Made by a program: the position numbers and the translations under genes. A stretch of 64,000 bases of DNA from the NCBI RefSeq assembly GCF_029266855.1, contig NZ_JAQSWB010000004.1:186001-250000 (forward strand), in the 5' to 3' direction. Within the stretch, counting starts at the first letter, position 1, and each line of letters starts with the position of its first letter. The notes under the pieces were generated by a model that saw nothing but the letters and a program-made list of their open reading frames with translations, was not told where the DNA came from and ran no database searches. Origin of the DNA: Fluviicola sp. (lineage in GTDB: Bacteria; Bacteroidota; Bacteroidia; Flavobacteriales_D; Crocinitomicaceae). Positions 1-64,000 of the stretch are shown piece by piece.

Positions 1-686
1 TTTGTAATAACCCCGACAGGAATTCCCTTCGGATAGATTCCGGATCCCCCGCGGGTAATTACTTTCGTGAATTTTTTAATGGAAATGTCGTTTGAGATTC
101 CTGAAATCTGGCAAATCTTCGGGTTGATACCGTCCCATTTCAATAATCCGAAAGCACCGCCGTCACGCATACTTACATCCACGTTAATATTTTTGGAAAG
201 AATGGTTTTAACCACTGAATAAGATTCCCCGACCAAGTGAACGATCCCGACAACACCTTTAGAGGATATAACCCCCCAGCCTTTCCGAATTCCATGATTT
301 TTACCGATATCAATTGTCATGTAGTTATTGCGTTTATCATACGTGTTATTGATAACTGCAGCAGCCATGTACAAATATTGCTGACGATAATTCGTATCCT
401 CTATCTGAATGAGTTCCCGGTCAATTTTATAGTTGGAAATCTTTAACTTTTCTCTAAGGCGCGCATTTTCCCACTCCAGCTTTCTGTTGGTTCCCTCCAG
501 GTTGAAATGCTTGGTAAATGAATTTCTGACTTCAAAAAGTCCGCCATTGATTCTCGAAGCACTTGAAAAAACCTGAAGACGCGCAAAATCAGAGTATTGG
601 ACATAGGCCGATAGTGCTACAATTTGCAGTAACACAAAGACCAAAAAGATCTGAAATCGTTTGAAAAAAGCAATCAGATTGCGCAT
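1..686 (-). CDS. mreC: Rod shape-determining protein MreC (3' end beyond the window)
   Basis: Reading back from an ATG at 684-686, the minus strand stays open to the window edge for about 228 codons. The protein begins with a short basic stretch (MRNLIAFFKRF) and one membrane segment at about residues 10-30. A charged helical, coiled-coil-like part follows (about 65-95), then a beta-rich periplasmic region with the MreC-typical runs 'IGKNHGIRKGWGVI' and 'GVVGIVHLVG'. MreC is a bitopic inner-membrane protein that links MreB filaments and MreD to the peptidoglycan-synthesis machinery in rod-shaped cells. The C-terminal part lies outside the window, where mreD would be expected. Seen: topology and motifs. 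Inferred: the exact symbol. Confidence 0.88.
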   Translation of the reverse strand, partial: MRNLIAFFKRFQIFLVFVLLQIVALSAYVQYSDFARLQVFSSASRINGGLFEVRNSFTKHFNLEGTNRKLEWENARLREKLKISNYKIDRELIQIEDTNYRQQYLYMAAAVINNTYDKRNNYMTIDIGKNHGIRKGWGVISSKGVVGIVHLVGESYSVVKTILSKNINVDVSMRDGGAFGLLKWDGINPKICQISGISNDISIKKFTKVITRGGSGIYPKGIPVGVIT

Positions 687-751
687 GTCACAAAATTAGT
701 TAGATAAACGATTTTCCGAGAGATGAAATGAATTTTTATTTGACAATGTAA

Positions 752-1492
752 TTAAAAAATTGAAAGTGATACCCCAAAAGCTAATGCATTGATTTTATCA
801 CTCTTATCCCCCTTAAATTGAGGAGCCAATGTGTAATCTGCAAACAAAGCCCAATTTCGAATACCGATACGCATATGAACGCCATAAACCAAAGGATTTC
901 TATCCGGTAAACCGGTATCTTTTCTTCCCTTGTATTTGCCCTCGGGCCATACTTTTTGGAAAGTCTGGAGTCTGTAACCCACGGAACCGCCGAGATGCAT
1001 TTTGAAATGCTGCCATTTGCGGCTTCGGAATCTGAATTCTATTGGGATTGCCAAAATATGATTCCCGAAAGTGTTTTTACGGTAATCTGCATAACTTGAA
1101 TCTGCATAATAGCGGGTATAAGAATTGGTGCTATCCGCAAAGAATAATCCTTTCGGGCCGGTTTTTTGATATTTATATGCTAATCCAATTCCGAGAGAAA
1201 CCGTATTCCCGTTCGTGATGGGAATGTCCCACATGGTATTGATGTTGCACCCGAAAGATCTCCATGGGTTTGACTGAATACCACCGGATTTTAATAATTG
1301 GTTATAAGTTACGTCGAGAATAAGGCGGTCGTATTTTCTCAATTTACCGGGTCTTGCCGGTCTCCAGCCTGTATTATACCAAAAAATTCCGGGGCGGTGC
1401 CGGGAAACAAGAATAGAATCCTTCCCGATGGGCTGTGCCGATCCGTGAAAAGATATCAGGAGAAAGACTGCTAATAATTTAAGAAATTTCAT
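752..1492 (-). CDS. Secreted outer-membrane beta-barrel protein, function unknown
   Basis: I chose the ATG at 1490-1492, giving about 246 residues, because it puts a clean signal peptide (MKFLKLLAVFLLISFHGSAQ) at the N-terminus. An ATG 33 bases upstream would add a polar leader. The mature part has alternating hydrophobic and aromatic strands and ends in 'LAFGVSLSIF', a terminal-Phe beta-signal typical of outer-membrane barrels. Its start overlaps the 3' end of galE by 14 bp, so the two are probably translated together. No enzymatic motif is visible. A small porin-like or adhesion barrel is likely; the substrate is unknown. Confidence 0.7.
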   Translation of the reverse strand: MKFLKLLAVFLLISFHGSAQPIGKDSILVSRHRPGIFWYNTGWRPARPGKLRKYDRLILDVTYNQLLKSGGIQSNPWRSFGCNINTMWDIPITNGNTVSLGIGLAYKYQKTGPKGLFFADSTNSYTRYYADSSYADYRKNTFGNHILAIPIEFRFRSRKWQHFKMHLGGSVGYRLQTFQKVWPEGKYKGRKDTGLPDRNPLVYGVHMRIGIRNWALFADYTLAPQFKGDKSDKINALAFGVSLSIF

Positions 1493-2504
1493 TTTCCAAG
1501 CGATATTGTTCCCATTTCCAGGCATCTAAAATAGCATCTTCGATGGTTCTTTCGGCATTCCAGTTTAAAAATTTCTTTGCTTTTGAAACATCTGCAAATA
1601 AAGCGTCTACATCACCGGGTCTTCTGGGTCCGAACTGATAATTCACCGGCTTCCCGGTAATCTTTTCAAATAAGCGGACTAATTCAAGAACAGAAGTTCC
1701 TTTTCCAGTACCTAAATTAAATACATCAAAATTGGAATTGAAGGAATGAGATAATGCTCTTACATGCGCCTTTGCAACATCCGTCACATGAATATAATCT
1801 CTCACACATGTTCCGTCCGGGGTATCGTAATCCTTTCCAAAGATGGTCAGTTCCTTTCTTAACCCGGCAACTGTTTGTGTGATATAAGGGAGTACATTAT
1901 TCGGTGGTCCGAGTGGCAGTTCACCCAGTTTTCCGCTTGGGTGTGCTCCGATCGGATTGAAATAGCGTAAAAAGATCGGTCGCAGATCACTCTTGCCGGC
2001 AATGTCTGCCAGCATTTGTTCTCCCATCCATTTAGTCCATCCATAAGGAGAATTCGGTTTCCCTACCGACATTTGTTCTGTTAGCGGCTCCAGGCTGTTT
2101 TCCACACCATAAACCGTACACGAAGAAGAGAAAACGATCTTATTTACGCGGAACTCTTCCATACATCCCAATAAATTGATAAGCGCAACCAGGTTGTTAT
2201 CGTAATAATGTAAAGGTTTTTCCACCGATTCTGCAACTGCTTTAAATGCTGCAAAATGAATCACCCCGCTTAGTTGATGTTTTGTGAAAATCGACTTCAA
2301 AAATACTTTATCACGCATATCACCCTGGTAAAAGATGCACTTCTTTCCGGTAATTAAACTGATCTGCCTGATAATTGATGAACTTGAATTGGAATAATTG
2401 TCTAAAACAATGGGGGTATAACCCAATTCAACTAACTCTACAATGGTATGCGAACCGATAAAACCCGTTCCGCCGGTAACAAGAATTTCTTTGTTTTCAA
2501 TCAT
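1479..2504 (-). CDS. galE: UDP-glucose 4-epimerase
   Basis: 341 residues, normal for GalE. It interconverts UDP-glucose and UDP-galactose in the cytoplasm, feeding galactose into polysaccharide or LPS synthesis. The Rossmann NAD-binding motif GGTGFIGS is at residues 11-18, and the catalytic pair of the extended SDR family is Y154-x3-K158 (SPYGWTK), preceded by the SSS motif near 126-128. The 'GTGKGTSVLELV' and 'RRPGDVDALFAD' stretches are the usual C-terminal UDP-sugar-binding signatures. It lies downstream of a flippase and a methyltransferase in the same direction, which fits a surface-sugar role. Confidence 0.95.
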   Translation of the reverse strand: MIENKEILVTGGTGFIGSHTIVELVELGYTPIVLDNYSNSSSSIIRQISLITGKKCIFYQGDMRDKVFLKSIFTKHQLSGVIHFAAFKAVAESVEKPLHYYDNNLVALINLLGCMEEFRVNKIVFSSSCTVYGVENSLEPLTEQMSVGKPNSPYGWTKWMGEQMLADIAGKSDLRPIFLRYFNPIGAHPSGKLGELPLGPPNNVLPYITQTVAGLRKELTIFGKDYDTPDGTCVRDYIHVTDVAKAHVRALSHSFNSNFDVFNLGTGKGTSVLELVRLFEKITGKPVNYQFGPRRPGDVDALFADVSKAKKFLNWNAERTIEDAILDAWKWEQYRLENEIS

Positions 2505-2538
2505 GCAGTGTAAAGATAAGAAAAAGCGATAGCTTTTG

Positions 2539-2716
2539 AAGACTGAGTCACAACAAACGTTAGTGCGGCAGTGACGAGGGATAAAGCGATAGTCCGCCGC
2601 GGTGGAAAGACTGAGTCACAACAAACGTTGCGCCTACGCTGATCGCATGTCGCCAATAGCTTTAGCGATGGCACAAGCTACTGCGTAAGCGTTAGTGCGG
2701 CAGTGACGAGGGATAA
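2539..2716. repeat. Interleaved direct repeats between flippase gene and galE
   Basis: Two direct repeats alternate. A 23-base unit ending in CTGAGTCACAACAAACGTT lies at 2539-2561 and 2607-2629. A 27-base unit containing TTAGTGCGGCAGTGACGAGG lies at 2558-2584 and 2690-2716. The first copies overlap by four bases. The part between contains CCGCCGCGG, related to a palindrome at 60928, and GCGTAAGCGTT, which recurs inverted at 8201-8211. No gene is seen here. The mosaic form suggests dispersed extragenic repeats that accumulated by duplication. Confidence 0.75.
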
Positions 2717-2756
2717 GTGATTCTCCTTATTGCCACCTCAGATAGCTTTTCTAATG

Positions 2757-4205
2757 TTATGCCTTTTCTCCCTTACTATTCAGCATTTTGAGTACCTGAA
2801 CCAAATCAATGATCTTCAGGCCAAAAACAAGGACGATCCAAAGTGTCCCGATTCCTAAAGCGTAATATAATTGATTCCACTTAAATTTGATTTCCAGGAA
2901 CATCGCCACAAGCATGAATATGCTTAAGACCATCAGCTTTAACCAGGTATTTGTTGCCAAACGGTGTTTCATTTTGTAACGGACAACCAAGTATTGGAGA
3001 ATTCCCAATGTTGATTGGGCCACTAAAGAAGCAATCGCTGCGCCCACTGCACCGAAGAACGGAATTAACAGCACATTCAGAACCGACATGGTGATCAGGG
3101 AAAGAAAAGCAATCTGATTCAGGATCCGGAGTGACCCGTTGGCAGTAAGCAGGGTTCCGAAAACGACCGTAAAGCACATCGGAATAAAGGTAATGGAATG
3201 GAAGATCCAGGCATTGTAGGAATACCAATTGGCATCGTCGTACAACTTATCAAATAAGAATTCTTTAATTCCGATAGTTAGTGTGATCATCAAAACCCCT
3301 CCGGAAAACAAAATATTTAGAGCACTGGTCATAATTCCGGTTGTTGAGCCATTGTCTTTCAGTACACGTGAAAAGACAGGCAGCAAAATACTTCCGAACA
3401 GCACCGCAAACATCCAGCATGCATCGAGTAATCTGAAGCTTTGCGTATAATATGACACCTGAAAAGTTCCTTCGGGATGCAATTTTTCTAAAAACACGGC
3501 GTCTAAACGCGATGTGAGCATCATGATGATCACCAGGATCGCATAGGGGTAGGATTGCCTGAAAATAGCTTTAAAAAAATCAGAATCCCAGTGCAATCTG
3601 GGCAATGCCACGATACGCAAATAAATGATGGTTGCTACAATTAATGAAATGCTTGAAGATCCCACAAAAATGATGGTGAACCATTGCAAGGTCACAGGCT
3701 CTACAAATGTAGTATAGATCAAAATACTTCCGAAAACGAAGTAAACCGATCTTTCAACAACGGATAAAACTGCGTCCAATCCGAATTTCAATAAACCGCC
3801 TGTATAAGCCCTCACATAATTTACGGTTATGATACTTACTTGGTGCATGATCAATAAACCAAGTACCCACAACCATTCGACTGAAAATCTCAGGATAAAG
3901 AACAGGGAAACAGTCCAGACAATATAAACCAGTACTAAGATGAGACGGAAAGTAAATAAGCGATTGCTGTATTTATGGATCATGTGCGGATGTTGTGCGA
4001 TCATCCGGGTCATGAAATTGGTGATTCCCATATCCAGCAGCATGGAGAATAAGAAAGTGAAATTGAGCATGGTTTGAAAAATGCCGTACGAATCGAGACC
4101 CAATTCGTTTTGCATTTTAATATCCACCATGAAAATGGTAGCGGGTTTAACCAGTAAATTCAACAACAGCGTAATGCCTAATCCTCTTAAAAACAGTTTT
4201 TGCAT
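2757..4205 (-). CDS. Polysaccharide (lipid-linked sugar) flippase of the Wzx/MATE-like superfamily
   Basis: 482 residues with about 12-14 hydrophobic segments along the whole chain and short polar loops. The N-terminus (LLVKPATIFMVDIKMQNELG...YGIF) matches the polysaccharide_synt/MurJ-like exporter layout, in which the first helices carry charged residues facing a central cavity. Proteins of this family flip undecaprenyl-linked oligosaccharide from the cytoplasmic to the periplasmic face of the inner membrane. The gene starts 9 bases after the FkbM methyltransferase stop codon, so the two form an operon. The substrate cannot be read from sequence. Confidence 0.82.
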   Translation of the reverse strand: MQKLFLRGLGITLLLNLLVKPATIFMVDIKMQNELGLDSYGIFQTMLNFTFLFSMLLDMGITNFMTRMIAQHPHMIHKYSNRLFTFRLILVLVYIVWTVSLFFILRFSVEWLWVLGLLIMHQVSIITVNYVRAYTGGLLKFGLDAVLSVVERSVYFVFGSILIYTTFVEPVTLQWFTIIFVGSSSISLIVATIIYLRIVALPRLHWDSDFFKAIFRQSYPYAILVIIMMLTSRLDAVFLEKLHPEGTFQVSYYTQSFRLLDACWMFAVLFGSILLPVFSRVLKDNGSTTGIMTSALNILFSGGVLMITLTIGIKEFLFDKLYDDANWYSYNAWIFHSITFIPMCFTVVFGTLLTANGSLRILNQIAFLSLITMSVLNVLLIPFFGAVGAAIASLVAQSTLGILQYLVVRYKMKHRLATNTWLKLMVLSIFMLVAMFLEIKFKWNQLYYALGIGTLWIVLVFGLKIIDLVQVLKMLNSKGEKA

Positions 4206-4214
4206 TAGCGGTAG

Positions 4215-4949
4215 TTATTCTGCGATGAAAATAAAGTTTTGTGTGTGATGTTTAGAAGAATCAAACGGAACGATCTGGTTGTTCTCTCCTACAAAAATAG
4301 AATAACTGAATGATTTCAAATACTCGAAACACTTAGCCCTGTTCTCATTGTTCCAAAGCTCGGCATAAATGATCGGTTTATTGGATGTAATGATACGGCT
4401 TGCTCCTTTTAAAGCAAAATACTCGAAATTCTCAATATCGATTTTAATTGCCTGAACCGGCTGACCGTTTAATATATTGTCCAATTTGTCCAATTTCACA
4501 TCCACTTCTTTCCCCTCATTCCATTCCGTAATGGTTTCGTGTTTGATGTGACTCAAACCTTGCATCACTGTTTGACCATTTACCGGAAGCACCATTTTAG
4601 CGGTTCCCGATTCGTCGCCCAATGCAATTTCATGGATTTTAGTTGTTTTTAGTTTGAATTTCGCGATAATCCGTTTTAAGACGCTCACGTTTGCCGGCAT
4701 GGGTTCAAAGGCGTGAATGGTTGTATTGGGAAGTTTATTGGCCAAATGCACGGTCATAATTCCCAGATTCGCACCAATATCCAGGACATCTCCTTTACCG
4801 TCTTTCAATAATGATAAGAAGGTGAAGAAATCGTTTTCCTTTTTGTCCGAACGAAGTGTTTTGATTTTATACAGCGCAAAGACATACAGATAGGTATTTA
4901 GACCCAATAATTTCTGTAAAATATATTTAACGCTATTCTTCATTTTCAA
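4215..4949 (-). CDS. FkbM-family SAM-dependent methyltransferase
   Basis: 244 residues. The SAM-binding loop 'VLDIGANLGIMTV' spans residues 55-67, and the acidic residue ending strand beta-2 is E82 in 'AFEPMPANVSVL', as is usual in FkbM enzymes. Later blocks 'IKIDIENFEYFALKGA' and 'PIIYAEL' are also characteristic. These enzymes O-methylate sugars or polyketides and often sit in surface-glycan clusters. It is the first gene of a minus-strand unit with the flippase. The start could be residue 1 or the ATG two codons later; both leave the domain intact. Confidence 0.85.
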   Translation of the reverse strand: MKMKNSVKYILQKLLGLNTYLYVFALYKIKTLRSDKKENDFFTFLSLLKDGKGDVLDIGANLGIMTVHLANKLPNTTIHAFEPMPANVSVLKRIIAKFKLKTTKIHEIALGDESGTAKMVLPVNGQTVMQGLSHIKHETITEWNEGKEVDVKLDKLDNILNGQPVQAIKIDIENFEYFALKGASRIITSNKPIIYAELWNNENRAKCFEYLKSFSYSIFVGENNQIVPFDSSKHHTQNFIFIAE

Positions 4950-5139
4950 TAAGATGCCGCGAAGTTAGGAAAAGTTGGAAAGAAGGCGGCTTATTATTTT
5001 GGATATTTTGGATAAATGTGGTTGAGATCCTTACATCGAGGGTAAACTAAAACAATGAAGCCGGGGTATTTTAGCCTTTCACAAACCAATCCGGAAGTTA
5101 AAAGTACTGTTTTTAGAATAAAACAAATTTGAGCTTAAG

Positions 5140-5215
5140 AACTCTTCGCGACCTTCTTTCTTTGCGGTTACTTTTTTATTTTTCACCGCAAAGATGCAAA
5201 GAACGCAAAGTAGTT
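5140..5215. repeat. Inverted pair of ACCGCAAAG-type extragenic elements
   Basis: The 282-base gap between the divergent FkbM and glycosyltransferase genes carries a plus-strand copy, TTTTTCACCGCAAAGAT at 5179-5195 followed by GCAAAG-AACGCAAAG. A minus-strand copy (CTTTGCGGTT at 5160-5169, running back to about 5140) faces away from it. The nine-base arms CTTTGCGGT and ACCGCAAAG can form a hairpin over about 15 bases. The same element occurs at 8182-8303. Such repeats are common in Bacteroidota genomes. No promoter of the TAnnTTTG type was found in the gap. Confidence 0.65.
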
Positions 5216-5231
5216 TGTAACTTCGGAACCG

Positions 5232-6374
5232 ATGCGCATCGGAATAAACACACGGTTTTTATTGTCTTCCAAAATGGAAGGTTTCGGCTGGTACACTTAT
5301 GAAGTGGTAAAACGCATGGTGGAAGCACACCCGGAACATGAATTCGTGTTCTTCTTCGACCGTCCTTTCGATCCGAAATTTATTTTTGCAAAAAATGTAA
5401 CTCCGGTTGTGTTGTTTCCTCCTGCCCGACATCCGATTCTCTTTGTCTGGTGGTTCGAGTATTCCATCAAAAGAGCATTGAAAAAATACCGGATTGATGT
5501 TTTCTATTCACCGGACGGATATTTGTCTTTGAGGTCACCGGTTCCGCAGCTTGGCGTGATCCATGATCTGAACTTCGAACACCATCCGGAGGATATTCCG
5601 GCAAGTCCTTTAAGATATTTACGCAAATACTTTCCGAAGTTTGCGAAAAAGGCTGCGCATATCCTGACAGTTTCCGAATATTCCAAACAAGACATTGTTC
5701 AATCTTACGGGATTTCACCCTCGAAAATAACCGTAGCCTGGAATGGTGCTTCCGAATCATTTTTGCCCTTAGAAGCTGAAGAGATTCAAACTGTCAGAAT
5801 AGAAAAAACAAGCGGCCGACCTTATTTCATTTTCGTTGGAGCAATTCATCCGAGAAAAAATGTGGGACGTCTCATTGAAGCATTCGGCAAGTTTGCACAG
5901 GTCAATCCGGATATCGATCTGTTGATTGTCGGTGAAAGTTTGTGGGCAAATAAGGCTTCTTCCATTCCGGAAGTTTCAGAAGAATTGAAAAAACGCATTT
6001 TATTTTCCGGTCATGTTTCCCTGGCAGAATTAAATAAGCTGATGGGGGCAGCTTTTGCGCTGACATACATTCCTTATTTTGAAGGATTTGGAATTCCATT
6101 GGTAGAAGCCATGCGCTGCGGTTTGCCGATCATAGCCGGAAATTTAACCTGTCTGCCGGAAGTAGCAGGTGAAGCCGCAATCTATGTCAATCCCTTCGAT
6201 ATAGAAGAAGTTTCAAAAGCAATGATATACCTTGCTTCAGACGAGCAAAAACAAGCAGAATTAGCACAAAAAAGCCTTAAGCGGGCAGCTTTATTTTCCT
6301 GGAACCATACTGCAGAAGCTACCTGGAACGTTCTTACTGAAACAGGTAAGCTAAACCATGGCAAAACGATTTAA
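5232..6374 (+). CDS. Glycosyltransferase of family 4 (GT-B fold)
   Basis: 380 residues. The N-terminal half is a GT-B acceptor domain ('GINTRFLLSSKMEGFGWYTYEV'). The C-terminal half holds the nucleotide-sugar domain, with 'FVGAIHPRKNVGRLIEAF' near 202-219 and the EX7E motif E284-GFGIPLV-E292 that binds the donor. Such retaining enzymes transfer a hexose or deoxyhexose from a nucleotide sugar onto a lipid-linked glycan at the cytoplasmic membrane. With the neighbouring flippase and FkbM enzyme it marks a surface-polysaccharide locus. Donor and acceptor are unknown. Confidence 0.9.
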   Translation: MRIGINTRFLLSSKMEGFGWYTYEVVKRMVEAHPEHEFVFFFDRPFDPKFIFAKNVTPVVLFPPARHPILFVWWFEYSIKRALKKYRIDVFYSPDGYLSLRSPVPQLGVIHDLNFEHHPEDIPASPLRYLRKYFPKFAKKAAHILTVSEYSKQDIVQSYGISPSKITVAWNGASESFLPLEAEEIQTVRIEKTSGRPYFIFVGAIHPRKNVGRLIEAFGKFAQVNPDIDLLIVGESLWANKASSIPEVSEELKKRILFSGHVSLAELNKLMGAAFALTYIPYFEGFGIPLVEAMRCGLPIIAGNLTCLPEVAGEAAIYVNPFDIEEVSKAMIYLASDEQKQAELAQKSLKRAALFSWNHTAEATWNVLTETGKLNHGKTI

Positions 6375-6398
6375 AAACAAAACTCAAATCCATTCTTC

Positions 6399-7229
6399 AT
6401 GCAAAAAGGATTGTTTTTTCTGATTTCTTTCTTGTTCATTTCAATTTGCAACTGCCAGGTTGCTGTTCACTTTTTAGACAGAAAGACCTTGATAAAGAAT
6501 CATGTTCGTAAGGCCATTCAGGTGAACAAAACAAATCAAACTTCATCACATGCCGATAGTTCTTATGCTGTTTTCAATGAAAAGGGGCAAGTAATCATCT
6601 CCAACGATTACGATTATCAATATAACCAGGCTTTAGGTGTTTATGAACCCGAAGAAGAAATTGTTTACCGCTATTACGATGAAAATGGAAAACTCGTCGG
6701 GCAGGTAAATTACATTCCAAAAGCCGAAAATCCAATTAAGAATATATTTCTCCATAGTGAAGATACGATTTCAAAAATCACATCACATATGGGCTTTCGT
6801 TCATACACAGAAGGTGAATGTACACTGGATTTGTTTACCTCTACCAAGCCAATAGATACTTCGCAATTCAACCAGGATACCATTTGGATTACAAAATATC
6901 ATGCGAAAGTTCCTGCTTTCCATTGGAGGGAAACTACCTATTACGAAGAAATTAAATTTGATCCCAAAGGAAGAGTTGAAACTTTAGAACGCGTTGAGTT
7001 TGCATTCAAACCTGGCACCTATGAACACAAGGTAAAAACAAGCTATTGCTATGACAAAAATGGAAATTTAATTTCCAGCATCGAAAATCGTTTTGATGAA
7101 AAAGGGAAGCACTATGAGACGGACGAATTCTTCTATTCAGATAATGGATTACTAACTACCGTTCGTCTACAAGACAAAAGAAACCATACTGTCCGGGAAT
7201 ATGAGTTTACTTATGAATACCGGAACTAA
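6399..7229 (+). CDS. Secreted protein with YD/RHS-like beta-hairpin repeats
   Basis: 276 residues, starting with a signal peptide (MQKGLFFLISFLFISICNC) that ends in a Cys-Gln context, so it could be a lipoprotein or a cleaved secreted protein. The body has repeated 'YDENGKLVG', 'YDKNGNLISS' and 'FDEKGKHYE' units about 15-30 residues apart, the form seen in RHS/YD and toxin_YwqK-like antitoxin repeats that build extended beta-sheets. I do not recognise a defined family. It lies 24 bases after the glycosyltransferase and 11 bases before the GH114-like gene, so it probably belongs to the same transcript. Confidence 0.6.
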   Translation: MQKGLFFLISFLFISICNCQVAVHFLDRKTLIKNHVRKAIQVNKTNQTSSHADSSYAVFNEKGQVIISNDYDYQYNQALGVYEPEEEIVYRYYDENGKLVGQVNYIPKAENPIKNIFLHSEDTISKITSHMGFRSYTEGECTLDLFTSTKPIDTSQFNQDTIWITKYHAKVPAFHWRETTYYEEIKFDPKGRVETLERVEFAFKPGTYEHKVKTSYCYDKNGNLISSIENRFDEKGKHYETDEFFYSDNGLLTTVRLQDKRNHTVREYEFTYEYRN

Positions 7230-7240
7230 TTATTGAAGTT

Positions 7241-8179
7241 ATGTCGAAACTATTTCTATTGCTTGTCGGAATGCTGTTCCTTTTTTCTTGCAAAGAGAAG
7301 AAGACCATTAAGGCTGGTGTAAAAATGCAGGATTTCATTATTTCAATCAGTGAATATGCCCGCTCCCAGGATCCGGATTTTATCCTCATTCCTCAAAACG
7401 GTGAAGAAATTCTCTTTACTGATATCGACCCGGAAAAGGGATTAAACACCAATCTGATTCAGGCTATTGACGGCTACGGAGTGGAGGAATTATTCTATAA
7501 TCAGGCTTATACACCCGACGATTACCGATTGGGAATCTTACGAAAAGTCAACTCATCATTAAAAGTGATGGTTGCTGATTATTTAGATGTTGATTCAAAC
7601 GCTCCGAATTCTTTTCAACTGGCCGATGCGAATCAATTTATCGCTTTTCCAAGAAGTACTTCAAACTATGATTATAAAGCCATCCCAAGTACAGTTTATC
7701 ATGAAAACACGAATAATATCCAAACTTTAGCCCAGGCTCAAAACTACCTGTATCTCATTAGTACGGATAATTATTCGGATAAAGCAACATTCCTTAATGC
7801 TATTCAACAAACCAATTTCGATGTGGTGATAATCGATGCGTTTTTTGGAGATGATTTGCTCACCGCAGATGACGTAGCAAGTCTTAAAACCAAATTAAAC
7901 GGCGGACAACGCCTGGTGATTTCCTACATGAACATCGGTTCGGCAGAAAAATACCGCTATTACTGGAAAAAGTCCTGGGGATTGCATCATCCGCTATGGC
8001 TGAAGAAAAAATATGACGGATACAAAGATGAGATCTGGGTGAAATTCTGGAAAGACGAATGGCAGGAAATCATATACGGAAATGACGATTCATACACCAA
8101 AAAACTACTGAATGCCGGTTTTGACGGGGTGTATCTGGATAATGTAGAAGCCTACTATTTCCTCTATCACAAAGATTAG
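7241..8179 (+). CDS. Lipoprotein with GH114-like (endo-alpha-1,4-polygalactosaminidase-type) domain
   Basis: 312 residues. A lipobox (LFLFSC, Cys at residue 17) follows a short hydrophobic stretch, so it should be lipid-anchored. The rest resembles the TM1410/GH114 TIM-barrel: 'FDVVIIDAFFGDD', 'RLVISYMNIGSAEKYRYYW', and near the end 'GFDGVYLDNVEAYYF' with D300 and E303, where family members place conserved acidic residues. GH114 enzymes cut galactosaminoglycan exopolysaccharides. Placed after a glycosyltransferase, it may trim or release the glycan made by this locus; that role is inferred. Confidence 0.72.
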   Translation: MSKLFLLLVGMLFLFSCKEKKTIKAGVKMQDFIISISEYARSQDPDFILIPQNGEEILFTDIDPEKGLNTNLIQAIDGYGVEELFYNQAYTPDDYRLGILRKVNSSLKVMVADYLDVDSNAPNSFQLADANQFIAFPRSTSNYDYKAIPSTVYHENTNNIQTLAQAQNYLYLISTDNYSDKATFLNAIQQTNFDVVIIDAFFGDDLLTADDVASLKTKLNGGQRLVISYMNIGSAEKYRYYWKKSWGLHHPLWLKKKYDGYKDEIWVKFWKDEWQEIIYGNDDSYTKKLLNAGFDGVYLDNVEAYYFLYHKD

Positions 8180-8181
8180 CA

Positions 8182-8303
8182 TTTTTCACCGCAAAGATTG
8201 AACGCTTACGCCGAAGCTACAGCGAAGGAGCAAAGGACGCAAAGAGAGTTCCTTGAACAATGGTCTAATTCTTCGCGCTCTATGCGCCTTCGCGGTTCAT
8301 CTT
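8182..8303. repeat. Convergent pair of ACCGCAAAG-type elements overlapping a gene end
   Basis: TTTTTCACCGCAAAGAT at 8182-8198 is identical to 5179-5195. It is followed after about 30 extra bases by GCAAAGGACGCAAAGAGAG. On the minus strand, AACCGCGAAGGCGCATAGAG (about 8297 back to 8278) is a diverged second copy. The last codons and the stop codon of the acyltransferase gene (M-N-R-E-G-A-stop) lie inside that copy. The extra 30 bases contain GCGTAAGCGTT in inverted form, shared with the 2539-2716 repeat mosaic. The pair lies between convergent genes and may also act as a terminator. Confidence 0.65.
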
Positions 8304-9437
8304 CTGCAACACCTTTTGCTTCTTCTTTTCGAAATAAGCTTCCAAAGTTCGTTTAGAAAGCGCTGAAACTCCAATGATCAGCGGAATGGCAATACCATAG
8401 TAAAACAAGCTTTCCCACCACATTCCCGAACCGGCAACAAAGCCTTTTACCAATTCAATGATTTGGGAAAGAATCAATAAATGGAACATGTAAATCCCGT
8501 ATGAGATTTCCCCGAGATAAGAAAAAAAGCGGTTTTCCAGGGTAAACAAATTCTTATCCACAACCGAAACTCCAATAATCAGGTAAAGGAATAAGGCATT
8601 CGGAACGATAGCTGAAACGATCGGATTCCCGAAAAAGAAATACCAAAGATCTGCGTGGATATTTGCTCCAAAGAGAATAAAAACGAGTATCAGGGAATAG
8701 AAAAAGAGTTGTGAAGGAATGCTGTAAATCCAAGAAACAGTAATCCGACTTCCATAATTAAACACCAAATAAGCCCCCAAACCACCGATCGCCATTGCTT
8801 CAAACTGGTGAATGCGAATCACATAACTCAAAACTCCCGGTAATGCCCAATAAGTATTAATGCTAATCAGGATCAATTTGAATGCAATAACTCCAAGCAA
8901 CAATTTCAGCACGTGTTTTTTCAGCCATTTGAATAGAGGCGCCCAAATAAGATAGAATACCTCCTCTACTCCAATAGACCAAAGGGGTTCAAGGAGGTTA
9001 CTCCCAAAGAAGTAATTCACCATTCCCGGAACAAAGAAAACGAAGTAGTACCAAGTTTCCCCGAAAGTATAAGGCATTTTGTAAGGAATATTGAACCAAT
9101 CAATAAAATACGGCTGAATAATTGCTCCGATAATGACCATCAGAAAATACAAGGGCCAAATCCGGAAAACGCGTTTGATATAGAATTGCTTAATGGAAAT
9201 ATCATTTTTTACTTCCCGCTCTTTCAGCAATAAATAAGTGATCAGGAAGCCACTCAGAACAAAGAAAAAACTGACGGCATGCGTACCGTTTTGAAACAAT
9301 CCGAAATCCTTTAAATGATTTTGTAAGCCATGATCTTTTCTTAAAGACTCCGCATGGTGGATCACTACCAAAAAAGCAGCGATAAACCGCAGGGTGTTCA
9401 AACCTTTGAAACGAGAAATTGCTTTGTAGTTCGTCAT
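8280..9437 (-). CDS. Acyltransferase family 3 integral-membrane O-acyltransferase
   Basis: 385 residues with about ten membrane segments. The N-terminal block 'LNTLRFIAAFLVVIHHAES' carries the conserved His of the family, and 'SFFFVLSGFLITYLLLKERE' followed by 'FYIKRVFRIWPLYFL' is the standard acyltransferase-3 signature. These proteins O-acetylate or O-acylate surface glycans using cytoplasmic acyl-CoA. The ATG overlaps the stop of the upstream LETM1-related gene in an ATGA, so translation is coupled. The C-terminal six residues are encoded by a dispersed repeat. Confidence 0.88.
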   Translation of the reverse strand: MTNYKAISRFKGLNTLRFIAAFLVVIHHAESLRKDHGLQNHLKDFGLFQNGTHAVSFFFVLSGFLITYLLLKEREVKNDISIKQFYIKRVFRIWPLYFLMVIIGAIIQPYFIDWFNIPYKMPYTFGETWYYFVFFVPGMVNYFFGSNLLEPLWSIGVEEVFYLIWAPLFKWLKKHVLKLLLGVIAFKLILISINTYWALPGVLSYVIRIHQFEAMAIGGLGAYLVFNYGSRITVSWIYSIPSQLFFYSLILVFILFGANIHADLWYFFFGNPIVSAIVPNALFLYLIIGVSVVDKNLFTLENRFFSYLGEISYGIYMFHLLILSQIIELVKGFVAGSGMWWESLFYYGIAIPLIIGVSALSKRTLEAYFEKKKQKVLQKMNREGA

Positions 9438-10684
9438 TCTTCCAGTTCGTTATCTTTAAAGGCTGACGGCACCAGGTTAGGAATAATTTTCAAAACGATC
9501 GGTAAGAGCAAAGCTCCTCCCGGCAATAGAAAAATAGCTAAAGCAGGCATCGATTTTACGATATCCATAAATTGCGTTTTAACCTTTTCTTTTTCTTCCT
9601 TAGTCAATTCTTCGGATGCAGATTTCCGGATCAAAAAGACCAGTTCCTTGCTCTGTTTAATTTCCTGAGCTAATTTATCTTTGTTCCTTCCCAATATCTT
9701 GATCCAGCGTTTGGAAACACTATCCAGCATTAACTCCATCGAATTCGAATCGTTCAAATAAGAAACCTGGTGATTATTTTCCAATAAAAACTGGTCGGTG
9801 CAATAAATCGCCTCATCCAAATCCCTTTCCGAACACTTCATCCATTTTTTCAGCATGATCAAAGTCTCAAGATCTGTTTCCCTTGAATTCTGATTCATAT
9901 GCATGGTAAGGACGGCAAGATCCAGTAAATAGCGTTTGAAATTCCATGAATCAACCATCTCTGAATTTAGCTCGTTCAGGCTGATCCCTTCTTTAAAACG
10001 CAATTTCGCAAGTTCCTTTTCATCGGAATCCAAATCTGCCGAAAGCAAAAAAGTATTGAATAAGTTCTTTTCATGATCCTGGATCTCTCCGTCAGAATAG
10101 GCGGAAATAGAAATAATCCCCAAGGCCATAAGTGCCAGTTTCTGATAATCCAGCGTTTGTTGTCGCTTATTCTTTAAAAAATCCTCGAAGAGAATAACGT
10201 CCAGGTAGATGAATGAATTATTGAAATAACTCATCCAGGATTTCGTATTTATCAAATGCTTAGGAACATCCGTACGTTTCTCCAAAATACGCTCGATCCT
10301 CTCGGAAGGACTTTCCTTCAGGAAGAATGTCAGAACTGAAGTAAGTGATTGAACACGATGTTTTTTGTAGAAAATATGCAGATCATTCAAAAACTCCTCC
10401 GGTTGCAGTTTTGTTTTCCCCTGAATATTGTAATGCGTAAACAAAAGCGATTCGAAGAGAAGAACGGTTAACTGCTCGTCGTGTGTCCATTTGGAAATGT
10501 TCCAGCTTTTTCCGAATAACAATTTTGAAGGATAACCAAAGATAATTCCCGTTTGAGAAAGTGTGTAATGATTGAATTCTGCGCGGGTTAAATCTGCCGG
10601 CTTTTGCAGGTCAATAGAAAGTTCACCTGACTCTATCAGTTGTAAGTACTTAGCAATCCATCCTTTCGAACCGGGAGCGATCAT
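9434..10684 (-). CDS. LETM1-related protein (Bacteroidota biofilm-associated type)
   Basis: 416 residues. The N-terminal two-thirds are helical with no obvious motif except a TerB-like acidic helical stretch around 185-225 ('ALGIISISAYSDGEIQDHEK'). The C-terminal 80 residues match the LETM1-like core: 'FMDIVKSMPALAIFLLPGGALLLPIVLKIIPNLVPSAFK', one Pro-rich membrane hairpin. Proteins of this layout in Bacteroidota carry the name LETM1-related biofilm-associated protein. Mitochondrial LETM1 concerns K+/Ca2+-proton exchange, but the bacterial function is not settled. It is translationally coupled to the acyltransferase downstream. Confidence 0.72.
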   Translation of the reverse strand: MIAPGSKGWIAKYLQLIESGELSIDLQKPADLTRAEFNHYTLSQTGIIFGYPSKLLFGKSWNISKWTHDEQLTVLLFESLLFTHYNIQGKTKLQPEEFLNDLHIFYKKHRVQSLTSVLTFFLKESPSERIERILEKRTDVPKHLINTKSWMSYFNNSFIYLDVILFEDFLKNKRQQTLDYQKLALMALGIISISAYSDGEIQDHEKNLFNTFLLSADLDSDEKELAKLRFKEGISLNELNSEMVDSWNFKRYLLDLAVLTMHMNQNSRETDLETLIMLKKWMKCSERDLDEAIYCTDQFLLENNHQVSYLNDSNSMELMLDSVSKRWIKILGRNKDKLAQEIKQSKELVFLIRKSASEELTKEEKEKVKTQFMDIVKSMPALAIFLLPGGALLLPIVLKIIPNLVPSAFKDNELEE

Positions 10685-10740
10685 GAAGCAAAGTTAAGCA
10701 TATTTGGATAGGGACTGCTAAAATTTTCAATTAGTCTGTT

Positions 10741-10768
10741 TTGGTTTCATTATTTCCACCTATATTTG
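10741..10768 (+). promoter_or_regulatory. Bacteroidota-type promoter of the peroxiredoxin gene
   Basis: TTG at 10741-10743, a 17-base spacer, and TATATTTG at 10761-10768 match the TTG-N(17-23)-TAnnTTTG consensus of the phylum. Transcription would start near 10775, leaving about 44 bases before the ATG at 10819. The divergent LETM1-related gene starts at 10684. Confidence 0.7.
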
Positions 10769-10818
10769 TCCTACTTATTCTATAGAATATATATTTTAAT
10801 AATAAAAAACACAGCAAT

Positions 10819-11454
10819 ATGGCTTTAAGACTCGGCGACACAGCACCAAACTTCACGGCAAAAACCAGCAGCGGAGATATCGATTTTCATGAATTCTTAG
10901 GAGATTCCTGGGGTATTTTGTTTTCACATCCTGCTGATTTTACTCCTGTTTGTACTACAGAATTGGGTAAAACTGCCAAACTAGCGAATGAATTTATCGC
11001 CAGGAATACAAAGGTACTTGCTCTTTCTGTCGACGGGGTGAATTCACACCATGAATGGATCAGGGACATTAATGAAACACAAAATACGGAAGTCAATTTT
11101 CCAATTATTGCAGATGAAGATCGCAAGATTGCCGAATTGTATGATATGATCCATCCGAATGCATCTGCAACATTAACTGTTCGTTCCCTGTTCATTATTG
11201 CTCCGGATAAAACAATCAAACTGATGATCACTTATCCTGCTTCAACAGGCCGGAATTTTCAGGAGATTCTGCGAGTTCTCGATTCCCTGCAATTAACGGC
11301 AAATTACAGTGTTGCAACTCCGGCAGATTGGAAACACGGTGAAGACGTTGTAGTCATCCCTGCTATCAAGACAGAAGATATTCCCGGAAAATTCCCGAAA
11401 GGATTCCGGGAGGTGAAACCTTATTTGCGTTTGACGCCACAACCCAATATCTGA
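10819..11454 (+). CDS. 1-Cys peroxiredoxin (Prx6 type)
   Basis: 211 residues, the normal length for the Prx6 group. The peroxidatic cysteine is C45 in 'HPADFTPVCTTELG', with the conserved Pro and Thr of the active site. I find no other cysteine in the protein, so there is no resolving Cys and an outside thiol must reduce it. The long C-terminal extension with 'PADWKHGEDVVVIPA' is typical of this group. It reduces hydrogen peroxide and alkyl hydroperoxides in the cytoplasm. It has its own promoter, and its TGA overlaps the ATG of the DUF4395 gene by one base. Confidence 0.93.
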   Translation: MALRLGDTAPNFTAKTSSGDIDFHEFLGDSWGILFSHPADFTPVCTTELGKTAKLANEFIARNTKVLALSVDGVNSHHEWIRDINETQNTEVNFPIIADEDRKIAELYDMIHPNASATLTVRSLFIIAPDKTIKLMITYPASTGRNFQEILRVLDSLQLTANYSVATPADWKHGEDVVVIPAIKTEDIPGKFPKGFREVKPYLRLTPQPNI

Positions 11455-11897
11455 TGGAGAAAGAAGGCTCAAGTTGTCCGGTTAATGACAAACAGGTTAA
11501 TGAGATCGTGATCCGGCTGATTGCAATGCAGGTTATCTTTATAACTGCAACGGCATTGTATTTCCAAATTCCTTATATCACAATGCTGTTAGTAGTTGAT
11601 TTCGGTTTTCGCGCATTTGGATTTAGCCATTTCTCTCCTTTGAAATTTATTGCCCGAAAAACCGTCTCTCACTTTCAATTGGGTTACAAGGCAACGAATG
11701 AGGCACCAAAAAGGTTTGCTGCAAAGGTCGGATTGTTTGTTGTTACGCTATTCTCAGTGGGTATGTTTCTTCAAATTCCCTGGTTTTCCTTATTACTTGG
11801 TACCGGATTACTTCTCTTCGCGGTTTTGGAATCGGGATTCGGGATTTGTGTCGGGTGTATCATCTACCATCAATTAACTCGTTATAAGGTGGTTTGA
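11454..11897 (+). CDS. DUF4395 membrane protein with a conserved cysteine pair
   Basis: 147 residues. It opens with 'SSCPVNDKQVNE', the N-terminal signature of DUF4395, followed by four hydrophobic segments in two pairs (about residues 20-35, 38-55, 90-107 and 110-127). A CxxC pair, C132 and C135, lies close to the C-terminus ('GFGICVGCIIY'). Function is not established for the family. Its members often sit beside thioredoxin, rhodanese or peroxiredoxin genes. Coupling to the 1-Cys peroxiredoxin (TGATG overlap) makes a thiol-related role plausible. Confidence 0.75.
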   Translation: MEKEGSSCPVNDKQVNEIVIRLIAMQVIFITATALYFQIPYITMLLVVDFGFRAFGFSHFSPLKFIARKTVSHFQLGYKATNEAPKRFAAKVGLFVVTLFSVGMFLQIPWFSLLLGTGLLLFAVLESGFGICVGCIIYHQLTRYKVV

Positions 11898-11989
11898 TTA
11901 TCGTTTGAATCAGGTCGGGTTGTAAAATTTGCACCCCGATCTGCAACCGCCTGTTCCTATTTGGAGTCTAGAGCAGAAGAAACAGATTT

Positions 11990-14185
11990 ATGAAAACAGT
12001 TCTACTCCTGCTTGTACTATTCGCAATTAAAAATTCATTTGCCCAAACGGGAAACTGCGGTACCGATCAAATCCACGATCATTTAATCAAGCGATTCCCT
12101 GAATTCTTTGAAAAGGAAAATCAGAATAACGAGCGCTTATACCACTTTCTGGCGTCAGACTCATCGAACCACGAAAAAACGGTCCATATCATCCCAATCG
12201 TATTTCACATCATGCATCAAAACGGACCTGAAAACATTTCTGATGCGACCGTAATTCAGGCAGTAGACGAGTTGAATCAACGTTTTCAGAATATGGGACA
12301 ATTTTTCGATGCAAGCGGTCATCAGGTAGATATTCAATTCTGTTTGGCATCGGTTGATCCCTGGGGGAATCCAACAAGTGGAATTACACACGATTATTCT
12401 TCGATTTTGACTCTCAATTATTATGATTATGTTCAGGATTGGACTTTCAAGACACAAAATAGGTGGAATCCGTTTCTATACCTGAACGTTTGGACCGTAG
12501 GAAACATTGCAGTTGACCCATTCCAAAATCCATTGGGTGTAGGCGGTTATGCCACTTTTCCCGGTGGCCCGATAGAAACAGATGGTATCGTGGGCCGTTA
12601 TAACCTGTTTGTGTCTAGCTTATTGGCGCATGAAGTCGGGCATTATTTGAACCTGTATCATACCTTCCATTCGTGTACCAATTTCAATTGTTTGCTGGAC
12701 GGGGACCGTGTTTGTGACACACCACCTGACAATTCAAATGACAATTCCGCCTGCCAGGGAAATTCCTGTAATACTGAAATGAGTGATACTTCAGGTTTCA
12801 ACCCGTTTTCCGGAGATGTTGCGGATTTGCCAAATTACATGGACTATACCTCTTGTCCCCTATCATTTTCACAGGGACAGGCAGACAGAATGCAAGCCGC
12901 TCTTATCCAGCTAAGACCAACTTTACTGCAGTCGAACGGATGCGGGGCACATCCGGGCGGAGCCATTCCGCTTGCATCTTTCACGATTGATTCCTCTTTT
13001 TGTAAAGGAACCGGAAAATATGGATTTCAAGCAAGCGATCCGAACTCACTTTATGCCGCCTGGGATTTTGACGGAAACGGAACAATTGATACGGTCGGGC
13101 AACAGGTAGTACATCGTTTTTCGAATTCCGGCATATATCCCGTCAAACTTTATGTGAGCGGGTACGGCGGTTCGGACACACTGACTCAATTGGTTTCCGT
13201 ATTTGTTGCACCACTTCATTATCCTGTTTCAGAAAATGCGATCGGAACAACAATGGATCCTATTCTGAATGTTCCCTATGCTTGTATCGGTGATCAAATA
13301 ACTTTAACGGGAGCTCCCGGAATGAGCAGCTATTTATGGAGTACAGGAAGTACAACTCAAAACACCACATTTACAATCGACACTACAACCGAGGTTTCAT
13401 TGACAATTACAACTCCGTCAGGTGAAATACTAAGCTCCTGTCAAAGCTTTAGAATTGGTGTAAATCCGCCGATCCACATGGTTATGGAGGTCGGTTCCGA
13501 CACAGTAGATTGCGGCGATTTGGTGACTTTGAGATGGTACCCGATTCCCTATTGGTTTCCTGCTACAAATACCTGGTACAGAAATGGAAGTTGGTTTTCA
13601 GAGAACCAGACAGTTCTATCCAATTATGGAACACCACCGGGAGATCAGGCTGTGTGGGTTGAGAATAATGTTGACCCGATTGGATGTCAAACCGACAGTG
13701 ATACGATTCATTTTTTCATCAATGACGCTGAACCGGTTCATTTGAGTTTCGATGGAACTACCCTTCGCAACAGTTACGATTGTTTGTCGCATTTATGGTA
13801 TCGGGATGGTGTTCTTTTAAGTGAGCAGGACAGTGCTTTGGTAGTTCCGCAAAACGGATGTTACTGGTGCGGATGCATAACTTGTGAATACATCATCACA
13901 GATACAATTTGTATTACGAATCTTGGAGTGAATACTTTTGCTGAGACGAACATTGACATTTTCCCGAATCCCTTTTCCGAAATCTTAACTATTCAGTTCT
14001 CCGAAGAACAGGATGCCACTTTGATTGAATTACTTGATCCGGCAGGAAAACTGGTGCGAAGAGTAAAAACTGATGGAAAAGAGTTATCGCTGAAACGCGA
14101 GGGATTAGCTTCGGGAGCTTACTTCATTCATATTTACAACGAGAATACTGATTTAAACGAAACCAGGTTAATCCTGATTGAATAA
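11990..14185 (+). CDS. Secreted M43 (pappalysin-type) metalloprotease with PKD domain and T9SS sorting domain
   Basis: 731 residues. A signal peptide ends near residue 19 (IKNSFAQ). The zinc site HEVGHYLNLYH begins at H214 and has the metzincin HExxHxxxxxH form, with Asn where Gly is usual. A Met-turn-like 'NYMDYTSC' follows about 70 residues later, and 'TGxxHDYSS'-like text upstream fits M43. A PKD-type domain spans about 328-404 ('AAWDFDGNG...YPVKLYV'). The C-terminus from about 654 ('NIDIFPNPFSE') is a type A T9SS sorting domain. It should be exported through SprA and stay at the surface or be released. Single gene. Confidence 0.88.
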   Translation: MKTVLLLLVLFAIKNSFAQTGNCGTDQIHDHLIKRFPEFFEKENQNNERLYHFLASDSSNHEKTVHIIPIVFHIMHQNGPENISDATVIQAVDELNQRFQNMGQFFDASGHQVDIQFCLASVDPWGNPTSGITHDYSSILTLNYYDYVQDWTFKTQNRWNPFLYLNVWTVGNIAVDPFQNPLGVGGYATFPGGPIETDGIVGRYNLFVSSLLAHEVGHYLNLYHTFHSCTNFNCLLDGDRVCDTPPDNSNDNSACQGNSCNTEMSDTSGFNPFSGDVADLPNYMDYTSCPLSFSQGQADRMQAALIQLRPTLLQSNGCGAHPGGAIPLASFTIDSSFCKGTGKYGFQASDPNSLYAAWDFDGNGTIDTVGQQVVHRFSNSGIYPVKLYVSGYGGSDTLTQLVSVFVAPLHYPVSENAIGTTMDPILNVPYACIGDQITLTGAPGMSSYLWSTGSTTQNTTFTIDTTTEVSLTITTPSGEILSSCQSFRIGVNPPIHMVMEVGSDTVDCGDLVTLRWYPIPYWFPATNTWYRNGSWFSENQTVLSNYGTPPGDQAVWVENNVDPIGCQTDSDTIHFFINDAEPVHLSFDGTTLRNSYDCLSHLWYRDGVLLSEQDSALVVPQNGCYWCGCITCEYIITDTICITNLGVNTFAETNIDIFPNPFSEILTIQFSEEQDATLIELLDPAGKLVRRVKTDGKELSLKREGLASGAYFIHIYNENTDLNETRLILIE

Positions 14186-14206
14186 TAATCAGAAAGAATC
14201 TAATAA

Positions 14207-14246
14207 AAACACGTAGGGCCGCGATTAATCGCGGCCCTACGTGTTT
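14207..14246. terminator. 40-bp perfect palindrome between convergent genes
   Basis: The half site AACACGTAGGGCCGCGATT (14208-14226) is followed directly by its exact reverse complement, and one more A:T pair extends it. A-rich DNA on the left and TTTAT on the right would let the hairpin end transcription from both the protease gene (plus) and infB (minus). A near-identical palindrome is at 50061-50098. Confidence 0.8.
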
Positions 14247-14261
14247 ATCAATATGAATTAA

Positions 14262-17156
14262 TTACAATTTTCTTGCAACTTCTACTTCTTCGTAAGCTTC
14301 AACTAAGTCACCGATTTTGATATCGTTGAATTTATCGATATTCAAACCACACTCGTAATTGTTTTTCACTTCTTTCACATCGTCTTTGAATCGTTTCAAT
14401 GATCCAAGAACACCTGTGTGAATTACGATTCCATCGCGAATAACACGGATCTTGGAAGTGCGTTTGATTAAACCGTCTGTTACGTAACATCCTGCAATCG
14501 TACCCACTTTCGTGATTTCGAATGTTTCGCGGATCTCTGCAGTACCAAGTACTTTTTCTTCGATATCCGGAGATAACATTCCTTCCATTGCAGCTTTCAA
14601 TTCATCGATCGCTTTGTAGATTACAGAGTAAAGTCGGATATCAATTTGTTCCTGTTCTGCCAATTTACGAGCAGCAACTGATGGTCTTACCTGGAACCCG
14701 ATAACGATTGCATCGGATGCAGAAGCTAAGTTTACATCGGCTTCAGTAATTGCACCAACTCCTTTGTGAACGATATTTACCTGGATTTCCTCTGTAGAAA
14801 GTCTCAATAATGAATCCGACAAGGCTTCGATTGATCCGTCCACGTCACCTTTAACGATCAGGTTCAATTCCTTGAAATCACCAATCGCCAAACGACGACC
14901 GATCTCATCCAGGGTAATGTGTTTATTTGTACGAAGACCCTGCTCACGATACAACTGCTCGCGTTTCGTAGCAATTGATTTCGCTTCGCGTTCGTCATCC
15001 ATAATATGGAATGTATCTCCTGCAGACGGTGCACCGTTAATTCCTAATACAGATACTGGCTGTGAAGGCCCGGCTTCTTTCAAGGAAACACCGTGCTCAT
15101 CATGCATTGCACGAACACGACCGTAGTTACGTCCTACCAATACAACATCACCAACTTTCATTGTTCCAGCATGTACAAGCATGTTTGTAACGTATCCTTT
15201 TCCTTTATCCAAAGAAGATTCGATTACCGTACCAACTGCATTCTTATTCGGATTTGCACGTAAATGCAGAATCTCTGCTTCCAACAATACTTTATCCAAT
15301 AAGGCGTCAATATTCAAATTCTGTTTTGCAGAAATTTCCTGGCACTGGTATTTTCCACCCCACTCTTCTACCAAGATGTTCATAGCAGAAAGTTGCTCAC
15401 GGATTTTGTCCGGGTTTGCACCAGGTTTGTCAATTTTATTGATCGCAAATACCATTGGTACATTTGCTGCCTGAGCATGAGAGATTGCTTCTTTTGTTTG
15501 AGGCATCACGTCATCATCCGCTGCTACAATGATAATTGCAACGTCAGTTACCTGAGCACCACGAGCACGCATCGCCGTAAAGGCTTCGTGACCCGGTGTA
15601 TCGAGGAAAGTCATTTTACGACCATCTTTCAATGTAACTGAGTAAGCACCGATATGCTGTGTAATTCCCCCGGCTTCACCAGCGGTTACGTTTGCATTAC
15701 GGATTTTATCCAATAAGGAAGTTTTACCGTGGTCAACGTGTCCCATCACCGTAATGATTGGCGGACGGTCGATCAGATCTTCCTCTTTATCTTCTACTTC
15801 CGGAATTGCTTCCTGAACGTCGGCTGAAACGAATTCTGTTTCAAATCCGAACTCTTCTGCCACGATTTGAATAGTTTCAGCATCCAAACGCTGGTTGATC
15901 GAAGCGAAGATTCCCAATGACATACAAGCTGAAATAACCTGAGTTGGAGACACATTCATCATCGATGCCAATTCTGACACGGTAACGAATTCCGTCAACT
16001 TCAAGATTTTCTCTTGCAATTCAGCTTCCAATTGTTCTATTTCACGACGTTGCGCACGGTCATCCCGTTTAGCACGACGATTCTTAGACGCTTTGGATTT
16101 ACCTCCCTGAGAAGATAAACGAGCCAGGGTATCTTTAATTTCTTTCTGAATATCTTGTTCGGTAACTGCCGGTTTATCAACAGGTCCTCCTTTTCTGAAG
16201 TTGCTTCCTGTACCACGGTTGAAGGTTCCTCCACCCGGGCGATTTCCACCCTGGCCTGGTCCGCCTGGTCCTCCCGGACGGTTTCCACCACCTGGTCCTC
16301 CTGTACCACCTTGTGGGTTTGTACCAGGAGTTTTCGGTACTTCTTTCTTTATACGTTTACGTTTCTTGCGATCATCACCCGGACGAGAAGAACCAACAGA
16401 TTTTGGTCTTTCAACAGGTAATTCAATTTTACCAAGGACAGTTGGTCCCGATAATTTTGTGCGATCAACGCGAATCGTTTCTATCTCTTTTGGAGCATCA
16501 GGTGCCGGTGCCGGAGTTTCCTTTGCTTTTTCTGCTGCTGCAGATTCTTTTTCAGGAACAACAGGTGCAACCGGAGATTTAGGATAATCGCTTTTATCGA
16601 TCGGCCCGTCTTCCTTTTTGCGTTTATCCGGTCTTGTTTTAGTATTCAATTTATCAAGGTCGATTCTACCGATTACCTGGATTCCACCGTCAGCTGACTG
16701 AGCTTGTGGCTCTTCTTCAGCACGTGGGATTTCTGTTTTCGGTTTCTCCTCTTCGACTGGTTTTTCAACAACAGGTTTCGGAACTTCAACCGGCGGAGTC
16801 TCTTCTACCTTTGGAGTTTCAACTTTCGGAGTAACAACGGGTGCAGTTTTTACTTGTTCTAACGCACTGTTATCAAAATCTTCCTCGTCTTCCTGAGACT
16901 TCGGTTCGTCTTTGATATCGCGTAAAGTAATTGTCTCACGCTTTTCTCTCTTAACCGCCGTCATTTTGGATTGCTCCTTTAAATTTTGGTCAGCGGCAAA
17001 TTGAGTGCGCAACATATCATACTGCTCCGGATCCAACTTCGTATTTGGATTGGAGTCAATAGCTTGTCCCTTCGATGCCAAAAAGTCGACGATCGTAGAG
17101 ATTCCTACATTCAATTCTCCTGCTGCTTTTCCTAAACGCTGTGTTTTACCAGACAT
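14262..17156 (-). CDS. infB: Translation initiation factor IF-2
   Basis: 964 residues. An N-terminal IF2N-like module (about 1-55) is followed by a long Pro/Glu/Lys-rich and then Gly/Pro/Arg-rich linker to about 340. A second IF2N domain and the GTPase domain come next, with GHVDHGKT (472-479), 'DTPGHEAF' and 'NKID'. Domains II-IV complete the factor ('[10 protein letters not shown]', 'VYKAIDELK'). It places fMet-tRNA on the 30S subunit and drives 70S joining. It is the last gene of rimP-nusA-infB, separated from nusA by 179 bases that can fold into two alternative hairpins. Confidence 0.98.
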
Positions 17157-17260
17157 ATATTATTTGCTTCTTTTAATTAATGTTCAATGTTCCATCCGTC
17201 ACCGACGGACCGGAATGAACAGTTTTTGCTTTGTAAAGATAGTTAGTGTTAGTCAGATTT

Positions 17261-17295
17261 AGGTGAAAATCGGTCAGGTATTTTTCACCTGACCG
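17261..17295 (-). promoter_or_regulatory. Alternative hairpins in the nusA-infB spacer
   Basis: A perfect nine-base stem is formed by CGGTCAGGT (17271-17279) and ACCTGACCG (17287-17295) with a seven-base loop; in the minus-strand RNA it is followed by ATTTTC. A second nine-base pairing, AGGTGAAAA (17261-17269) with TTTTCACCT (17282-17290), uses some of the same bases, so only one can form at a time. This resembles a weak terminator/antiterminator pair or a processing site. Confidence 0.5.
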
Positions 17296-17335
17296 AAATC
17301 ACCATCTATTTCTTTATTGAAAATTGTGCTTTCTA

Positions 17336-18571
17336 TCACTCAAATTCCGAGCGAAGAATGCGCAATACTTCCTGTATTGTTTCTTCTTCCAGGTCTGTAC
17401 GCTGAACTAAATCGGCAACTGTCAATTCCAATACAGATTTCGCTGTATCACAACCAACTGCTTTCAATTCATCCAAAATCCAGCTGTCGATTTCATCTGC
17501 AAATTCTTCTAAGTCAACATCCTCATTGTCAGATTCTCCATCTCTAAAGACATCGATTTCAAATCCTGTTAACTTACCTGCCAAACGGATATTGTATCCT
17601 CCTTTTCCGATTGCCAAAGAAACCTGATCCGGTTTTAAGAATACGCTTGCACGTTTTTCTTCCTCATCAATTTCGATATTGGTAATTTTTGCCGGAGACA
17701 ATGCACGTTGAATAAACAATTTCGGATTACTAGTGAAATTGATCACATCAATGTTTTCATTGCGCAACTCGCGAACGATTCCATGGATACGCGATCCTTT
17801 CATTCCAACACAAGCTCCAACCGGATCAATACGGTCATCGTACGATTCAACTGCTACTTTTGCTCTTTCTCCCGGTTCACGAACGATGCGTTTAATAGTG
17901 ATCAAACCGTCAAACACTTCGGGAACTTCCAATTCGAACAAACGCTCAAGGAATTCCGGTGCGATACGGGAAAGGATAATTACCGGCGAACTGTTGCGCA
18001 TGTCTACTTTCGAAACAACTGCACGAATAGATTCACCTTTCTTGAAGTAATCCGAAGGAATTTGCTCTGATTTTGGAAGGATTAACTCATTGTTCTCATC
18101 ATCCAATACCATAATTTCTTTCTTCCAAACCTGGTAAACTTCACCTGTGATAATCTCACCGATACGCTCTTTGTATTTCTTGTACAAATGGTCTTTTTCC
18201 AATTCAAGAATACGAGAGATCAGGTTTTGACGAAGAGACAGGATGTTTCTGCGACCGAAGTCATTGAAACGGAATTCTTCCGATACTTCCTCACCGATTT
18301 CGAAATCCGGCTCTATTTTAATTGCATCCGAATAAGCGATCTCCGTGTTTTGATCTTCGACCTCACCGTCCGCAACAATCTCCTTGTTTACGAAAATCTG
18401 AACGTCTCCTTTATCAATGTTAACGATCACATCAATGTGTTCATCCGTGTTGAATTTTTTCTTCAACATCGCACGAAACACGTCTTCCAAAACGTGTTGC
18501 ATCGTTTGTTTGTCGATACTTTTGAGTTCTTTAAACTCCGAAAACGATTCTACTAGTTCCAAGCTGTTCAT
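17336..18571 (-). CDS. nusA: Transcription termination/antitermination factor NusA
   Basis: 411 residues, the shorter form lacking the acidic C-terminal repeats of proteobacterial NusA. An N-terminal RNA-polymerase-binding domain (about 1-125) is followed by an S1 domain ('GEIITGEVYQVWKKEI'). Two KH domains come after it ('DPVGACVGMKGSRIHGIVREL' and 'VSLAIGKGGYNIRLAGKLTGFEI'). The C-terminal tail is acidic. It modulates pausing, termination and antitermination. It sits 6 bases after rimP in the same operon, which is the conserved order. Confidence 0.97.
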   Translation of the reverse strand: MNSLELVESFSEFKELKSIDKQTMQHVLEDVFRAMLKKKFNTDEHIDVIVNIDKGDVQIFVNKEIVADGEVEDQNTEIAYSDAIKIEPDFEIGEEVSEEFRFNDFGRRNILSLRQNLISRILELEKDHLYKKYKERIGEIITGEVYQVWKKEIMVLDDENNELILPKSEQIPSDYFKKGESIRAVVSKVDMRNSSPVIILSRIAPEFLERLFELEVPEVFDGLITIKRIVREPGERAKVAVESYDDRIDPVGACVGMKGSRIHGIVRELRNENIDVINFTSNPKLFIQRALSPAKITNIEIDEEEKRASVFLKPDQVSLAIGKGGYNIRLAGKLTGFEIDVFRDGESDNEDVDLEEFADEIDSWILDELKAVGCDTAKSVLELTVADLVQRTDLEEETIQEVLRILRSEFE

Positions 18572-18577
18572 AGCTTC

Positions 18578-19054
18578 TTATTTAAATGAAATAACAATTT
18601 TTGCTTCGTCTATATCTGAAAAGGCAATCTTATTTTCGATCACCACCAGTTCCTTTTTCTTTTTACCCTCGATTGCCTGCTTCTCTTCGCGCTGCAAAAC
18701 AATCCCGGATTCATCAACGGTCATTAATGTTCCCGTTACTTTTTCCTTTGATTTCAATTTCACATTCAAATCACGACCAATATTCTTTACATACTGGGCA
18801 TGCACACGCAATGGCTTATCCAAGCCTGCGGAAGAAACACTCAATTCAAAATCAGCATCTTCGCGATCCAGATTGTGTTCGATGTTTCTCGAAACAGACA
18901 TGCAGTCTTCAATTGAGACATTTCCTTCTGTTTTATCCAACTCTAAGCGAATCACGTTTGAAGAACTAATTGTCAATTCCACAATAAACAAGCGTTCATC
19001 GCGGTCTTTGATTCGTTCTTCTGCCAGTTCTTTTACTTTTTGTTTTGAAATCAT
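18578..19054 (-). CDS. rimP: Ribosome maturation factor RimP
   Basis: 158 residues. It has an N-terminal alpha/beta domain with 'GNVSIEDCMSVSRNIEHNLD' and the typical 'DFELSVSSAGLDKPLR' segment, then a C-terminal SH3-like domain ('GRDLNVKLKSKEKVTGTLMTVDESGIVL'). RimP assists 30S maturation. It is first in the rimP-nusA-infB operon. The ATG is only about seven bases after the T-tract of a terminator-like hairpin, and there is no clear Shine-Dalgarno sequence between them. Confidence 0.93.
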   Translation of the reverse strand: MISKQKVKELAEERIKDRDERLFIVELTISSSNVIRLELDKTEGNVSIEDCMSVSRNIEHNLDREDADFELSVSSAGLDKPLRVHAQYVKNIGRDLNVKLKSKEKVTGTLMTVDESGIVLQREEKQAIEGKKKKELVVIENKIAFSDIDEAKIVISFK

Positions 19055-19061
19055 ATGAGAT

Positions 19062-19086
19062 AAAAAGAGGGGACTTGCGTCCCCTC
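19062..19086 (-). terminator. Terminator-like hairpin in the rimP leader
   Basis: In the minus-strand RNA, GAGGGGA (19086-19080) pairs with TCCCCTC (19073-19067) across a six-base loop and is followed by TTTTT (19066-19062). The rimP ATG begins at 19054. No gene on this strand lies upstream before 19482, so the structure belongs to the leader of rimP and can act as an attenuator. Confidence 0.7.
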
Positions 19087-19114
19087 ATTTGTGTATTTAA
19101 CCTTAAATGTGACG

Positions 19115-19144
19115 CAAATATACGCATTTATTATTGAAAACCAA
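19115..19144 (-). promoter_or_regulatory. Promoter of the rimP-nusA-infB operon
   Basis: On the minus strand, TTG (19144-19142), a 19-base spacer and TATATTTG (19122-19115) match the Bacteroidota consensus exactly. Transcription should begin near 19108, giving a leader of about 55 bases that contains the terminator-like hairpin. Confidence 0.75.
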
Positions 19145-19481
19145 GTAAGAGGCACGAATTTCTTTCTCTGATAATGGCATTTTCAATTTAAGTTTTATTC
19201 AGAATACAACTGTTCGCGCCAATAGTATTCTCACAAAGGTGACAGTAGCAGACTTTACAGTCGCTACGAATGCGAAACCTACTTCGTTGTCGACTTCGCA
19301 GGTTATTCCCTACTTCGCTCTTTCGAGCTTCGTAGTTTGAAAGGTGGGGTATCCATACTTAATCCATGCTCTATAGTGGGAGTATCCATACTTAAAAGAT
19401 AACGAATCCGTAAGGCAATCAGCCATTTTCTGTTTGAATGATTTTCGTGCACATTTTAAATTTAATTAACTTTCGGAATTC
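19145..19481. other. Intergenic region with short repeats, no gene seen
   Basis: This gap upstream of the epimerase-like gene holds GTATCCATACTTAA twice (19349-19362 and 19382-19395). It also has a hairpin of CTAC-TTC-GCTC and GAGC-TTC-GTAG arms at 19310-19335 with a symmetric internal loop. The tract 19262-19335 is rich in CTACTTCG and similar strings, like the dispersed repeats elsewhere in the window. I see no open frame with coding character, and no exact TAnnTTTG promoter for the plus-strand gene. Confidence 0.5.
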
Positions 19482-20336
19482 ATGGAAACACGTGTCAAAT
19501 TACAAAATGATCAATTCACCACCGAAATCAATCTACTTGGTGCGGAATTGACTTTTTTCGGAAAAAAAACAGAAGCGAACATCTTATGGGCCAAACAAAC
19601 GGAGCACTGGAACCGTGTCGCTCCGAACCTTTTCCCGATCGTTGGAAGATTGGTTAACGATTCTTACACTTTTAACGGGAAATCTTATCCGCTCACGCAA
19701 CACGGTTTTGCACGGGACCGGATGTTTGAAGTGGCAGAACAAACAGAAAATTCAGTTCGTCTACGCCTGGTTTCAGATACTGAATCGATGCATATCTACC
19801 CGTTTTCTTTTGTGTTTGATGTATGTTATTCGCTTTCAGAATCAGGGCTTACAATTTCTTATGAAACACAAAATACCGGTAAGGGAGTGATGTATTATTC
19901 TGTAGGCGGACATCCGGCTTTTCACCTGAAGGAACCACTGGAGAATTACTACCTGGAATTTGATTCGGACATTCAACTGGAACGCGAAGAACTGGCGGGA
20001 AGTTACTTTTCGGGAGAAACCAGCTATTATGGTGTTTCGACTCATCTGAATTTAAGCAGTGAACTATTCGAAAATGATGCGTTCGTGATGAAGGGTCCTG
20101 ATTTTAATTCGGTTTCCCTGAAACACTCAAGTGGAGAAACAATTGTTCAGATGCAATGCGATTCATGGACCGCGATTGGTTTCTGGACAAAAAAAGACGC
20201 TCCCTTTCTTTGTATCGAACCCTGGTGGGGATGGGCAGATCACTCGGATGCAAGTGGAAAATTGGAAGAAAAGGCAGGAATAAGAAGTTTGAACCCGGGA
20301 GAAAGTGAACTGCTGGAGTATGAATTGAAAATATAA
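19482..20336 (+). CDS. Aldose 1-epimerase family protein (LacX/GalM-like)
   Basis: 284 residues, shorter than classical GalM (about 340) and fitting the LacX/YeaD-like group. The key residues are present: H74 in 'QHGFARDR', H144 in 'GGHPAFHL' and E246 in 'CIEPWWGWADH', which act as acid, base and sugar-contact residues in the family. It likely interconverts alpha and beta anomers of a free or phosphorylated hexose in the cytoplasm; the sugar is not identifiable. It appears to be a single gene, divergent from rimP. Confidence 0.85.
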   Translation: METRVKLQNDQFTTEINLLGAELTFFGKKTEANILWAKQTEHWNRVAPNLFPIVGRLVNDSYTFNGKSYPLTQHGFARDRMFEVAEQTENSVRLRLVSDTESMHIYPFSFVFDVCYSLSESGLTISYETQNTGKGVMYYSVGGHPAFHLKEPLENYYLEFDSDIQLEREELAGSYFSGETSYYGVSTHLNLSSELFENDAFVMKGPDFNSVSLKHSSGETIVQMQCDSWTAIGFWTKKDAPFLCIEPWWGWADHSDASGKLEEKAGIRSLNPGESELLEYELKI

Positions 20337-20399
20337 AGTGTCATTTTGACTATGCTCAATAAGCTTGTTACGTTTCCAGCTGACTGTGGGTAATCGAAG

Positions 20400-21653
20400 T
20401 CAGTCTCTGGTCAACCGTATGATCTCAATCCGCCGATCCGTCACTTCTTCTACGATCAAAGTCCATTTTTCAACTTCAATCTCTTCTCCTCCCTGTGGAA
20501 TAGCTTCCAACTGATGAATCACCAGGCCTCCCAAGGTTTCATAAGAATCCGATTCAGGTAATTTCAGGCCGTATGTTCTGTTCAGATAAGAAATCTCAGC
20601 TCTTGCGGAAAAGCGATAGGTGTCTTCGTCGATTTGTTCTTCCAGCCAGGGTTCGTCATCGTGTTCGTCTTCAATCTCTCCAAAGATCTGTTCAATAACA
20701 TCTTCAATGGTTACAACTCCTGAGGTTCCACCATATTCATCCACTACAACAGCAATGGATTGTGTTTTCTTGGTGAACAATTCAAGTAATTCTTTTCCTG
20801 GCATGGCTTCCGGAACAAAAGAGATCGGTCTTAAAATCTGTGTGATTGCAGTCGGTTTTTTGAATAACTCATAGGAATGTACATAGCCGATAATATTATC
20901 GACAGAATCCCTGTACAACAGTAACTTAGATAAGCGCGTTTCGACAAATTTCGCAAGGAGATTTTCAATACTTTCCTCTACATCAATCGCTTCTATTTCC
21001 ATTCTCGGAACCATGCAGTCACGAGCTTTAATCCTGGAAAAATCGAGTGCGTTTTGAAGAATCTGGATTTCATTCCCCAAGTCTGCCTCGTCCTCCATCC
21101 GCTCATTCACATCCTGAACAAAATGCTGAAGGTCCGTCTTGGAAAACACTTTTTCCGATTGTTCTATGCGAATTCCAAAGAGCCGCAGCAAGCCATTACT
21201 CATCCATACAATCAACTTCGTTGGGATATACAGAATCCAGTAAATCAAAAGCATAGGAGCAGATCCAAGACGGAAAATTCCATTCGGATTGATCTGGAAA
21301 AGAACTTTCGGGAAGAATTCTGCAAACGTCAAAACGATCAGGGTTGAAATAATGGTTTGGAGTAATACAACCAGGAATTCCTGCCTGATTCCCCAGGAAT
21401 CGATGAGGGGATCCAGGGTTTCTGCCATGTACATTCCGAAGATGACAATTCCAATATTATTGGCGATCAGAAGAGTGGCCAGGAAATGCCCGTCATTTCC
21501 ATAAAAAACATTTAATAGACTGCTATACCAGGAATTCTTACCCCGATCCAATTCCACTTTCAATCGATTAGACGAGACAAACGCAATCTCCATTCCTGAA
21601 GAATATGCAGAAAATAGTAGTGATGCAAGAATAATGATGACGGAAGGATCCAT
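20400..21653 (-). CDS. CNNM/HlyC-CorC family membrane protein with CBS pair
   Basis: 417 residues. A DUF21 membrane domain with three to four helices (about 1-150) starts with 'SAYSSGMEIAFVSSNRLKVE'. A CBS-domain pair follows (about 200-320, 'RDCMVPRMEIEAIDVEES', 'VVVDEYGGTSGVVTIEDVIEQIFGEIEDEHD'), then a C-terminal CorC/HlyC transporter-associated domain. The family is linked to Mg2+/Co2+ efflux or tolerance; 'hemolysin' is a legacy name. It lies 32 bases after purD and is probably the last gene of the long operon. GldE is a paralogue with a different N-terminus, so I do not use that symbol. Confidence 0.85.
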   Translation of the reverse strand: MDPSVIIILASLLFSAYSSGMEIAFVSSNRLKVELDRGKNSWYSSLLNVFYGNDGHFLATLLIANNIGIVIFGMYMAETLDPLIDSWGIRQEFLVVLLQTIISTLIVLTFAEFFPKVLFQINPNGIFRLGSAPMLLIYWILYIPTKLIVWMSNGLLRLFGIRIEQSEKVFSKTDLQHFVQDVNERMEDEADLGNEIQILQNALDFSRIKARDCMVPRMEIEAIDVEESIENLLAKFVETRLSKLLLYRDSVDNIIGYVHSYELFKKPTAITQILRPISFVPEAMPGKELLELFTKKTQSIAVVVDEYGGTSGVVTIEDVIEQIFGEIEDEHDDEPWLEEQIDEDTYRFSARAEISYLNRTYGLKLPESDSYETLGGLVIHQLEAIPQGGEEIEVEKWTLIVEEVTDRRIEIIRLTRD

Positions 21654-21685
21654 TCAACTACTGAAAGTAGAAATTTACTAAAAAT

Positions 21686-22963
21686 TTATTTAGTCACATC
21701 AAATCCGATGTCTTTTCTAAAATACGCTTTGTCGTAAGAAATTTTCTCGATACTTGCATAAGAACGCTCCAATGCAGCTTCCAGGTTTCGTCCGTAAGAT
21801 GTAATTGCTAAAACGCGGCCTCCGTTCGATAAAACAACCGGTCCGTCGCTTGAAGTTCCGGCATGAAAAACCAAACTGTCAGTCACACTGTTAATCCCGT
21901 TGATTACTTTGCCCTTTTCATAAGCATCCGGATATCCTCCGGAAACCATCATGACCGTACAAGCGCTTCTTTCTTCAAACTGAATATCGCATTCCGAAAG
22001 TGTGTTTGTAGCAACACCTTCTAATAAGTCTATTAAATCGGATTTTAATCGTGGCATAACCACCTCCGTTTCAGGATCGCCCATTCGGCAATTGTACTCA
22101 ATTACATAAGGTTCGCCTTTCACGTTGATTATTCCGAAGAAAATGAATCCTTTGTATACAATTCCGTCTGCTTTCAATCCTTTTACGGTTGGAATGATGA
22201 TCTGGTTTTCAATTTTATCCATGAATGTTTTATCACAGAAAGGAACCGGTGAAACAGCTCCCATACCACCAGTGTTCAATCCTGAATCACCTTCTCCGAT
22301 GCGTTTGTAATCTTTTGCTTCGGGGAGGATTTTATAAGAATCTCCGTCTGTTAAAACAAAAACAGAACATTCGATTCCTTTTAAAAACTGTTCTATAACA
22401 ACTCTTGAAGAAGCATCTCCGAATTTAGCATCGGCAAGCATACTTTTTAATTCAGCTTTTGCTTCAGGAAGTGTTTCAGGGATCAAAACTCCTTTTCCTG
22501 CAGCCAAACCATCCGCTTTCAATACGTATGGCGCTTTCATGCCTTCCAGGAATTTATATCCCTGTTCCAGGGTGTCTTTTGTAAAAGTTGCGTATTTGGC
22601 TGTCGGGATATTGTGACGCATCATAAATGCTTTCGCGAAATCCTTGCTCCCTTCCAGCTGAGCGGCCTCCTTGTTCGGTCCGATAACAGGAACACTTTTC
22701 AATTGAGGATCTGCTAAAAAGAAGTCATGAATCCCTTTCACCAAAGGATCTTCCGGTCCGACGATCACCATATTAATATTCTCTGCGAGAACAAAATCTT
22801 TAATTGCCGGGAAATCTATTGCAGATATATCCACATTTGTTCCGTGCAGTCGGGTACCGGCATTTCCCGGAGCAATAAATAATTGCTCTAAATGAGAGCT
22901 TTTGGCAATTTTCCAGGCAATTGCATGCTCTCTGCCCCCTGAACCCAACAATAAAATACGCAT
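21686..22963 (-). CDS. purD: Phosphoribosylamine-glycine ligase
   Basis: 425 residues, normal for PurD. An N-terminal 'MRILLLGSGGREHAIAWK' Rossmann-like domain is followed by an ATP-grasp domain: 'PYVLKADGLAAGKGV' near 142-156, 'GGMGAVSPVPF', and 'EYNCRMGDPETEVV' holding the metal-binding Glu and Asn. It makes GAR from phosphoribosylamine, glycine and ATP, step two of purine synthesis. It begins one base after the purQ stop codon, so the two are cotranscribed. Confidence 0.97.
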   Translation of the reverse strand: MRILLLGSGGREHAIAWKIAKSSHLEQLFIAPGNAGTRLHGTNVDISAIDFPAIKDFVLAENINMVIVGPEDPLVKGIHDFFLADPQLKSVPVIGPNKEAAQLEGSKDFAKAFMMRHNIPTAKYATFTKDTLEQGYKFLEGMKAPYVLKADGLAAGKGVLIPETLPEAKAELKSMLADAKFGDASSRVVIEQFLKGIECSVFVLTDGDSYKILPEAKDYKRIGEGDSGLNTGGMGAVSPVPFCDKTFMDKIENQIIIPTVKGLKADGIVYKGFIFFGIINVKGEPYVIEYNCRMGDPETEVVMPRLKSDLIDLLEGVATNTLSECDIQFEERSACTVMMVSGGYPDAYEKGKVINGINSVTDSLVFHAGTSSDGPVVLSNGGRVLAITSYGRNLEAALERSYASIEKISYDKAYFRKDIGFDVTK

Positions 22964-22964
22964 A

Positions 22965-23651
22965 TTAACAGAATTTCAAGATTGATTCGAAGAAACGTTT
23001 TCCGTCTTCATTTGCCAAAGCTCCGTCTGCAGCTCTTTCCGGGTGAGGCATCATTCCAAATACATTTCTTCCCGGGTTACAAATTCCGGCAATGTTATGT
23101 AAAGATCCGTTCGGGTTACTTGTCTCGGAAACCTGAGCTTCTTCATTTACATAATGAAACAATACCTGATCGTTATCTAAAATAGATTTCATGGTGTTAT
23201 CTGGCGCATAAAATCTTCCTTCCCCGTGCGCAATTGGAATTTTATATGCTTTTGAAGCATCCAGTCCCTTTGTAATTGCACTGTTTGAGGTTGCAGGTTT
23301 CAGATACACATTCTTGCAAATAAACTTTTGGTTGTTGTTATGCAATAGTGCACCCTCCAGCAGTCCGCTTTCTGTCAGAATCTGGAATCCGTTACAAATA
23401 CCCATTACGTAACCACCTTTGTCAGCATGATTCATAATTTCACCCATAATCGGAGAAAGTTTTGCAATTGCTCCTGAGCGTAAGTAATCTCCATAAGAGA
23501 ATCCACCCGGAAGAACTACAAAATCCACCCCTTTCAGGCTGGTATCTTTATGCCATAAACGTTCTACTTGTTGGCCCATAATTGTTTCAAGTACATATAC
23601 CATGTCTTCATCACAATTGGAACCGGGAAAGGTAACAACACCAAATTTCAT
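22965..23651 (-). CDS. purQ: FGAM synthase glutaminase subunit PurQ
   Basis: 228 residues from the ATG at 23649-23651. An in-frame start 57 bases upstream would add a basic leader absent from the family, so I reject it. Class I glutamine amidotransferase: 'VVTFPGSNCDEDMV' at the start, the nucleophile elbow 'GYVMGICNGFQIL' with the catalytic Cys, and 'HPERAADG' with the catalytic His and Glu. It releases ammonia for the PurL subunit in step four of purine synthesis. purL and purS are not in this window. Confidence 0.95.
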   Translation of the reverse strand: MKFGVVTFPGSNCDEDMVYVLETIMGQQVERLWHKDTSLKGVDFVVLPGGFSYGDYLRSGAIAKLSPIMGEIMNHADKGGYVMGICNGFQILTESGLLEGALLHNNNQKFICKNVYLKPATSNSAITKGLDASKAYKIPIAHGEGRFYAPDNTMKSILDNDQVLFHYVNEEAQVSETSNPNGSLHNIAGICNPGRNVFGMMPHPERAADGALANEDGKRFFESILKFC

Positions 23652-23713
23652 TGATCTATTTTTGCGACGGAAGCCCGTCAATTCATGAATGGCAACAAAG
23701 TTAGTCAATCTAG

Positions 23714-24688
23714 TCAGACAACCATGTATGATATGAGGAAAAATTTAGCAACAGCTATAATTAAGGTGAGGTAGAAAAAAATACTGGCCACCCGTTGCCA
23801 GATCCGATGAATAAAGGCGAAGGTAAAGAAGAAACTTAAAGGAATAAAGAGCATACTGATCCATTCCGACTGTTGATAAATAATCATTTCCGCCACTCCC
23901 AGAAGCAGGGTTCCGACAAGAATCCATATCAGGGCGCGATTCAATTTTTTAAACCGGATATTACTTACACGAACGCGGATCTGGGTTCCGATAATACTCA
24001 GTAAGAAGAGAATGACAATCGTTGCAGTAGTTCCGTAGAAGAAGACTTCTTCATATTTAATGAGAGAAGAATGCCTTAAGATCCGTGTGGAGATAGTATG
24101 TCCCGAAATCCACCAATAGGCCAAGCCGTTGATAATCGGAATCACAAATCCAATGATCATTAAAAGCCATTGTCTGAAACTAAAAGGGTGCAGGGCCCAG
24201 GCGGAAAACCAAAAAGGTATTATTAATGCCGCACTCGGGGGAAGAAATGAAGCAGATAATCCAATAAAAAAAGCACTGTTAAATGAAGATGTCAGGTTTG
24301 TTTCATTGGTTTTCAACTGGAACAGCAAACGCAATGACTGAAGCAGGAACAAATGACAAATCAATACGGCATCCACCTGGTAAAAGGAATGGGAGAAACT
24401 CATCAAAACAACATAGAACAAGGAAGGTCCGTAGTTATTCTTATCCAGGAACTCGTGTTTGTTGAAAAGAAAGTTTAACTGAATTGCATTCGCCATCACG
24501 ATAAGGGAAGCTCCTATTGAAGTCCACCAGGAACTCAGAAAAGCAGTTTTTCCCCAAAGACCCAAATCAACAACATCAATCAAAGCGTGGAAATGAAACT
24601 GCGTATTCAGGAATTGAAACCCAATAATAATAGGAATCAATAGTAACAACACTAAAGGACGATTATTCAAAAAAGGGCGCAATATCAT
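23714..24688 (-). CDS. Multi-pass membrane protein, possibly DUF6427-like
   Basis: 324 residues with about nine to ten hydrophobic segments and no soluble domain. The N-terminal 'NNRPLVLLLLIPIIIGFQFL', the 'KHEFLDKNNYGPSLFYVVLMS' loop and the Phe/Trp-rich helices resemble uncharacterised Flavobacteriia membrane proteins grouped as DUF6427; that match is from memory and weak. It sits between the GNAT gene and purQ in a compact operon. No transporter or enzyme motif is visible. Confidence 0.55.
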   Translation of the reverse strand: MILRPFLNNRPLVLLLLIPIIIGFQFLNTQFHFHALIDVVDLGLWGKTAFLSSWWTSIGASLIVMANAIQLNFLFNKHEFLDKNNYGPSLFYVVLMSFSHSFYQVDAVLICHLFLLQSLRLLFQLKTNETNLTSSFNSAFFIGLSASFLPPSAALIIPFWFSAWALHPFSFRQWLLMIIGFVIPIINGLAYWWISGHTISTRILRHSSLIKYEEVFFYGTTATIVILFLLSIIGTQIRVRVSNIRFKKLNRALIWILVGTLLLGVAEMIIYQQSEWISMLFIPLSFFFTFAFIHRIWQRVASIFFYLTLIIAVAKFFLISYMVV

Positions 24689-24715
24689 GCTGCGAATTTA
24701 ATCGGAAATTTAGAA

Positions 24716-25159
24716 TCAAAAAAACAAACGGCCATTCACCCATTCCGGATCCAGGATAGCCTGATGTTTTTTATAAAATTCAATGGCCGGTTCATTCCAG
24801 TCCAGAACCTGCCAGTCCATGCGCTTAACCTCCCATTTTTTAGCGGTTTCAACTACCCGGCTAAATAGTTCCGAGCCGATTCCTCCTCTTCTGAAATCAG
24901 GTTTTATATAGAAGTCTTCCAGGTAAAGACATCTTCCCTTCCAGGTAGAATAAGATCTGTAATACAGGGCAAATCCGACAACTTCCAGGTCTTCGTTCTC
25001 AACCACCAACGCTTCGCATACATGGTCAACAAACAAATCGACCCGAAGTTTTTCCACCGTATTGGTTACTTCGTCGGGGGCCTTTTCATACAATGCCAGT
25101 TCAGATATTAACTCATGAATGGCTTTTTCATCACCGGTTTTTGCCTTACGGATATTCAT
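24716..25159 (-). CDS. GNAT-family N-acetyltransferase
   Basis: 147 residues, one complete GNAT domain. The acetyl-CoA binding motif is 'FYIKPDFRRGGIGSELF' (R-R-G-G-I-G), preceded by 'RCLYLEDFYI' and followed by 'WQVLDWNEPAIEFYKKH', a form close to diamine (spermidine/spermine-like) acetyltransferases. The substrate is not certain. It starts one base after sprA ends, so it is cotranscribed with the T9SS channel gene, with no obvious functional link. Confidence 0.85.
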   Translation of the reverse strand: MNIRKAKTGDEKAIHELISELALYEKAPDEVTNTVEKLRVDLFVDHVCEALVVENEDLEVVGFALYYRSYSTWKGRCLYLEDFYIKPDFRRGGIGSELFSRVVETAKKWEVKRMDWQVLDWNEPAIEFYKKHQAILDPEWVNGRLFF

Positions 25160-25160
25160 T

Positions 25161-28100
25161 TTACAAACCTCCCAGGTTAAAGCGGAATCGAATACCCGTA
25201 CTCATGTTACCTGTTGGATAAGAAGTCGCGATCTTCGGATTCGTGATTACCTGATCGTAATAGAACTGAACCATTAAATTTGCCCCGATGTTGTAATCAA
25301 TGGATGATTTAATTGAAATCACTTTCTGACCGGCAGTAGCCTGCTCTGTTGACTCAACTATCTTACGGATTACCGTTAAGTTATCGCGGAAAGTAAAATC
25401 AAAACGGATGTTCAACGGATTCTCAGGTTTGTTCTTACCGATTTTAAACGGCAATCTTACCTTAGGGAATTTATAACCCACACCAACCACTAACTCATTT
25501 CCTAGTACCTCAGTAACTTGGTTGTTGTTTAATGAAAGTGTAGCCGAACGGTCTTTCTTAATTTCAAACTTAGTGATCAAACCTTGTTTTTTAATGTTCC
25601 AGGTTGCATCGAAACCGATCAGCGGAGAAAAACGTTCTGAAATAGTAACTGTTTGAATGTTTCTTTCAGAAATAAAGTTTGCATTCAAATCCCTTGCAGT
25701 TGCCGAACCGTTTTGATCGAATGTTGCATTTAAGTTTGACTGAACCTGTCCAAGAGTTACAGTAGAAGAATATGCATGACGAATAACAAAGTTCTTGGTC
25801 AGTTTCTTCATTCTCTCAAATTTAGCTAAACCGTTATAATTTACAGTCCAGTTTGGCAAAGGCATCGAACTAAACGGATTAGCTGAACGCTTGTTCACTT
25901 TCCCATTCGTGTAAGACGATAAGAAGGCACCGATCACCACTTCCTGCTGAGAGATTCCGTATCCGTCACGGTATCCGCCAAAAACTCCATTGGAATTGCT
26001 GTTCGAAGATCCAAGTAACTCGGATACCTGCTTGGTCGTTTCTCTCATTTGTTTGAAATTCCCGGATTCATAGCCGGCGGACAGCTTCTCAAATGCACTT
26101 CCGATGGAAATGGTAGAGTATGAAAGCGTAGATGTCTGGAAACGGCTTTGAGATTCAAACTGCTCAGAAACATCATTGTATCTGAAGAAGTCATTTGTGT
26201 TCTCAGACATTGTTCTGTTCAAAGACAGATCAACTGTTAAATCTTTCATCGGCTCCAAAGTAGCGCGGGCTGTGAACATCTTATTGTGTGTGATCGTATG
26301 CTGGCGATTCAAGGCTGAATTCTCTACCAACCAACCACGATCTGCCGCAGTCTGGGCAAAGTTATAACCTGTTTCTCTTCCTGTAACAGAATAGGATTGC
26401 TGACCAAAAATGAATCCACCCATTCCCGAACTAAATGCAGGGTTAAATCCTAGAACCTGCGTTCGTTGATTGTATCCCGGTAATAATGTCCCATCTGTTT
26501 GATTATATGTTCCCGAAACATTTCGAACACTCATCAATAAGCGGGCACCGAAGCCAAGAACCGGATTTACCTTATTGTTCTTTTTACGTTTCTGCTGACG
26601 TTCGTGTTTGCGTTTCTTCCGTTCCCACTGGCGGCGTTCCTTTTTGGTCATTTCGTCCAATGGTTTCGGTGGTTTCAACTCTGTAACAGTTTCTTTTCCG
26701 GGCTCTTCCGGTTTCACATTTTCATCTGTTCCTCCTGCCTTTTGTCTTACAGCTGCTCTCGAAGGTGCTCCGCCGGTATTTACCTTTTTAAAGAATGGCA
26801 CTTTGTTATACAGGTTGGTCATATTCGCCTGAAGCGTCGCGTTAACTGTTCTGCTGTTCTGAACAATGTTTCCGTAATCCGGATTAAACGATCCGTCAGC
26901 TTTTTGTGATCCGTCCTGTCCAAGAGGTGCACGCTGCCAGTTATAAGTTCCTGTATATTTCATGTTCCCGGTTAACCAGTCCAGCGCAGGGATTACATTA
27001 AACGGTACGTTGTATGAGAAGGTATAATCATGGGTGTAATCCATTGTTTTACCAAAAGTTCTCATCTGATCCCAAATCGTATCTTTAAAGGTGCGGTAAC
27101 TTTCCGGATTATTCTTACGATCCACTTGCCCGTCTCCCTCATCAAAGATCGAACGGTTATTCGCATTAAAGGTCAGTTTTAAATTTTTGGTCAGATCCCA
27201 TCCTAAACGATAACCTCTGTTCCATTGGAAATTCTTTACATAAACCGGTCTGTACTGGAATGCATTTGCTGAAGTATCGATCGTATTACGAATCTGGCGT
27301 TCATTGTAATTTCGCTGTAAATCATTCGTGAATCCGATGGTTTTCGGTAAGTAACCGATGCTTGTTTCCTTAAGCAAGCCCCACCATTTGGATTTTTGCA
27401 TGAACTTCGTCTTCTTAAACGGCTCGAATGGCTTGTTGTCGAAGGTATAAGCATATACCAAACTACCTCTCCATTGTTTTGTCCGGTCATAATTTGTATT
27501 GAAGTCGCGGTGGAAGCTTTCGCTATAGCCGTATCCAAGTGTCCAATTGGAAACATCATAGAAGTGTGCTTTTTTACCTGCCGCACGTTCTTTTCGAACA
27601 CCCTGGAAGTTATATGATTTGCGCTCGGTATAATCCTGAGCGATCTTTGCAGTTCTTTTTCTTTGTCCGGCTTCGTAATCTCTCAATTTAATATCCGGAT
27701 TAAACGGATCGTATTCAGGGTTAATAATTCCCAGGGAGTAACCATAGAAGAATGGAACCGAAAGTTTAATTCTATTACCCAGGAATTGCCCCAATTGCAG
27801 GTTGGTTTGGAAATCCATTCCAATCTTTTGATTTCGCTGTCTTTCCTGAACGCGTGAATCTACTGCTCCCCAATTCACACCGGAATAATTCCCGGAAAGT
27901 GAGAAACTACCAAAATCTGCTGCTTGTACTTGGAGCTGAGCGATTGCAGCTGATCCTCCTTCATCTACGAAGTCAGTCAAACGCAACTCATTTACCCAAA
28001 CCTGAACACATTTGGCAAGACCATCATCCGCCCATGTTAAAGGCTGATCTTTTTTAGGATTACGAACCCCGATCATGATCGTTTTCACTCCCTGTAAGTT

Positions 28101-31100
28101 CGGACTACCTTTTACTTTTAATCTTCTGTCGGGATTTTGAGGATCAATGATCACATATTCCACATTAGCTGCAATTCCAGAACCAAGCAAGTCATTTCTG
28201 CGTTTTTTCAGGTTCAATAAATCATCGAATATGATTTCCATATTATTGGATTCCGGCCAGATATTATCTGCATTATTGGTACCCCAGGCAGTCAGATTCA
28301 AAGGAAGTTCATATTCGTAATAGTTGTCTACGAAATCAGTTCCCAAACGAACGAATAAGGTTACGTCTTTGTCATGTAATGTATTCGCGATCACTTCTTC
28401 TGCGTGGACATACATTTTCAATTTTTTGTATGTACGAACGTCAAATTGCACATTCTTGTATGCTGCTCTTGCGTCACCATCCTGAAGATTACAAACGTCT
28501 AATGTCAACGATTGCTCATTCATCTGGCGTTGCTGCGGTTGCGAAGGATCGATTTCACGCTGAATTCCCGGAGGAATCTGGTAACCGATAGGTTGTTTTT
28601 CATTATTCTCTTCGAAGTTCAATGCCCCGATATTGAAAGTTGTCAGGTTCGGATCCACTTGGATGATTTCTCCCGGAGAAGTTAAATCCAACAAGTATTT
28701 TCTCCATTCACCGCGAACCAATTCCAATTTTGCGAAACGAACGATTACTTCTTCATCAAAGCCTTTCATGAACATCCGGAAGAAACGGATCGATCTGAAA
28801 TCGCGAATCCCGTTAATTGCTCTCTCCGGTTCTTTGATCGGAACTTTGAACTGATACCATTTTTCCGTTTTGGTAGAATTCGGCGGAGTGTAAGTTACCA
28901 CACTTGTAATGTGATTCTTACCGACAACCATATCTGCCGGACGCAAACTCACCCGGTATTGGAAATAAGCCTCCGATTCGGATAAATTGTTGTCCTGATT
29001 GATATCTTCCAAATCCGGAGTGTTTCTTGCCTGGGTCGGGTAACCTCCGCCATTCGGATTCATGTTATCGGACATCTCTGTTGTAGCAGAGTTGCCTTCC
29101 ATTCCGTTATATTTTTTATATCGTTGGAGGATGTTTAATTGATTCTGATCATATAGATCATCTCTGTAGAAGTTATAATCATCATTTGAAGGATCGGCAA
29201 TCATTTTAGCTTTTGCTTCCGCACTTAATGTCGGATTACTCTGAACCCAATTCACATAAGCTGAATAAGACGAAGTCTCTTCAGATGATTTATAGCCATC
29301 GATCCCGACATCCTGATTAGATCTTGAATTCGGATCGTTATCAAATGCATTCACAATTACTTGCTGAGTGGATACTTTTGCCCATGGAGTAATCACCACC
29401 GGGTAATTAGCGCCTGCATACGGAGGAATTCCGTTCTCAAAGCTTTTTCTTGAATCGGATAATACATCTTCGGAAACATTCCCCAGGTTGAAATACAGAT
29501 CACCACCGGTTAAATTCGGGGTTGCCGTCATCGCATCCTGGTTGAACGGATCTAGGATCCAAAACTGGATGTATTCTACGTTTGCCTGTTCAAAATCATT
29601 GGTTGTTAAAGAACGCATAATCCCTCCCCAACGATCTTCAGGATTTGTGAAAGTACCGTCCGGGTTAACTGTTGAAGTTGTATCGTAGTTATACATCCCA
29701 CGTTCTTTCGGATAGTAACCCAATTCCAAAACCTGAATGGTTGGGATAGATCCATAAGTTAACTGTTGGTTCGGGAAGATATCTGTTTGAAGGACCTGGC
29801 GCATACGACTGTCGAAGATCTGAGACGGATCATCTTTGATATGCTGAGGCGTTAAATTATTTGACTGATAAAAAAGCGGGTCAATTAAATACCAGGCGAT
29901 CTTTGATCTTTTAAACCCGTTGTTTAGGTTTTTCGAAGAACCTTCCGGGAACAGGTCGTTCTGTCCCTGAGGAGTTGACGCTATCCGCCATGCACTCTGT
30001 GTTCTTAAATCAATTGTACTCTGGCTTCCTTCAAAATCATCCACATAAGAAATTCCGGCTTTGGAAATGGCTTTTGGCGTTCCGGGAATCAGGTGTGCAA
30101 ATTCACCTTTGAACGTCATAAAAGATTTTTCCTTCGTGGAGAGAACCGGTAAGAGATCAATGAACTTCGTCAAAAACGGCAATTCGGTTCTATAATTGAT
30201 ATCGAAACCAACGACATTATTTTTATAAGGTTCACTTCCGAAATCCACTTTCTGAGTCACCGGACGTTCCATCATTCTAAGCCAGGTAGCTCCGACGTTG
30301 AAATCTTTATTGATGCGGTAGTTCAGGTGTGTCCCGACCATCGATTTGGATTGGAAACCAAAGACCGAATTACTTTCAATTGAAATTTTGATCGGAGTAT
30401 TTGATTCCAGAACCCCCGTATTGAGGATCTTTACACGACCCAAATTATAATCTACGGTATAATCCTGTCCTTCTACCATTGGAATTCCACCAGCAGTAAC
30501 TTTCACAGCTCCTTCCGGAACATTCAATGCGTTCAAAGAAATATCCGATGTAACAGAAGACTGGTATTCACCTTTAAAGACAAAACGATTCTTGCTTGGT
30601 ATTTGCTGAGCTGCGGTTTTCGTCGAATCGTATAATTCAGTGTAGGCGATCGTATTTGCAATTACGTCCGGCATTCCGTTTGCCATCAGTTTTTGTTTCA
30701 ATACTCCACCGAAAGGCTCTGTTGTAGAAAACATTACCCGTCCGTTCTTGGTATTGATCGTACCACCGGTTTCGGCCCTTTGCCCGTTATACATAATCGG
30801 CACGAAGTCGAACAATCCATCTGAGAACTGCTGGTTATTGACATTTAAGCGGTCCATTTCCACCAGGGTGATGATTTGTTTGTCATCCAAGCCGGAATAA
30901 GGGAAAATCGGAGCTAAAACAGATGTTTCGGGATTATTGTAAAAGATATTTAATTTAAAGCCGTTCTGATCAACCTGGTATGCACCGATCGAATAAATAT
31001 TTTTCATCATCAAATCCCACAACTTTAATGTCGGGTTTGTAATGGTTGGTTTCAACAACTTCAGATACAAGGCATTCTGACCCGCGACACCATCCGTTGA

Positions 31101-32534
31101 AAACTCACCTACCTGGTGTGTCTCTCCCCTGTACGTGTATTCGTAGGCAACTGCCAAGACCTCATCATTATTCAAGGGCTGACTCAGGGAAATAAATCCC
31201 AGCAAGGCATTATAGGTATATTCCGATTCACTCAATTTTCGGGCATTCTCCACTTTTTCGTATTCAATAGCCTGTTGGAACGGGCCCGGTGAAGTTGTTT
31301 GAGAAGATAATTCCGAAACCGCGCCGTTGAATCCGCGAATAGCTGGACTAGAAGGGCCGGCAGTCAAATAGGTATAAAGTCCGTTTGAAGTTTCATTATC
31401 CGGTAATGGTGACGTGGATAAGTTGCCCGGGTTCCCCTGTACGTTTGCCGGCTGGGACTCACCCAAATCAGTGAACGCCAATATATTCCGGGAATTTTCC
31501 GTGTTATTGACCCTGTTGGTAACCCAAACCTCCATTCTTGTAACATAGGTCTCAGAAGCCACATTCGGCATTTGAGCCATTGCAGTGTTATACTGGTCAC
31601 GGAAGAATAAATTCAGGAAATAATGGCGATTCGCTTCGTAATTATCCGCTGTAACCTCGAAAGGTTGAATCTGGGCTTTCCCGGTAATATTAATTTCCGT
31701 TCTTTTTCCTTTGGAAGAAGCACCGATAGCATCCACGGTTAAATCTCCGAAACGCAATTTGGCGTATGCACCGAATAATGTTTGCGACCCGGGGATTAAA
31801 GCTCCGAAAGACGGAAAACTAACATTCCCCAACTCAATGCGCTGAATGATCTGATCTTCATCACCGGAATAACCCAGTTTCGTAACGTTATCAAAGTCAA
31901 ACGCCGCCTGTGTATTATAACTTGCACTTAATTTCAGCTTTGTCCCGATTTGCCCTACAAGATTCATCTGAATCTGCTGCTGGAAATCAAAACGAGTAAT
32001 TTTCCGTTGTTTTACCGGTAAGATCGGATTATCGTAACGGGAAGTATTTACCCCGAAAGCCAACTCAATTGATCCTTGCGGACGAATAGTAATTTCATCG
32101 GATCCGAAGAAGCTGGTAAATACTTTGGATGGAATTTTGATCGGAAATTCAAGAGCCCTGTCTTCTTCTGTCTGCTGGTCAATTTTATCTTTCCAATTCT
32201 CCTTTAATGATTTTTGACGCTCGTACTCCAAATACTCTTCAAGAGTCATCATGGAAGGATTCCGGTAATTTAAATTGGAACTTCCCATTGTTTCGGAGAA
32301 AATATATTTCCCTGTTACCGGATCAAAAACGATATTTCTTTTCACTCCGGAAGGATCCCCCAAATCAAAAGTCTGAGGATTGTTTTGAGTCGGATCCAGC
32401 GGATTGGTAATCGGAAATGGCAATGTAGTATCCGGCGGGGTTTGTCCCCAGAATACAAGCGATACAAAACAGAAAACAACCGTTGAAAACAGTTGCATCA
32501 CTCTTGTGTAGTTAGCGTTCAAAATTTTTTCCAA
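25161..32534 (-). CDS. sprA: Type IX secretion translocon SprA (Sov)
   Basis: 2457 residues, normal for this giant single-chain outer-membrane barrel. A signal peptide (about residues 13-30, 'MQLFSTVVFCFVSLVFWGQ') follows a short leader; the ATG at residue 13 is an alternative start. Blocks of the SprA family recur along the chain: 'PIKIPSKVFTSFFGSDEITIRPQG', 'FRMFMKGFDEEVIVRFAKLELVRGEWRKYL', 'WVNELRLTDF' and many amphipathic strands to the C-terminus. It forms the 36-strand channel through which T9SS cargo leaves the periplasm. A Lys/Arg-rich insertion lies near 1962-1990. Cargoes in this window include the M43 protease and the two proteins at 35.5-39.1 kb. It follows ruvA by 4 bases. Confidence 0.96.
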   Translation of the reverse strand: MEKILNANYTRVMQLFSTVVFCFVSLVFWGQTPPDTTLPFPITNPLDPTQNNPQTFDLGDPSGVKRNIVFDPVTGKYIFSETMGSSNLNYRNPSMMTLEEYLEYERQKSLKENWKDKIDQQTEEDRALEFPIKIPSKVFTSFFGSDEITIRPQGSIELAFGVNTSRYDNPILPVKQRKITRFDFQQQIQMNLVGQIGTKLKLSASYNTQAAFDFDNVTKLGYSGDEDQIIQRIELGNVSFPSFGALIPGSQTLFGAYAKLRFGDLTVDAIGASSKGKRTEINITGKAQIQPFEVTADNYEANRHYFLNLFFRDQYNTAMAQMPNVASETYVTRMEVWVTNRVNNTENSRNILAFTDLGESQPANVQGNPGNLSTSPLPDNETSNGLYTYLTAGPSSPAIRGFNGAVSELSSQTTSPGPFQQAIEYEKVENARKLSESEYTYNALLGFISLSQPLNNDEVLAVAYEYTYRGETHQVGEFSTDGVAGQNALYLKLLKPTITNPTLKLWDLMMKNIYSIGAYQVDQNGFKLNIFYNNPETSVLAPIFPYSGLDDKQIITLVEMDRLNVNNQQFSDGLFDFVPIMYNGQRAETGGTINTKNGRVMFSTTEPFGGVLKQKLMANGMPDVIANTIAYTELYDSTKTAAQQIPSKNRFVFKGEYQSSVTSDISLNALNVPEGAVKVTAGGIPMVEGQDYTVDYNLGRVKILNTGVLESNTPIKISIESNSVFGFQSKSMVGTHLNYRINKDFNVGATWLRMMERPVTQKVDFGSEPYKNNVVGFDINYRTELPFLTKFIDLLPVLSTKEKSFMTFKGEFAHLIPGTPKAISKAGISYVDDFEGSQSTIDLRTQSAWRIASTPQGQNDLFPEGSSKNLNNGFKRSKIAWYLIDPLFYQSNNLTPQHIKDDPSQIFDSRMRQVLQTDIFPNQQLTYGSIPTIQVLELGYYPKERGMYNYDTTSTVNPDGTFTNPEDRWGGIMRSLTTNDFEQANVEYIQFWILDPFNQDAMTATPNLTGGDLYFNLGNVSEDVLSDSRKSFENGIPPYAGANYPVVITPWAKVSTQQVIVNAFDNDPNSRSNQDVGIDGYKSSEETSSYSAYVNWVQSNPTLSAEAKAKMIADPSNDDYNFYRDDLYDQNQLNILQRYKKYNGMEGNSATTEMSDNMNPNGGGYPTQARNTPDLEDINQDNNLSESEAYFQYRVSLRPADMVVGKNHITSVVTYTPPNSTKTEKWYQFKVPIKEPERAINGIRDFRSIRFFRMFMKGFDEEVIVRFAKLELVRGEWRKYLLDLTSPGEIIQVDPNLTTFNIGALNFEENNEKQPIGYQIPPGIQREIDPSQPQQRQMNEQSLTLDVCNLQDGDARAAYKNVQFDVRTYKKLKMYVHAEEVIANTLHDKDVTLFVRLGTDFVDNYYEYELPLNLTAWGTNNADNIWPESNNMEIIFDDLLNLKKRRNDLLGSGIAANVEYVIIDPQNPDRRLKVKGSPNLQGVKTIMIGVRNPKKDQPLTWADDGLAKCVQVWVNELRLTDFVDEGGSAAIAQLQVQAADFGSFSLSGNYSGVNWGAVDSRVQERQRNQKIGMDFQTNLQLGQFLGNRIKLSVPFFYGYSLGIINPEYDPFNPDIKLRDYEAGQRKRTAKIAQDYTERKSYNFQGVRKERAAGKKAHFYDVSNWTLGYGYSESFHRDFNTNYDRTKQWRGSLVYAYTFDNKPFEPFKKTKFMQKSKWWGLLKETSIGYLPKTIGFTNDLQRNYNERQIRNTIDTSANAFQYRPVYVKNFQWNRGYRLGWDLTKNLKLTFNANNRSIFDEGDGQVDRKNNPESYRTFKDTIWDQMRTFGKTMDYTHDYTFSYNVPFNVIPALDWLTGNMKYTGTYNWQRAPLGQDGSQKADGSFNPDYGNIVQNSRTVNATLQANMTNLYNKVPFFKKVNTGGAPSRAAVRQKAGGTDENVKPEEPGKETVTELKPPKPLDEMTKKERRQWERKKRKHERQQKRKKNNKVNPVLGFGARLLMSVRNVSGTYNQTDGTLLPGYNQRTQVLGFNPAFSSGMGGFIFGQQSYSVTGRETGYNFAQTAADRGWLVENSALNRQHTITHNKMFTARATLEPMKDLTVDLSLNRTMSENTNDFFRYNDVSEQFESQSRFQTSTLSYSTISIGSAFEKLSAGYESGNFKQMRETTKQVSELLGSSNSNSNGVFGGYRDGYGISQQEVVIGAFLSSYTNGKVNKRSANPFSSMPLPNWTVNYNGLAKFERMKKLTKNFVIRHAYSSTVTLGQVQSNLNATFDQNGSATARDLNANFISERNIQTVTISERFSPLIGFDATWNIKKQGLITKFEIKKDRSATLSLNNNQVTEVLGNELVVGVGYKFPKVRLPFKIGKNKPENPLNIRFDFTFRDNLTVIRKIVESTEQATAGQKVISIKSSIDYNIGANLMVQFYYDQVITNPKIATSYPTGNMSTGIRFRFNLGGL

Positions 32535-32538
32535 GTGT

Positions 32539-33117
32539 TTATAATATTTTCAGTGCCCCTTTAATTAATTCTTCCACAGTTTCATCACCGGTGGCAATTT
32601 TTTCTATTGCTTTCTCTGCCGATTTTTTATCAAAACCTAAAGAAATCAAAGCAGTTAACGCATCAAATCGATTTGTATTGTTTCCGACAAAAATATTTGT
32701 CGGATCATTCCACTCCACCTTCAACATCTTATCTTTCAAATCGATAATAACCCGTTGGGCTGTTTTTGCGCCAATTCCTTTTATCGCTTGTATAGAACGT
32801 ACATCTTCCGTTTGTATTGCATTGGCGATTTCATTCGGAGACATGGATGAGAGCATTAAGATCGCTGTATTAGGTCCTATTCCGGAAACAGACAGTAAGA
32901 GATTGAACACATCACGCTCTTCAGAAGTAGCAAAACCAAAGAGCAGATGGGCATCTTCACGAATAATTTGCTGTGTTAAAACCTTCACGGATTCAGTGGT
33001 TCCGATTGCCGAAAAGGTATTCAGAGATATCTTCACAAAGTATCCCACACCACCACATTCTACGATCAGGTTGGTTGGATTTTTCTCGATTAAGCGTCCG
33101 TTCAGATGTGCGATCAT
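32539..33117 (-). CDS. ruvA: Holliday junction DNA helicase subunit RuvA
   Basis: 192 residues. An OB-fold N-terminal domain ('MIAHLNGRLIEKNPTNLIVECGGVGYFVKI') is followed by two helix-hairpin-helix motifs ('LLSVSGIGPNTAILMLS' and 'IQAIKGIGAKTAQRVIIDL'). The C-terminal RuvB-contacting helix bundle ends the protein ('DALTALISLGFDKKSAEKAI'). A tetramer binds the four-way junction and loads RuvB for branch migration. ruvB is not in the window. It lies between maeB and sprA, an order I recall as common in Flavobacteriia. Confidence 0.97.
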   Translation of the reverse strand: MIAHLNGRLIEKNPTNLIVECGGVGYFVKISLNTFSAIGTTESVKVLTQQIIREDAHLLFGFATSEERDVFNLLLSVSGIGPNTAILMLSSMSPNEIANAIQTEDVRSIQAIKGIGAKTAQRVIIDLKDKMLKVEWNDPTNIFVGNNTNRFDALTALISLGFDKKSAEKAIEKIATGDETVEELIKGALKIL

Positions 33118-33129
33118 CGTTCTTATTTT

Positions 33130-35394
33130 CTATTTAGTTTGTGCATCAACAACTGCAACCTTCACCATATTTACAATTTCACGCACGGATGAGCCCATTT
33201 GCAATACATGAATGGATTTTCTCAATCCCACCAAAACCGGTCCGATTGCATCCGAATCAGTCATTTCCTGAAGTAATTTATATGCAATATTTCCGGATGA
33301 AAGGTTGGGGAAAATCAGGGTGTTCACTTCTCTGTTGGCCAATTGCGAAAAAGAAAACTTTTCATTCATCAGCTCGTTGTTTAGAGCGAAATTCGCCTGA
33401 ACTTCTCCGTCGACAATTAATGTCGGGTGATTTTCATGCAGTATCTTTACCGCTTCAGCCATCTTTTCGGAATCCTCACCCGGGGCAGAGCCGAAGTTCG
33501 AATAACTCAGCAAAGCTATTTTTGGAATAACCTTAAACTTTCGCAGTGTTTTAGCAACGTTGAATGTTATTTCCGCGATCTCGCAGGCAGTTGGATTTTT
33601 GTTAATCGTGGTATCTGCCAAAAAGATCGGTCCTCTTTTCGTGTTCAAAATATAAACCCCTGAAACCGTATTCACGTCTTTTTCCAAACCGATCACCTGA
33701 ATTGCAGGACGAACGACATCTCTGTAATTCCGTGTTAAACCGGAGATCATTGCATCAGCATCTCCCAACTCCACCATCATGGCCCCAAAATGATTCCGTT
33801 CACGCATCAGTTGGATCGCTTCATATTCTGTAACCCCTTTACGTTTGCGTTTTTCAAAGAAGGACTTTCCATAAATTTGTCGACGCATTTTTTCCGTATC
33901 CGATTTCGGATCGATGATAGTAATATTCGGTATCTCAATAGAGTATTCTACGATTAAAGCTTCTATTACTCTTCTTTTTCCTAATAAGATCGGGATACAA
34001 ACTCCTTCTTCAGTAGCTGTTTGAGCTGCTTTCAGGATCTTCACATTATCTGCTTCAGCAAAAACTACCCGTTTCGGGTTGTTTTGTGCTTTAGTGGTTA
34101 ACTGTCGAACCAATTTATTATCTAATCCCAATCTCTTTTTAAGGATCATTTCGTATTCATGCCAATCCGTAATCGGATTCTTTGCGATTCCTGATTCCAT
34201 AGCTGCACGAGCCACTGCAGGAGCAACATGATAAATCAAGCGCGGATCCAAAGGTTTCGGAATAATTTGTTCTCTTCCGAAGGAAATATGTTTTTCGCCG
34301 TAAGCTTCGATTACTTCTTCCGGAATAGTCTCTTTTGCCAGGTTAGCAATTGCTTTCACCGCTGCTAATTTCATTTCTTCATTAATCCCGGTAGCCCTTA
34401 CATCCAAAGCACCTCTGAAAATGAATGGAAATCCAAGCACGTTATTTACCTGGTTAGGATGGTCCGAGCGACCTGTCGCCATAATAATATCGTTACGGGT
34501 TGCCATTGCATCCTTGTAAGATATTTCAGGATCGGGGTTTGCCAATGCAAAAACGATCGGGTTCTTTGCCATTGAAGCAACCATATCTTTTGAAACAATA
34601 TTTCCTTTTGACAATCCGATAAATACATCTGCTCCCTTGAAAGATTCTTGCAGGGTTGAATCCTTCTTATGCGTTGCAAAAATCTGTTTCATTTCATCCA
34701 AATCAGTTCTTGCAGCATGGATCAATCCTTTGCTATCGAACATAAAGATGTTATTTACAGAGGCACCCAAGGCCATATATAGTTTGGCGCAGGAAATTGC
34801 AGCAGCTCCCGCTCCCGAGATCACGAATTTAACCTTCCCGATTTTCTTTTTAGCCAGTTCCAAAGCATTTAATAAAGCCGCCGCAGAAATAATCGCAGTT
34901 CCATGCTGATCATCATGCATCAGCGGGATATCCAATTCCTCTTTTAAACGGCGTTCTATTTCAAAAGCTTCGGGAGCCTTAATATCTTCCAGGTTAATCC
35001 CACCAAATGTAGGAGCAATTGCTTTAACTGTTTGAATGAACAATTCGGGGTCCTTTGCATCGATTTCAATATCAAACACATCGATATCTGCAAAGATCTT
35101 GAAGAGTAAGCCTTTTCCCTCCATTACCGGTTTGGATGCCAGCGGACCGATATCACCCAAACCAAGAACAGCAGTTCCGTTTGAAATTACTGCTACAAGA
35201 TTTGCTTTGCTCGTGTACTTATAAACATCGGCAGGATTCTCAGCAATCTTTAAACATGGTTCGGCTACTCCCGGGGAATATGCCAAAGACAGATCACGCT
35301 GAGATGCATAAGGTTTTGTTGGAACGACCTCAATTTTGCCAGGTCTTCCAGAAGCATGATAATCTAACGCGTCTTGTTTGCGAACTTTTGCCAT
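33130..35394 (-). CDS. maeB: NADP-dependent malic enzyme with C-terminal phosphotransacetylase-like domain
   Basis: 754 residues. The malic-enzyme half (about 1-425) has 'RDLSLAYSPGVAEPC', 'DDQHGTAIISAAALLNAL' and the NAD(P) loop 'VISGAGAAAISCAKL'. The second half (about 430-754) is a phosphate acetyltransferase-like domain ('AQNNPKRVVFAEADNVKILKAA', 'LSYSNFGSAPGEDSEKMAEAV'). It decarboxylates malate to pyruvate with NADP reduction; in this class the PTA-like domain is thought to be regulatory rather than catalytic. It heads the long minus-strand run. No exact promoter motif was found upstream. Confidence 0.95.
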   Translation of the reverse strand: MAKVRKQDALDYHASGRPGKIEVVPTKPYASQRDLSLAYSPGVAEPCLKIAENPADVYKYTSKANLVAVISNGTAVLGLGDIGPLASKPVMEGKGLLFKIFADIDVFDIEIDAKDPELFIQTVKAIAPTFGGINLEDIKAPEAFEIERRLKEELDIPLMHDDQHGTAIISAAALLNALELAKKKIGKVKFVISGAGAAAISCAKLYMALGASVNNIFMFDSKGLIHAARTDLDEMKQIFATHKKDSTLQESFKGADVFIGLSKGNIVSKDMVASMAKNPIVFALANPDPEISYKDAMATRNDIIMATGRSDHPNQVNNVLGFPFIFRGALDVRATGINEEMKLAAVKAIANLAKETIPEEVIEAYGEKHISFGREQIIPKPLDPRLIYHVAPAVARAAMESGIAKNPITDWHEYEMILKKRLGLDNKLVRQLTTKAQNNPKRVVFAEADNVKILKAAQTATEEGVCIPILLGKRRVIEALIVEYSIEIPNITIIDPKSDTEKMRRQIYGKSFFEKRKRKGVTEYEAIQLMRERNHFGAMMVELGDADAMISGLTRNYRDVVRPAIQVIGLEKDVNTVSGVYILNTKRGPIFLADTTINKNPTACEIAEITFNVAKTLRKFKVIPKIALLSYSNFGSAPGEDSEKMAEAVKILHENHPTLIVDGEVQANFALNNELMNEKFSFSQLANREVNTLIFPNLSSGNIAYKLLQEMTDSDAIGPVLVGLRKSIHVLQMGSSVREIVNMVKVAVVDAQTK

Positions 35395-35460
35395 ATAAAT
35401 GAGATTGTAAGGGGCGATAAAGTTAATAAATCTTAATACAAGAGCACCAAAACTTCGTAT

Positions 35461-35496
35461 AAAAAGAAAGCCCCGGCATTTATTGCCGGGGCTTTC
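35461..35496 (-). terminator. Rho-independent terminator of the Omp28-like cargo gene
   Basis: A perfect 12-base stem (AAAGCCCCGGCA at 35467-35478 with TGCCGGGGCTTT at 35484-35495) and a five-base loop are followed on the minus strand by CTTTTT. It ends the gene at 35516-37354 and insulates maeB from read-through. Confidence 0.9.
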
Positions 35497-35515
35497 CCAA
35501 TTTATTATTTGTGAA

Positions 35516-37354
35516 TTACTTCACCATCAATTTTTGAGTGTAAGTTGAAGTTCCGTTAGCAACTGAAACAAAGTAGTTTCCAGCTTGCAAGTTGTTAATC
35601 GGCATTTCAACAGTTGTTGCTCCGGAAGCAGTAACAACCTGAGTTGCAACTGTACGTCCTGAAACATCCAAGATAGAGATTGAGTAATCTGCACCTGTAC
35701 CTTCGAAGCTAACGTTTACAATTTCTGAAGCAGGATTAGGGTAAACAGACATAGCGATTTCAGCAGAAGCTTCATTGATTGAAGCAGTTCCTCCTCCGAT
35801 GTTAATTTTGTCAACATACAGATTATTACCATACGCTGATGTAGCTTCAAACTTAACGAAAAGTTTATTTGCAGTTCCATAAGGAGTTAAACTTACTGAC
35901 TCATTTCTCCAATCAGAAGCAGCAGTAGGAGTGAAAGCACTAGTAGTTGCAGCTCCAGTTGACAATGTTGAACCTTGCTTAGCATATACTGATGTCCAAG
36001 TTGATCCACAATCTGTTGAAACGAATACTTCCAACTTATCATTCTCACTTGCATATTGGCGGTATGCCACATCAAATGTCATCGTTTTATTTGAGATTGA
36101 AGAAAGGTCTACAGGAGCAAGGATCATGTTTCCTTTGTTACCTGCAGCAACATTATAGTTGTCATATTTAGCACTTCCTGTATTTGCAGCTACACGTGCC
36201 CAGTTTTTATCTGTTGCTGAGTAAACTGAGTAATTAGCATATGGGAATGCTGAACTTGCAAAATCTTGTGAGAAGTTTCCAGTTGTACCAGCAGCACTAA
36301 TTCTTGAAAAAGTAGTTGTAGTTGTACCCATTGGCGTAGTGCTTCCAGATCCATTGATGTTCGTTAAGTACGTAGTCAATGTATGTGATCCTGAAGTTAC
36401 AGCAGTGGTAGGAATGTTAAAGTTTGCAGTTCCACCTACAGCAATAGATCCTGAGAACGGAGCTGTTTGAACAGTTCCTGCATCAATTTTGTAATTAACC
36501 GTAGCAGATGTAATCACGTTGTTTCCAACATTTGATAATACAGCAACTGCACCTGAAAGATCTGCAGCACAGCTAAAGTCTGATGCATTTAAGTCTGAGA
36601 TCTCTGCGAAGTCAGGCAATAAAAGTGGCTCGGAAACTCCAGCTTGGTGAACTTCTTTTGTAGTATTGTCTTGAACCCAAGCAATAAAACCTAGTTCAGT
36701 AATCTTATAAATGTAAGAAGGAACCGGAACATCGTTAAATGTAAATGTTTGAGTTCCGTTAGCACTACTAAAATTGGATGCAACAACAGGTGTTCCGGAA
36801 GTATTAGGAACCATTTTGCGCATTACATCGTGAAATTCAGTTTCCCCATTTGATCCCGGAGCACTTTCAAAAGTGATTTCTCTTTCAACCATTGCTAACT
36901 GCAATACAGTATTTGACGGATTCCAAACATTTGGTGCTGTAATAGTTACAGTAACATCAACAGTTGCGTATCCTGGATCAAATGAATGAGAAATTGTCAT
37001 ACTTACAGGCGAAGCCACAGCATATCGTGAATCGATTGCACCTTGAGTAACAGTCATATTTGTCCCATCCATTATTCTATCAGGAACTCCGGATATACCG
37101 TAATAAGATACTCGATTACCTATTTCAGTAGCGTTCTGTGCATTCATTGGATCCACACCTGGCCAGCTAGTTTGATATTTGATCGCTACAATCTTACTTG
37201 CATTTGCGTCAATTAAAGCTTTAAACGCCGGATTTTGAGATGCACATGGACCACAAGAAGCTTGTGAAAAACTTTCAGCAAGAATAAATCGCTGCTGTGC
37301 ATAAGAAGCACCTAAAAGAGCGAATGAACCAAACAATAGTAAAATTTTTTTCAT
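35516..37354 (-). CDS. T9SS-exported protein with Omp28-like thioredoxin-fold domain
   Basis: 612 residues. Signal peptide to about residue 20 (GASYAQ). An Omp28-related domain follows, with a CGPC motif (C34, C37) in 'SFSQASCGPCASQNP' and 'GISGVPDRIMDG', the cis-Pro-like region. A CARDB/Ig-like segment covers about 255-345, and a carbohydrate/MAM-like jelly-roll region about 355-515 ('NWARVAANTGSAKYDNYN', 'LYVDKINIGG'). The C-terminal 80 residues from 'MSVYPNPASEIVNVSF' are a type A T9SS sorting domain. It is probably a surface-exposed or secreted thiol-containing protein. It has its own terminator and a long upstream non-coding region. Confidence 0.8.
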   Translation of the reverse strand: MKKILLLFGSFALLGASYAQQRFILAESFSQASCGPCASQNPAFKALIDANASKIVAIKYQTSWPGVDPMNAQNATEIGNRVSYYGISGVPDRIMDGTNMTVTQGAIDSRYAVASPVSMTISHSFDPGYATVDVTVTITAPNVWNPSNTVLQLAMVEREITFESAPGSNGETEFHDVMRKMVPNTSGTPVVASNFSSANGTQTFTFNDVPVPSYIYKITELGFIAWVQDNTTKEVHQAGVSEPLLLPDFAEISDLNASDFSCAADLSGAVAVLSNVGNNVITSATVNYKIDAGTVQTAPFSGSIAVGGTANFNIPTTAVTSGSHTLTTYLTNINGSGSTTPMGTTTTTFSRISAAGTTGNFSQDFASSAFPYANYSVYSATDKNWARVAANTGSAKYDNYNVAAGNKGNMILAPVDLSSISNKTMTFDVAYRQYASENDKLEVFVSTDCGSTWTSVYAKQGSTLSTGAATTSAFTPTAASDWRNESVSLTPYGTANKLFVKFEATSAYGNNLYVDKINIGGGTASINEASAEIAMSVYPNPASEIVNVSFEGTGADYSISILDVSGRTVATQVVTASGATTVEMPINNLQAGNYFVSVANGTSTYTQKLMVK

Positions 37355-38286
37355 GGTTTTTTGATTTTATAATTTGGCTAAAGTTAAATTATTTTCTTCT
37401 TGGTATCTAAAACGTTAGAGCTAAAAAAACAATGGATTATTGAAATGTTAAAAGCAGCATTAACACACAAGTTTTATTTCTTTCGCAATCCTCAAAACTT
37501 TATAGTTGGGTGATTTTACTGTGACTAATCAATGAAGCCTAAACAAATTTAACATCACTAGGCGATTATTTGTTTGATTATTCAGTCCTTATCGGTTTTA
37601 ATAAGTGGATTTTAGCCGATTATGCGATTGAAATATGGTTAGTTACAAAGCTTTTTAAATTGCTAAAAACATTGTCTTCCATTGATTGCTTTAATCTTAA
37701 ATCACTAACAAAAAAAGAATTCTATTTGAATCCTAAATGACTATTTTGACCAAATATCCAGTTAATGAGTCGCTTTTATACGGGTATTTGTAGATTATTG
37801 TGAGGTATTAGGTATTGAGAAAAGTGAAAGACCTTTGTTTTGCTTCTGTTTTGAAAAGAAAATGAAGATCCAAAGAGTTTTCCCAATCATCATTAAAAAG
37901 ATTTAATGATGCGATTCTGGTGCACGATTTCCCTTTGGGCAACAACTTATTTTCTGTCTATTAAAGCAATATTGACTGAATCGTGATTCAAGACAAAGTA
38001 GTTTATCCCGATTCAGATTGATTAAACAAGGATAATGTAAAAGTTAGATTAAGGAAATACCGTATTCATTGTGATTAACTTCAACTGAAGTTTTTCAATC
38101 ATTAAACAGCAACCACACGTAGTTAATTAGCATGCATACTTGGATTGGAGGGAATTAAAATAAGACTTGTTACGGATTGGATTCATTCATCTGGCTGTAA
38201 ATAGCTTTATTAGACCAAAAAACAGTTTTATTATTTCTATAGCACCATCCCGGATAATGGGTGTTGAGAAATGTATATACAACAAA
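37355..38286. other. Long AT-rich intergenic region, no convincing gene
   Basis: About 930 bases lie between the Omp28-like cargo gene and the terminator of the next gene. There is no open frame with coding character beyond short ones. CATCATTAAA (37888-37897) and TTTAATGATG (37902-37911) form a perfect ten-base stem with loop AAGA. A second inverted repeat, TGAATC/GATTCA, is near 37978-37991. CAAATTTA at 37544-37551 fits a minus-strand TAnnTTTG box for the gene at 37354 but has no TTG partner at the right distance and would imply a 190-base leader. The region may hold a small RNA or decayed sequence; neither can be shown here. Confidence 0.5.
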
Positions 38287-38314
38287 AAAAGCCGGAATTT
38301 TCATCCCGGCTTTT
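38281..38314 (-). terminator. Rho-independent terminator of the small T9SS cargo gene
   Basis: On the minus strand AAAAGCCGG and CCGGCTTTT (38306-38314 and 38287-38295) pair over a ten-base loop and run into TTTTTTGTT. It lies 19 bases after the stop codon of the gene at 38333-39094. Confidence 0.88.
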
Positions 38315-38332
38315 CTGTATTTCTAAAGTATC

Positions 38333-39094
38333 TTAGTGCTTAATTACCACTCTTCTTGTTTGAACAACCCTTCCTTTCTCAAGAACCGTAACTAAGTAAA
38401 CTCCATTTTTAAAATCACTTACATCTACCTTCTTAGAAGCTCCAACAACAGATTCGTTGTAAACTACTTTGCCTAATACGTCTGTCATTTTAAGATCAAA
38501 GTTTCCATCCAAGCCCTGAGCAGTAACAGACAATAAAGAACTTACCGGGTTCGGATAAATAGACATGGTGATTTCTTCGTTTTTCTGATCCTTGATTCCC
38601 AAAACTGTTGTAACAATAACATCTACAGAGTCTACTTTGGCAGAACCATCTACTATATAAAGACGATAATGAATACTTCCAGGACCATCTGTGTGAATGT
38701 CAAACTTCAATTGAGCAAGTCCATTATTAACCAAAGTAAAATCATTTGAAGTAGTCCATGGATCTGAGTTTGGTTGCGAACAAAGCCCTTCAAAGTTTGG
38801 ATCCGGAACAGGACCCCAGCAAATCGCTTCAGGAGGAGTGTGAGCTATAGACCAAGCAGGCACGTCGACAAATTTATCTCTTGTAATTCTTAAAAGTTTG
38901 TCTGATCCGAACTTATTGATAACCGCAAGGTCAATCACTACCAACTCATCCTCGCTTGCTACCTTAGTAATTGTTGTACCGTTTAAATTAGGACCACTTG
39001 CAGAACCGGTTTCATATTGCTTTATGTCAACCTGTGCAGTCGAAACCGCAGCAGTTAATAAAGCAATGCTTAATAGAGAGTATATTTTTTTCAT
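38333..39094 (-). CDS. Small T9SS-exported protein of unknown function
   Basis: 253 residues. Signal peptide to about residue 20 (LLTAAVSTAQ). An unfamiliar beta-rich domain spans about 21-165 with two cysteines (C92 in 'EAICWGP' and C105 in 'EGLCSQP'). A type A T9SS sorting domain runs from about 175 ('TMSIYPNPVSSLLSV...GVYLVTVLEKG') to the end. Nearly all of the mature part is one domain plus the sorting tag. It has its own promoter and terminator and lies divergent from the TlpA gene. Confidence 0.75.
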   Translation of the reverse strand: MKKIYSLLSIALLTAAVSTAQVDIKQYETGSASGPNLNGTTITKVASEDELVVIDLAVINKFGSDKLLRITRDKFVDVPAWSIAHTPPEAICWGPVPDPNFEGLCSQPNSDPWTTSNDFTLVNNGLAQLKFDIHTDGPGSIHYRLYIVDGSAKVDSVDVIVTTVLGIKDQKNEEITMSIYPNPVSSLLSVTAQGLDGNFDLKMTDVLGKVVYNESVVGASKKVDVSDFKNGVYLVTVLEKGRVVQTRRVVIKH

Positions 39095-39115
39095 ATCTTG
39101 AGCTTCTAGTTTTTA

Positions 39116-39146
39116 CAAATATATAATAGCTATTCTTCACAAACAA
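39116..39146 (-). promoter_or_regulatory. Promoter of the small T9SS cargo gene
   Basis: On the minus strand TTG (39146-39144), a 20-base spacer and TATATTTG (39123-39116) match the phylum consensus. Transcription would begin about 15 bases before the ATG at 39094, a very short leader. Confidence 0.7.
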
Positions 39147-39380
39147 GATGCTTGGTCACGCTATTAATTCGTAAGAATACAATTTATTTGCCAAAAAAAC
39201 AATACGAAAGAATCGAATATTGGCCCGTTTTTGATTTAAGTGCTTGTTTTTACAAGTAAACGGTTAAATAGCAGAAGATTTCTCAGATGTTAGGATTACA
39301 ATTTCTATGCTTAGCTTAACATTTTTTAGGAATACAAGAGTCTTGGATAACACATGTTTAAAATTGTGTTAAGGAAAAGG
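39147..39380. other. Divergent intergenic region, no gene
   Basis: This AT-rich stretch separates the promoters of the T9SS cargo gene and the TlpA gene. I see no open frame and no strong hairpin. Confidence 0.45.
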
Positions 39381-39388
39381 TATCTTTG
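39381..39388 (+). promoter_or_regulatory. Possible -7 box of the TlpA-DUF6029-Omp28 operon
   Basis: TATCTTTG matches TAnnTTTG and lies 44 bases before the ATG at 39433. The nearest TTG (39364-39366) leaves only 14 bases of spacer, so the -33 element is weak or absent. Confidence 0.42.
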
Positions 39389-39432
39389 GGATTCGGCACG
39401 AAACTTGAACTGTGCAAGCTAAAATTTAAACT

Positions 39433-39942
39433 ATGAAAAAAATTGCGTTCTTATTGTTAGGACTTGTTGTTTCTACTTTATCAATGGCTCAAGACCACGA
39501 ACCTTTAGTTGTAAAACAACTTCCCTCTGTAAAATTAGTAGACATGAATGGCAAAGCGGTTAACACTGCTGAATTAGGTTTTAAAGGCCCTGTTGTTATT
39601 TCATTTTGGGCTACCTGGTGTTCACCATGCAAACGCGAACTAAACACTATTCATGAATTATACACAGACTGGCAAGAGGAAACAGGAGTTAACCTTGTTG
39701 CGGTTACGATCGATGACGAAAAAACAAAGGCTCAGGTTCCTGTTTATGTTGACGGAAAAGGATGGGAATATTTAGTATTAATGGATCCGAACGGAGATTT
39801 CAAACGTGCAATGGGAGTAAACAACGTCCCTCATACATTCCTGATCGACCAAAAAGGAAATATTGTTTATTCTCATAACAACTACGCTCCCGGAGATGAA
39901 GAGAAGTTGTACGAAGAGATCAAAAAATTAGTCAACAAATAA
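39433..39942 (+). CDS. TlpA/ResA-type thioredoxin-fold protein
   Basis: 169 residues with a signal peptide (LLLGLVVSTLSMAQ), so it acts in the periplasm. The active site is WCSPC with C63 and C66 in 'SFWATWCSPCKREL', and the cis-Pro loop is 'GVNNVPHTFLIDQKG'. It fits the TlpA/ResA reductases that keep extracytoplasmic thiols reduced. It is the first gene of a three-gene unit with an outer-membrane barrel (14 bases later) and an Omp28 lipoprotein, so its target may be the cysteines of the latter. Confidence 0.9.
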   Translation: MKKIAFLLLGLVVSTLSMAQDHEPLVVKQLPSVKLVDMNGKAVNTAELGFKGPVVISFWATWCSPCKRELNTIHELYTDWQEETGVNLVAVTIDDEKTKAQVPVYVDGKGWEYLVLMDPNGDFKRAMGVNNVPHTFLIDQKGNIVYSHNNYAPGDEEKLYEEIKKLVNK

Positions 39943-39956
39943 GTACTGCTTTATAG

Positions 39957-41651
39957 ATGAAAAACTGGATTTTAGGAATCTGCGCATTGTCCGGGTCGCT
40001 TACAGCACTCGGACAATCGAATTTATTGGGGAACATCACCGGGAATATGGAAGCTACCTTCCAGTATTTAAACGCTGACCCATTAATCGGTGCAACCCAA
40101 CCGGCAGAAAGAGGTTTGTTGAATTCGTATATGAATGTCTTTTATTCCGGATCTCATTTTAAGGCGGGTGCCCGTTTTGAATCATACCTGCCGCGAATCA
40201 ATGGATACCCGAATCGTTTTGACGGTACCGGAATCGGTATGCGCTATGTAGGCTGGTCGAACAATTATATAGATGTAACTCTCGGGAACTTTTACGAGCA
40301 GTTTGGTGCGGGAACTATATTTAGGGCTTATGAAGACCGAAATTTAGGTTACGATAATGCGATGGACGGTGCCCGTGTAATCCTCAGACCTTATAAAGGA
40401 ATTCAGTTAAAAGGAGTTTACGGGAACCAGCGTTATGCTTTCCAAGGCGGAAGAGTCGATAAATCGAGTGGTGTGACCCGCGGAATTGATTTACAGCTTC
40501 ATCTCAATGAATTAGCGCCCAGGTTAGATTCAAGCGGTTTGGATGTTACAATCGGAGGTGCTTTTGTGAGCAAATACCAAAAAGATGATAACGATTTATA
40601 CATCCTTCCTGAAAACGTTGCTGCTTACAGCGGAAGGCTCGGTTTACGCTACAAGAAATTTACATTGAGCGGTGAGTATACTCATAAAGATAACGACCCA
40701 AGTGAGGACAATGGATACATTTATAATACCGGCCATTCAGCTTTGATCAATTTGGGTTATTCACGTAAAGGATTGGGAATCTCATTAGCCGCAAAATCGG
40801 TAGATAATATGAGTTACCGTTCAGACAGAACCAAAGGTTTGGCCGATCTGTTCATCAACTACCTTCCGGCGATGAACAAAACACATACCTATAATTTAGT
40901 TGCAACACTGTATCCTTACGCTACACAACCTCTGGGAGAAGTAGCTTTCCAGGCAGAAGTCCTTTATACCATTCCAAAAGGAAAGGGTGGCGGGAAATAT
41001 GGAATTCCGGTCAACGTGAATTATTCCACGGCCTATTTGCCCATGAGACATTATTCTGGCTTCGGCTTACCGGGAGATTCGACACGTGTAATGTATAAAG
41101 GGAATCCGTATGATTTGTCTGACAGTTTACTTTGGCAGGATATCAACGCAAATGTGACATTCAAACTCAATAAAAATTTCTACTTGATTGCCTCTTATTT
41201 CAATATTATCATTAACAATGATGTCTCCAAAATTACGGAAGATGCAACTGGTATGATTAGCTCCCACATCGGGGTTTTGGAAGCCGGATGGAAGATCAAT
41301 AAAAAACACAGTATTCGTGCTGAAGTGCAAGCTCTATTCACTGCCAATAAAAAAATGGCAGGTTTCAACTATCGTACTTCAGAGGACAAAGGAGATTGGG
41401 TAACGGTTGTTTTAGAGTACAACATTTCACCTAATTGGTTCCTGGGATTCATGGATCAATACAATTATGGGAATCCACATAAAGACTTGCGCGTACATTA
41501 TGCAATCGGATCATTCGGTTGGATAAAAGATGCAACCCGCATAACTTTGAATTACGGTAGACAGCGTGCAGGCTTATTCTGTGTAGGTGGTGTATGTCGT
41601 TTCGTACCGGCATCGAATGGTTTGACCGTTTCGTTAACGCAAAGTTTCTAA
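39957..41651 (+). CDS. Outer-membrane beta-barrel protein, DUF6029-like
   Basis: 564 residues. Signal peptide to about residue 19 (GSLTALGQ). The remainder is alternating amphipathic strands with frequent Tyr, Phe and Gly ('NLGYDNAMDGARVILRPYKG', 'AYSGRLGLRYKKFTLSGEYTH') and ends in 'SNGLTVSLTQSF', a terminal-Phe beta-signal. The layout matches proteins named DUF6029 in Bacteroidota. No TonB box or plug domain is visible. It lies between a periplasmic thioredoxin and an Omp28 lipoprotein in one operon. The function of the family is unknown to me. Confidence 0.72.
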   Translation: MKNWILGICALSGSLTALGQSNLLGNITGNMEATFQYLNADPLIGATQPAERGLLNSYMNVFYSGSHFKAGARFESYLPRINGYPNRFDGTGIGMRYVGWSNNYIDVTLGNFYEQFGAGTIFRAYEDRNLGYDNAMDGARVILRPYKGIQLKGVYGNQRYAFQGGRVDKSSGVTRGIDLQLHLNELAPRLDSSGLDVTIGGAFVSKYQKDDNDLYILPENVAAYSGRLGLRYKKFTLSGEYTHKDNDPSEDNGYIYNTGHSALINLGYSRKGLGISLAAKSVDNMSYRSDRTKGLADLFINYLPAMNKTHTYNLVATLYPYATQPLGEVAFQAEVLYTIPKGKGGGKYGIPVNVNYSTAYLPMRHYSGFGLPGDSTRVMYKGNPYDLSDSLLWQDINANVTFKLNKNFYLIASYFNIIINNDVSKITEDATGMISSHIGVLEAGWKINKKHSIRAEVQALFTANKKMAGFNYRTSEDKGDWVTVVLEYNISPNWFLGFMDQYNYGNPHKDLRVHYAIGSFGWIKDATRITLNYGRQRAGLFCVGGVCRFVPASNGLTVSLTQSF

Positions 41652-41668
41652 TTAAACAGGTTTAGAAC

Positions 41669-42616
41669 ATGAAAAAGATCTTAATTTTTACAGCTGTCCT
41701 GGCAACCGTAATCGCTTCTTGCGACAAGGTTAGAAATGCCTATCCAACAAATCCGGTATCAACTACCCTGGATTGGAGTTTATACCCGGACGGGGATTCC
41801 GCTCATTATGTTGCCCAAGGTTTGTGGCCAACGTTTACGGCTAACTCGAATACACAACGCAATGTATTGATCGAGGATTTTACAGGTCATCAGTGCGTGA
41901 ATTGTCCGGCTTCAACAGCAAACATGGAACAATTAATCGCTACAAATCCGGAGCATATATTTGGTTTGGCTATTCATGCCGGACCTACCGGATTGACGGG
42001 TTTCCAGGTAACTTCTTCCGAATACCCGACTGTTCTTTACAGCGATGCCGGAATTGAAACCGGGAAGCATTTCGGACAGGATATTCCAGGATCTACTTTT
42101 TTGGGGAATCCTGCATTTTGTGTAAACAGAACCAAAGCAAATAATCAGTTTACCTCGAATGCAGGTGCTGCAATTGCGAATAAAACCAACACTTGTTTGG
42201 CAAGTTCAATTCGTATCAATATTCAAGCTGTAAGCAATTACTTCCCTTCTACCCGCGGTTTGTTCCTGCATACGGAAGTAGATAAAATTGATGCATCTAT
42301 TACTTCAGACTTAGCTGTTGTTGTTTGTTTGGTTGAAGATTCATTAATTGCTCCACAATTAGTACCGACAAGTATGGATCCCGACGGAAAAGATGAAGAT
42401 TACATTCACCGCGATATATTCAGAGGCACTATTGACGGGCGAACTTTTGGGAAAGTTTTGACTGCAAGCGACCTGGGAACAAATGGAAAATACTTTGTGA
42501 GTTACTCCTATCAATTACCGGCTCAGTACAATGCAGACAACATGAAATTGTACATTTATGTTTACGACAAAACGACAGAAGAAATCTACCAGGTGATCGA
42601 AAAACACCTGCTTTAA
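41669..42616 (+). CDS. Omp28-related outer-membrane lipoprotein
   Basis: 315 residues. Lipobox 'VIASC' with the Cys near residue 18 indicates lipid attachment. The Omp28 domain has a thioredoxin-like start 'VLIEDFTGHQCVNCPAS' with C76 and C79, a 'GNPAFCVNRTK' segment corresponding to the cis-Pro region, and a beta-rich C-terminal half. Porphyromonas Omp28 is a surface protein used as an adhesin marker; its biochemical role is unclear. It closes the TlpA-DUF6029-Omp28 unit and is followed by a strong terminator. Confidence 0.85.
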   Translation: MKKILIFTAVLATVIASCDKVRNAYPTNPVSTTLDWSLYPDGDSAHYVAQGLWPTFTANSNTQRNVLIEDFTGHQCVNCPASTANMEQLIATNPEHIFGLAIHAGPTGLTGFQVTSSEYPTVLYSDAGIETGKHFGQDIPGSTFLGNPAFCVNRTKANNQFTSNAGAAIANKTNTCLASSIRINIQAVSNYFPSTRGLFLHTEVDKIDASITSDLAVVVCLVEDSLIAPQLVPTSMDPDGKDEDYIHRDIFRGTIDGRTFGKVLTASDLGTNGKYFVSYSYQLPAQYNADNMKLYIYVYDKTTEEIYQVIEKHLL

Positions 42617-42638
42617 AATTTAACATTTACTATAAAGT

Positions 42639-42676
42639 AGCGTGTGTCTGGTTGTTACGGGCACACGCTTTTTTTG
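42639..42676 (+). terminator. Terminator of the TlpA-DUF6029-Omp28 operon
   Basis: AGCGTGTG (42639-42646) pairs with CACACGCT (42662-42669) and is followed by seven T residues. It lies 22 bases after the Omp28 stop codon. Confidence 0.88.
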
Positions 42677-42755
42677 TGAAGAACTTTTAACATTTTCCAA
42701 ATACCAAATAAGAAAAGGGTTCGTTATATTAGATGAAATTATTAAACAGAACCCC

Positions 42756-42950
42756 ATGTTTGAACTGACGAAAAAAATCCTGGTTCGGGTAAGTTTTGAC
42801 CCACTCTTATTCCAGAAAGAATTGTCTAAAGCAATTAAATGGATGTCTAACTCAGAAGAAATTCAACATTTAAGGGAATGGTGTATGAAGGAGTTCGGCG
42901 CGGTTTATCCTTCTATCATTCAAAAGGCATTTACAATGCAAAAAAATTAA
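42756..42950 (+). CDS. Small conserved-looking protein, 64 residues
   Basis: I take the ATG at 42756. A longer frame opening at 42642 would start inside the terminator stem of the preceding operon. The protein (MFELTKKILVRVSFDPLLFQ...) is helical and charged, with 'FDPLLFQKELSKAIKW', 'EEIQHLREWCMKEFG' and a single Cys. It resembles a family of about 60-residue Flavobacteriia proteins of unknown function, which I recall with 'VSFDxxLFxKEL' and 'LKEWC' blocks. It has no signal peptide. It stands alone between two terminators. Confidence 0.7.
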   Translation: MFELTKKILVRVSFDPLLFQKELSKAIKWMSNSEEIQHLREWCMKEFGAVYPSIIQKAFTMQKN

Positions 42951-42972
42951 AAGACATATATAATATACGACT

Positions 42973-42999
42973 AACGGCTCCTTTTGGAGCCGTTTTTAT
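42973..42999 (+). terminator. Terminator of the 64-residue protein gene
   Basis: AACGGCTCC (42973-42981) and GGAGCCGTT (42986-42994) form a perfect nine-base stem with loop TTTT, followed by TTTATT. It is 22 bases after the stop codon. Confidence 0.92.
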
Positions 43000-43043
43000 T
43001 TTGAGGTATATCGTAAGAAATATCTGTCTAAGCTTCACAGAAA

Positions 43044-43559
43044 CTACTCGAATTCGATCAGTAAGCCTCCTTTGTCTACCACATCCTGCGGATTGACAGC
43101 AATGGATTTAACAACTCCCACACCTTCTGCTTTGAGCACATTTTCCATTTTCATTGCTTCCAAAGTAAGTAAAGGATCACCCACTTCAATTGATTGACCA
43201 ACTGTAACAGCAACGCTCACAACTCTTCCAGGCATCGGAGCTTTCAATTGCTTCAGTTTGCGCAATTTCGGCTTGTCCATTCCGAGAGAAGCGATTAGTT
43301 CATCAAGAGGTCCACCCTTCTTTACTTCAAACACCCTGTGATTCAATTTCAGGGTCAATAAGCCTTCTTCCATGCGGTTTGACATAACCTCACCACGGAA
43401 TTTTTTTCCCTTATAAGTAATTGTAAAAAACTGCTGGTCTTCCCAACGAATATGAACCCCATCTCTGTTAGCATGAAGGACTTCTCCGTCCGATGTCCAA
43501 TTAGCTGTTTCCATCTGTAAGAATTTTGCGACAATAATACGAACTATTTGGCCATTCAT
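43044..43559 (-). CDS. Biotin carboxyl carrier protein of an acyl-CoA carboxylase
   Basis: 171 residues from the ATG at 43557-43559; an ATG at 43514 (METANWTSDG) is an equally possible start. The C-terminal 75 residues are a biotinyl-lipoyl domain: 'KAPMPGRVVSVAVTVGQSIEVGDPLL' and 'LEAMKMENVL', with the biotin-accepting Lys in EAMKM. The N-terminal half matches the domain found in small carrier subunits of acetyl- or propionyl-CoA carboxylases in Bacteroidota. The carboxylase and carboxyltransferase genes are not adjacent on this side. It is divergent from the aminopeptidase gene. Confidence 0.88.
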   Translation of the reverse strand: MNGQIVRIIVAKFLQMETANWTSDGEVLHANRDGVHIRWEDQQFFTITYKGKKFRGEVMSNRMEEGLLTLKLNHRVFEVKKGGPLDELIASLGMDKPKLRKLKQLKAPMPGRVVSVAVTVGQSIEVGDPLLTLEAMKMENVLKAEGVGVVKSIAVNPQDVVDKGGLLIEFE

Positions 43560-43570
43560 CTAGAAAAACC

Positions 43571-43600
43571 TTGTAAAAAAAGCATAGTTTCCTATATTTG
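43571..43600 (+). promoter_or_regulatory. Promoter of the M1 aminopeptidase gene
   Basis: TTG at 43571-43573, a 19-base spacer and TATATTTG at 43593-43600 match the consensus exactly. The predicted start of transcription (about 43607) rules out a frame opening at 43598 and supports the ATG at 43637. Confidence 0.75.
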
Positions 43601-43636
43601 CTCTTCAAAATATTTACGAATCATATTCGCCCGAAA

Positions 43637-46264
43637 ATGAAGAAAATATACTATTTGGTTGCTCTTGTCTTAGTAGCTTGTCAACCTAAACATTCTGACA
43701 CTGACCATGCAGCAAGCCAAAGTAACGAATCAAAGGCAAGTGCAGTAGTTGCGGTTGATGAATCGAAGCAAGATAAGCCCACAGTATATCATGCATCCAG
43801 AACCGTATTGACGGATTTGATCAATACGAAATTAGAGGTTTCCTTCGATTGGACGAAATCATGGCTGATCGGTAAAGAAACGCTGCAGGCAAAACCGCAT
43901 TACTATGCATCCAATCAACTGATCCTTGACGCAAAGGGAATGGAGATCAAAGGTGTATCGATGGCCGGTAAAACTTGTCAATACGAATACAAAGACGATG
44001 TACTCACCATTCAGCTGGATAAAAAATATACCCGCGATGAAAGCTTTACAGTCGTAATTGATTACATCGCAAAACCGGACGAGCGCAAAACAGGTGGTTC
44101 GAATGCAATCACAAGTGATAAAGGTCTTTACTTTATTAACCCACGTGGAGAAGAAGCAGGTAAAATGCCTCAGATCTGGACACAAGGTGAAACAGAATCG
44201 AACTCCGTATGGTTTCCTACTATTGATTCACCGAACTCTAAAACAAAACAGGAGATTTATATCACCGTTCAGGATAAATATGCTACTCTTTCCAATGGAA
44301 AATTGGTGAGCTCTACAAAAAATGCTGACGGTACACGAACAGATTACTGGAAACAGGAATTACCTCACGCACCTTACTTATTCATGATGGGTGTAGGGGA
44401 ATTCAAAGTAGTAAAAGATACATACAAGCGCCCCGACGGAACGAACATGGAAGTAAACTATTATGTGGAGCCGGAATGGGAGAAAGATGCAAAAGCTATT
44501 TTCGGAGAAACACCGGCTATGATCGGTTTCTTCTCTCAGCTTCTTGGAGTTGAATACCCATGGGATAAATACTCACAAATCATTGTAAGAGACTACGTTT
44601 CCGGGGCAATGGAAAATACAGGAGCCGTTATTTTCGGAGAATATGCTTACAAAACGAAACGCGAATTACTGGATGAAAATGATAATTCCACGATTGCACA
44701 TGAATTATTCCACCATTGGTTCGGTGATTTGGTAACTTGTGAATCCTGGTCGAACTTAACCCTGAACGAATCTTTTGCGAACTATTCTCAATTCCTATGG
44801 GATGAGCACCGTCATGGCTTGGATGAAGCAGAATTCCAGGCTTTACAGGAAGCGGCAGGTTATTTTGCATCGGCAGATCAGGGTGGCTACCACAACCTCG
44901 TTTGGTTCGATTACAACTCGAGAGAAGATATGTTCGACGGGCATTCTTACAACAAAGGCGGCCGGATCTTGCACATGCTTCGCAAATACATAGGAGATGA
45001 TGCATTCTTCCTGGGTCTGAAGAACTACCTAAGACAAAACCAGTTTAAAGCTGCTGAATTCCACCAGTTGAGACTCGCTTTTGAAGAAGTAAGTGGCGAA
45101 GACCTGAATTGGTTCTTTAATCAATGGTATCAGGGCAAGGGACATCCCACACTGGATGTTTCCTATAGCACAGACTTAGCTGCGAATACCGTTTCCATTA
45201 CCGTAAATCAAAAACAAAAGAAAGAGTTCGGTTTGTTTAAATTACCGGTTGATATAACTGTTTACGATGACCGCGGAGCAACTACTTCCCGTCACTGGTT
45301 CAATGATGAATCTACAACCGTAAGCATCCCAACTCAGGGAACAGTAAAGAATGTAATCTTTGATTCCGAAGCAATGCTTTTATGTAAAATGGAAGAGAAA
45401 AAAGATGTTTCCTGGTATGCTTTCCAATGGAATAACTCGAAACATTATATCCACAGAAAAAATGCATTGCAAAAAATTCCTTCCAGTTCTCCCGAGGCAA
45501 ATAGAGTTGCACAGGAAGCATTGAAAGATCCTTTCTGGGATATCCGTTCTACGGCAATTGAGAAAATAGGAAAAATGGGAAGTGACAGTAAAACTGCTGC
45601 TATCAATCGTCTGAAACAAATGGCAAGTTCCGATTCGGTATCTGCTGTTCGTGCGGCTGCAATCACTTCACTGGCAGGAATGATCTCCGGTCCGGAACTG
45701 GAGCAAATCTGTACTGAAAGCATTCAAAAAGATCAATCCTATGCTGTAATCAGCGCTGCATTGCTTCAGCTTTCCAAAGTGAACAGCAAAGCTGCATTGG
45801 AAGCTGCCAAAAAACTGGAAGATGAGCCTTCAGGTAAAATGCAGGCAGGTATTTCAATGATCTATGCAAAATACGGAGATGCAGATCAAATAACTTATTA
45901 CGAGCGTATCTTCAAATCGAATGTATTACAAGGATTCGACAAAATAGGTGTGATGAACTCAATGACTTTCTTTGCTTCCCGCCAGGAACCGAAAATTCAA
46001 AGACGTACGCTGCCAATCTTCGAAAGTGAATACAAAACCGGCGGAATGTACACACAAATGTTTATGCCCCAGTACATCGGATACTTAAGAGATAATTTAA
46101 GTAATTCAATTGAGAAGTTTAAAGCCGAAGAAGAGAAAGCTAAAAAAGACGGAAACGCCAATGCTGCTGATATTGCCCGCGGTAAACGCACAGATGCAGA
46201 AGCTTTATTGGGTGATTACGAAAAAATGATTGCCGGTTTCCCGAAAGAAGAAAAAGAGCATTAA
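43637..46264 (+). CDS. M1-family aminopeptidase lipoprotein
   Basis: 875 residues from the ATG at 43637. The lipobox 'VLVAC' near residue 13 predicts lipid anchoring. M1 hallmarks are present: the exopeptidase motif GAMEN (323-327), the zinc site HELFHHW beginning at H355 with H359, and the third ligand Glu in 'LNESFANY'. The C-terminal third has HEAT-like helical repeats ('AALLQLSKVNSKAALEAAKKL'). It removes N-terminal amino acids from peptides in the periplasm or at the surface, in nutrient uptake or protein turnover. It has its own promoter and a terminator 24 bases downstream. Confidence 0.92.
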   Translation: MKKIYYLVALVLVACQPKHSDTDHAASQSNESKASAVVAVDESKQDKPTVYHASRTVLTDLINTKLEVSFDWTKSWLIGKETLQAKPHYYASNQLILDAKGMEIKGVSMAGKTCQYEYKDDVLTIQLDKKYTRDESFTVVIDYIAKPDERKTGGSNAITSDKGLYFINPRGEEAGKMPQIWTQGETESNSVWFPTIDSPNSKTKQEIYITVQDKYATLSNGKLVSSTKNADGTRTDYWKQELPHAPYLFMMGVGEFKVVKDTYKRPDGTNMEVNYYVEPEWEKDAKAIFGETPAMIGFFSQLLGVEYPWDKYSQIIVRDYVSGAMENTGAVIFGEYAYKTKRELLDENDNSTIAHELFHHWFGDLVTCESWSNLTLNESFANYSQFLWDEHRHGLDEAEFQALQEAAGYFASADQGGYHNLVWFDYNSREDMFDGHSYNKGGRILHMLRKYIGDDAFFLGLKNYLRQNQFKAAEFHQLRLAFEEVSGEDLNWFFNQWYQGKGHPTLDVSYSTDLAANTVSITVNQKQKKEFGLFKLPVDITVYDDRGATTSRHWFNDESTTVSIPTQGTVKNVIFDSEAMLLCKMEEKKDVSWYAFQWNNSKHYIHRKNALQKIPSSSPEANRVAQEALKDPFWDIRSTAIEKIGKMGSDSKTAAINRLKQMASSDSVSAVRAAAITSLAGMISGPELEQICTESIQKDQSYAVISAALLQLSKVNSKAALEAAKKLEDEPSGKMQAGISMIYAKYGDADQITYYERIFKSNVLQGFDKIGVMNSMTFFASRQEPKIQRRTLPIFESEYKTGGMYTQMFMPQYIGYLRDNLSNSIEKFKAEEEKAKKDGNANAADIARGKRTDAEALLGDYEKMIAGFPKEEKEH

Positions 46265-46287
46265 TCGTTCGACATAAAATTTTTACG

Positions 46288-46319
46288 AAAAGGTCTTTCA
46301 TTTTGGAAGGCCTTTTTTG
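46288..46319 (+). terminator. Terminator of the M1 aminopeptidase gene
   Basis: AAAAGGTCTT (46288-46297) pairs with AAGGCCTTTT (46307-46316), with one G-U pair, and runs into T residues. The next 110 bases hold an inverted TTCAACTCCGCTCA/TGAGCGTTGAA repeat and no gene. Confidence 0.78.
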
Positions 46320-46432
46320 TGGGACGGCATTTCAACTCCGCTCAATGACCTTTGATTGTGATTCAAAAATTAAAAGGGACTGAGCGTTGAAAACCTTGAC
46401 CGAAGCGTCAATGGTAGTCGAAGGCAACCGTT

Positions 46433-49400
46433 TTAAAAAAATGCTTTCACTTCCATTCCACCGGCATGGATGACTTTGTTCCCTTCGCTTTTTCTCCCGT
46501 TGTACTGAACGGAGATTTGCAGGTTTTTGGATAATGAACGCTGGTAACCTAAGTTCCAAACGTAGTTTACTCCCGGTTTCAGGGCTTCCAACAACTCAAA
46601 TCCCAAAGGTGTATTCGAATCTCCTCTGAATGCAATCCGAATGACATTGAACTGTCCCTGTAAACTTCCTTTTTGCGTTTGATTGTATTTTCCGGTTACA
46701 CCGATGTCGTATATATCAGCCTGCTCACCTCCCAGATTTTCTTCGTTTTTCTTCTTGATCACGCGTCCGTCCAAACTAAAACGAAGCGATGTGTTCGGCT
46801 GATAAATCAAGGAAGGTTTCAGCTGCCAATAATGCAAACGATAGTTCCGACCCGTGGTGTAATCTACCGAAGACGTTTTCAATCCTGTTTCAAATTGTGA
46901 CTGAACACTGAATTTTTTCAGGATGGTTATCCTTCCGTTGAACTCATGAGATTCCTTTGTCCTTCCGTCAAAACCTGTTGCCAGTAAGGTTTTTGTTTTT
47001 GAACTTTCATAACTGTAATCACCACCCCCAACATTGTTCGTCCGGTTGAAATACAAGGTGTTTTTAATAACGTTTGCAGTACTTATCAATGAATTGTCAT
47101 CAATACTTCCCACAAAAGGATTGTATGCTCTTGCTCCGCCAAACACATTGGTCTTTCGCTGCAACCTGAAACGTGTTTGAGTGGAAAAGCGGGCCAACAA
47201 CTTCCTTACCCCTGTGCTATTCGCCCACACACGCTCCGGGCGCAAAGTAAGCGACTGATTGTACTCATTGGAATAAGTCTTTATATAATCGTTTGACGGT
47301 GTAAATACACGGATATAACTTGCCTGATCAGCGTATGCCGCAATTTCAAATTCATTCAGATCCTTAATTTCATCACCATTATAATCATTCCAGGTATAAA
47401 CTCCCTGTCCGTCATTTACTTTGATATAAATAAATTCCTTTTTCTGCTCCAAACCTGCACCAACTTCGTAAAACGTTGTCAAATTCACTGCCCCTTTCCA
47501 GAATTTAATATCGTGATCAATTCTTCCGTTTGTGGTGTTTTCGGGTGCCTGGGTTATTAAGGTCGTATCCAGTATTTTCAATTCGCGGTAGTTTGCAACC
47601 AGGTATAGGCGCTGGTTTTTCCAATTATTTTTCGTCCACTCGGCACGAATTGTCCTAGCCTTTGCGGCATTCCGCAAGCGTGTACTGTCTGATCTTCCAT
47701 CAATACGTTCGCGGTAACTTAACAATAATTCACCCGAGGAAGTATCTCCTAAAGCAACATATCCCTGGTAATCAAAGAAACTATAAGACTGAAGATTCAA
47801 TAGAGTATCGCCTTGCATAAAGCGGTTCAATTCCTGATCATCTTTGAAACCAATCCTCACCTTCTTAATTTGCTTGGAGATATCAGCCCTGTGCCGCAGA
47901 AATTGATTGGTATTTTCATTCTTCGCGCTCAAAAAGCTTGCATCAATATTCACATTATAACCCTGTTGTTTCCAGGACGTGATCAGTTGAGTCCTTAATC
48001 CGGAAAAGTCTGAACCGATCTTATACTGCTGTGCATTGATCCCGATCTTTCCATAATTCCTGTTCTCAATACTCGTTCCCAATGTGGTCAAAACCTGGTT
48101 TCCGGTATAACTTCTACTCCGTGTATTCCAGTCGCGATCAAACTCCACAGCTCTGTATTGTTCAATCGGTTTGAAATAAGGATCTAGCATTTCGATCTCA
48201 ACTTGCTTCTTCCAGCTCCAGGCGGGAATAGAATCCTTTCCAAACGGATTGGTATGTTCGACTTTTGTGCGCATGGAATATCCCCGGTCATCAAAGCGGT
48301 CGAGCGAAGAAAAGGTATTCAGATCGTAGCCGCTCATCCCAAGTTCGGTTGTGACTTTGAGTTTTTCATTGAAGCGATAAGTAGCCCCGGCGGTAAACAA
48401 CTGTTGTTTTTTTGGAGTGATCAATAATGAAACCGGCGCGTAATCTCCTACGGAAATACCTCCAACCGGCTGCACCCATTTGTACACACGCCCGATCGCG
48501 TTGAACTTTTCAAAGACATAATTCCCTTTTCCCGGACCTACATATGAAAATTGTGCTTTGTAATAAGCCAGGCTTTGATTGACAGAAGCTACTAAAACAC
48601 TATCATACCCAAGTGAATCGACCATTTGATACATCACCAGGTTTTCAGAGTAACCCACAGAATCAATTACCGAATAACGTGCCAACTCCAAGCTGTCCCC
48701 AATCTCGGATAAAAGTAATTTCTGATCGTTTGTGAGGTTTTGCTGTAAGGGTTGGTTCTTTGCATCCTGTTCCGAATAGGCATTTATCCACCAATCCAGT
48801 TTTTTACTTTGCGCTGCGGTTGAAAACTGAAAAAGTGATCGTGCATAATTCTGGTCCGAATACTGGAACTCTACAACGATACGGATATCTTTGGTGATCA
48901 GGTTCCTGGCCGTAAATGTCAGCTCCGAAGTGTTGTAATCAATCACATAATCGTATTCCTGACCACGGCTTAATTGTCTGCCATCGATATACACTCGCTC
49001 CGTTCCGGAAAGAACAATGATATACGGTTCATTTTCATTTCCTCTCAGGCGATAAGGCCCCTGGTTTCCTTCCACTCCCTGGATAATTTGCCGGTTGAAT
49101 TTTCCTTTCGATAAAGCCCCGCTGAGCTGGGTTTTTATTGTTCCCGTTTTATCCTTCTTCCAGAAATACTCTCCGGTAAGACCTTGTCCTCTTTTCTTGT
49201 AAGTTAAAAAGTAGCCGTCCGGTTTACTGATCCAAAAATCACCGGCTGTAAGTTTGAACTGGTCGTTGAAAAGCTGGATAAAAACCTGGTCAAATTCCTG
49301 CAGTTTGTTGGTGTTTCCTTCCGGCTGGATGGGTAGATTATCATCGGTTACCGAAGCCAGCACCTGAAGGTTGGGGGCAATATACCCGGACAATTCCAGG

Positions 49401-49882
49401 TTCAGTGATGAGTTTACGGACAAATCCTGCCTGTTTCCAAAAGTGATTCCTCTTGAGATGCTTCCTGATTTTCGAAGTCCGTTTGCTCCCATAAGATCCA
49501 AAGGTTCTACGCCTGGTGTAATCAGGTATTTCTCCCGATCGCCTTTATTCTGTGTATAAATAATATTGGTATCCCTTAGCTGATAGCTTTTGGCGAATGA
49601 AAAGGGTAAAACACGGTAAGAAACAGTTACCTCATCGGAGCAGGATTGAAACAAGCGGAAGGTTCCTTTTGCGTAATCAATGAGGTAATTATAGGGTAAA
49701 ATGATTTCGCCGCCACATCGCACTATGATTGAGTTCGGTGCAATACTTAAGGAATCCAGCTGTATGGTATTTCCGCTTGCTGGAATGGTTTTTTGACGGT
49801 ACGCGCTTTCCTGTGTCCAGCTATGAACCCAACAAAATATACTGCTTAGCAATAGAAGTCCAACCCGTACAGCGTGCATCAT
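46433..49882 (-). CDS. Large outer-membrane/cell-surface beta-barrel protein
   Basis: 1149 residues. Signal peptide at about residues 5-24 ('VGLLLLSSIFCWVHSWTQ'). The N-terminal region has 'SISRGITFGNRQDLSVNSSLNLELSGYIAPNLQVLASVTDDN', which resembles the first conserved part of SprA-like proteins, then long runs of amphipathic strands to the end ('RSLSKNLQISVQYNGRKS', final 'EVKAFF'). It has neither a TonB plug nor a T9SS sorting tail. I recall comparable 1100-residue proteins in Flavobacteriia without a known role. It may be a SprA-related barrel or an export or anchoring factor. It is monocistronic and convergent with the aminopeptidase gene. Confidence 0.7.
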   Translation of the reverse strand: MMHAVRVGLLLLSSIFCWVHSWTQESAYRQKTIPASGNTIQLDSLSIAPNSIIVRCGGEIILPYNYLIDYAKGTFRLFQSCSDEVTVSYRVLPFSFAKSYQLRDTNIIYTQNKGDREKYLITPGVEPLDLMGANGLRKSGSISRGITFGNRQDLSVNSSLNLELSGYIAPNLQVLASVTDDNLPIQPEGNTNKLQEFDQVFIQLFNDQFKLTAGDFWISKPDGYFLTYKKRGQGLTGEYFWKKDKTGTIKTQLSGALSKGKFNRQIIQGVEGNQGPYRLRGNENEPYIIVLSGTERVYIDGRQLSRGQEYDYVIDYNTSELTFTARNLITKDIRIVVEFQYSDQNYARSLFQFSTAAQSKKLDWWINAYSEQDAKNQPLQQNLTNDQKLLLSEIGDSLELARYSVIDSVGYSENLVMYQMVDSLGYDSVLVASVNQSLAYYKAQFSYVGPGKGNYVFEKFNAIGRVYKWVQPVGGISVGDYAPVSLLITPKKQQLFTAGATYRFNEKLKVTTELGMSGYDLNTFSSLDRFDDRGYSMRTKVEHTNPFGKDSIPAWSWKKQVEIEMLDPYFKPIEQYRAVEFDRDWNTRSRSYTGNQVLTTLGTSIENRNYGKIGINAQQYKIGSDFSGLRTQLITSWKQQGYNVNIDASFLSAKNENTNQFLRHRADISKQIKKVRIGFKDDQELNRFMQGDTLLNLQSYSFFDYQGYVALGDTSSGELLLSYRERIDGRSDSTRLRNAAKARTIRAEWTKNNWKNQRLYLVANYRELKILDTTLITQAPENTTNGRIDHDIKFWKGAVNLTTFYEVGAGLEQKKEFIYIKVNDGQGVYTWNDYNGDEIKDLNEFEIAAYADQASYIRVFTPSNDYIKTYSNEYNQSLTLRPERVWANSTGVRKLLARFSTQTRFRLQRKTNVFGGARAYNPFVGSIDDNSLISTANVIKNTLYFNRTNNVGGGDYSYESSKTKTLLATGFDGRTKESHEFNGRITILKKFSVQSQFETGLKTSSVDYTTGRNYRLHYWQLKPSLIYQPNTSLRFSLDGRVIKKKNEENLGGEQADIYDIGVTGKYNQTQKGSLQGQFNVIRIAFRGDSNTPLGFELLEALKPGVNYVWNLGYQRSLSKNLQISVQYNGRKSEGNKVIHAGGMEVKAFF

Positions 49883-49920
49883 GCTAAAGTACTAACGTTT
49901 TAAGTGTTGTGCTAGTATAT

Positions 49921-49978
49921 AAAAACAAAAAAATCCCGCTGCAGTGACGCGATGCTTCGCGTCTCCAACAGCGGGATT
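49921..49978 (-). terminator. Terminator of the nrdB-nrdA operon
   Basis: AATCCCGCTG (49932-49941) and CAGCGGGATT (49969-49978) enclose an inner stem GACGCGA/TCGCGTC (49946-49952, 49957-49963). On the minus strand the hairpin is followed by TTTTTGTTTTT. The inner stem repeats the GACGCGA core of the palindrome at 50061. Confidence 0.88.
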
Positions 49979-50060
49979 ACATGTGTGATCTCATAAAAAC
50001 GGCACAATTATTAACATCACAACATCTTTAAAATCGATATGCCGATATGTAATTATTAAA

Positions 50061-50098
50061 AACACGTAGGGACGCGATTAATCGCGTCCCTACGTGTT
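50061..50098. repeat. 38-bp perfect palindrome near the end of nrdA
   Basis: AACACGTAGGGACGCGATT (50061-50079) is followed by its exact reverse complement. It is the sister of the palindrome at 14207-14246 and differs at one position in each arm, C to A and G to T, so the pairing is kept. It could form a first terminator 19 bases past nrdA. Confidence 0.85.
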
Positions 50099-50116
50099 AC
50101 CATATAAATCCAAGTT

Positions 50117-52486
50117 CTATCCTGAACACATTTCACAGTTGTCCGGATTATCCAAAGAACATGCGATTGCTGCTTGTTGTTCTTCCAACTCAGCTGCCGA
50201 TATTGCTGCCGGCTCTTCCGTTACTGCTTTATCTACAGTGAACTTAATTGCATCTGTTGCAGCTTTTGTTCTCAGGTAATACATTCCTGTTTTTAATCCT
50301 TTCTTCCAACCGTAGAAGTGCATGGATGTTAACTTACCGAAGTTTGCATTCTCCATGAAAATATTCAACGATTGAGATTGGCAAATATAAGCTCCGCGGT
50401 CAGCAGCTTGCTCGATAATTGCTTTTTGAGAAATCTCCCAAGCTGTTTTATACAGATCCTTGATGTATTGAGGAATCTCGTTGATGTTTTGAACTGATCC
50501 GTTTGCTGCCATCAATTTCTGACGCATATCTTTCGTCCATAAACCTTCTTTCACCAAATCCTTCAACAAGTGCTTATTTACGATGATAAACTCACCTGAC
50601 AATACGCGACGTGTGTAAATATTGGATGTATAAGGCTCAAAACATTCGTTGTTTCCAAGAATCTGAGCTGTTGAAGCTGTTGGCATCGGGGCAACTAACA
50701 AAGAGTTACGTACTCCGTGCTTCATCACTTCTTCTTTCAATAAATCCCATTCCCAACGGTTTGTCGGAGTAACACCCCACATATCGTATTGGAAAACACC
50801 TTTTGAAACCGGGGAACCGGCATATGTTTCGTATGGACCTTCAGTAATTGCCAGGTCTTTGGATGCAGTCATTGCAGCGTAATAGATCGTTTCAAAGATC
50901 TCACGGTTCAATGCTTTTGCTTCTTCAGATTCGAACGGATAACGCATCAGGATAAACGCATCGGCCAATCCTTGAACTCCTAATCCAATCGGACGGTGAC
51001 GCATATTTGACTTGCGAGCCTCTTCTACCGGATAGAAGTTCCCGTCAATAATGCGGTTCAGGTTTACTGTTGCCTGGTACGTTACCTCAAACAATTTATC
51101 GTGATCGAATTTTCCGTCTTCCGTAACATATTTTGGTAATGCCAAAGAAGCCAGGTTACATACCGCGATTTCATCCGGTGCAGTGTATTCGATAATCTCC
51201 GTACATAAGTTAGAAGATTTGATAACTCCCAAATTCTGTTGGTTTGATTTCGCGTTAGCTGCATCTTTGTACAACATGTATGGTGTACCTGTCTCAATTT
51301 GAGATTCCAATACCTTGAACCACAAGTCCTGTGCTTTGATCGTTTTGCGACCTTTTCCTTCTGCTTCGTATCGTGTGTACAATGCCTCGAATTCAGCTCC
51401 GAACGTATCGGAAAGTCCCGGACACTCGTGAGGACACATCAATGTCCAGTCTCCGTTTTCTTCCACGCGTTTCATGAATAAATCCGGAATCCACAAAGCG
51501 TAGAATAAATCGCGGGCACGCATTTCCTCTTTTCCTGTGTTCTTTTTCAAGTCAAGGAAATCAAATACATCTGCATGCCAAGGCTCGATATACATTGCGA
51601 AAGATCCCTTGCGTTTTCCTCCACCCTGATCTACATAACGAGCTGTATCATTGAATACGCGTAACATCGGAACGATTCCGTTTGATGTACCGTTTGTTCC
51701 TTTGATATATGATCCTGTTGCACGAATATCATGAAGAGCTAATCCGATACCACCAGCCGATTGAGAAATCTGAGCGCAAGATTTCAATGTCTCGTAAATA
51801 CCTTCGATGCTATCCTCTTTCATTGTTAACAAGAAACAAGAAGACATTTGAGGTTTTGGTGTACCTGAATTAAATAATGTTGGTGTTGCATGTGTAAACC
51901 ACCCTTCAGACATCAAGTTGTACGTCTTGATTGCCTGTTGTAAATCATTTTTGTGAATCCCGACAGCAACACGCATCAACATTTGTTGTGGTCTTTCTGC
52001 GATCTCACCATGTGTTCTTAACAAGTAGCTTCTTGTCAATGTTTTGAATCCGAAGTAATCGTAGCGGAAGTCACGATCGTAAATAATACTTGAATCCAAT
52101 AATTCGCTATTGTTTTGAATCACTTCAAATACATCATCAGCAATCAATGATGCACGCTGACCTGTTTTCGGGTCTACGTATTTATATAGGTCTTCCATTA
52201 CTTCAGAGAACGATTTTTTCGTTTCCTTGTGTAAGTTAGACACAGCAATTCGCGATGCTAACAAAGCATAATCCGGGTGATCAATTGTTTTAGCTGCTGC
52301 AACCTCAGCGGCTAAATTATCTAATACCGTTGTTGTTACTCCATCGTAAATTCCTTCGATGACCTTCATGGCAACAGCCTCTGGGGAAACTAGCGGGTCC
52401 AGCCCGTAACACATCTTGATGATGCGTGCAGTGATTTTGTCAAATTTCACCGCCTCTTTTCTTCCGTCTCTTTTAATTACGTACAT
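50117..52486 (-). CDS. nrdA: Ribonucleoside-diphosphate reductase, class Ia large subunit
   Basis: 789 residues. An N-terminal ATP-cone ('[21 protein letters not shown]', about 1-90) predicts allosteric control by dATP. The catalytic core follows with three typical cysteine segments, 'SSCFLLTM', '[10 protein letters not shown]' (thiyl-radical Cys) and '[11 protein letters not shown]', plus the tyrosine pair region near '[14 protein letters not shown]'. The C-terminus ends in 'CEMCSG', the redox-shuttle CxxC. With NrdB it reduces NDPs to dNDPs. It starts 41 bases after nrdB. Confidence 0.97.
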
Positions 52487-52527
52487 ATAGCGCTCTATTT
52501 GGGTTGTTGTTATTGTAATATAATGAA

Positions 52528-53502
52528 TTAAAATTCTTCGTCCAAACTAAATGTTTGGTCTTCCTTGTTCGACATAACGCCTGACTTTTGATACTCAGCC
52601 ACCCGTTTTTCGAAGAAGTTTGTTTTTCCCTGAATCGAGATCATATCCATGAAATCGAAAGGGTTTGTTGTATTGAACACTTTTGGATTCCCAAGCTCTG
52701 TCAACAAGCGGTCTGCAACGAATTCAATGTACTGAGCCATCAATTCTGCATTCATTCCTATCAACTTCACGGGTAATGCATCTGTTACAAATTCTTTCTC
52801 AATTTCAACAGCATCCAGGATAATTTCCTGTACCTGATCTTTCGAAAGTTGGTGTATCAAATGTTTCGTGTACAATAAGCATGCGAAATCGCAATGCAAA
52901 CCTTCGTCGCGGGAGATCAATTCATTTGAGAACGATAATCCTGGCATCAAGCCGCGTTTTTTCAACCAGAAAATCGAACAAAATGAACCGGAGAAGAAGA
53001 TTCCTTCCACAGCAGCGAATGCAACTAAGCGCTCTGCAAAAGAACCGTTATCGATCCAACGCAATGCCCAATCTGCTTTCTTGCGAACGCAATCGATCGT
53101 GTCCAGGGCATTGAATAAATGATTCTTCTCTTTTTGATCCTTGATGTAAGTATCAATCAACAACGAGTAAGTCTCTGAATGGATGTTTTCCATTGCAACC
53201 TGGAAACCGTAAAAGAACTTTGCCTCGGTATACTGCACTTCAGCCAAAAAGTGCTCTGCCAGGTTTTCGTTTACAATTCCGTCAGATGCCGCAAAAAACG
53301 CTAACACGTGTTTTACAAAGTGGCGCTCATCGTCATTCAATTTTGTTTCCCAATCAATTAAATCCGGCGATAAATCTATCTCCTCTGCAGTCCAAAAACT
53401 TGCTTCTGCTTTCTTATAAAAAGACCAAATATCTTCATGTTGGATTGGAAACAACACGAATCTGTTTTTGTTTTCCGATAAGATTGGTTCTGCTTTTGCC
53501 AT
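52528..53502 (-). CDS. nrdB: Ribonucleoside-diphosphate reductase, class Ia small subunit
   Basis: 324 residues from the ATG at 53500-53502; an in-frame start 54 bases upstream gives an extra leader not expected in the family. The ferritin-like di-iron core has the conserved '[24 protein letters not shown]', '[14 protein letters not shown]' and '[14 protein letters not shown]' segments, with metal ligands D/E and ExxH, and the radical-bearing Tyr in the second ('HSETYSLL'). The C-terminus 'FSLDEEF' fits binding to NrdA. It is the first gene of nrdB-nrdA on the minus strand. Confidence 0.95.
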
Positions 53503-53965
53503 TTTTAATTCCGTTTTTTTAAAGTCAATAATTTCTATGCCAAGGTTATTTTTCAACCATGGATCAGTTTGTGTTGGTATTCAAATTTCAGTTAGCTTCC
53601 CCTTCGATTTTGTTGTGTGTGTTCAACAAGTTTTAAGCTCAAAGGGGCATACAAAAATTGTCATAATTCTTTCCTTTCGCAATTAAAGAAATCCACAATT
53701 GTTTGAGGTTTTCAACAGCGCTACTTTGAAAGCCTTTAACATGAACACTTAGCGAGTTTATCAACATGGTCACTAAAGATATTCACAGTACAGAATCTGC
53801 AATTCATCGAAGAATAAGACAGATTCGTCCAACTTCAAGTGTATGAAGACTTTCAGTCGTCTTTCCTATAAAATTAGGTGAAAAACGAATATGTTTTTTT
53901 GTTATTTTTAGTAGGCTATTAACACCCGGTTGTTGATAGGTAAGCAAAGCCAAATAAACACTGCT
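53503..53965. other. Intergenic region between nrdB and the ComF-like gene
   Basis: The region is AT-rich and contains the nrdB upstream DNA. TTGTTG (53610-53615) and CAACAA (53624-53629) form a six-base inverted repeat with an eight-base spacer. CAAGGTTA at 53541-53548 is one base away from a minus-strand TAnnTTTG box but lacks a good TTG partner. I see no ATP-cone-regulator (NrdR) box pair that I would trust, and no gene. Confidence 0.45.
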
Positions 53966-54685
53966 ATGGTACTGAATTTCTCATCGAATTTTAACAAATG
54001 GATGCGCGATTTGCTCCATGTTCTTTACCCTCAAAACTGTTTGATCTGCAAAAATGAATTCAATCAATCCAAATTGGCAATCTGTCCGATTTGTTCAAGT
54101 GAATTGGCATATACCCATTTTGAAGATTACAACGAAGTAACTAACCTGGATAAGTTATTTTGGGGGAGGGTAAAATTGGAAGGAACTTATGCTCTTTTAC
54201 GGTTTAAGCAGCAAAGTTCAACCCAACACATCCTGCATGAACTCAAATACAAAAACAATCCTGAAATTGGTAAACATTTCGGAAAAGAGATCGGCTTAAA
54301 AATGAAAATAATCGACAAGTTTTCCGACATGGACGCATTGATTCCGGTACCTCTTCACCCAAAAAAAGAGTTTATCCGCGGCTACAACCAGGCAGAAATT
54401 ATCTGTAAAGGAATTGCCGAAAGCAGCGGTGTTGCACTTAGGAAAGATCTGCTGAAACGGATTTCTTTTACTGAGAGTCAGACCAGGAAAGGAAAATCTT
54501 CACGGTGGGACAATATGCAAAACAGGTTTAAATTACAGGGAATCAAAAACAGGAATCTGAAGCATCTGGTAGTTGTAGATGATGTTGTAACAACAGGTTC
54601 TACGCTTGAGACATGTATTCGTATCCTTCGGGAAGAATTTCCACAGGCAAAGATCAGTGTTGCAGTACTTGCAGTTGCGGAATAA
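53966..54685 (+). CDS. ComF-family phosphoribosyltransferase-like protein
   Basis: 239 residues from the ATG at 53966; a TTG start 36 bases upstream is less likely. The N-terminal zinc-ribbon has the CLIC and CPIC pairs ('NCLICKNEF', 'AICPICSSEL'). The C-terminal phosphoribosyltransferase fold carries the PRPP loop 'VVVDDVVTTGSTLETC' and the ComF run 'RGYNQAEIICKGIAE'. ComF/GntX proteins take part in DNA uptake for transformation in some bacteria. It appears monocistronic or loosely linked to the DUF1295 gene 76 bases later. Confidence 0.88.
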   Translation: MVLNFSSNFNKWMRDLLHVLYPQNCLICKNEFNQSKLAICPICSSELAYTHFEDYNEVTNLDKLFWGRVKLEGTYALLRFKQQSSTQHILHELKYKNNPEIGKHFGKEIGLKMKIIDKFSDMDALIPVPLHPKKEFIRGYNQAEIICKGIAESSGVALRKDLLKRISFTESQTRKGKSSRWDNMQNRFKLQGIKNRNLKHLVVVDDVVTTGSTLETCIRILREEFPQAKISVAVLAVAE

Positions 54686-54761
54686 TTCGAAATTTTACAT
54701 TTTTTGAAATGATTTTTGCTTTTTGCATTTTGCATTTTCAATTAAATAGTAACTTTCAACT

Positions 54762-55688
54762 ATGTTAATTACTGTACTTATCCTCTTACTGACCTTAGTG
54801 GTGGTTCCGTTGATGTCCTTCTATTTCGGAACTCCCTTAAATACGCTGCAAACCGAAGTACTCACCGACATGGGGATCGTCCTGGCAATCGTAACCGGGG
54901 TTTGTTTTCTTCTTGGAGAAATCACCAGGAATTATTCCCAAATCGATAAACTCTGGAGTATTATTCCGATCTATTATGTCTGGCATATTGCATACGCCGG
55001 GGATTTTGAACCGCGGTTGGTTTTAATGGCTGTGGTAGTAAGCATCTGGGGAATACGTTTAACCTATAACTTTGGACGAAGAGGTGCTTATCAATGGAAG
55101 TTCTGGACAGGAGAAGAAGATTACCGCTGGGGCGTTCTGCGAAAAAAGCCGGGTTTCAGCAATCGCTTTGTTTGGATGCTGTTCAATTTGTTCTTTATTT
55201 GCTCGTATCAGGGCTCCCTCATTTTCCTGTTTACTCTTCCCGCATTAACCGGTTTGGGGAACTCGGCTCCGGCTGCAATCCAGGTTTGGGATTGGCTTAT
55301 TGCCGCTGCAATAATTATCGCGGTTGTCATTGAGTATATAGCAGATCAGCAACAGTATGACTTTCAGAGCGAAAAGTACCGCAGGATCAATAAGGGTGAA
55401 GACCTTGGTCCCTATGCAAAGGGATTTGTAGATACGGGATTATGGAAATTGGTTCGCCACCCGAATTATGCCATGGAACAAACTATCTGGATCCTGTTTT
55501 ACGGTTTCAGTATTGTTGCAACCGGAGAATGGATCAACTGGTCTATGGGAGGTTGTTTATTGTTAGTCATCCTATTCAAAGGAAGCTCTGACTTTTCAGA
55601 AGAACTGACTGCCGGCAAATACCCGGAATATATCAATTATAAGCGAAAAACTCCCCGGTTTATTCCTTTTATAAAGTTTGGAAAGTAA
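54762..55688 (+). CDS. DUF1295 (steroid 5-alpha-reductase-like) membrane protein
   Basis: 308 residues with about seven membrane segments. The C-terminal half carries the DUF1295 signature: 'DQQQYDFQSEKYRR', 'GLWKLVRHPNYAMEQTIW' (the Arg-His-Pro-Asn-Tyr motif also found in isoprenylcysteine methyltransferase and 5-alpha-reductase relatives) and 'KYPEYINYKRKTPRFIPF'. The fold is that of NADPH-dependent reductases or methyltransferases acting on hydrophobic substrates; the actual substrate is unknown. Confidence 0.85.
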   Translation: MLITVLILLLTLVVVPLMSFYFGTPLNTLQTEVLTDMGIVLAIVTGVCFLLGEITRNYSQIDKLWSIIPIYYVWHIAYAGDFEPRLVLMAVVVSIWGIRLTYNFGRRGAYQWKFWTGEEDYRWGVLRKKPGFSNRFVWMLFNLFFICSYQGSLIFLFTLPALTGLGNSAPAAIQVWDWLIAAAIIIAVVIEYIADQQQYDFQSEKYRRINKGEDLGPYAKGFVDTGLWKLVRHPNYAMEQTIWILFYGFSIVATGEWINWSMGGCLLLVILFKGSSDFSEELTAGKYPEYINYKRKTPRFIPFIKFGK

Positions 55689-55768
55689 ATTGAATGGACT
55701 TTAAGACATCAGGATGTTAAGACTATAAGACTATTCAATTATTTCAAGTTTTTCAACACCTTTGTATT

Positions 55769-56815
55769 ATGAAAGTATTGGTCGTGGGGTGTGGTGTTGC
55801 CGGAATTTGTTTAGCACATGAATTGCTACAGGCTGATTGTGAGGTACAACTCATCGATAAGGGGCAAAACGTTTCCTCAAGCGTGGCAGCGGGAATCATT
55901 AACCCGATCGTTTTCAGACGCATGACGCTGAGTTGGCGCGTCTCGGAATTCATCCCTTTTGCTTATAACAGATACCGTGAATTGGAACATAAAACAGGCG
56001 TCTCATTTTTTCATCCTTTGGTGATTCGCCGTTTATTTGCCTCAGAACAGGAATTGGAATTTTGGAAGAAAAAACAAAACCTGCCCGAATATTCGGATTA
56101 TATGGAAACGCTCACGAAGGAAGACCTGGAATTCCCTCTTGAACAAAATACCTTTGGCACTGCACGTGTAAAACAGGCTTCTTATATTGATGCCAAAGGT
56201 TTTATACGGGCTAACCGGGATTACTTTCAATCAAAGAACCTGTTGCTGGAAGAGAACTTCAACCACGATGAACTGAACCCCGCAGAAGCTGTTTATAAAG
56301 GAACCAGGTATGATTTCATTGTTTTTGCCGAAGGAAAAGATTCAACTTACAATCCGCTTTTCGGGTATTTACCGCTGCAACAAACAAAGGGTGAAGTACT
56401 GACCATCCGGTCCGAAACAATGTATTCCGATGAATCGTTGAACCGCAAATGTTTTTTACTTCCTTTGGGAAACAATGAATTCAAGGCAGGTTCAACCTAT
56501 GTTTGGAACACGGATGACACCATTCCAACGGAAGAAGGTCTTCAAACAATCACGGAAAATCTAAAATCGATCACTTCCGAACCTTACGAAGTTTTGGAAC
56601 ATAATGCCGGTGTTCGTCCTACTGTTTTAGACCGCAGGCCATTATTGGGTTTACATCCGGAATACCCGAAAATAGCCATCGCGAACGGTTTGGGAGCAAA
56701 AGGATATATGCTTGCCCCGCTTCTGATGAATGAACTGGTACAGCATTTGTTTGAGGGAAAAGAAATTCCCAAAGATTCGCACATCAACAGGTTTGCGTAT
56801 TCTAAGCATTCTTAA
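55769..56815 (+). CDS. FAD-dependent oxidoreductase of the DAO (D-amino-acid oxidase) family
   Basis: 348 residues. The dinucleotide-binding motif 'KVLVVGCGVAGICLAHEL' (GxGxxG) is at residues 2-19, followed by 'VQLIDKG' with the ribose-binding acidic residue and 'SSVAAGIINPIVFRR', typical of DAO and MnmC-like oxidases. The C-terminal 'ANGLGAKGYMLAPLLM' contacts FAD. It should oxidise an amine or amino acid and produce peroxide or pass electrons on; the substrate is unknown. Its last 14 bases overlap the end of the convergent antiporter gene. Confidence 0.85.
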   Translation: MKVLVVGCGVAGICLAHELLQADCEVQLIDKGQNVSSSVAAGIINPIVFRRMTLSWRVSEFIPFAYNRYRELEHKTGVSFFHPLVIRRLFASEQELEFWKKKQNLPEYSDYMETLTKEDLEFPLEQNTFGTARVKQASYIDAKGFIRANRDYFQSKNLLLEENFNHDELNPAEAVYKGTRYDFIVFAEGKDSTYNPLFGYLPLQQTKGEVLTIRSETMYSDESLNRKCFLLPLGNNEFKAGSTYVWNTDDTIPTEEGLQTITENLKSITSEPYEVLEHNAGVRPTVLDRRPLLGLHPEYPKIAIANGLGAKGYMLAPLLMNELVQHLFEGKEIPKDSHINRFAYSKHS

Positions 56816-59024
56816 GAATATCCCGAAGGTAGATACGGATCCGTTTATTTGAACCAACAATCCAAATAACATCATCTGCCTGAAAAGTGATATCGGGATC
56901 CGGATTTACAATGCGTTCATCGTCACGCTCCAACCCGACTACGATTCCTTTGCACATTTCGCGCATCCTGGAATGACGCATTGTTTGACCGATCAAACCG
57001 GAATCTTCCGGAATGGAGAATGAATGCAAACCAACCTGAATAGAATCTGACTTTGGTTCTATTTGTTTTTCCGTAACGGTAATGTAATTTTTAAATGCGG
57101 TCAGCTGCTCATCCGTTCCAATGACCGAAATCACGTCATTCGGATAAAGTATATGGTCTTGCCTCGGAATATTAATCGTAACATCTCCCCGTTCAATAAT
57201 TACGATGTTGACTCCAAATGTTTCGCGCAGTTTCATTGAACTTAAAGGCAGACCGATAATCGGTGAGCGGCCGTCCAGGGTAAAAGTTGTTAAATGAGAA
57301 TCCCAGGGAGCAAGGTAGTTTTTCTCCTTTTGAGCCAGTTCACGCTCGTGAAAATTCAGGAGGAACCTGGATTCGATCTTGCCATAGAATCGCTTGATCC
57401 GGTGTCTTTGTGTAATAAAAAACAAGGCACTTACAAGCACTCCGATTAAGGCTGCAAGCGGTGAATAATAGGTTGCGAAAACAAATCCGACAAAGAAAAT
57501 AGCCAACGCGATGCGGGAAATGATCAGGGCGAGCAACGGACCGCGATAAAGTGGTTTTGTCCAGATATTTGCATAGGTTTGTGAGGGACCACGTCTGAAG
57601 GCAAGTGCGTATAAAAACGGGGCGATCATCAATAAGGTAAGTGTTACGATCAATAGATCTTTCCATTCACTTTCATCGAAAAACGGAGCCAAAAACCGGT
57701 TGGAAAGCAGGATAATACTAACAATGATCACCGAAAAAATAAGCGTGTTGATCAGGTAAAAGCGAATGAGTTTTTTCCAGTCACTCGCCTCGGTAACCTG
57801 CTGTGTTCCCTGACTGTATCTGTACAATCGGTTCTTCCATTTTACCGGCATTTTCACTGTCACCCAATCCGACATTCTCCCGGAAAAACCAATCATATAA
57901 GGTGTTGTAAACGTAGTAATTACCGAAACAGCTACTGCTACCGGGTATAAAAAATCACTGGTTACGCCCAGAGTAACTCCAAGAGTTGCAATAATAAATG
58001 AGAATTCTCCGATTTGCGACAAACTCATCCCGGTTTGTACAGCTACTTTGATCGGCTGACCGGCAAACAGGGCTCCAATCGTTGCGAAGATGGGTTTTCC
58101 GATCAAAAGTACCAGTGTTGAGATTCCGATCGGCAAAGCGTATTCAACCAGCATGTTCGGGTCCAGTAACATCCCTACCGAAACAAAGAAGATCGCTCCG
58201 AACAAATCCTTGACGGATTGAACTAGATGTTCGATTTTTTCCACTTTCGGTGTTTCAGCCAAAATGGAACCCATAATGAATGCTCCCAATGCAGGTGAAA
58301 ATCCGGCCTGAGAAGACAAAACCACCATTAAAAAACAAAGTGCCAGGGAAAGAACAAGCAGTGTTTCATCATTCAGATATCTCTTTAAACGCTTGAACAG
58401 GGTAGGCAGGAAGAAAATCCCCGAAACAAACCACAAGACCAGGAAGAAGATCAGTTTGATAATGGAAAAGATCATCTCTATTCCTTCAAATGAACGGCTA
58501 ATAGAAACAGTAGAAAGGATCACCATCAGTACAACCGCTACCAAATCTTCAATGATCAGAGCACCCAGTACAATTCCGGCAAATTTCTGACTCTTCACTC
58601 CCAGTTCATCAAAAGCACGGAAAATAATTGTTGTGGAAGCAATACTGAGAATCCCACCCATAAACAGGCTGTCCATCATCCCCCAGCCCATGACCACTCC
58701 AACGTTATATCCGATCAGGAAAGTCATCCCAACTCCCATAAGTGAGGTGATCACAGCCACGTTTCCAACCTTCAATAATTTCTTGAAACTGAATTCGAGA
58801 CCAAGACCAAATAAAAGAAATATTACGCCGATTTCTGCCCAGGTTTTAATCCCGTCTGATTCTACAACAGTAGGAAAGAAGTTAAAATACGGCCCGACAA
58901 GAACTCCTGCTATGATGTATCCAAGAACCACCGGCTGACGTAACATTTTGAAAATGATCGTCATCACGGCCGCTGCACCTAAGATCAATGCCAAATCGAT
59001 GATTAACTCCGGAACATGTCCCAT
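56802..59024 (-). CDS. CPA2-family cation:proton antiporter with two TrkA-C domains
   Basis: 740 residues. An N-terminal antiporter domain of about 12-13 helices covers about 1-400, with 'GYIIAGVLVGPY', 'GLGLEFSFKKLLK', 'LGALIIEDLVAVVLMVILS' and 'FVSVGMLLDPNML', as in KefB/CPA2 proteins. A second membrane part with about four segments follows, then two RCK_C (TrkA-C) domains at about 575-740. The usual RCK_N nucleotide-binding domain is absent. It likely exchanges K+ or Na+ for protons at the inner membrane under control of a ligand bound by the C-domains. Confidence 0.88.
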   Translation of the reverse strand: MGHVPELIIDLALILGAAAVMTIIFKMLRQPVVLGYIIAGVLVGPYFNFFPTVVESDGIKTWAEIGVIFLLFGLGLEFSFKKLLKVGNVAVITSLMGVGMTFLIGYNVGVVMGWGMMDSLFMGGILSIASTTIIFRAFDELGVKSQKFAGIVLGALIIEDLVAVVLMVILSTVSISRSFEGIEMIFSIIKLIFFLVLWFVSGIFFLPTLFKRLKRYLNDETLLVLSLALCFLMVVLSSQAGFSPALGAFIMGSILAETPKVEKIEHLVQSVKDLFGAIFFVSVGMLLDPNMLVEYALPIGISTLVLLIGKPIFATIGALFAGQPIKVAVQTGMSLSQIGEFSFIIATLGVTLGVTSDFLYPVAVAVSVITTFTTPYMIGFSGRMSDWVTVKMPVKWKNRLYRYSQGTQQVTEASDWKKLIRFYLINTLIFSVIIVSIILLSNRFLAPFFDESEWKDLLIVTLTLLMIAPFLYALAFRRGPSQTYANIWTKPLYRGPLLALIISRIALAIFFVGFVFATYYSPLAALIGVLVSALFFITQRHRIKRFYGKIESRFLLNFHERELAQKEKNYLAPWDSHLTTFTLDGRSPIIGLPLSSMKLRETFGVNIVIIERGDVTINIPRQDHILYPNDVISVIGTDEQLTAFKNYITVTEKQIEPKSDSIQVGLHSFSIPEDSGLIGQTMRHSRMREMCKGIVVGLERDDERIVNPDPDITFQADDVIWIVGSNKRIRIYLRDILKNA

Positions 59025-59342
59025 GAAAATTGTTTTGCGGTCTAATTAAAAAACCAATTTGTGCTGATTCTTAAAATTAGGAAAAATGCCCTGATTTTGA
59101 ATTAAAAGGAGATTAAAATACTTGAGAATCGGTCGAAACGGTTAAAACGCAGTTAAACTGAATGGACTCAGGATAGTTTTCGTCATTTAATCGTTGCTTT
59201 TATGCACCTTTACCTTCTTGCTCTACGTCATACTAACACATGAATCATACATCTACATTCTTTTTTCAAAAAAAGTTTCTTTTCCATGCAGCGAAAACGG
59301 GTTTTTGTTCTCTATTAAAAAGAACACCCTTAAAATACTGAT
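59025..59342. other. Divergent intergenic region with an inverted repeat
   Basis: This 318-base gap separates the antiporter and the lipoprotein gene. TGTTCT (59306-59311) and AGAACA (59321-59326) form an inverted repeat with a nine-base spacer just before the lipoprotein start, as an operator might. No TAnnTTTG promoter and no open frame are seen. Confidence 0.45.
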
Positions 59343-59981
59343 ATGAAAAGAACACTTTTAATCCCGATTGCCGCTTCTGCTGTGATACTTTTGCTCGCAA
59401 TTGCCTGTAAAAAGAACAACCCGACAGCACCCGTCAATCCATGTCCGGAAGATACTCCTTGTTCGTTCTGTTTCGGTGAAAACCTGGAATTGGGAACTGA
59501 CAACCTGATCATTTCAACAACTTATGCACAGCAGGCTCCCTTCATGCTATACAGTCAAAATGTAGGTTTAAGTCCATTGTTAAGCGAAACCCCTACCGGT
59601 TTCTACGGTGCCCAGGGCGGCGTTTCAATAGCGTTCAACAGTGCAAACATGCTTGCCTGTGTTTCCAACAAAATCACTTTTGTACATGGCCGTATGTCAA
59701 ACAATACAAATCCTTTCCCGGAATTGGTGAATGTACAGTTTCCCGGAACTCCTCTGATCACTACCGTCCCGGATTCCCTGAATTACTTTTTAAATCCTTA
59801 TGGCTACACCGTGGAGCGCTACTTCCAACCGGGTTTGGTCTGGATGTCTCAGAACCCCGGGGATAATTTTATAGGAGTGGTCGATTCGATCATCATCCGC
59901 GGACCTGAATTTGAAACCGTAACGGTCGGTGCAAACTTGTTTGAATCGGAATTACGCAGTATTTGTGTTGCACATGAATAA
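59343..59981 (+). CDS. Lipoprotein of unknown function
   Basis: 212 residues. Lipobox 'LLAIAC' with Cys near residue 22, then 'KKNNPTAPVNPCPEDTPCSFCFGENLE', which holds three cysteines in a CxxxxxCxxC spacing. The rest is beta-rich, with 'NKITFVHGRMSNN' and 'VDSIIIRGPEFETVTVGANLFESEL', and could be a small carbohydrate-binding-like domain. I do not recognise the family. It lies 63 bases upstream of the ECF sigma gene in the same direction and could belong to the same transcript, possibly as a target or ligand-sensing partner. Confidence 0.62.
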   Translation: MKRTLLIPIAASAVILLLAIACKKNNPTAPVNPCPEDTPCSFCFGENLELGTDNLIISTTYAQQAPFMLYSQNVGLSPLLSETPTGFYGAQGGVSIAFNSANMLACVSNKITFVHGRMSNNTNPFPELVNVQFPGTPLITTVPDSLNYFLNPYGYTVERYFQPGLVWMSQNPGDNFIGVVDSIIIRGPEFETVTVGANLFESELRSICVAHE

Positions 59982-60044
59982 TTAACCTTTTTAATACACC
60001 TCAGGGAAGTCCGCCACAGCGAACCTCTCTTTTTACCAGTTCTA

Positions 60045-60587
60045 TTGAAATTCAGTTCTATCCATATAGCCCTTGATGCCTTTCGGGATTCTCTTGATCC
60101 CAAAGCGTTCAATGCTATTTATAAAATGCTGTCGCCTAAACTTTACTATGTGTGTCTCCGTTACCTGAAAAACGATGCGGATGCACAGGATGCGCTCCAG
60201 GAAACCTTTGTTACAGCTTATCGAAAAATAGACTCTTTCCAGGGCCAGGGGAGCTTTGAAGGCTGGATTCGCAGGATTGCTGTAAACACGTGTTTAGCTA
60301 AACTTCGAATTGATAAAAAGCAGTTTGAACAGGAGGATTACGACCTGGATAAGGCGCGAATTCTGCCGGAAGAAGAAGAGTATCTTCAAAAAGAAGAAAC
60401 GGAAGCCAGGTTACTCCTTGCATTAAAGGAATTGCCGGACGGATACCGGACCATTATTAATCTCGCTATTCTGGAAGATTATTCTCACCGTGAGATAGGT
60501 GAATTACTGAATATCACGGAAAGTACTTCCCGCTCGCAATTAACCAGGGCAAAAGCTGCATTGAAACTTAAACTGGAACAAAGATGA
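60045..60587 (+). CDS. ECF-type RNA polymerase sigma factor
   Basis: 180 residues from a TTG at 60045-60047. The first in-frame ATG (residue 28) would cut into region 2, and no ATG lies closer upstream in frame, so the TTG is preferred. Region 2 is 'LYYVCLRYLKNDADAQDALQETFVTAYRKI...FEGWIRRIAVNTCL', and region 4 is 'LLLALKELPDGYRTIINLAILEDYSHREIGELL' followed by the helix-turn-helix. It should direct polymerase to envelope- or stress-related promoters. Its stop overlaps the ATG of the next gene in ATGA, the usual sign of a sigma/anti-sigma pair. Confidence 0.9.
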   Translation: MKFSSIHIALDAFRDSLDPKAFNAIYKMLSPKLYYVCLRYLKNDADAQDALQETFVTAYRKIDSFQGQGSFEGWIRRIAVNTCLAKLRIDKKQFEQEDYDLDKARILPEEEEYLQKEETEARLLLALKELPDGYRTIINLAILEDYSHREIGELLNITESTSRSQLTRAKAALKLKLEQR

Positions 60588-62065
60588 AAAACAGCGAACA
60601 TAAACAGTTGGATCAACTTCTGAAGGATAAATTATCCGATGGAACAGCATCTGTTCCTGATTTCGTATGGGACAGAATTGAAGAAGAGCTTTTCCCCGAA
60701 AAGAAGAGACGTGGTTTCTTCTGGTGGTTTTTCAGCGGACTGTGCCTGGTGGTAATCGGTGGTCTGTTAGGGGTCGCTTTCTCCGGTCAAAAAACTCATT
60801 CTCAAAATACTTCTCTTTCAAATAATTCTGTTCCGGAACAATTAAATACTCCCGTTTTAAGAACGCAGCATTCAATGCGCAAGAATAAATTTATAACTCT
60901 GAATCCCGCTAAAACAAAGGGTAGTTTGTCCGCCGCGGCGGACGAACATGCAACCAAAGCAGGCAAATACTTTGATTCCAATCCCGATAGCTATCGGAAT
61001 GCAACTAAAACAAGCAAACACTCCGATTCCCCCCACCATACCTATCAGAATACCAATCTCCGGCAAAAAAAGTCCGGATCCTCACTAAAAAAACAGTCCG
61101 GATCCCAAACAAAGTCTGTCTCCTCTAATTCCGGAAAATTGCTTTCTGAAAAAACACAAACTGACCCACTGCAACCTTCGAATGGAAAGCAGGAATCCCT
61201 CAACAACCGGTCCACTGACCAAAATTCAACTGATCCGGCTACTCATTCAACTTCTGAAAATCAAGCAACGCAGGCAAAAGCCGAATCTGCAATAAAAGCC
61301 GATTCAATAAGCAGGAAAGAATTGAGCTATGCCGAAATACTGGATTTGGTCAAACGCGATTTTTCTAATAATCCGGATGAATTGGATGAGAACAAAAAGA
61401 ATTCATTGTTCTCTCTGGGGATTTATGGAGGACCGTCACTGTATAATACTGCTGCTTTTAAAGATTATTTCTCTTCCGGACAATTGAGTAAGCGCACCTT
61501 TGCTTCTTCGGGATTTGAACTTGGATTGCATGCCCGTTTCAAAATCGGGAATCGTTTCCGGATTTACGCCGGTTTGGCTTTCAACCAAAAACAAACGCAA
61601 TTCAATTACAATTTGGCCATTACCGAATTCGATTACTTCACTTATCTTGTGAATGGAGAAAAAGTGCCCCTGGCAAATATCCGGGATGACGGAGCAAACA
61701 GTTGCTTCCTGGCAAAAGATGTCCTGGTTCGTTACCAAATACAATCGGCTTTAATTTCTTTGGGAACACAATTTGAATTTCTTAAAATGGGAAGATTCTC
61801 TGCAGCAGCTGATCTCAGACTTTCCTGCAATATTTACTCATCGCTCAAACTCAAAGAAACAAGGGTTCTGGATATTCAAAAGCCAAATTCGGAGAACTTC
61901 AGTTACTTCCAACCGGGAGCTGGCCTACTCTTAAATTATGAGATAAACAGCTGGATCTCTGTCGGATTATCGCCGTTCTTCAGTAAACAATTCTATTTAA
62001 AGGAATCGTCTTCACGAAAGATGGATGAGTTGGTAATTCCGGTAACTGTTTCGTTTAATTTATAA
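60584..62065 (+). CDS. Membrane-anchored putative anti-sigma protein with long linker and C-terminal beta-barrel-like domain
   Basis: 493 residues in four parts. An N-terminal cytoplasmic helix-rich piece (1-43, 'VWDRIEEELFPEKKRR') is followed by one membrane segment (about 44-67, 'GFFWWFFSGLCLVVIGGLLG') and a Ser/Thr/Gln/Lys-rich linker (about 68-270). The last part, about 275-493, has amphipathic strands like an outer-membrane barrel ('FELGLHARFKIGNRFRIYAG', 'SFNL' end). Position after the sigma gene suggests that part one binds sigma. The linker is long enough to cross the periplasm, so the chain might span both membranes. The linker DNA holds two palindromes and a 51-base tandem repeat. 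Confidence 0.72.
   Translation: MKNSEHKQLDQLLKDKLSDGTASVPDFVWDRIEEELFPEKKRRGFFWWFFSGLCLVVIGGLLGVAFSGQKTHSQNTSLSNNSVPEQLNTPVLRTQHSMRKNKFITLNPAKTKGSLSAAADEHATKAGKYFDSNPDSYRNATKTSKHSDSPHHTYQNTNLRQKKSGSSLKKQSGSQTKSVSSNSGKLLSEKTQTDPLQPSNGKQESLNNRSTDQNSTDPATHSTSENQATQAKAESAIKADSISRKELSYAEILDLVKRDFSNNPDELDENKKNSLFSLGIYGGPSLYNTAAFKDYFSSGQLSKRTFASSGFELGLHARFKIGNRFRIYAGLAFNQKQTQFNYNLAITEFDYFTYLVNGEKVPLANIRDDGANSCFLAKDVLVRYQIQSALISLGTQFEFLKMGRFSAAADLRLSCNIYSSLKLKETRVLDIQKPNSENFSYFQPGAGLLLNYEINSWISVGLSPFFSKQFYLKESSSRKMDELVIPVTVSFNL
60928..61050. repeat. Palindromes and 51-bp tandem repeat inside the linker coding region
   Basis: GTCCGCCGCGGCGGAC (60928-60943) and CCGATAGCTATCGG (60984-60997) are perfect palindromes of types dispersed in Bacteroidota genomes. 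Each precedes a copy of a repeat beginning ATGCAAC (60948 and 60999, period 51 bases). The copies encode similar runs, HATKAGKYFDS and NATKTSKHSDS, so the frame is kept. Confidence 0.75.
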
Positions 62066-62111
62066 ACCGAACACCCTTTTTTTCAGCATCGTGTGAAAGA
62101 AAATTGGGGAA

Positions 62112-62150
62112 AAGAGCATCTGTTATCAGCGGATGCTCTTTTTTATTTTC
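62112..62150 (+). terminator. Terminator of the ECF sigma operon
   Basis: AAGAGCATC (62112-62120) pairs with GATGCTCTT (62132-62140) and is followed by TTTTATTTTC. It lies 46 bases after the stop codon of the regulator gene. Confidence 0.88.
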
Positions 62151-62208
62151 AAGCTGCCCGGGATTCGATTTTTGTTTTAACTTAGTCGCAACTTAAAAAA
62201 CACTATTC

Positions 62209-63660
62209 ATGAAAAAGAACTCTTTAACCCTTTTCTTAGGGGGAGTAACTGTTATTGGTTTAGCAGTACTCACCAATTGCACTTCCGGAACGGATACCGA
62301 GGTCGAAAGTGGCTACGAAACCAGCAGTTCACCCGATTCACTTTGTTTGGTAGATCCAAGCTGGTTCCCCCACAGTCAGACACCCGCACCCCAGGAAGGA
62401 CCCGGAAGTCCCTTCGACACTTCAAGCACAACCAATCAGATTTTTCACCAATGGTCCTGGAACAAATTCCTATGGCTCACTAAACCGGATCAGGGCGGAA
62501 ATCCTTTATTCCTAAATCAAAGCAAAGTGCAACAGGTTACTTCTCACATGGCAACTGTGAATATCCCGAGCGGAGCAATGGTTGTACTTCAGGATACAGC
62601 CCAGGCCGGATCGGAAAGTGCCGTATTGCAAACAAACCCGGATTACAATAACGGAACCGGCGCAATGGTTTATTATTCGATCCACATGAATCCGCTGATG
62701 TATAATGCAGGTCTTAATTTCGCATCCATGATTAAGAACGGTCAATTACCAGCTACCAATGAGGCTTCATTCCCTGTTGGTTCGTTTGAATTAAAGGTTG
62801 CGTGGGTCCCTCTTTCAGCAATTCCTGCTGCGAAACAATCGGAGTATTACACAACGACCGCATCGCTCTCTACAAACAATGGAGCATCTTTCACAAATAC
62901 ACAGGTTGCATTAATTGGAATGCACGTCGTTGGTGTTGTTCAAAATCACCCTGAATTCATTTGGGCAACATTTGAACACGATGATCTGTCTCCGGATTAC
63001 AACTGGGAAGCCAATTCTGCAAGTTCCGCTACTGATCAGCTTTTGTTCAAAAATGGAACTGTAAGCGGCCTTAACGGAATTTTGTATGACAGCGATACAG
63101 AATTAGGAGAAACTCCTTACCAGGTATACGATTTGTTTCAATATGGAATTCCGCGCAATTCGGATGGTACATTCATGAATACTTCGCAATCGGAACCCGC
63201 AGATTTTCAGAATGTAGATGGGATTAATCAATGTGTGAAATCGCAATTGGATGATGTATGGGCTAATTATTTTTACAACGGATCTATCTGGCTGAACACG
63301 GATGGTAAAACTCCATTGCAGCAGGCACAACTGATCGATAGTCTAGCGGGAAATATAAGCAATGCAACTCCGGGAAGCTTTGCCCGTGGTAGTTTGAATT
63401 GTGCCAATGTTACAATGGAAACTTTCACCCAAACATTTGAAACCAGCATGAGCGGGATCAATGCGGGTAATTTGGCGAATTGTTTCTCCTGCCACAGTGG
63501 TCAGTCCTTTTCTTATAATGGTGACAGTTTATCACCGGTTTATCTGAGCCACACTTTCCAGGAATATTTACTTGAACAGCAGGGAAGTTCCTTTAAGAAG
63601 GCTGAAAGCATCAAGTCCAAAGCAGAACAACGCGTGCTGAAACGTATGCAGAAAAAATAG
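62209..63660 (+). CDS. Lipoprotein with a single c-type heme motif
   Basis: 483 residues. Lipobox 'VLTNC' with Cys near residue 24. The central part is beta-rich and Trp/Asn-rich ('NQIFHQWSWNKFLWLTKPD', 'HVVGVVQNHPEFIWATFEHDD'). Near the C-terminus, 'NAGNLANCFSCHSGQSFS' gives one CxxCH heme-attachment motif (C425, C428, H429). This fits a membrane-attached monoheme protein on the periplasmic or outer face. I recall uncharacterised proteins with the 'WSWNKFLWL' run in other bacteria but know no assigned function. It follows the ECF operon terminator, so it is a separate transcript, and has its own terminator. Confidence 0.68.
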   Translation: MKKNSLTLFLGGVTVIGLAVLTNCTSGTDTEVESGYETSSSPDSLCLVDPSWFPHSQTPAPQEGPGSPFDTSSTTNQIFHQWSWNKFLWLTKPDQGGNPLFLNQSKVQQVTSHMATVNIPSGAMVVLQDTAQAGSESAVLQTNPDYNNGTGAMVYYSIHMNPLMYNAGLNFASMIKNGQLPATNEASFPVGSFELKVAWVPLSAIPAAKQSEYYTTTASLSTNNGASFTNTQVALIGMHVVGVVQNHPEFIWATFEHDDLSPDYNWEANSASSATDQLLFKNGTVSGLNGILYDSDTELGETPYQVYDLFQYGIPRNSDGTFMNTSQSEPADFQNVDGINQCVKSQLDDVWANYFYNGSIWLNTDGKTPLQQAQLIDSLAGNISNATPGSFARGSLNCANVTMETFTQTFETSMSGINAGNLANCFSCHSGQSFSYNGDSLSPVYLSHTFQEYLLEQQGSSFKKAESIKSKAEQRVLKRMQKK

Positions 63661-63673
63661 TTTGAAAACAGTA

Positions 63674-63706
63674 AAAAGCCGGGAGAAATTCTTCCGGCTT
63701 TTCTAT
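63674..63706 (+). terminator. Terminator of the heme-motif lipoprotein gene
   Basis: AAAAGCCGG (63674-63682) and CCGGCTTTT (63694-63702) form a nine-base stem, followed by CTATTT. It is 13 bases after the stop codon and may also serve the convergent gene at the right edge. Confidence 0.82.
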
Positions 63707-63756
63707 TTAATAAGTTAATTTCCTCCTTCATTGCAAGCAAAGGAAAGGGTTAAATA

Positions 63757-64000
63757 TTACTTCACTATCCCATTTCCGGGTGCAACTTTCTTGAAATTCA
63801 GATTCTGCACTCCTTCTGTGTTCTTCACTTTCTCGAAACGGAATACTTCATTACTCACAACCCGCTGGAGACAGATTTCGATCATGGTCGTTGAGTTTGG
63901 CTGTAAGGCCTTTTCAAACAATTCTTTCGAAGCTTCAATTTCACAAGGCAAATAACGAATGAATCCATCCTCAGGTCTTGGGCGAATAATCAATCCCAAC
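63757..64000 (-). CDS. Partial gene at the right edge, product unknown
   Basis: An open minus-strand frame runs from the window edge to a TAA at 63757-63759, giving at least 80 C-terminal residues. The visible part has 'GFIRYLPCEIEASKELFEKAL', 'TTMIEICLQRVVSNEVFRFEK' and ends in 'KVAPGNGIVK'. No motif is recognised. The start lies beyond the window; the TTG at 63997-63999 is probably an internal Leu codon. Coding character is moderate, and the stop codon is close to a terminator, as expected for a real gene. Confidence 0.5.
   Translation of the reverse strand, partial: LGLIIRPRPEDGFIRYLPCEIEASKELFEKALQPNSTTMIEICLQRVVSNEVFRFEKVKNTEGVQNLNFKKVAPGNGIVK

Follow-up and report, generated by a model that had tools for sequence, protein, structure and literature searches.

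A lipoprotein–ECF sigma–Dma-type anti-sigma unit predicted in Fluviicola, with a regulator that may reach from the cytoplasm to the outer membrane

The gene cluster described here very probably forms a unit made of a lipoprotein, an ECF sigma factor and an anti-sigma factor of the Dma type. It lies in a stretch of 64,000 nucleotides from Fluviicola sp. (contig NZ_JAQSWB010000004.1, positions 186,001 to 250,000), hereafter called the window, and positions are counted from its first letter. The features considered are the following:

59203..59232, + strand: putative ECF-type promoter, TGCACC-N17-CGTCATA, upstream of the lipoprotein gene and conserved in cassettes
59285..59329, + strand: conserved leader element, CATGCAGCGAAA...TTTTTGTT.TCTA..AAAA.AACAC, from the upstream alignment
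59343..59981, + strand: lipoprotein gene (212 aa, lipobox LAIAC, Cys22), from the ORF list
60045..60587, + strand: ECF sigma factor gene (180 aa, TTG start), with Pfam regions 2 and 4
60584..62065, + strand: Dma-like anti-sigma factor gene (493 aa), from ORF, Pfam, profile and gene order in relatives
60584..60712, + strand: residues 1-43, putative cytoplasmic sigma-binding part, with PxxxWxxIExxL and KK(R/K)R before the helix
60713..60787, + strand: residues 44-68, single inner-membrane helix, from hydropathy
60788..61312, + strand: residues 69-243, low-complexity linker, presumably periplasmic, from composition and variable sequence
61313..61399, + strand: residues 244-272, helix-like segment LSYAEILxLV..DF, conserved in alignment A2 and preceding the predicted barrel
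61400..62062, + strand: residues 273-493, predicted 8-strand outer-membrane barrel, from PF13568, an outer-membrane protein (OMP) profile, strand alternation and alignment A8

The three ORFs that an earlier note had described (a lipoprotein, a sigma factor and an overlapping gene for a 493-aa protein) are all present, and the latter two overlap by 4 bases. The sigma protein matches Sigma70_r2 (63.8 bits) and Sigma70_r4_2 (53.7 bits) in Pfam, both above the cut-off. Its TTG start, within TTGAA(A/G)TTC, is kept in 6/6 aligned cassettes, the window among them; the seventh cassette, L067, was left out of this alignment. Recurrence of the same gene order in relatives indicates that the order is more than chance. 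Downstream of the 493-aa gene, positions 62209-63660 hold a lipoprotein-like gene with a CFSCH motif, and at three other loci (L062, L063 and L064) the same place is taken by an ORF that begins similarly, as judged from its first 45 residues.

The domain order proposed for the 493-aa protein, a short N-terminus followed by one helix, a low-complexity linker and a C-terminal domain, was found as described. Residues 1-43 are charged and end in KKRR. The motif PxxxWxxIExxL plus KK(R/K)R emerged from an alignment of 19 sequences (A5), and W29 is almost invariant in another of 54 (A6). In the linker, S/T/N/Q/K/D/E/H/P/R account for 76% of residues and I/L/V/F/W/Y/M/C for 13%; its sequence varies among relatives while the adjoining helix-like segment is conserved (alignment A2, n=3). 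The low complexity noted earlier is borne out, and the length, given as about 200 residues, is reduced to about 175 for the linker proper, after which comes the conserved helix-like piece. These traits recall those of Dma proteins: hydropathy and the common motif suggest an N-terminal anti-sigma part with one transmembrane helix, composition and sequence variability point to a long disordered tether (175 residues), and an ECF sigma gene is adjacent, both here, with its 4-base overlap, and in 80/80 fetched relatives. No FecR domain was detected in the protein by Pfam or NCBIfam, nor is there a receptor-sized barrel among the ORFs listed for 56000-64000.

The C-terminal domain is probably an 8-strand outer-membrane barrel, a reading favoured over a soluble fold by several sequence comparisons. 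The Pfam family OMP_b-brl_2 (PF13568) matches the protein with 24 bits and E 4.7e-5, under the cut-off of 27. When a profile of 7 orthologous C-termini (alignment A8, one member being shortened by a contig end) was compared by hhalign with 7 OMPs of the same genome, the result was 89.8% (E 1.8e-6, 183 columns). Control profiles gave 0.35% (lipoprotein), 0.09% (CHU_C, 2 sequences) and 0.08% (sigma). Speaking against a barrel, two Dma-like sets of another, flavobacterial, family gave only 48.5% and 1.4% with the C-terminal profile of the window. The OMP set was taken from 20 own-genome matches to PF13568, of which 8 stretches were fetched; L207 was omitted, as was the second ORF of L201, which is cut; six proteins were read from the signal peptide and L208 as a partial stretch. 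Strand alternation in the C-terminal domain reached z 3.46, a value attained by 0/1000 shuffles, and the seven OMPs gave z 1.17-3.29 (300 shuffles each). Control values were 0.31 for part of the linker (residues 70-240), 0.69 for sigma and -0.51 for the lipoprotein. A point against the barrel is that, among the seven orthologs, alternation was lowest in the two that are most distant (z 1.94 and 1.42). In small outer-membrane barrels, short turns alternate with longer loops, and strand limits drawn by eye in the C-terminal domain yield loops of 23, 35, 16 and 10 residues alternating with turns of 2, 3 and 1. The long loops 288-310 and 345-379 are rich in invariant residues (alignment A8), which would place a conserved surface outside the cell.

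An alternative is that the C-terminal part folds as a soluble beta domain in the periplasm, which would make the protein a conventional anti-sigma factor of one membrane whose linker happens to be long. It may draw on the Pfam score under the cut-off, on the lack of a confident structure model (AlphaFold with 3 sequences gave pLDDT 35.9 and no usable model) and on the 27/80 relatives that are short and lack any barrel match in Pfam. Against it stand the profile match to OMPs while controls stay low, the strand alternation score, and the three turns of 1-3 residues that alternate, by eye, with loops of 10-35. On balance we consider a soluble domain very unlikely. A search of solved structures with the 7-member profile returned a single match, an unrelated OCP-domain entry with E 1.1. 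Because the AlphaFold model was unusable and no solved structure matched, we infer the outer-membrane barrel from the sequence comparisons above.

A search for the same arrangement beside ECF genes of other genomes had been suggested in the earlier note. A whole-protein search of 59 genomes, own one included, found 27 matches in 19 of them, many via the N-terminal part alone, and an ECF sigma gene lies directly before all 27 (24 detected by script; the other 3, L010, L014 and L015, which the script had overlooked or misread, on larger stretches). Two named loci from Flavobacteriales MAGs (L036 and L037) were taken as copies of G007 and G001 and counted once. A profile built from 19 rows of the N-terminal module was then searched in the window's own phylum, with at most 23 candidates scored in most genomes, and matched 66/247 sampled genomes; the weakest matches include one with internal stops. 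The window's class accounts for 58 of the 66, and 8 are outside it, which implies sample rates of 58/61 and 8/186, respectively, with three unmatched class genomes placed ahead of the rest, if the kinship listing order is complete.

An ECF sigma gene lies just before the N-terminal module in 80/80 best non-own sites. By length, 27 of these are short forms (176-317 aa) and 53 are long (351-895 aa). Among the long forms, window included (n=54), 28 match PF13568 and 14 match PF13505, two sets that may overlap; as points against the barrel reading, 26/54 lack a PF13568 match at E 0.01, and 3/10 long relatives scanned singly lack any Pfam match. No short form (0/27) matches a Pfam barrel family. 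The linker was estimated at 90-318 residues (median 197) in 23/53 long forms, those passing a C-terminal-residue filter, with the head assumed to be 225 residues. Given sigma pairing at 80/80 sites and short forms that lack a barrel match, the sigma-coupled scaffold is widespread without always including a barrel; that 27/80 relatives are short forms of this kind also indicates that the scaffold can function without one. Examples of such short loci are L109, L144 and L159, where the same N-terminal module again follows an ECF sigma gene. Plug and von Willebrand domains were seen in proteins encoded next to sigma genes at L154:56-2740 and L155:2798-5110, the one at L155 having a type IX sorting tail besides. 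One chain that connects a sigma factor in the cytoplasm with the outer membrane, as the earlier note proposed, is the best-supported reading, considering the sub-threshold Pfam match, the OMP profile, strand alternation and sigma pairing in 27/27 near relatives and 80/80 phylum sites.

The genome of the window has 25 sigma-region hits, and the neighbourhoods read were the window and 24 others. Five Dma-like genes were found behind sigma genes: that of the window and those at L046, L052, L054 and L059. Only L059 has a Pfam barrel match above the cut-off, and L054 has a weak one (E 0.017). The N-terminal profile finds four of the five (not L054) plus L044, in which Pfam detects no barrel. Two other sigma-adjacent anchored proteins were observed:
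(i). At L041:3476-4408 (G000:C5), a membrane-anchored protein has a C-terminal CHU_C type IX secretion domain (42.3 bits, above the cut-off). It is a predicted anchored chain that carries a surface-export signal. No description of an anti-sigma factor with a type IX secretion system domain was found in a limited search of the open-licence literature; in one published study (PMC7712824), a CTD protein reportedly acts on PorXY-SigP signalling.
(ii). At L060:1427-2794 (G000:C10), the anchored protein has an FGE-sulfatase-like domain (96.2 bits).

The lipoprotein encoded upstream had been suggested as a third component. It has no match in Pfam or NCBIfam, and AlphaFold (3 sequences) gave an unusable model (pLDDT 30.2). 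It precedes the sigma gene in the window and in 6/6 orthologous cassettes, five from the same genus and one from a different genus within the family. The four cassettes nearest to the window resemble it more in this lipoprotein (82, 78, 77 and 72%) than in the anti-sigma protein (69, 63, 56 and 48%). When ten relative loci were compared, the orthologous cassette L067 gave a lipoprotein match of 41% over 133 residues and L071 a weak match over 63 residues; no match was obtained in L068, L069 or L070. The family is narrow, being found in 1/198 sampled genomes of the class, which is the own one. There, a second copy (L183, G000:C3:279565-280164) matches at 51% and has a similar leader element; no sigma gene was seen among the ORFs within about 1.5 kb of this paralog, nor any sigma-region hit.

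Lipoprotein genes of other kinds were surveyed with a lipobox script. In the raw output, a lipoprotein precedes 25/53 long and 1/27 short forms (Fisher P 3.9e-5). When split by family, with L154 and L169 dropped by eye as ordinary signal peptides, the figures are 22/27 long and 0/10 short forms in family f17, and only 2/26 long forms outside f17. Independence of the f17 loci cannot be assumed, 14 of the lipoproteins being members of one family. Among 20 further loci, L016-L035, which come from the same family and order as the window and have 1.5 kb of flank, the script found a lipoprotein in 2, L026 and L027; L026 is the same site as L102, and the lipoprotein of L018 was added by eye. Of the own-genome Dma-like loci, L046 (script) and L054 (by eye) have one upstream, and none was seen at L052 and L059. 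Clustering by BLAST at E 1e-3, with the window and L046 in and L154 and L169 out, yields eleven groups that fill the slot before sigma; at other loci the same pre-sigma slot is occupied by lipoproteins without BLAST similarity. Nine upstream proteins (eight lipoproteins and one secreted) have Pfam matches that are diverse, weak or absent, and neither they nor the window lipoprotein match NigD. At L102 (G043), the lipoprotein before the sigma-Dma pair has a GCFWC motif, which we take to resemble MsrA. A related small secreted protein without a lipobox precedes sigma at L123, L126, L130, L132 and L133.

Upstream of the lipoprotein gene, CGTC(A/C)TA occurs in 6/6 aligned upstream regions (of the seven cassettes), and a TGC(A/G)C(C/A) box lies 17 bases before it in 5/6, L066 being different. 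CGTC presumably is the ECF -10 element, and we assume that the CGTC(A/C)TA pattern fits an ECF promoter. The pattern, which was derived from the window itself, has 1 match there and 0 in 100 shuffles. Its strict form has 2 matches in the genome, the other one inside an opposite-strand ORF, so that no wider regulon was found with it. An ECF-type promoter in this position would make the unit autoregulated. The leader element follows, with CATGCAGCGAAA invariant in 6/6 upstream regions, and a stretch resembling it is found before the gene of the lipoprotein paralog. By itself, the element is not rare: with one mismatch allowed, it is present in 34/100 shuffles of the window. A copy before the sigma gene was considered and rejected, as it is not kept in orthologs.

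These data bear on the possibility that the lipoprotein is an unrelated neighbour, sharing the stretch by chance. The 51% paralog at G000:C3:279565, with no sigma gene nearby, would agree with that explanation, as would the scarcity of lipoprotein genes outside f17 (2/26 long forms). We consider it rather unlikely, however, because the lipoprotein is present in the window and in all six orthologous cassettes, the candidate promoter precedes its gene, and BLAST-unrelated lipoproteins are found in the same slot elsewhere. The suggestion of a third component is strengthened by the linkage seen in the orthologous cassettes and in f17, but most other long-form loci examined have no lipoprotein gene in that place. 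The lipoprotein might serve the response as an effector, or it might work with the barrel as its partner. No description of a lipoprotein-sigma-Dma triad was found in the open-licence literature, where no query was aimed at the triad by name.

A plausible operation of the unit can be outlined. Residues 1-43 would keep sigma bound at the inner membrane, where one helix would anchor the chain; the disordered linker would span the periplasm and, as several sequence tests suggest, the C-terminal 8-strand barrel would sit in the outer membrane with its conserved loops facing out. A change in the outer membrane, either in barrel assembly or in loop binding, might cause the chain to be loosened or cleaved, thereby freeing sigma. 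The freed sigma factor would then transcribe its own unit from the promoter before the lipoprotein gene. Some FecR-type regulators activate or chaperone sigma, and the sign of regulation cannot be read from sequence; the 493-aa protein might accordingly be an activator or chaperone rather than an inhibitor. Such a role is, however, highly improbable in view of published phenotypes. In Bacteroides thetaiotaomicron, PMC13088901 describes dma1 loss as relieving das1 repression, and the phenotype of dma2 deletion requires the cognate sigma gene das2. In Phocaeicola vulgatus, the regulon becomes active when the anti-sigma factor is lost (PMC9308784).

A broader reading, which we regard as possible yet doubtful, is that the Flavobacteriales Dma chain belongs to a device with three components. 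A lipoprotein of the outer membrane, exchangeable among unrelated families, would dock on the barrel or report to it and set sigma release, and the anti-sigma scaffold would be a general platform with a swappable outer head: a barrel, a type IX secretion C-terminal domain, an FGE-like domain or none. With the inhibitory Dma-type unit as the preferred reading, a plan of signalling known from work on a few Bacteroidales of the gut would be extended to a genus of Flavobacteriales. Most of the class genomes sampled contain the N-terminal module together with its sigma gene, whether a barrel is present or not. Lipoprotein linkage provides a concrete candidate for the signal or effector of Dma-type systems, and the short and alternative-head forms are natural controls for the contribution of the barrel.

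In relays of the FecA/FecR/FecI type, a TonB receptor works with a distinct regulator in the inner membrane to signal to an ECF sigma factor. The window system would likewise inform such a sigma factor about the outer membrane; in contrast, it would consist of one chain, in which no FecR match was found. Pfam includes NigD models, and the upstream lipoprotein, lacking any Pfam match, has none to these either; NigD genes go up under toxin treatment (PMC9308784). The closest likeness is with the Dma family, whose sigma partners belong to class ECF21 and which is limited to Bacteroidota. Dma proteins have an N-terminal anti-sigma part, one helix, a long disordered tether and a C-terminal barrel, as stated in PMC13088901, which cites a PNAS 2024 paper as the founding one. 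Dma1/Dma2 and Das1/Das2 of B. thetaiotaomicron share with the window the order of parts as predicted here, the adjacent ECF sigma gene and the phylum Bacteroidota; the window belongs to another genus and order (Flavobacteriales), and its likeness to Dma1-3 is one of part order. The P. vulgatus pair M0N98_03760/03761 likewise has a large anti-sigma factor behind its sigma gene, predicted to span the periplasm and to end in a C-terminal outer-membrane barrel; as a feature of its own, the pair has a sigma gene that goes up under the toxin BcpT (PMC9308784). Since both PMC13088901 and PMC9308784 describe the same plan, the reading in the earlier note is sound and not new: it had already been made for the Dma family and for P. 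vulgatus.
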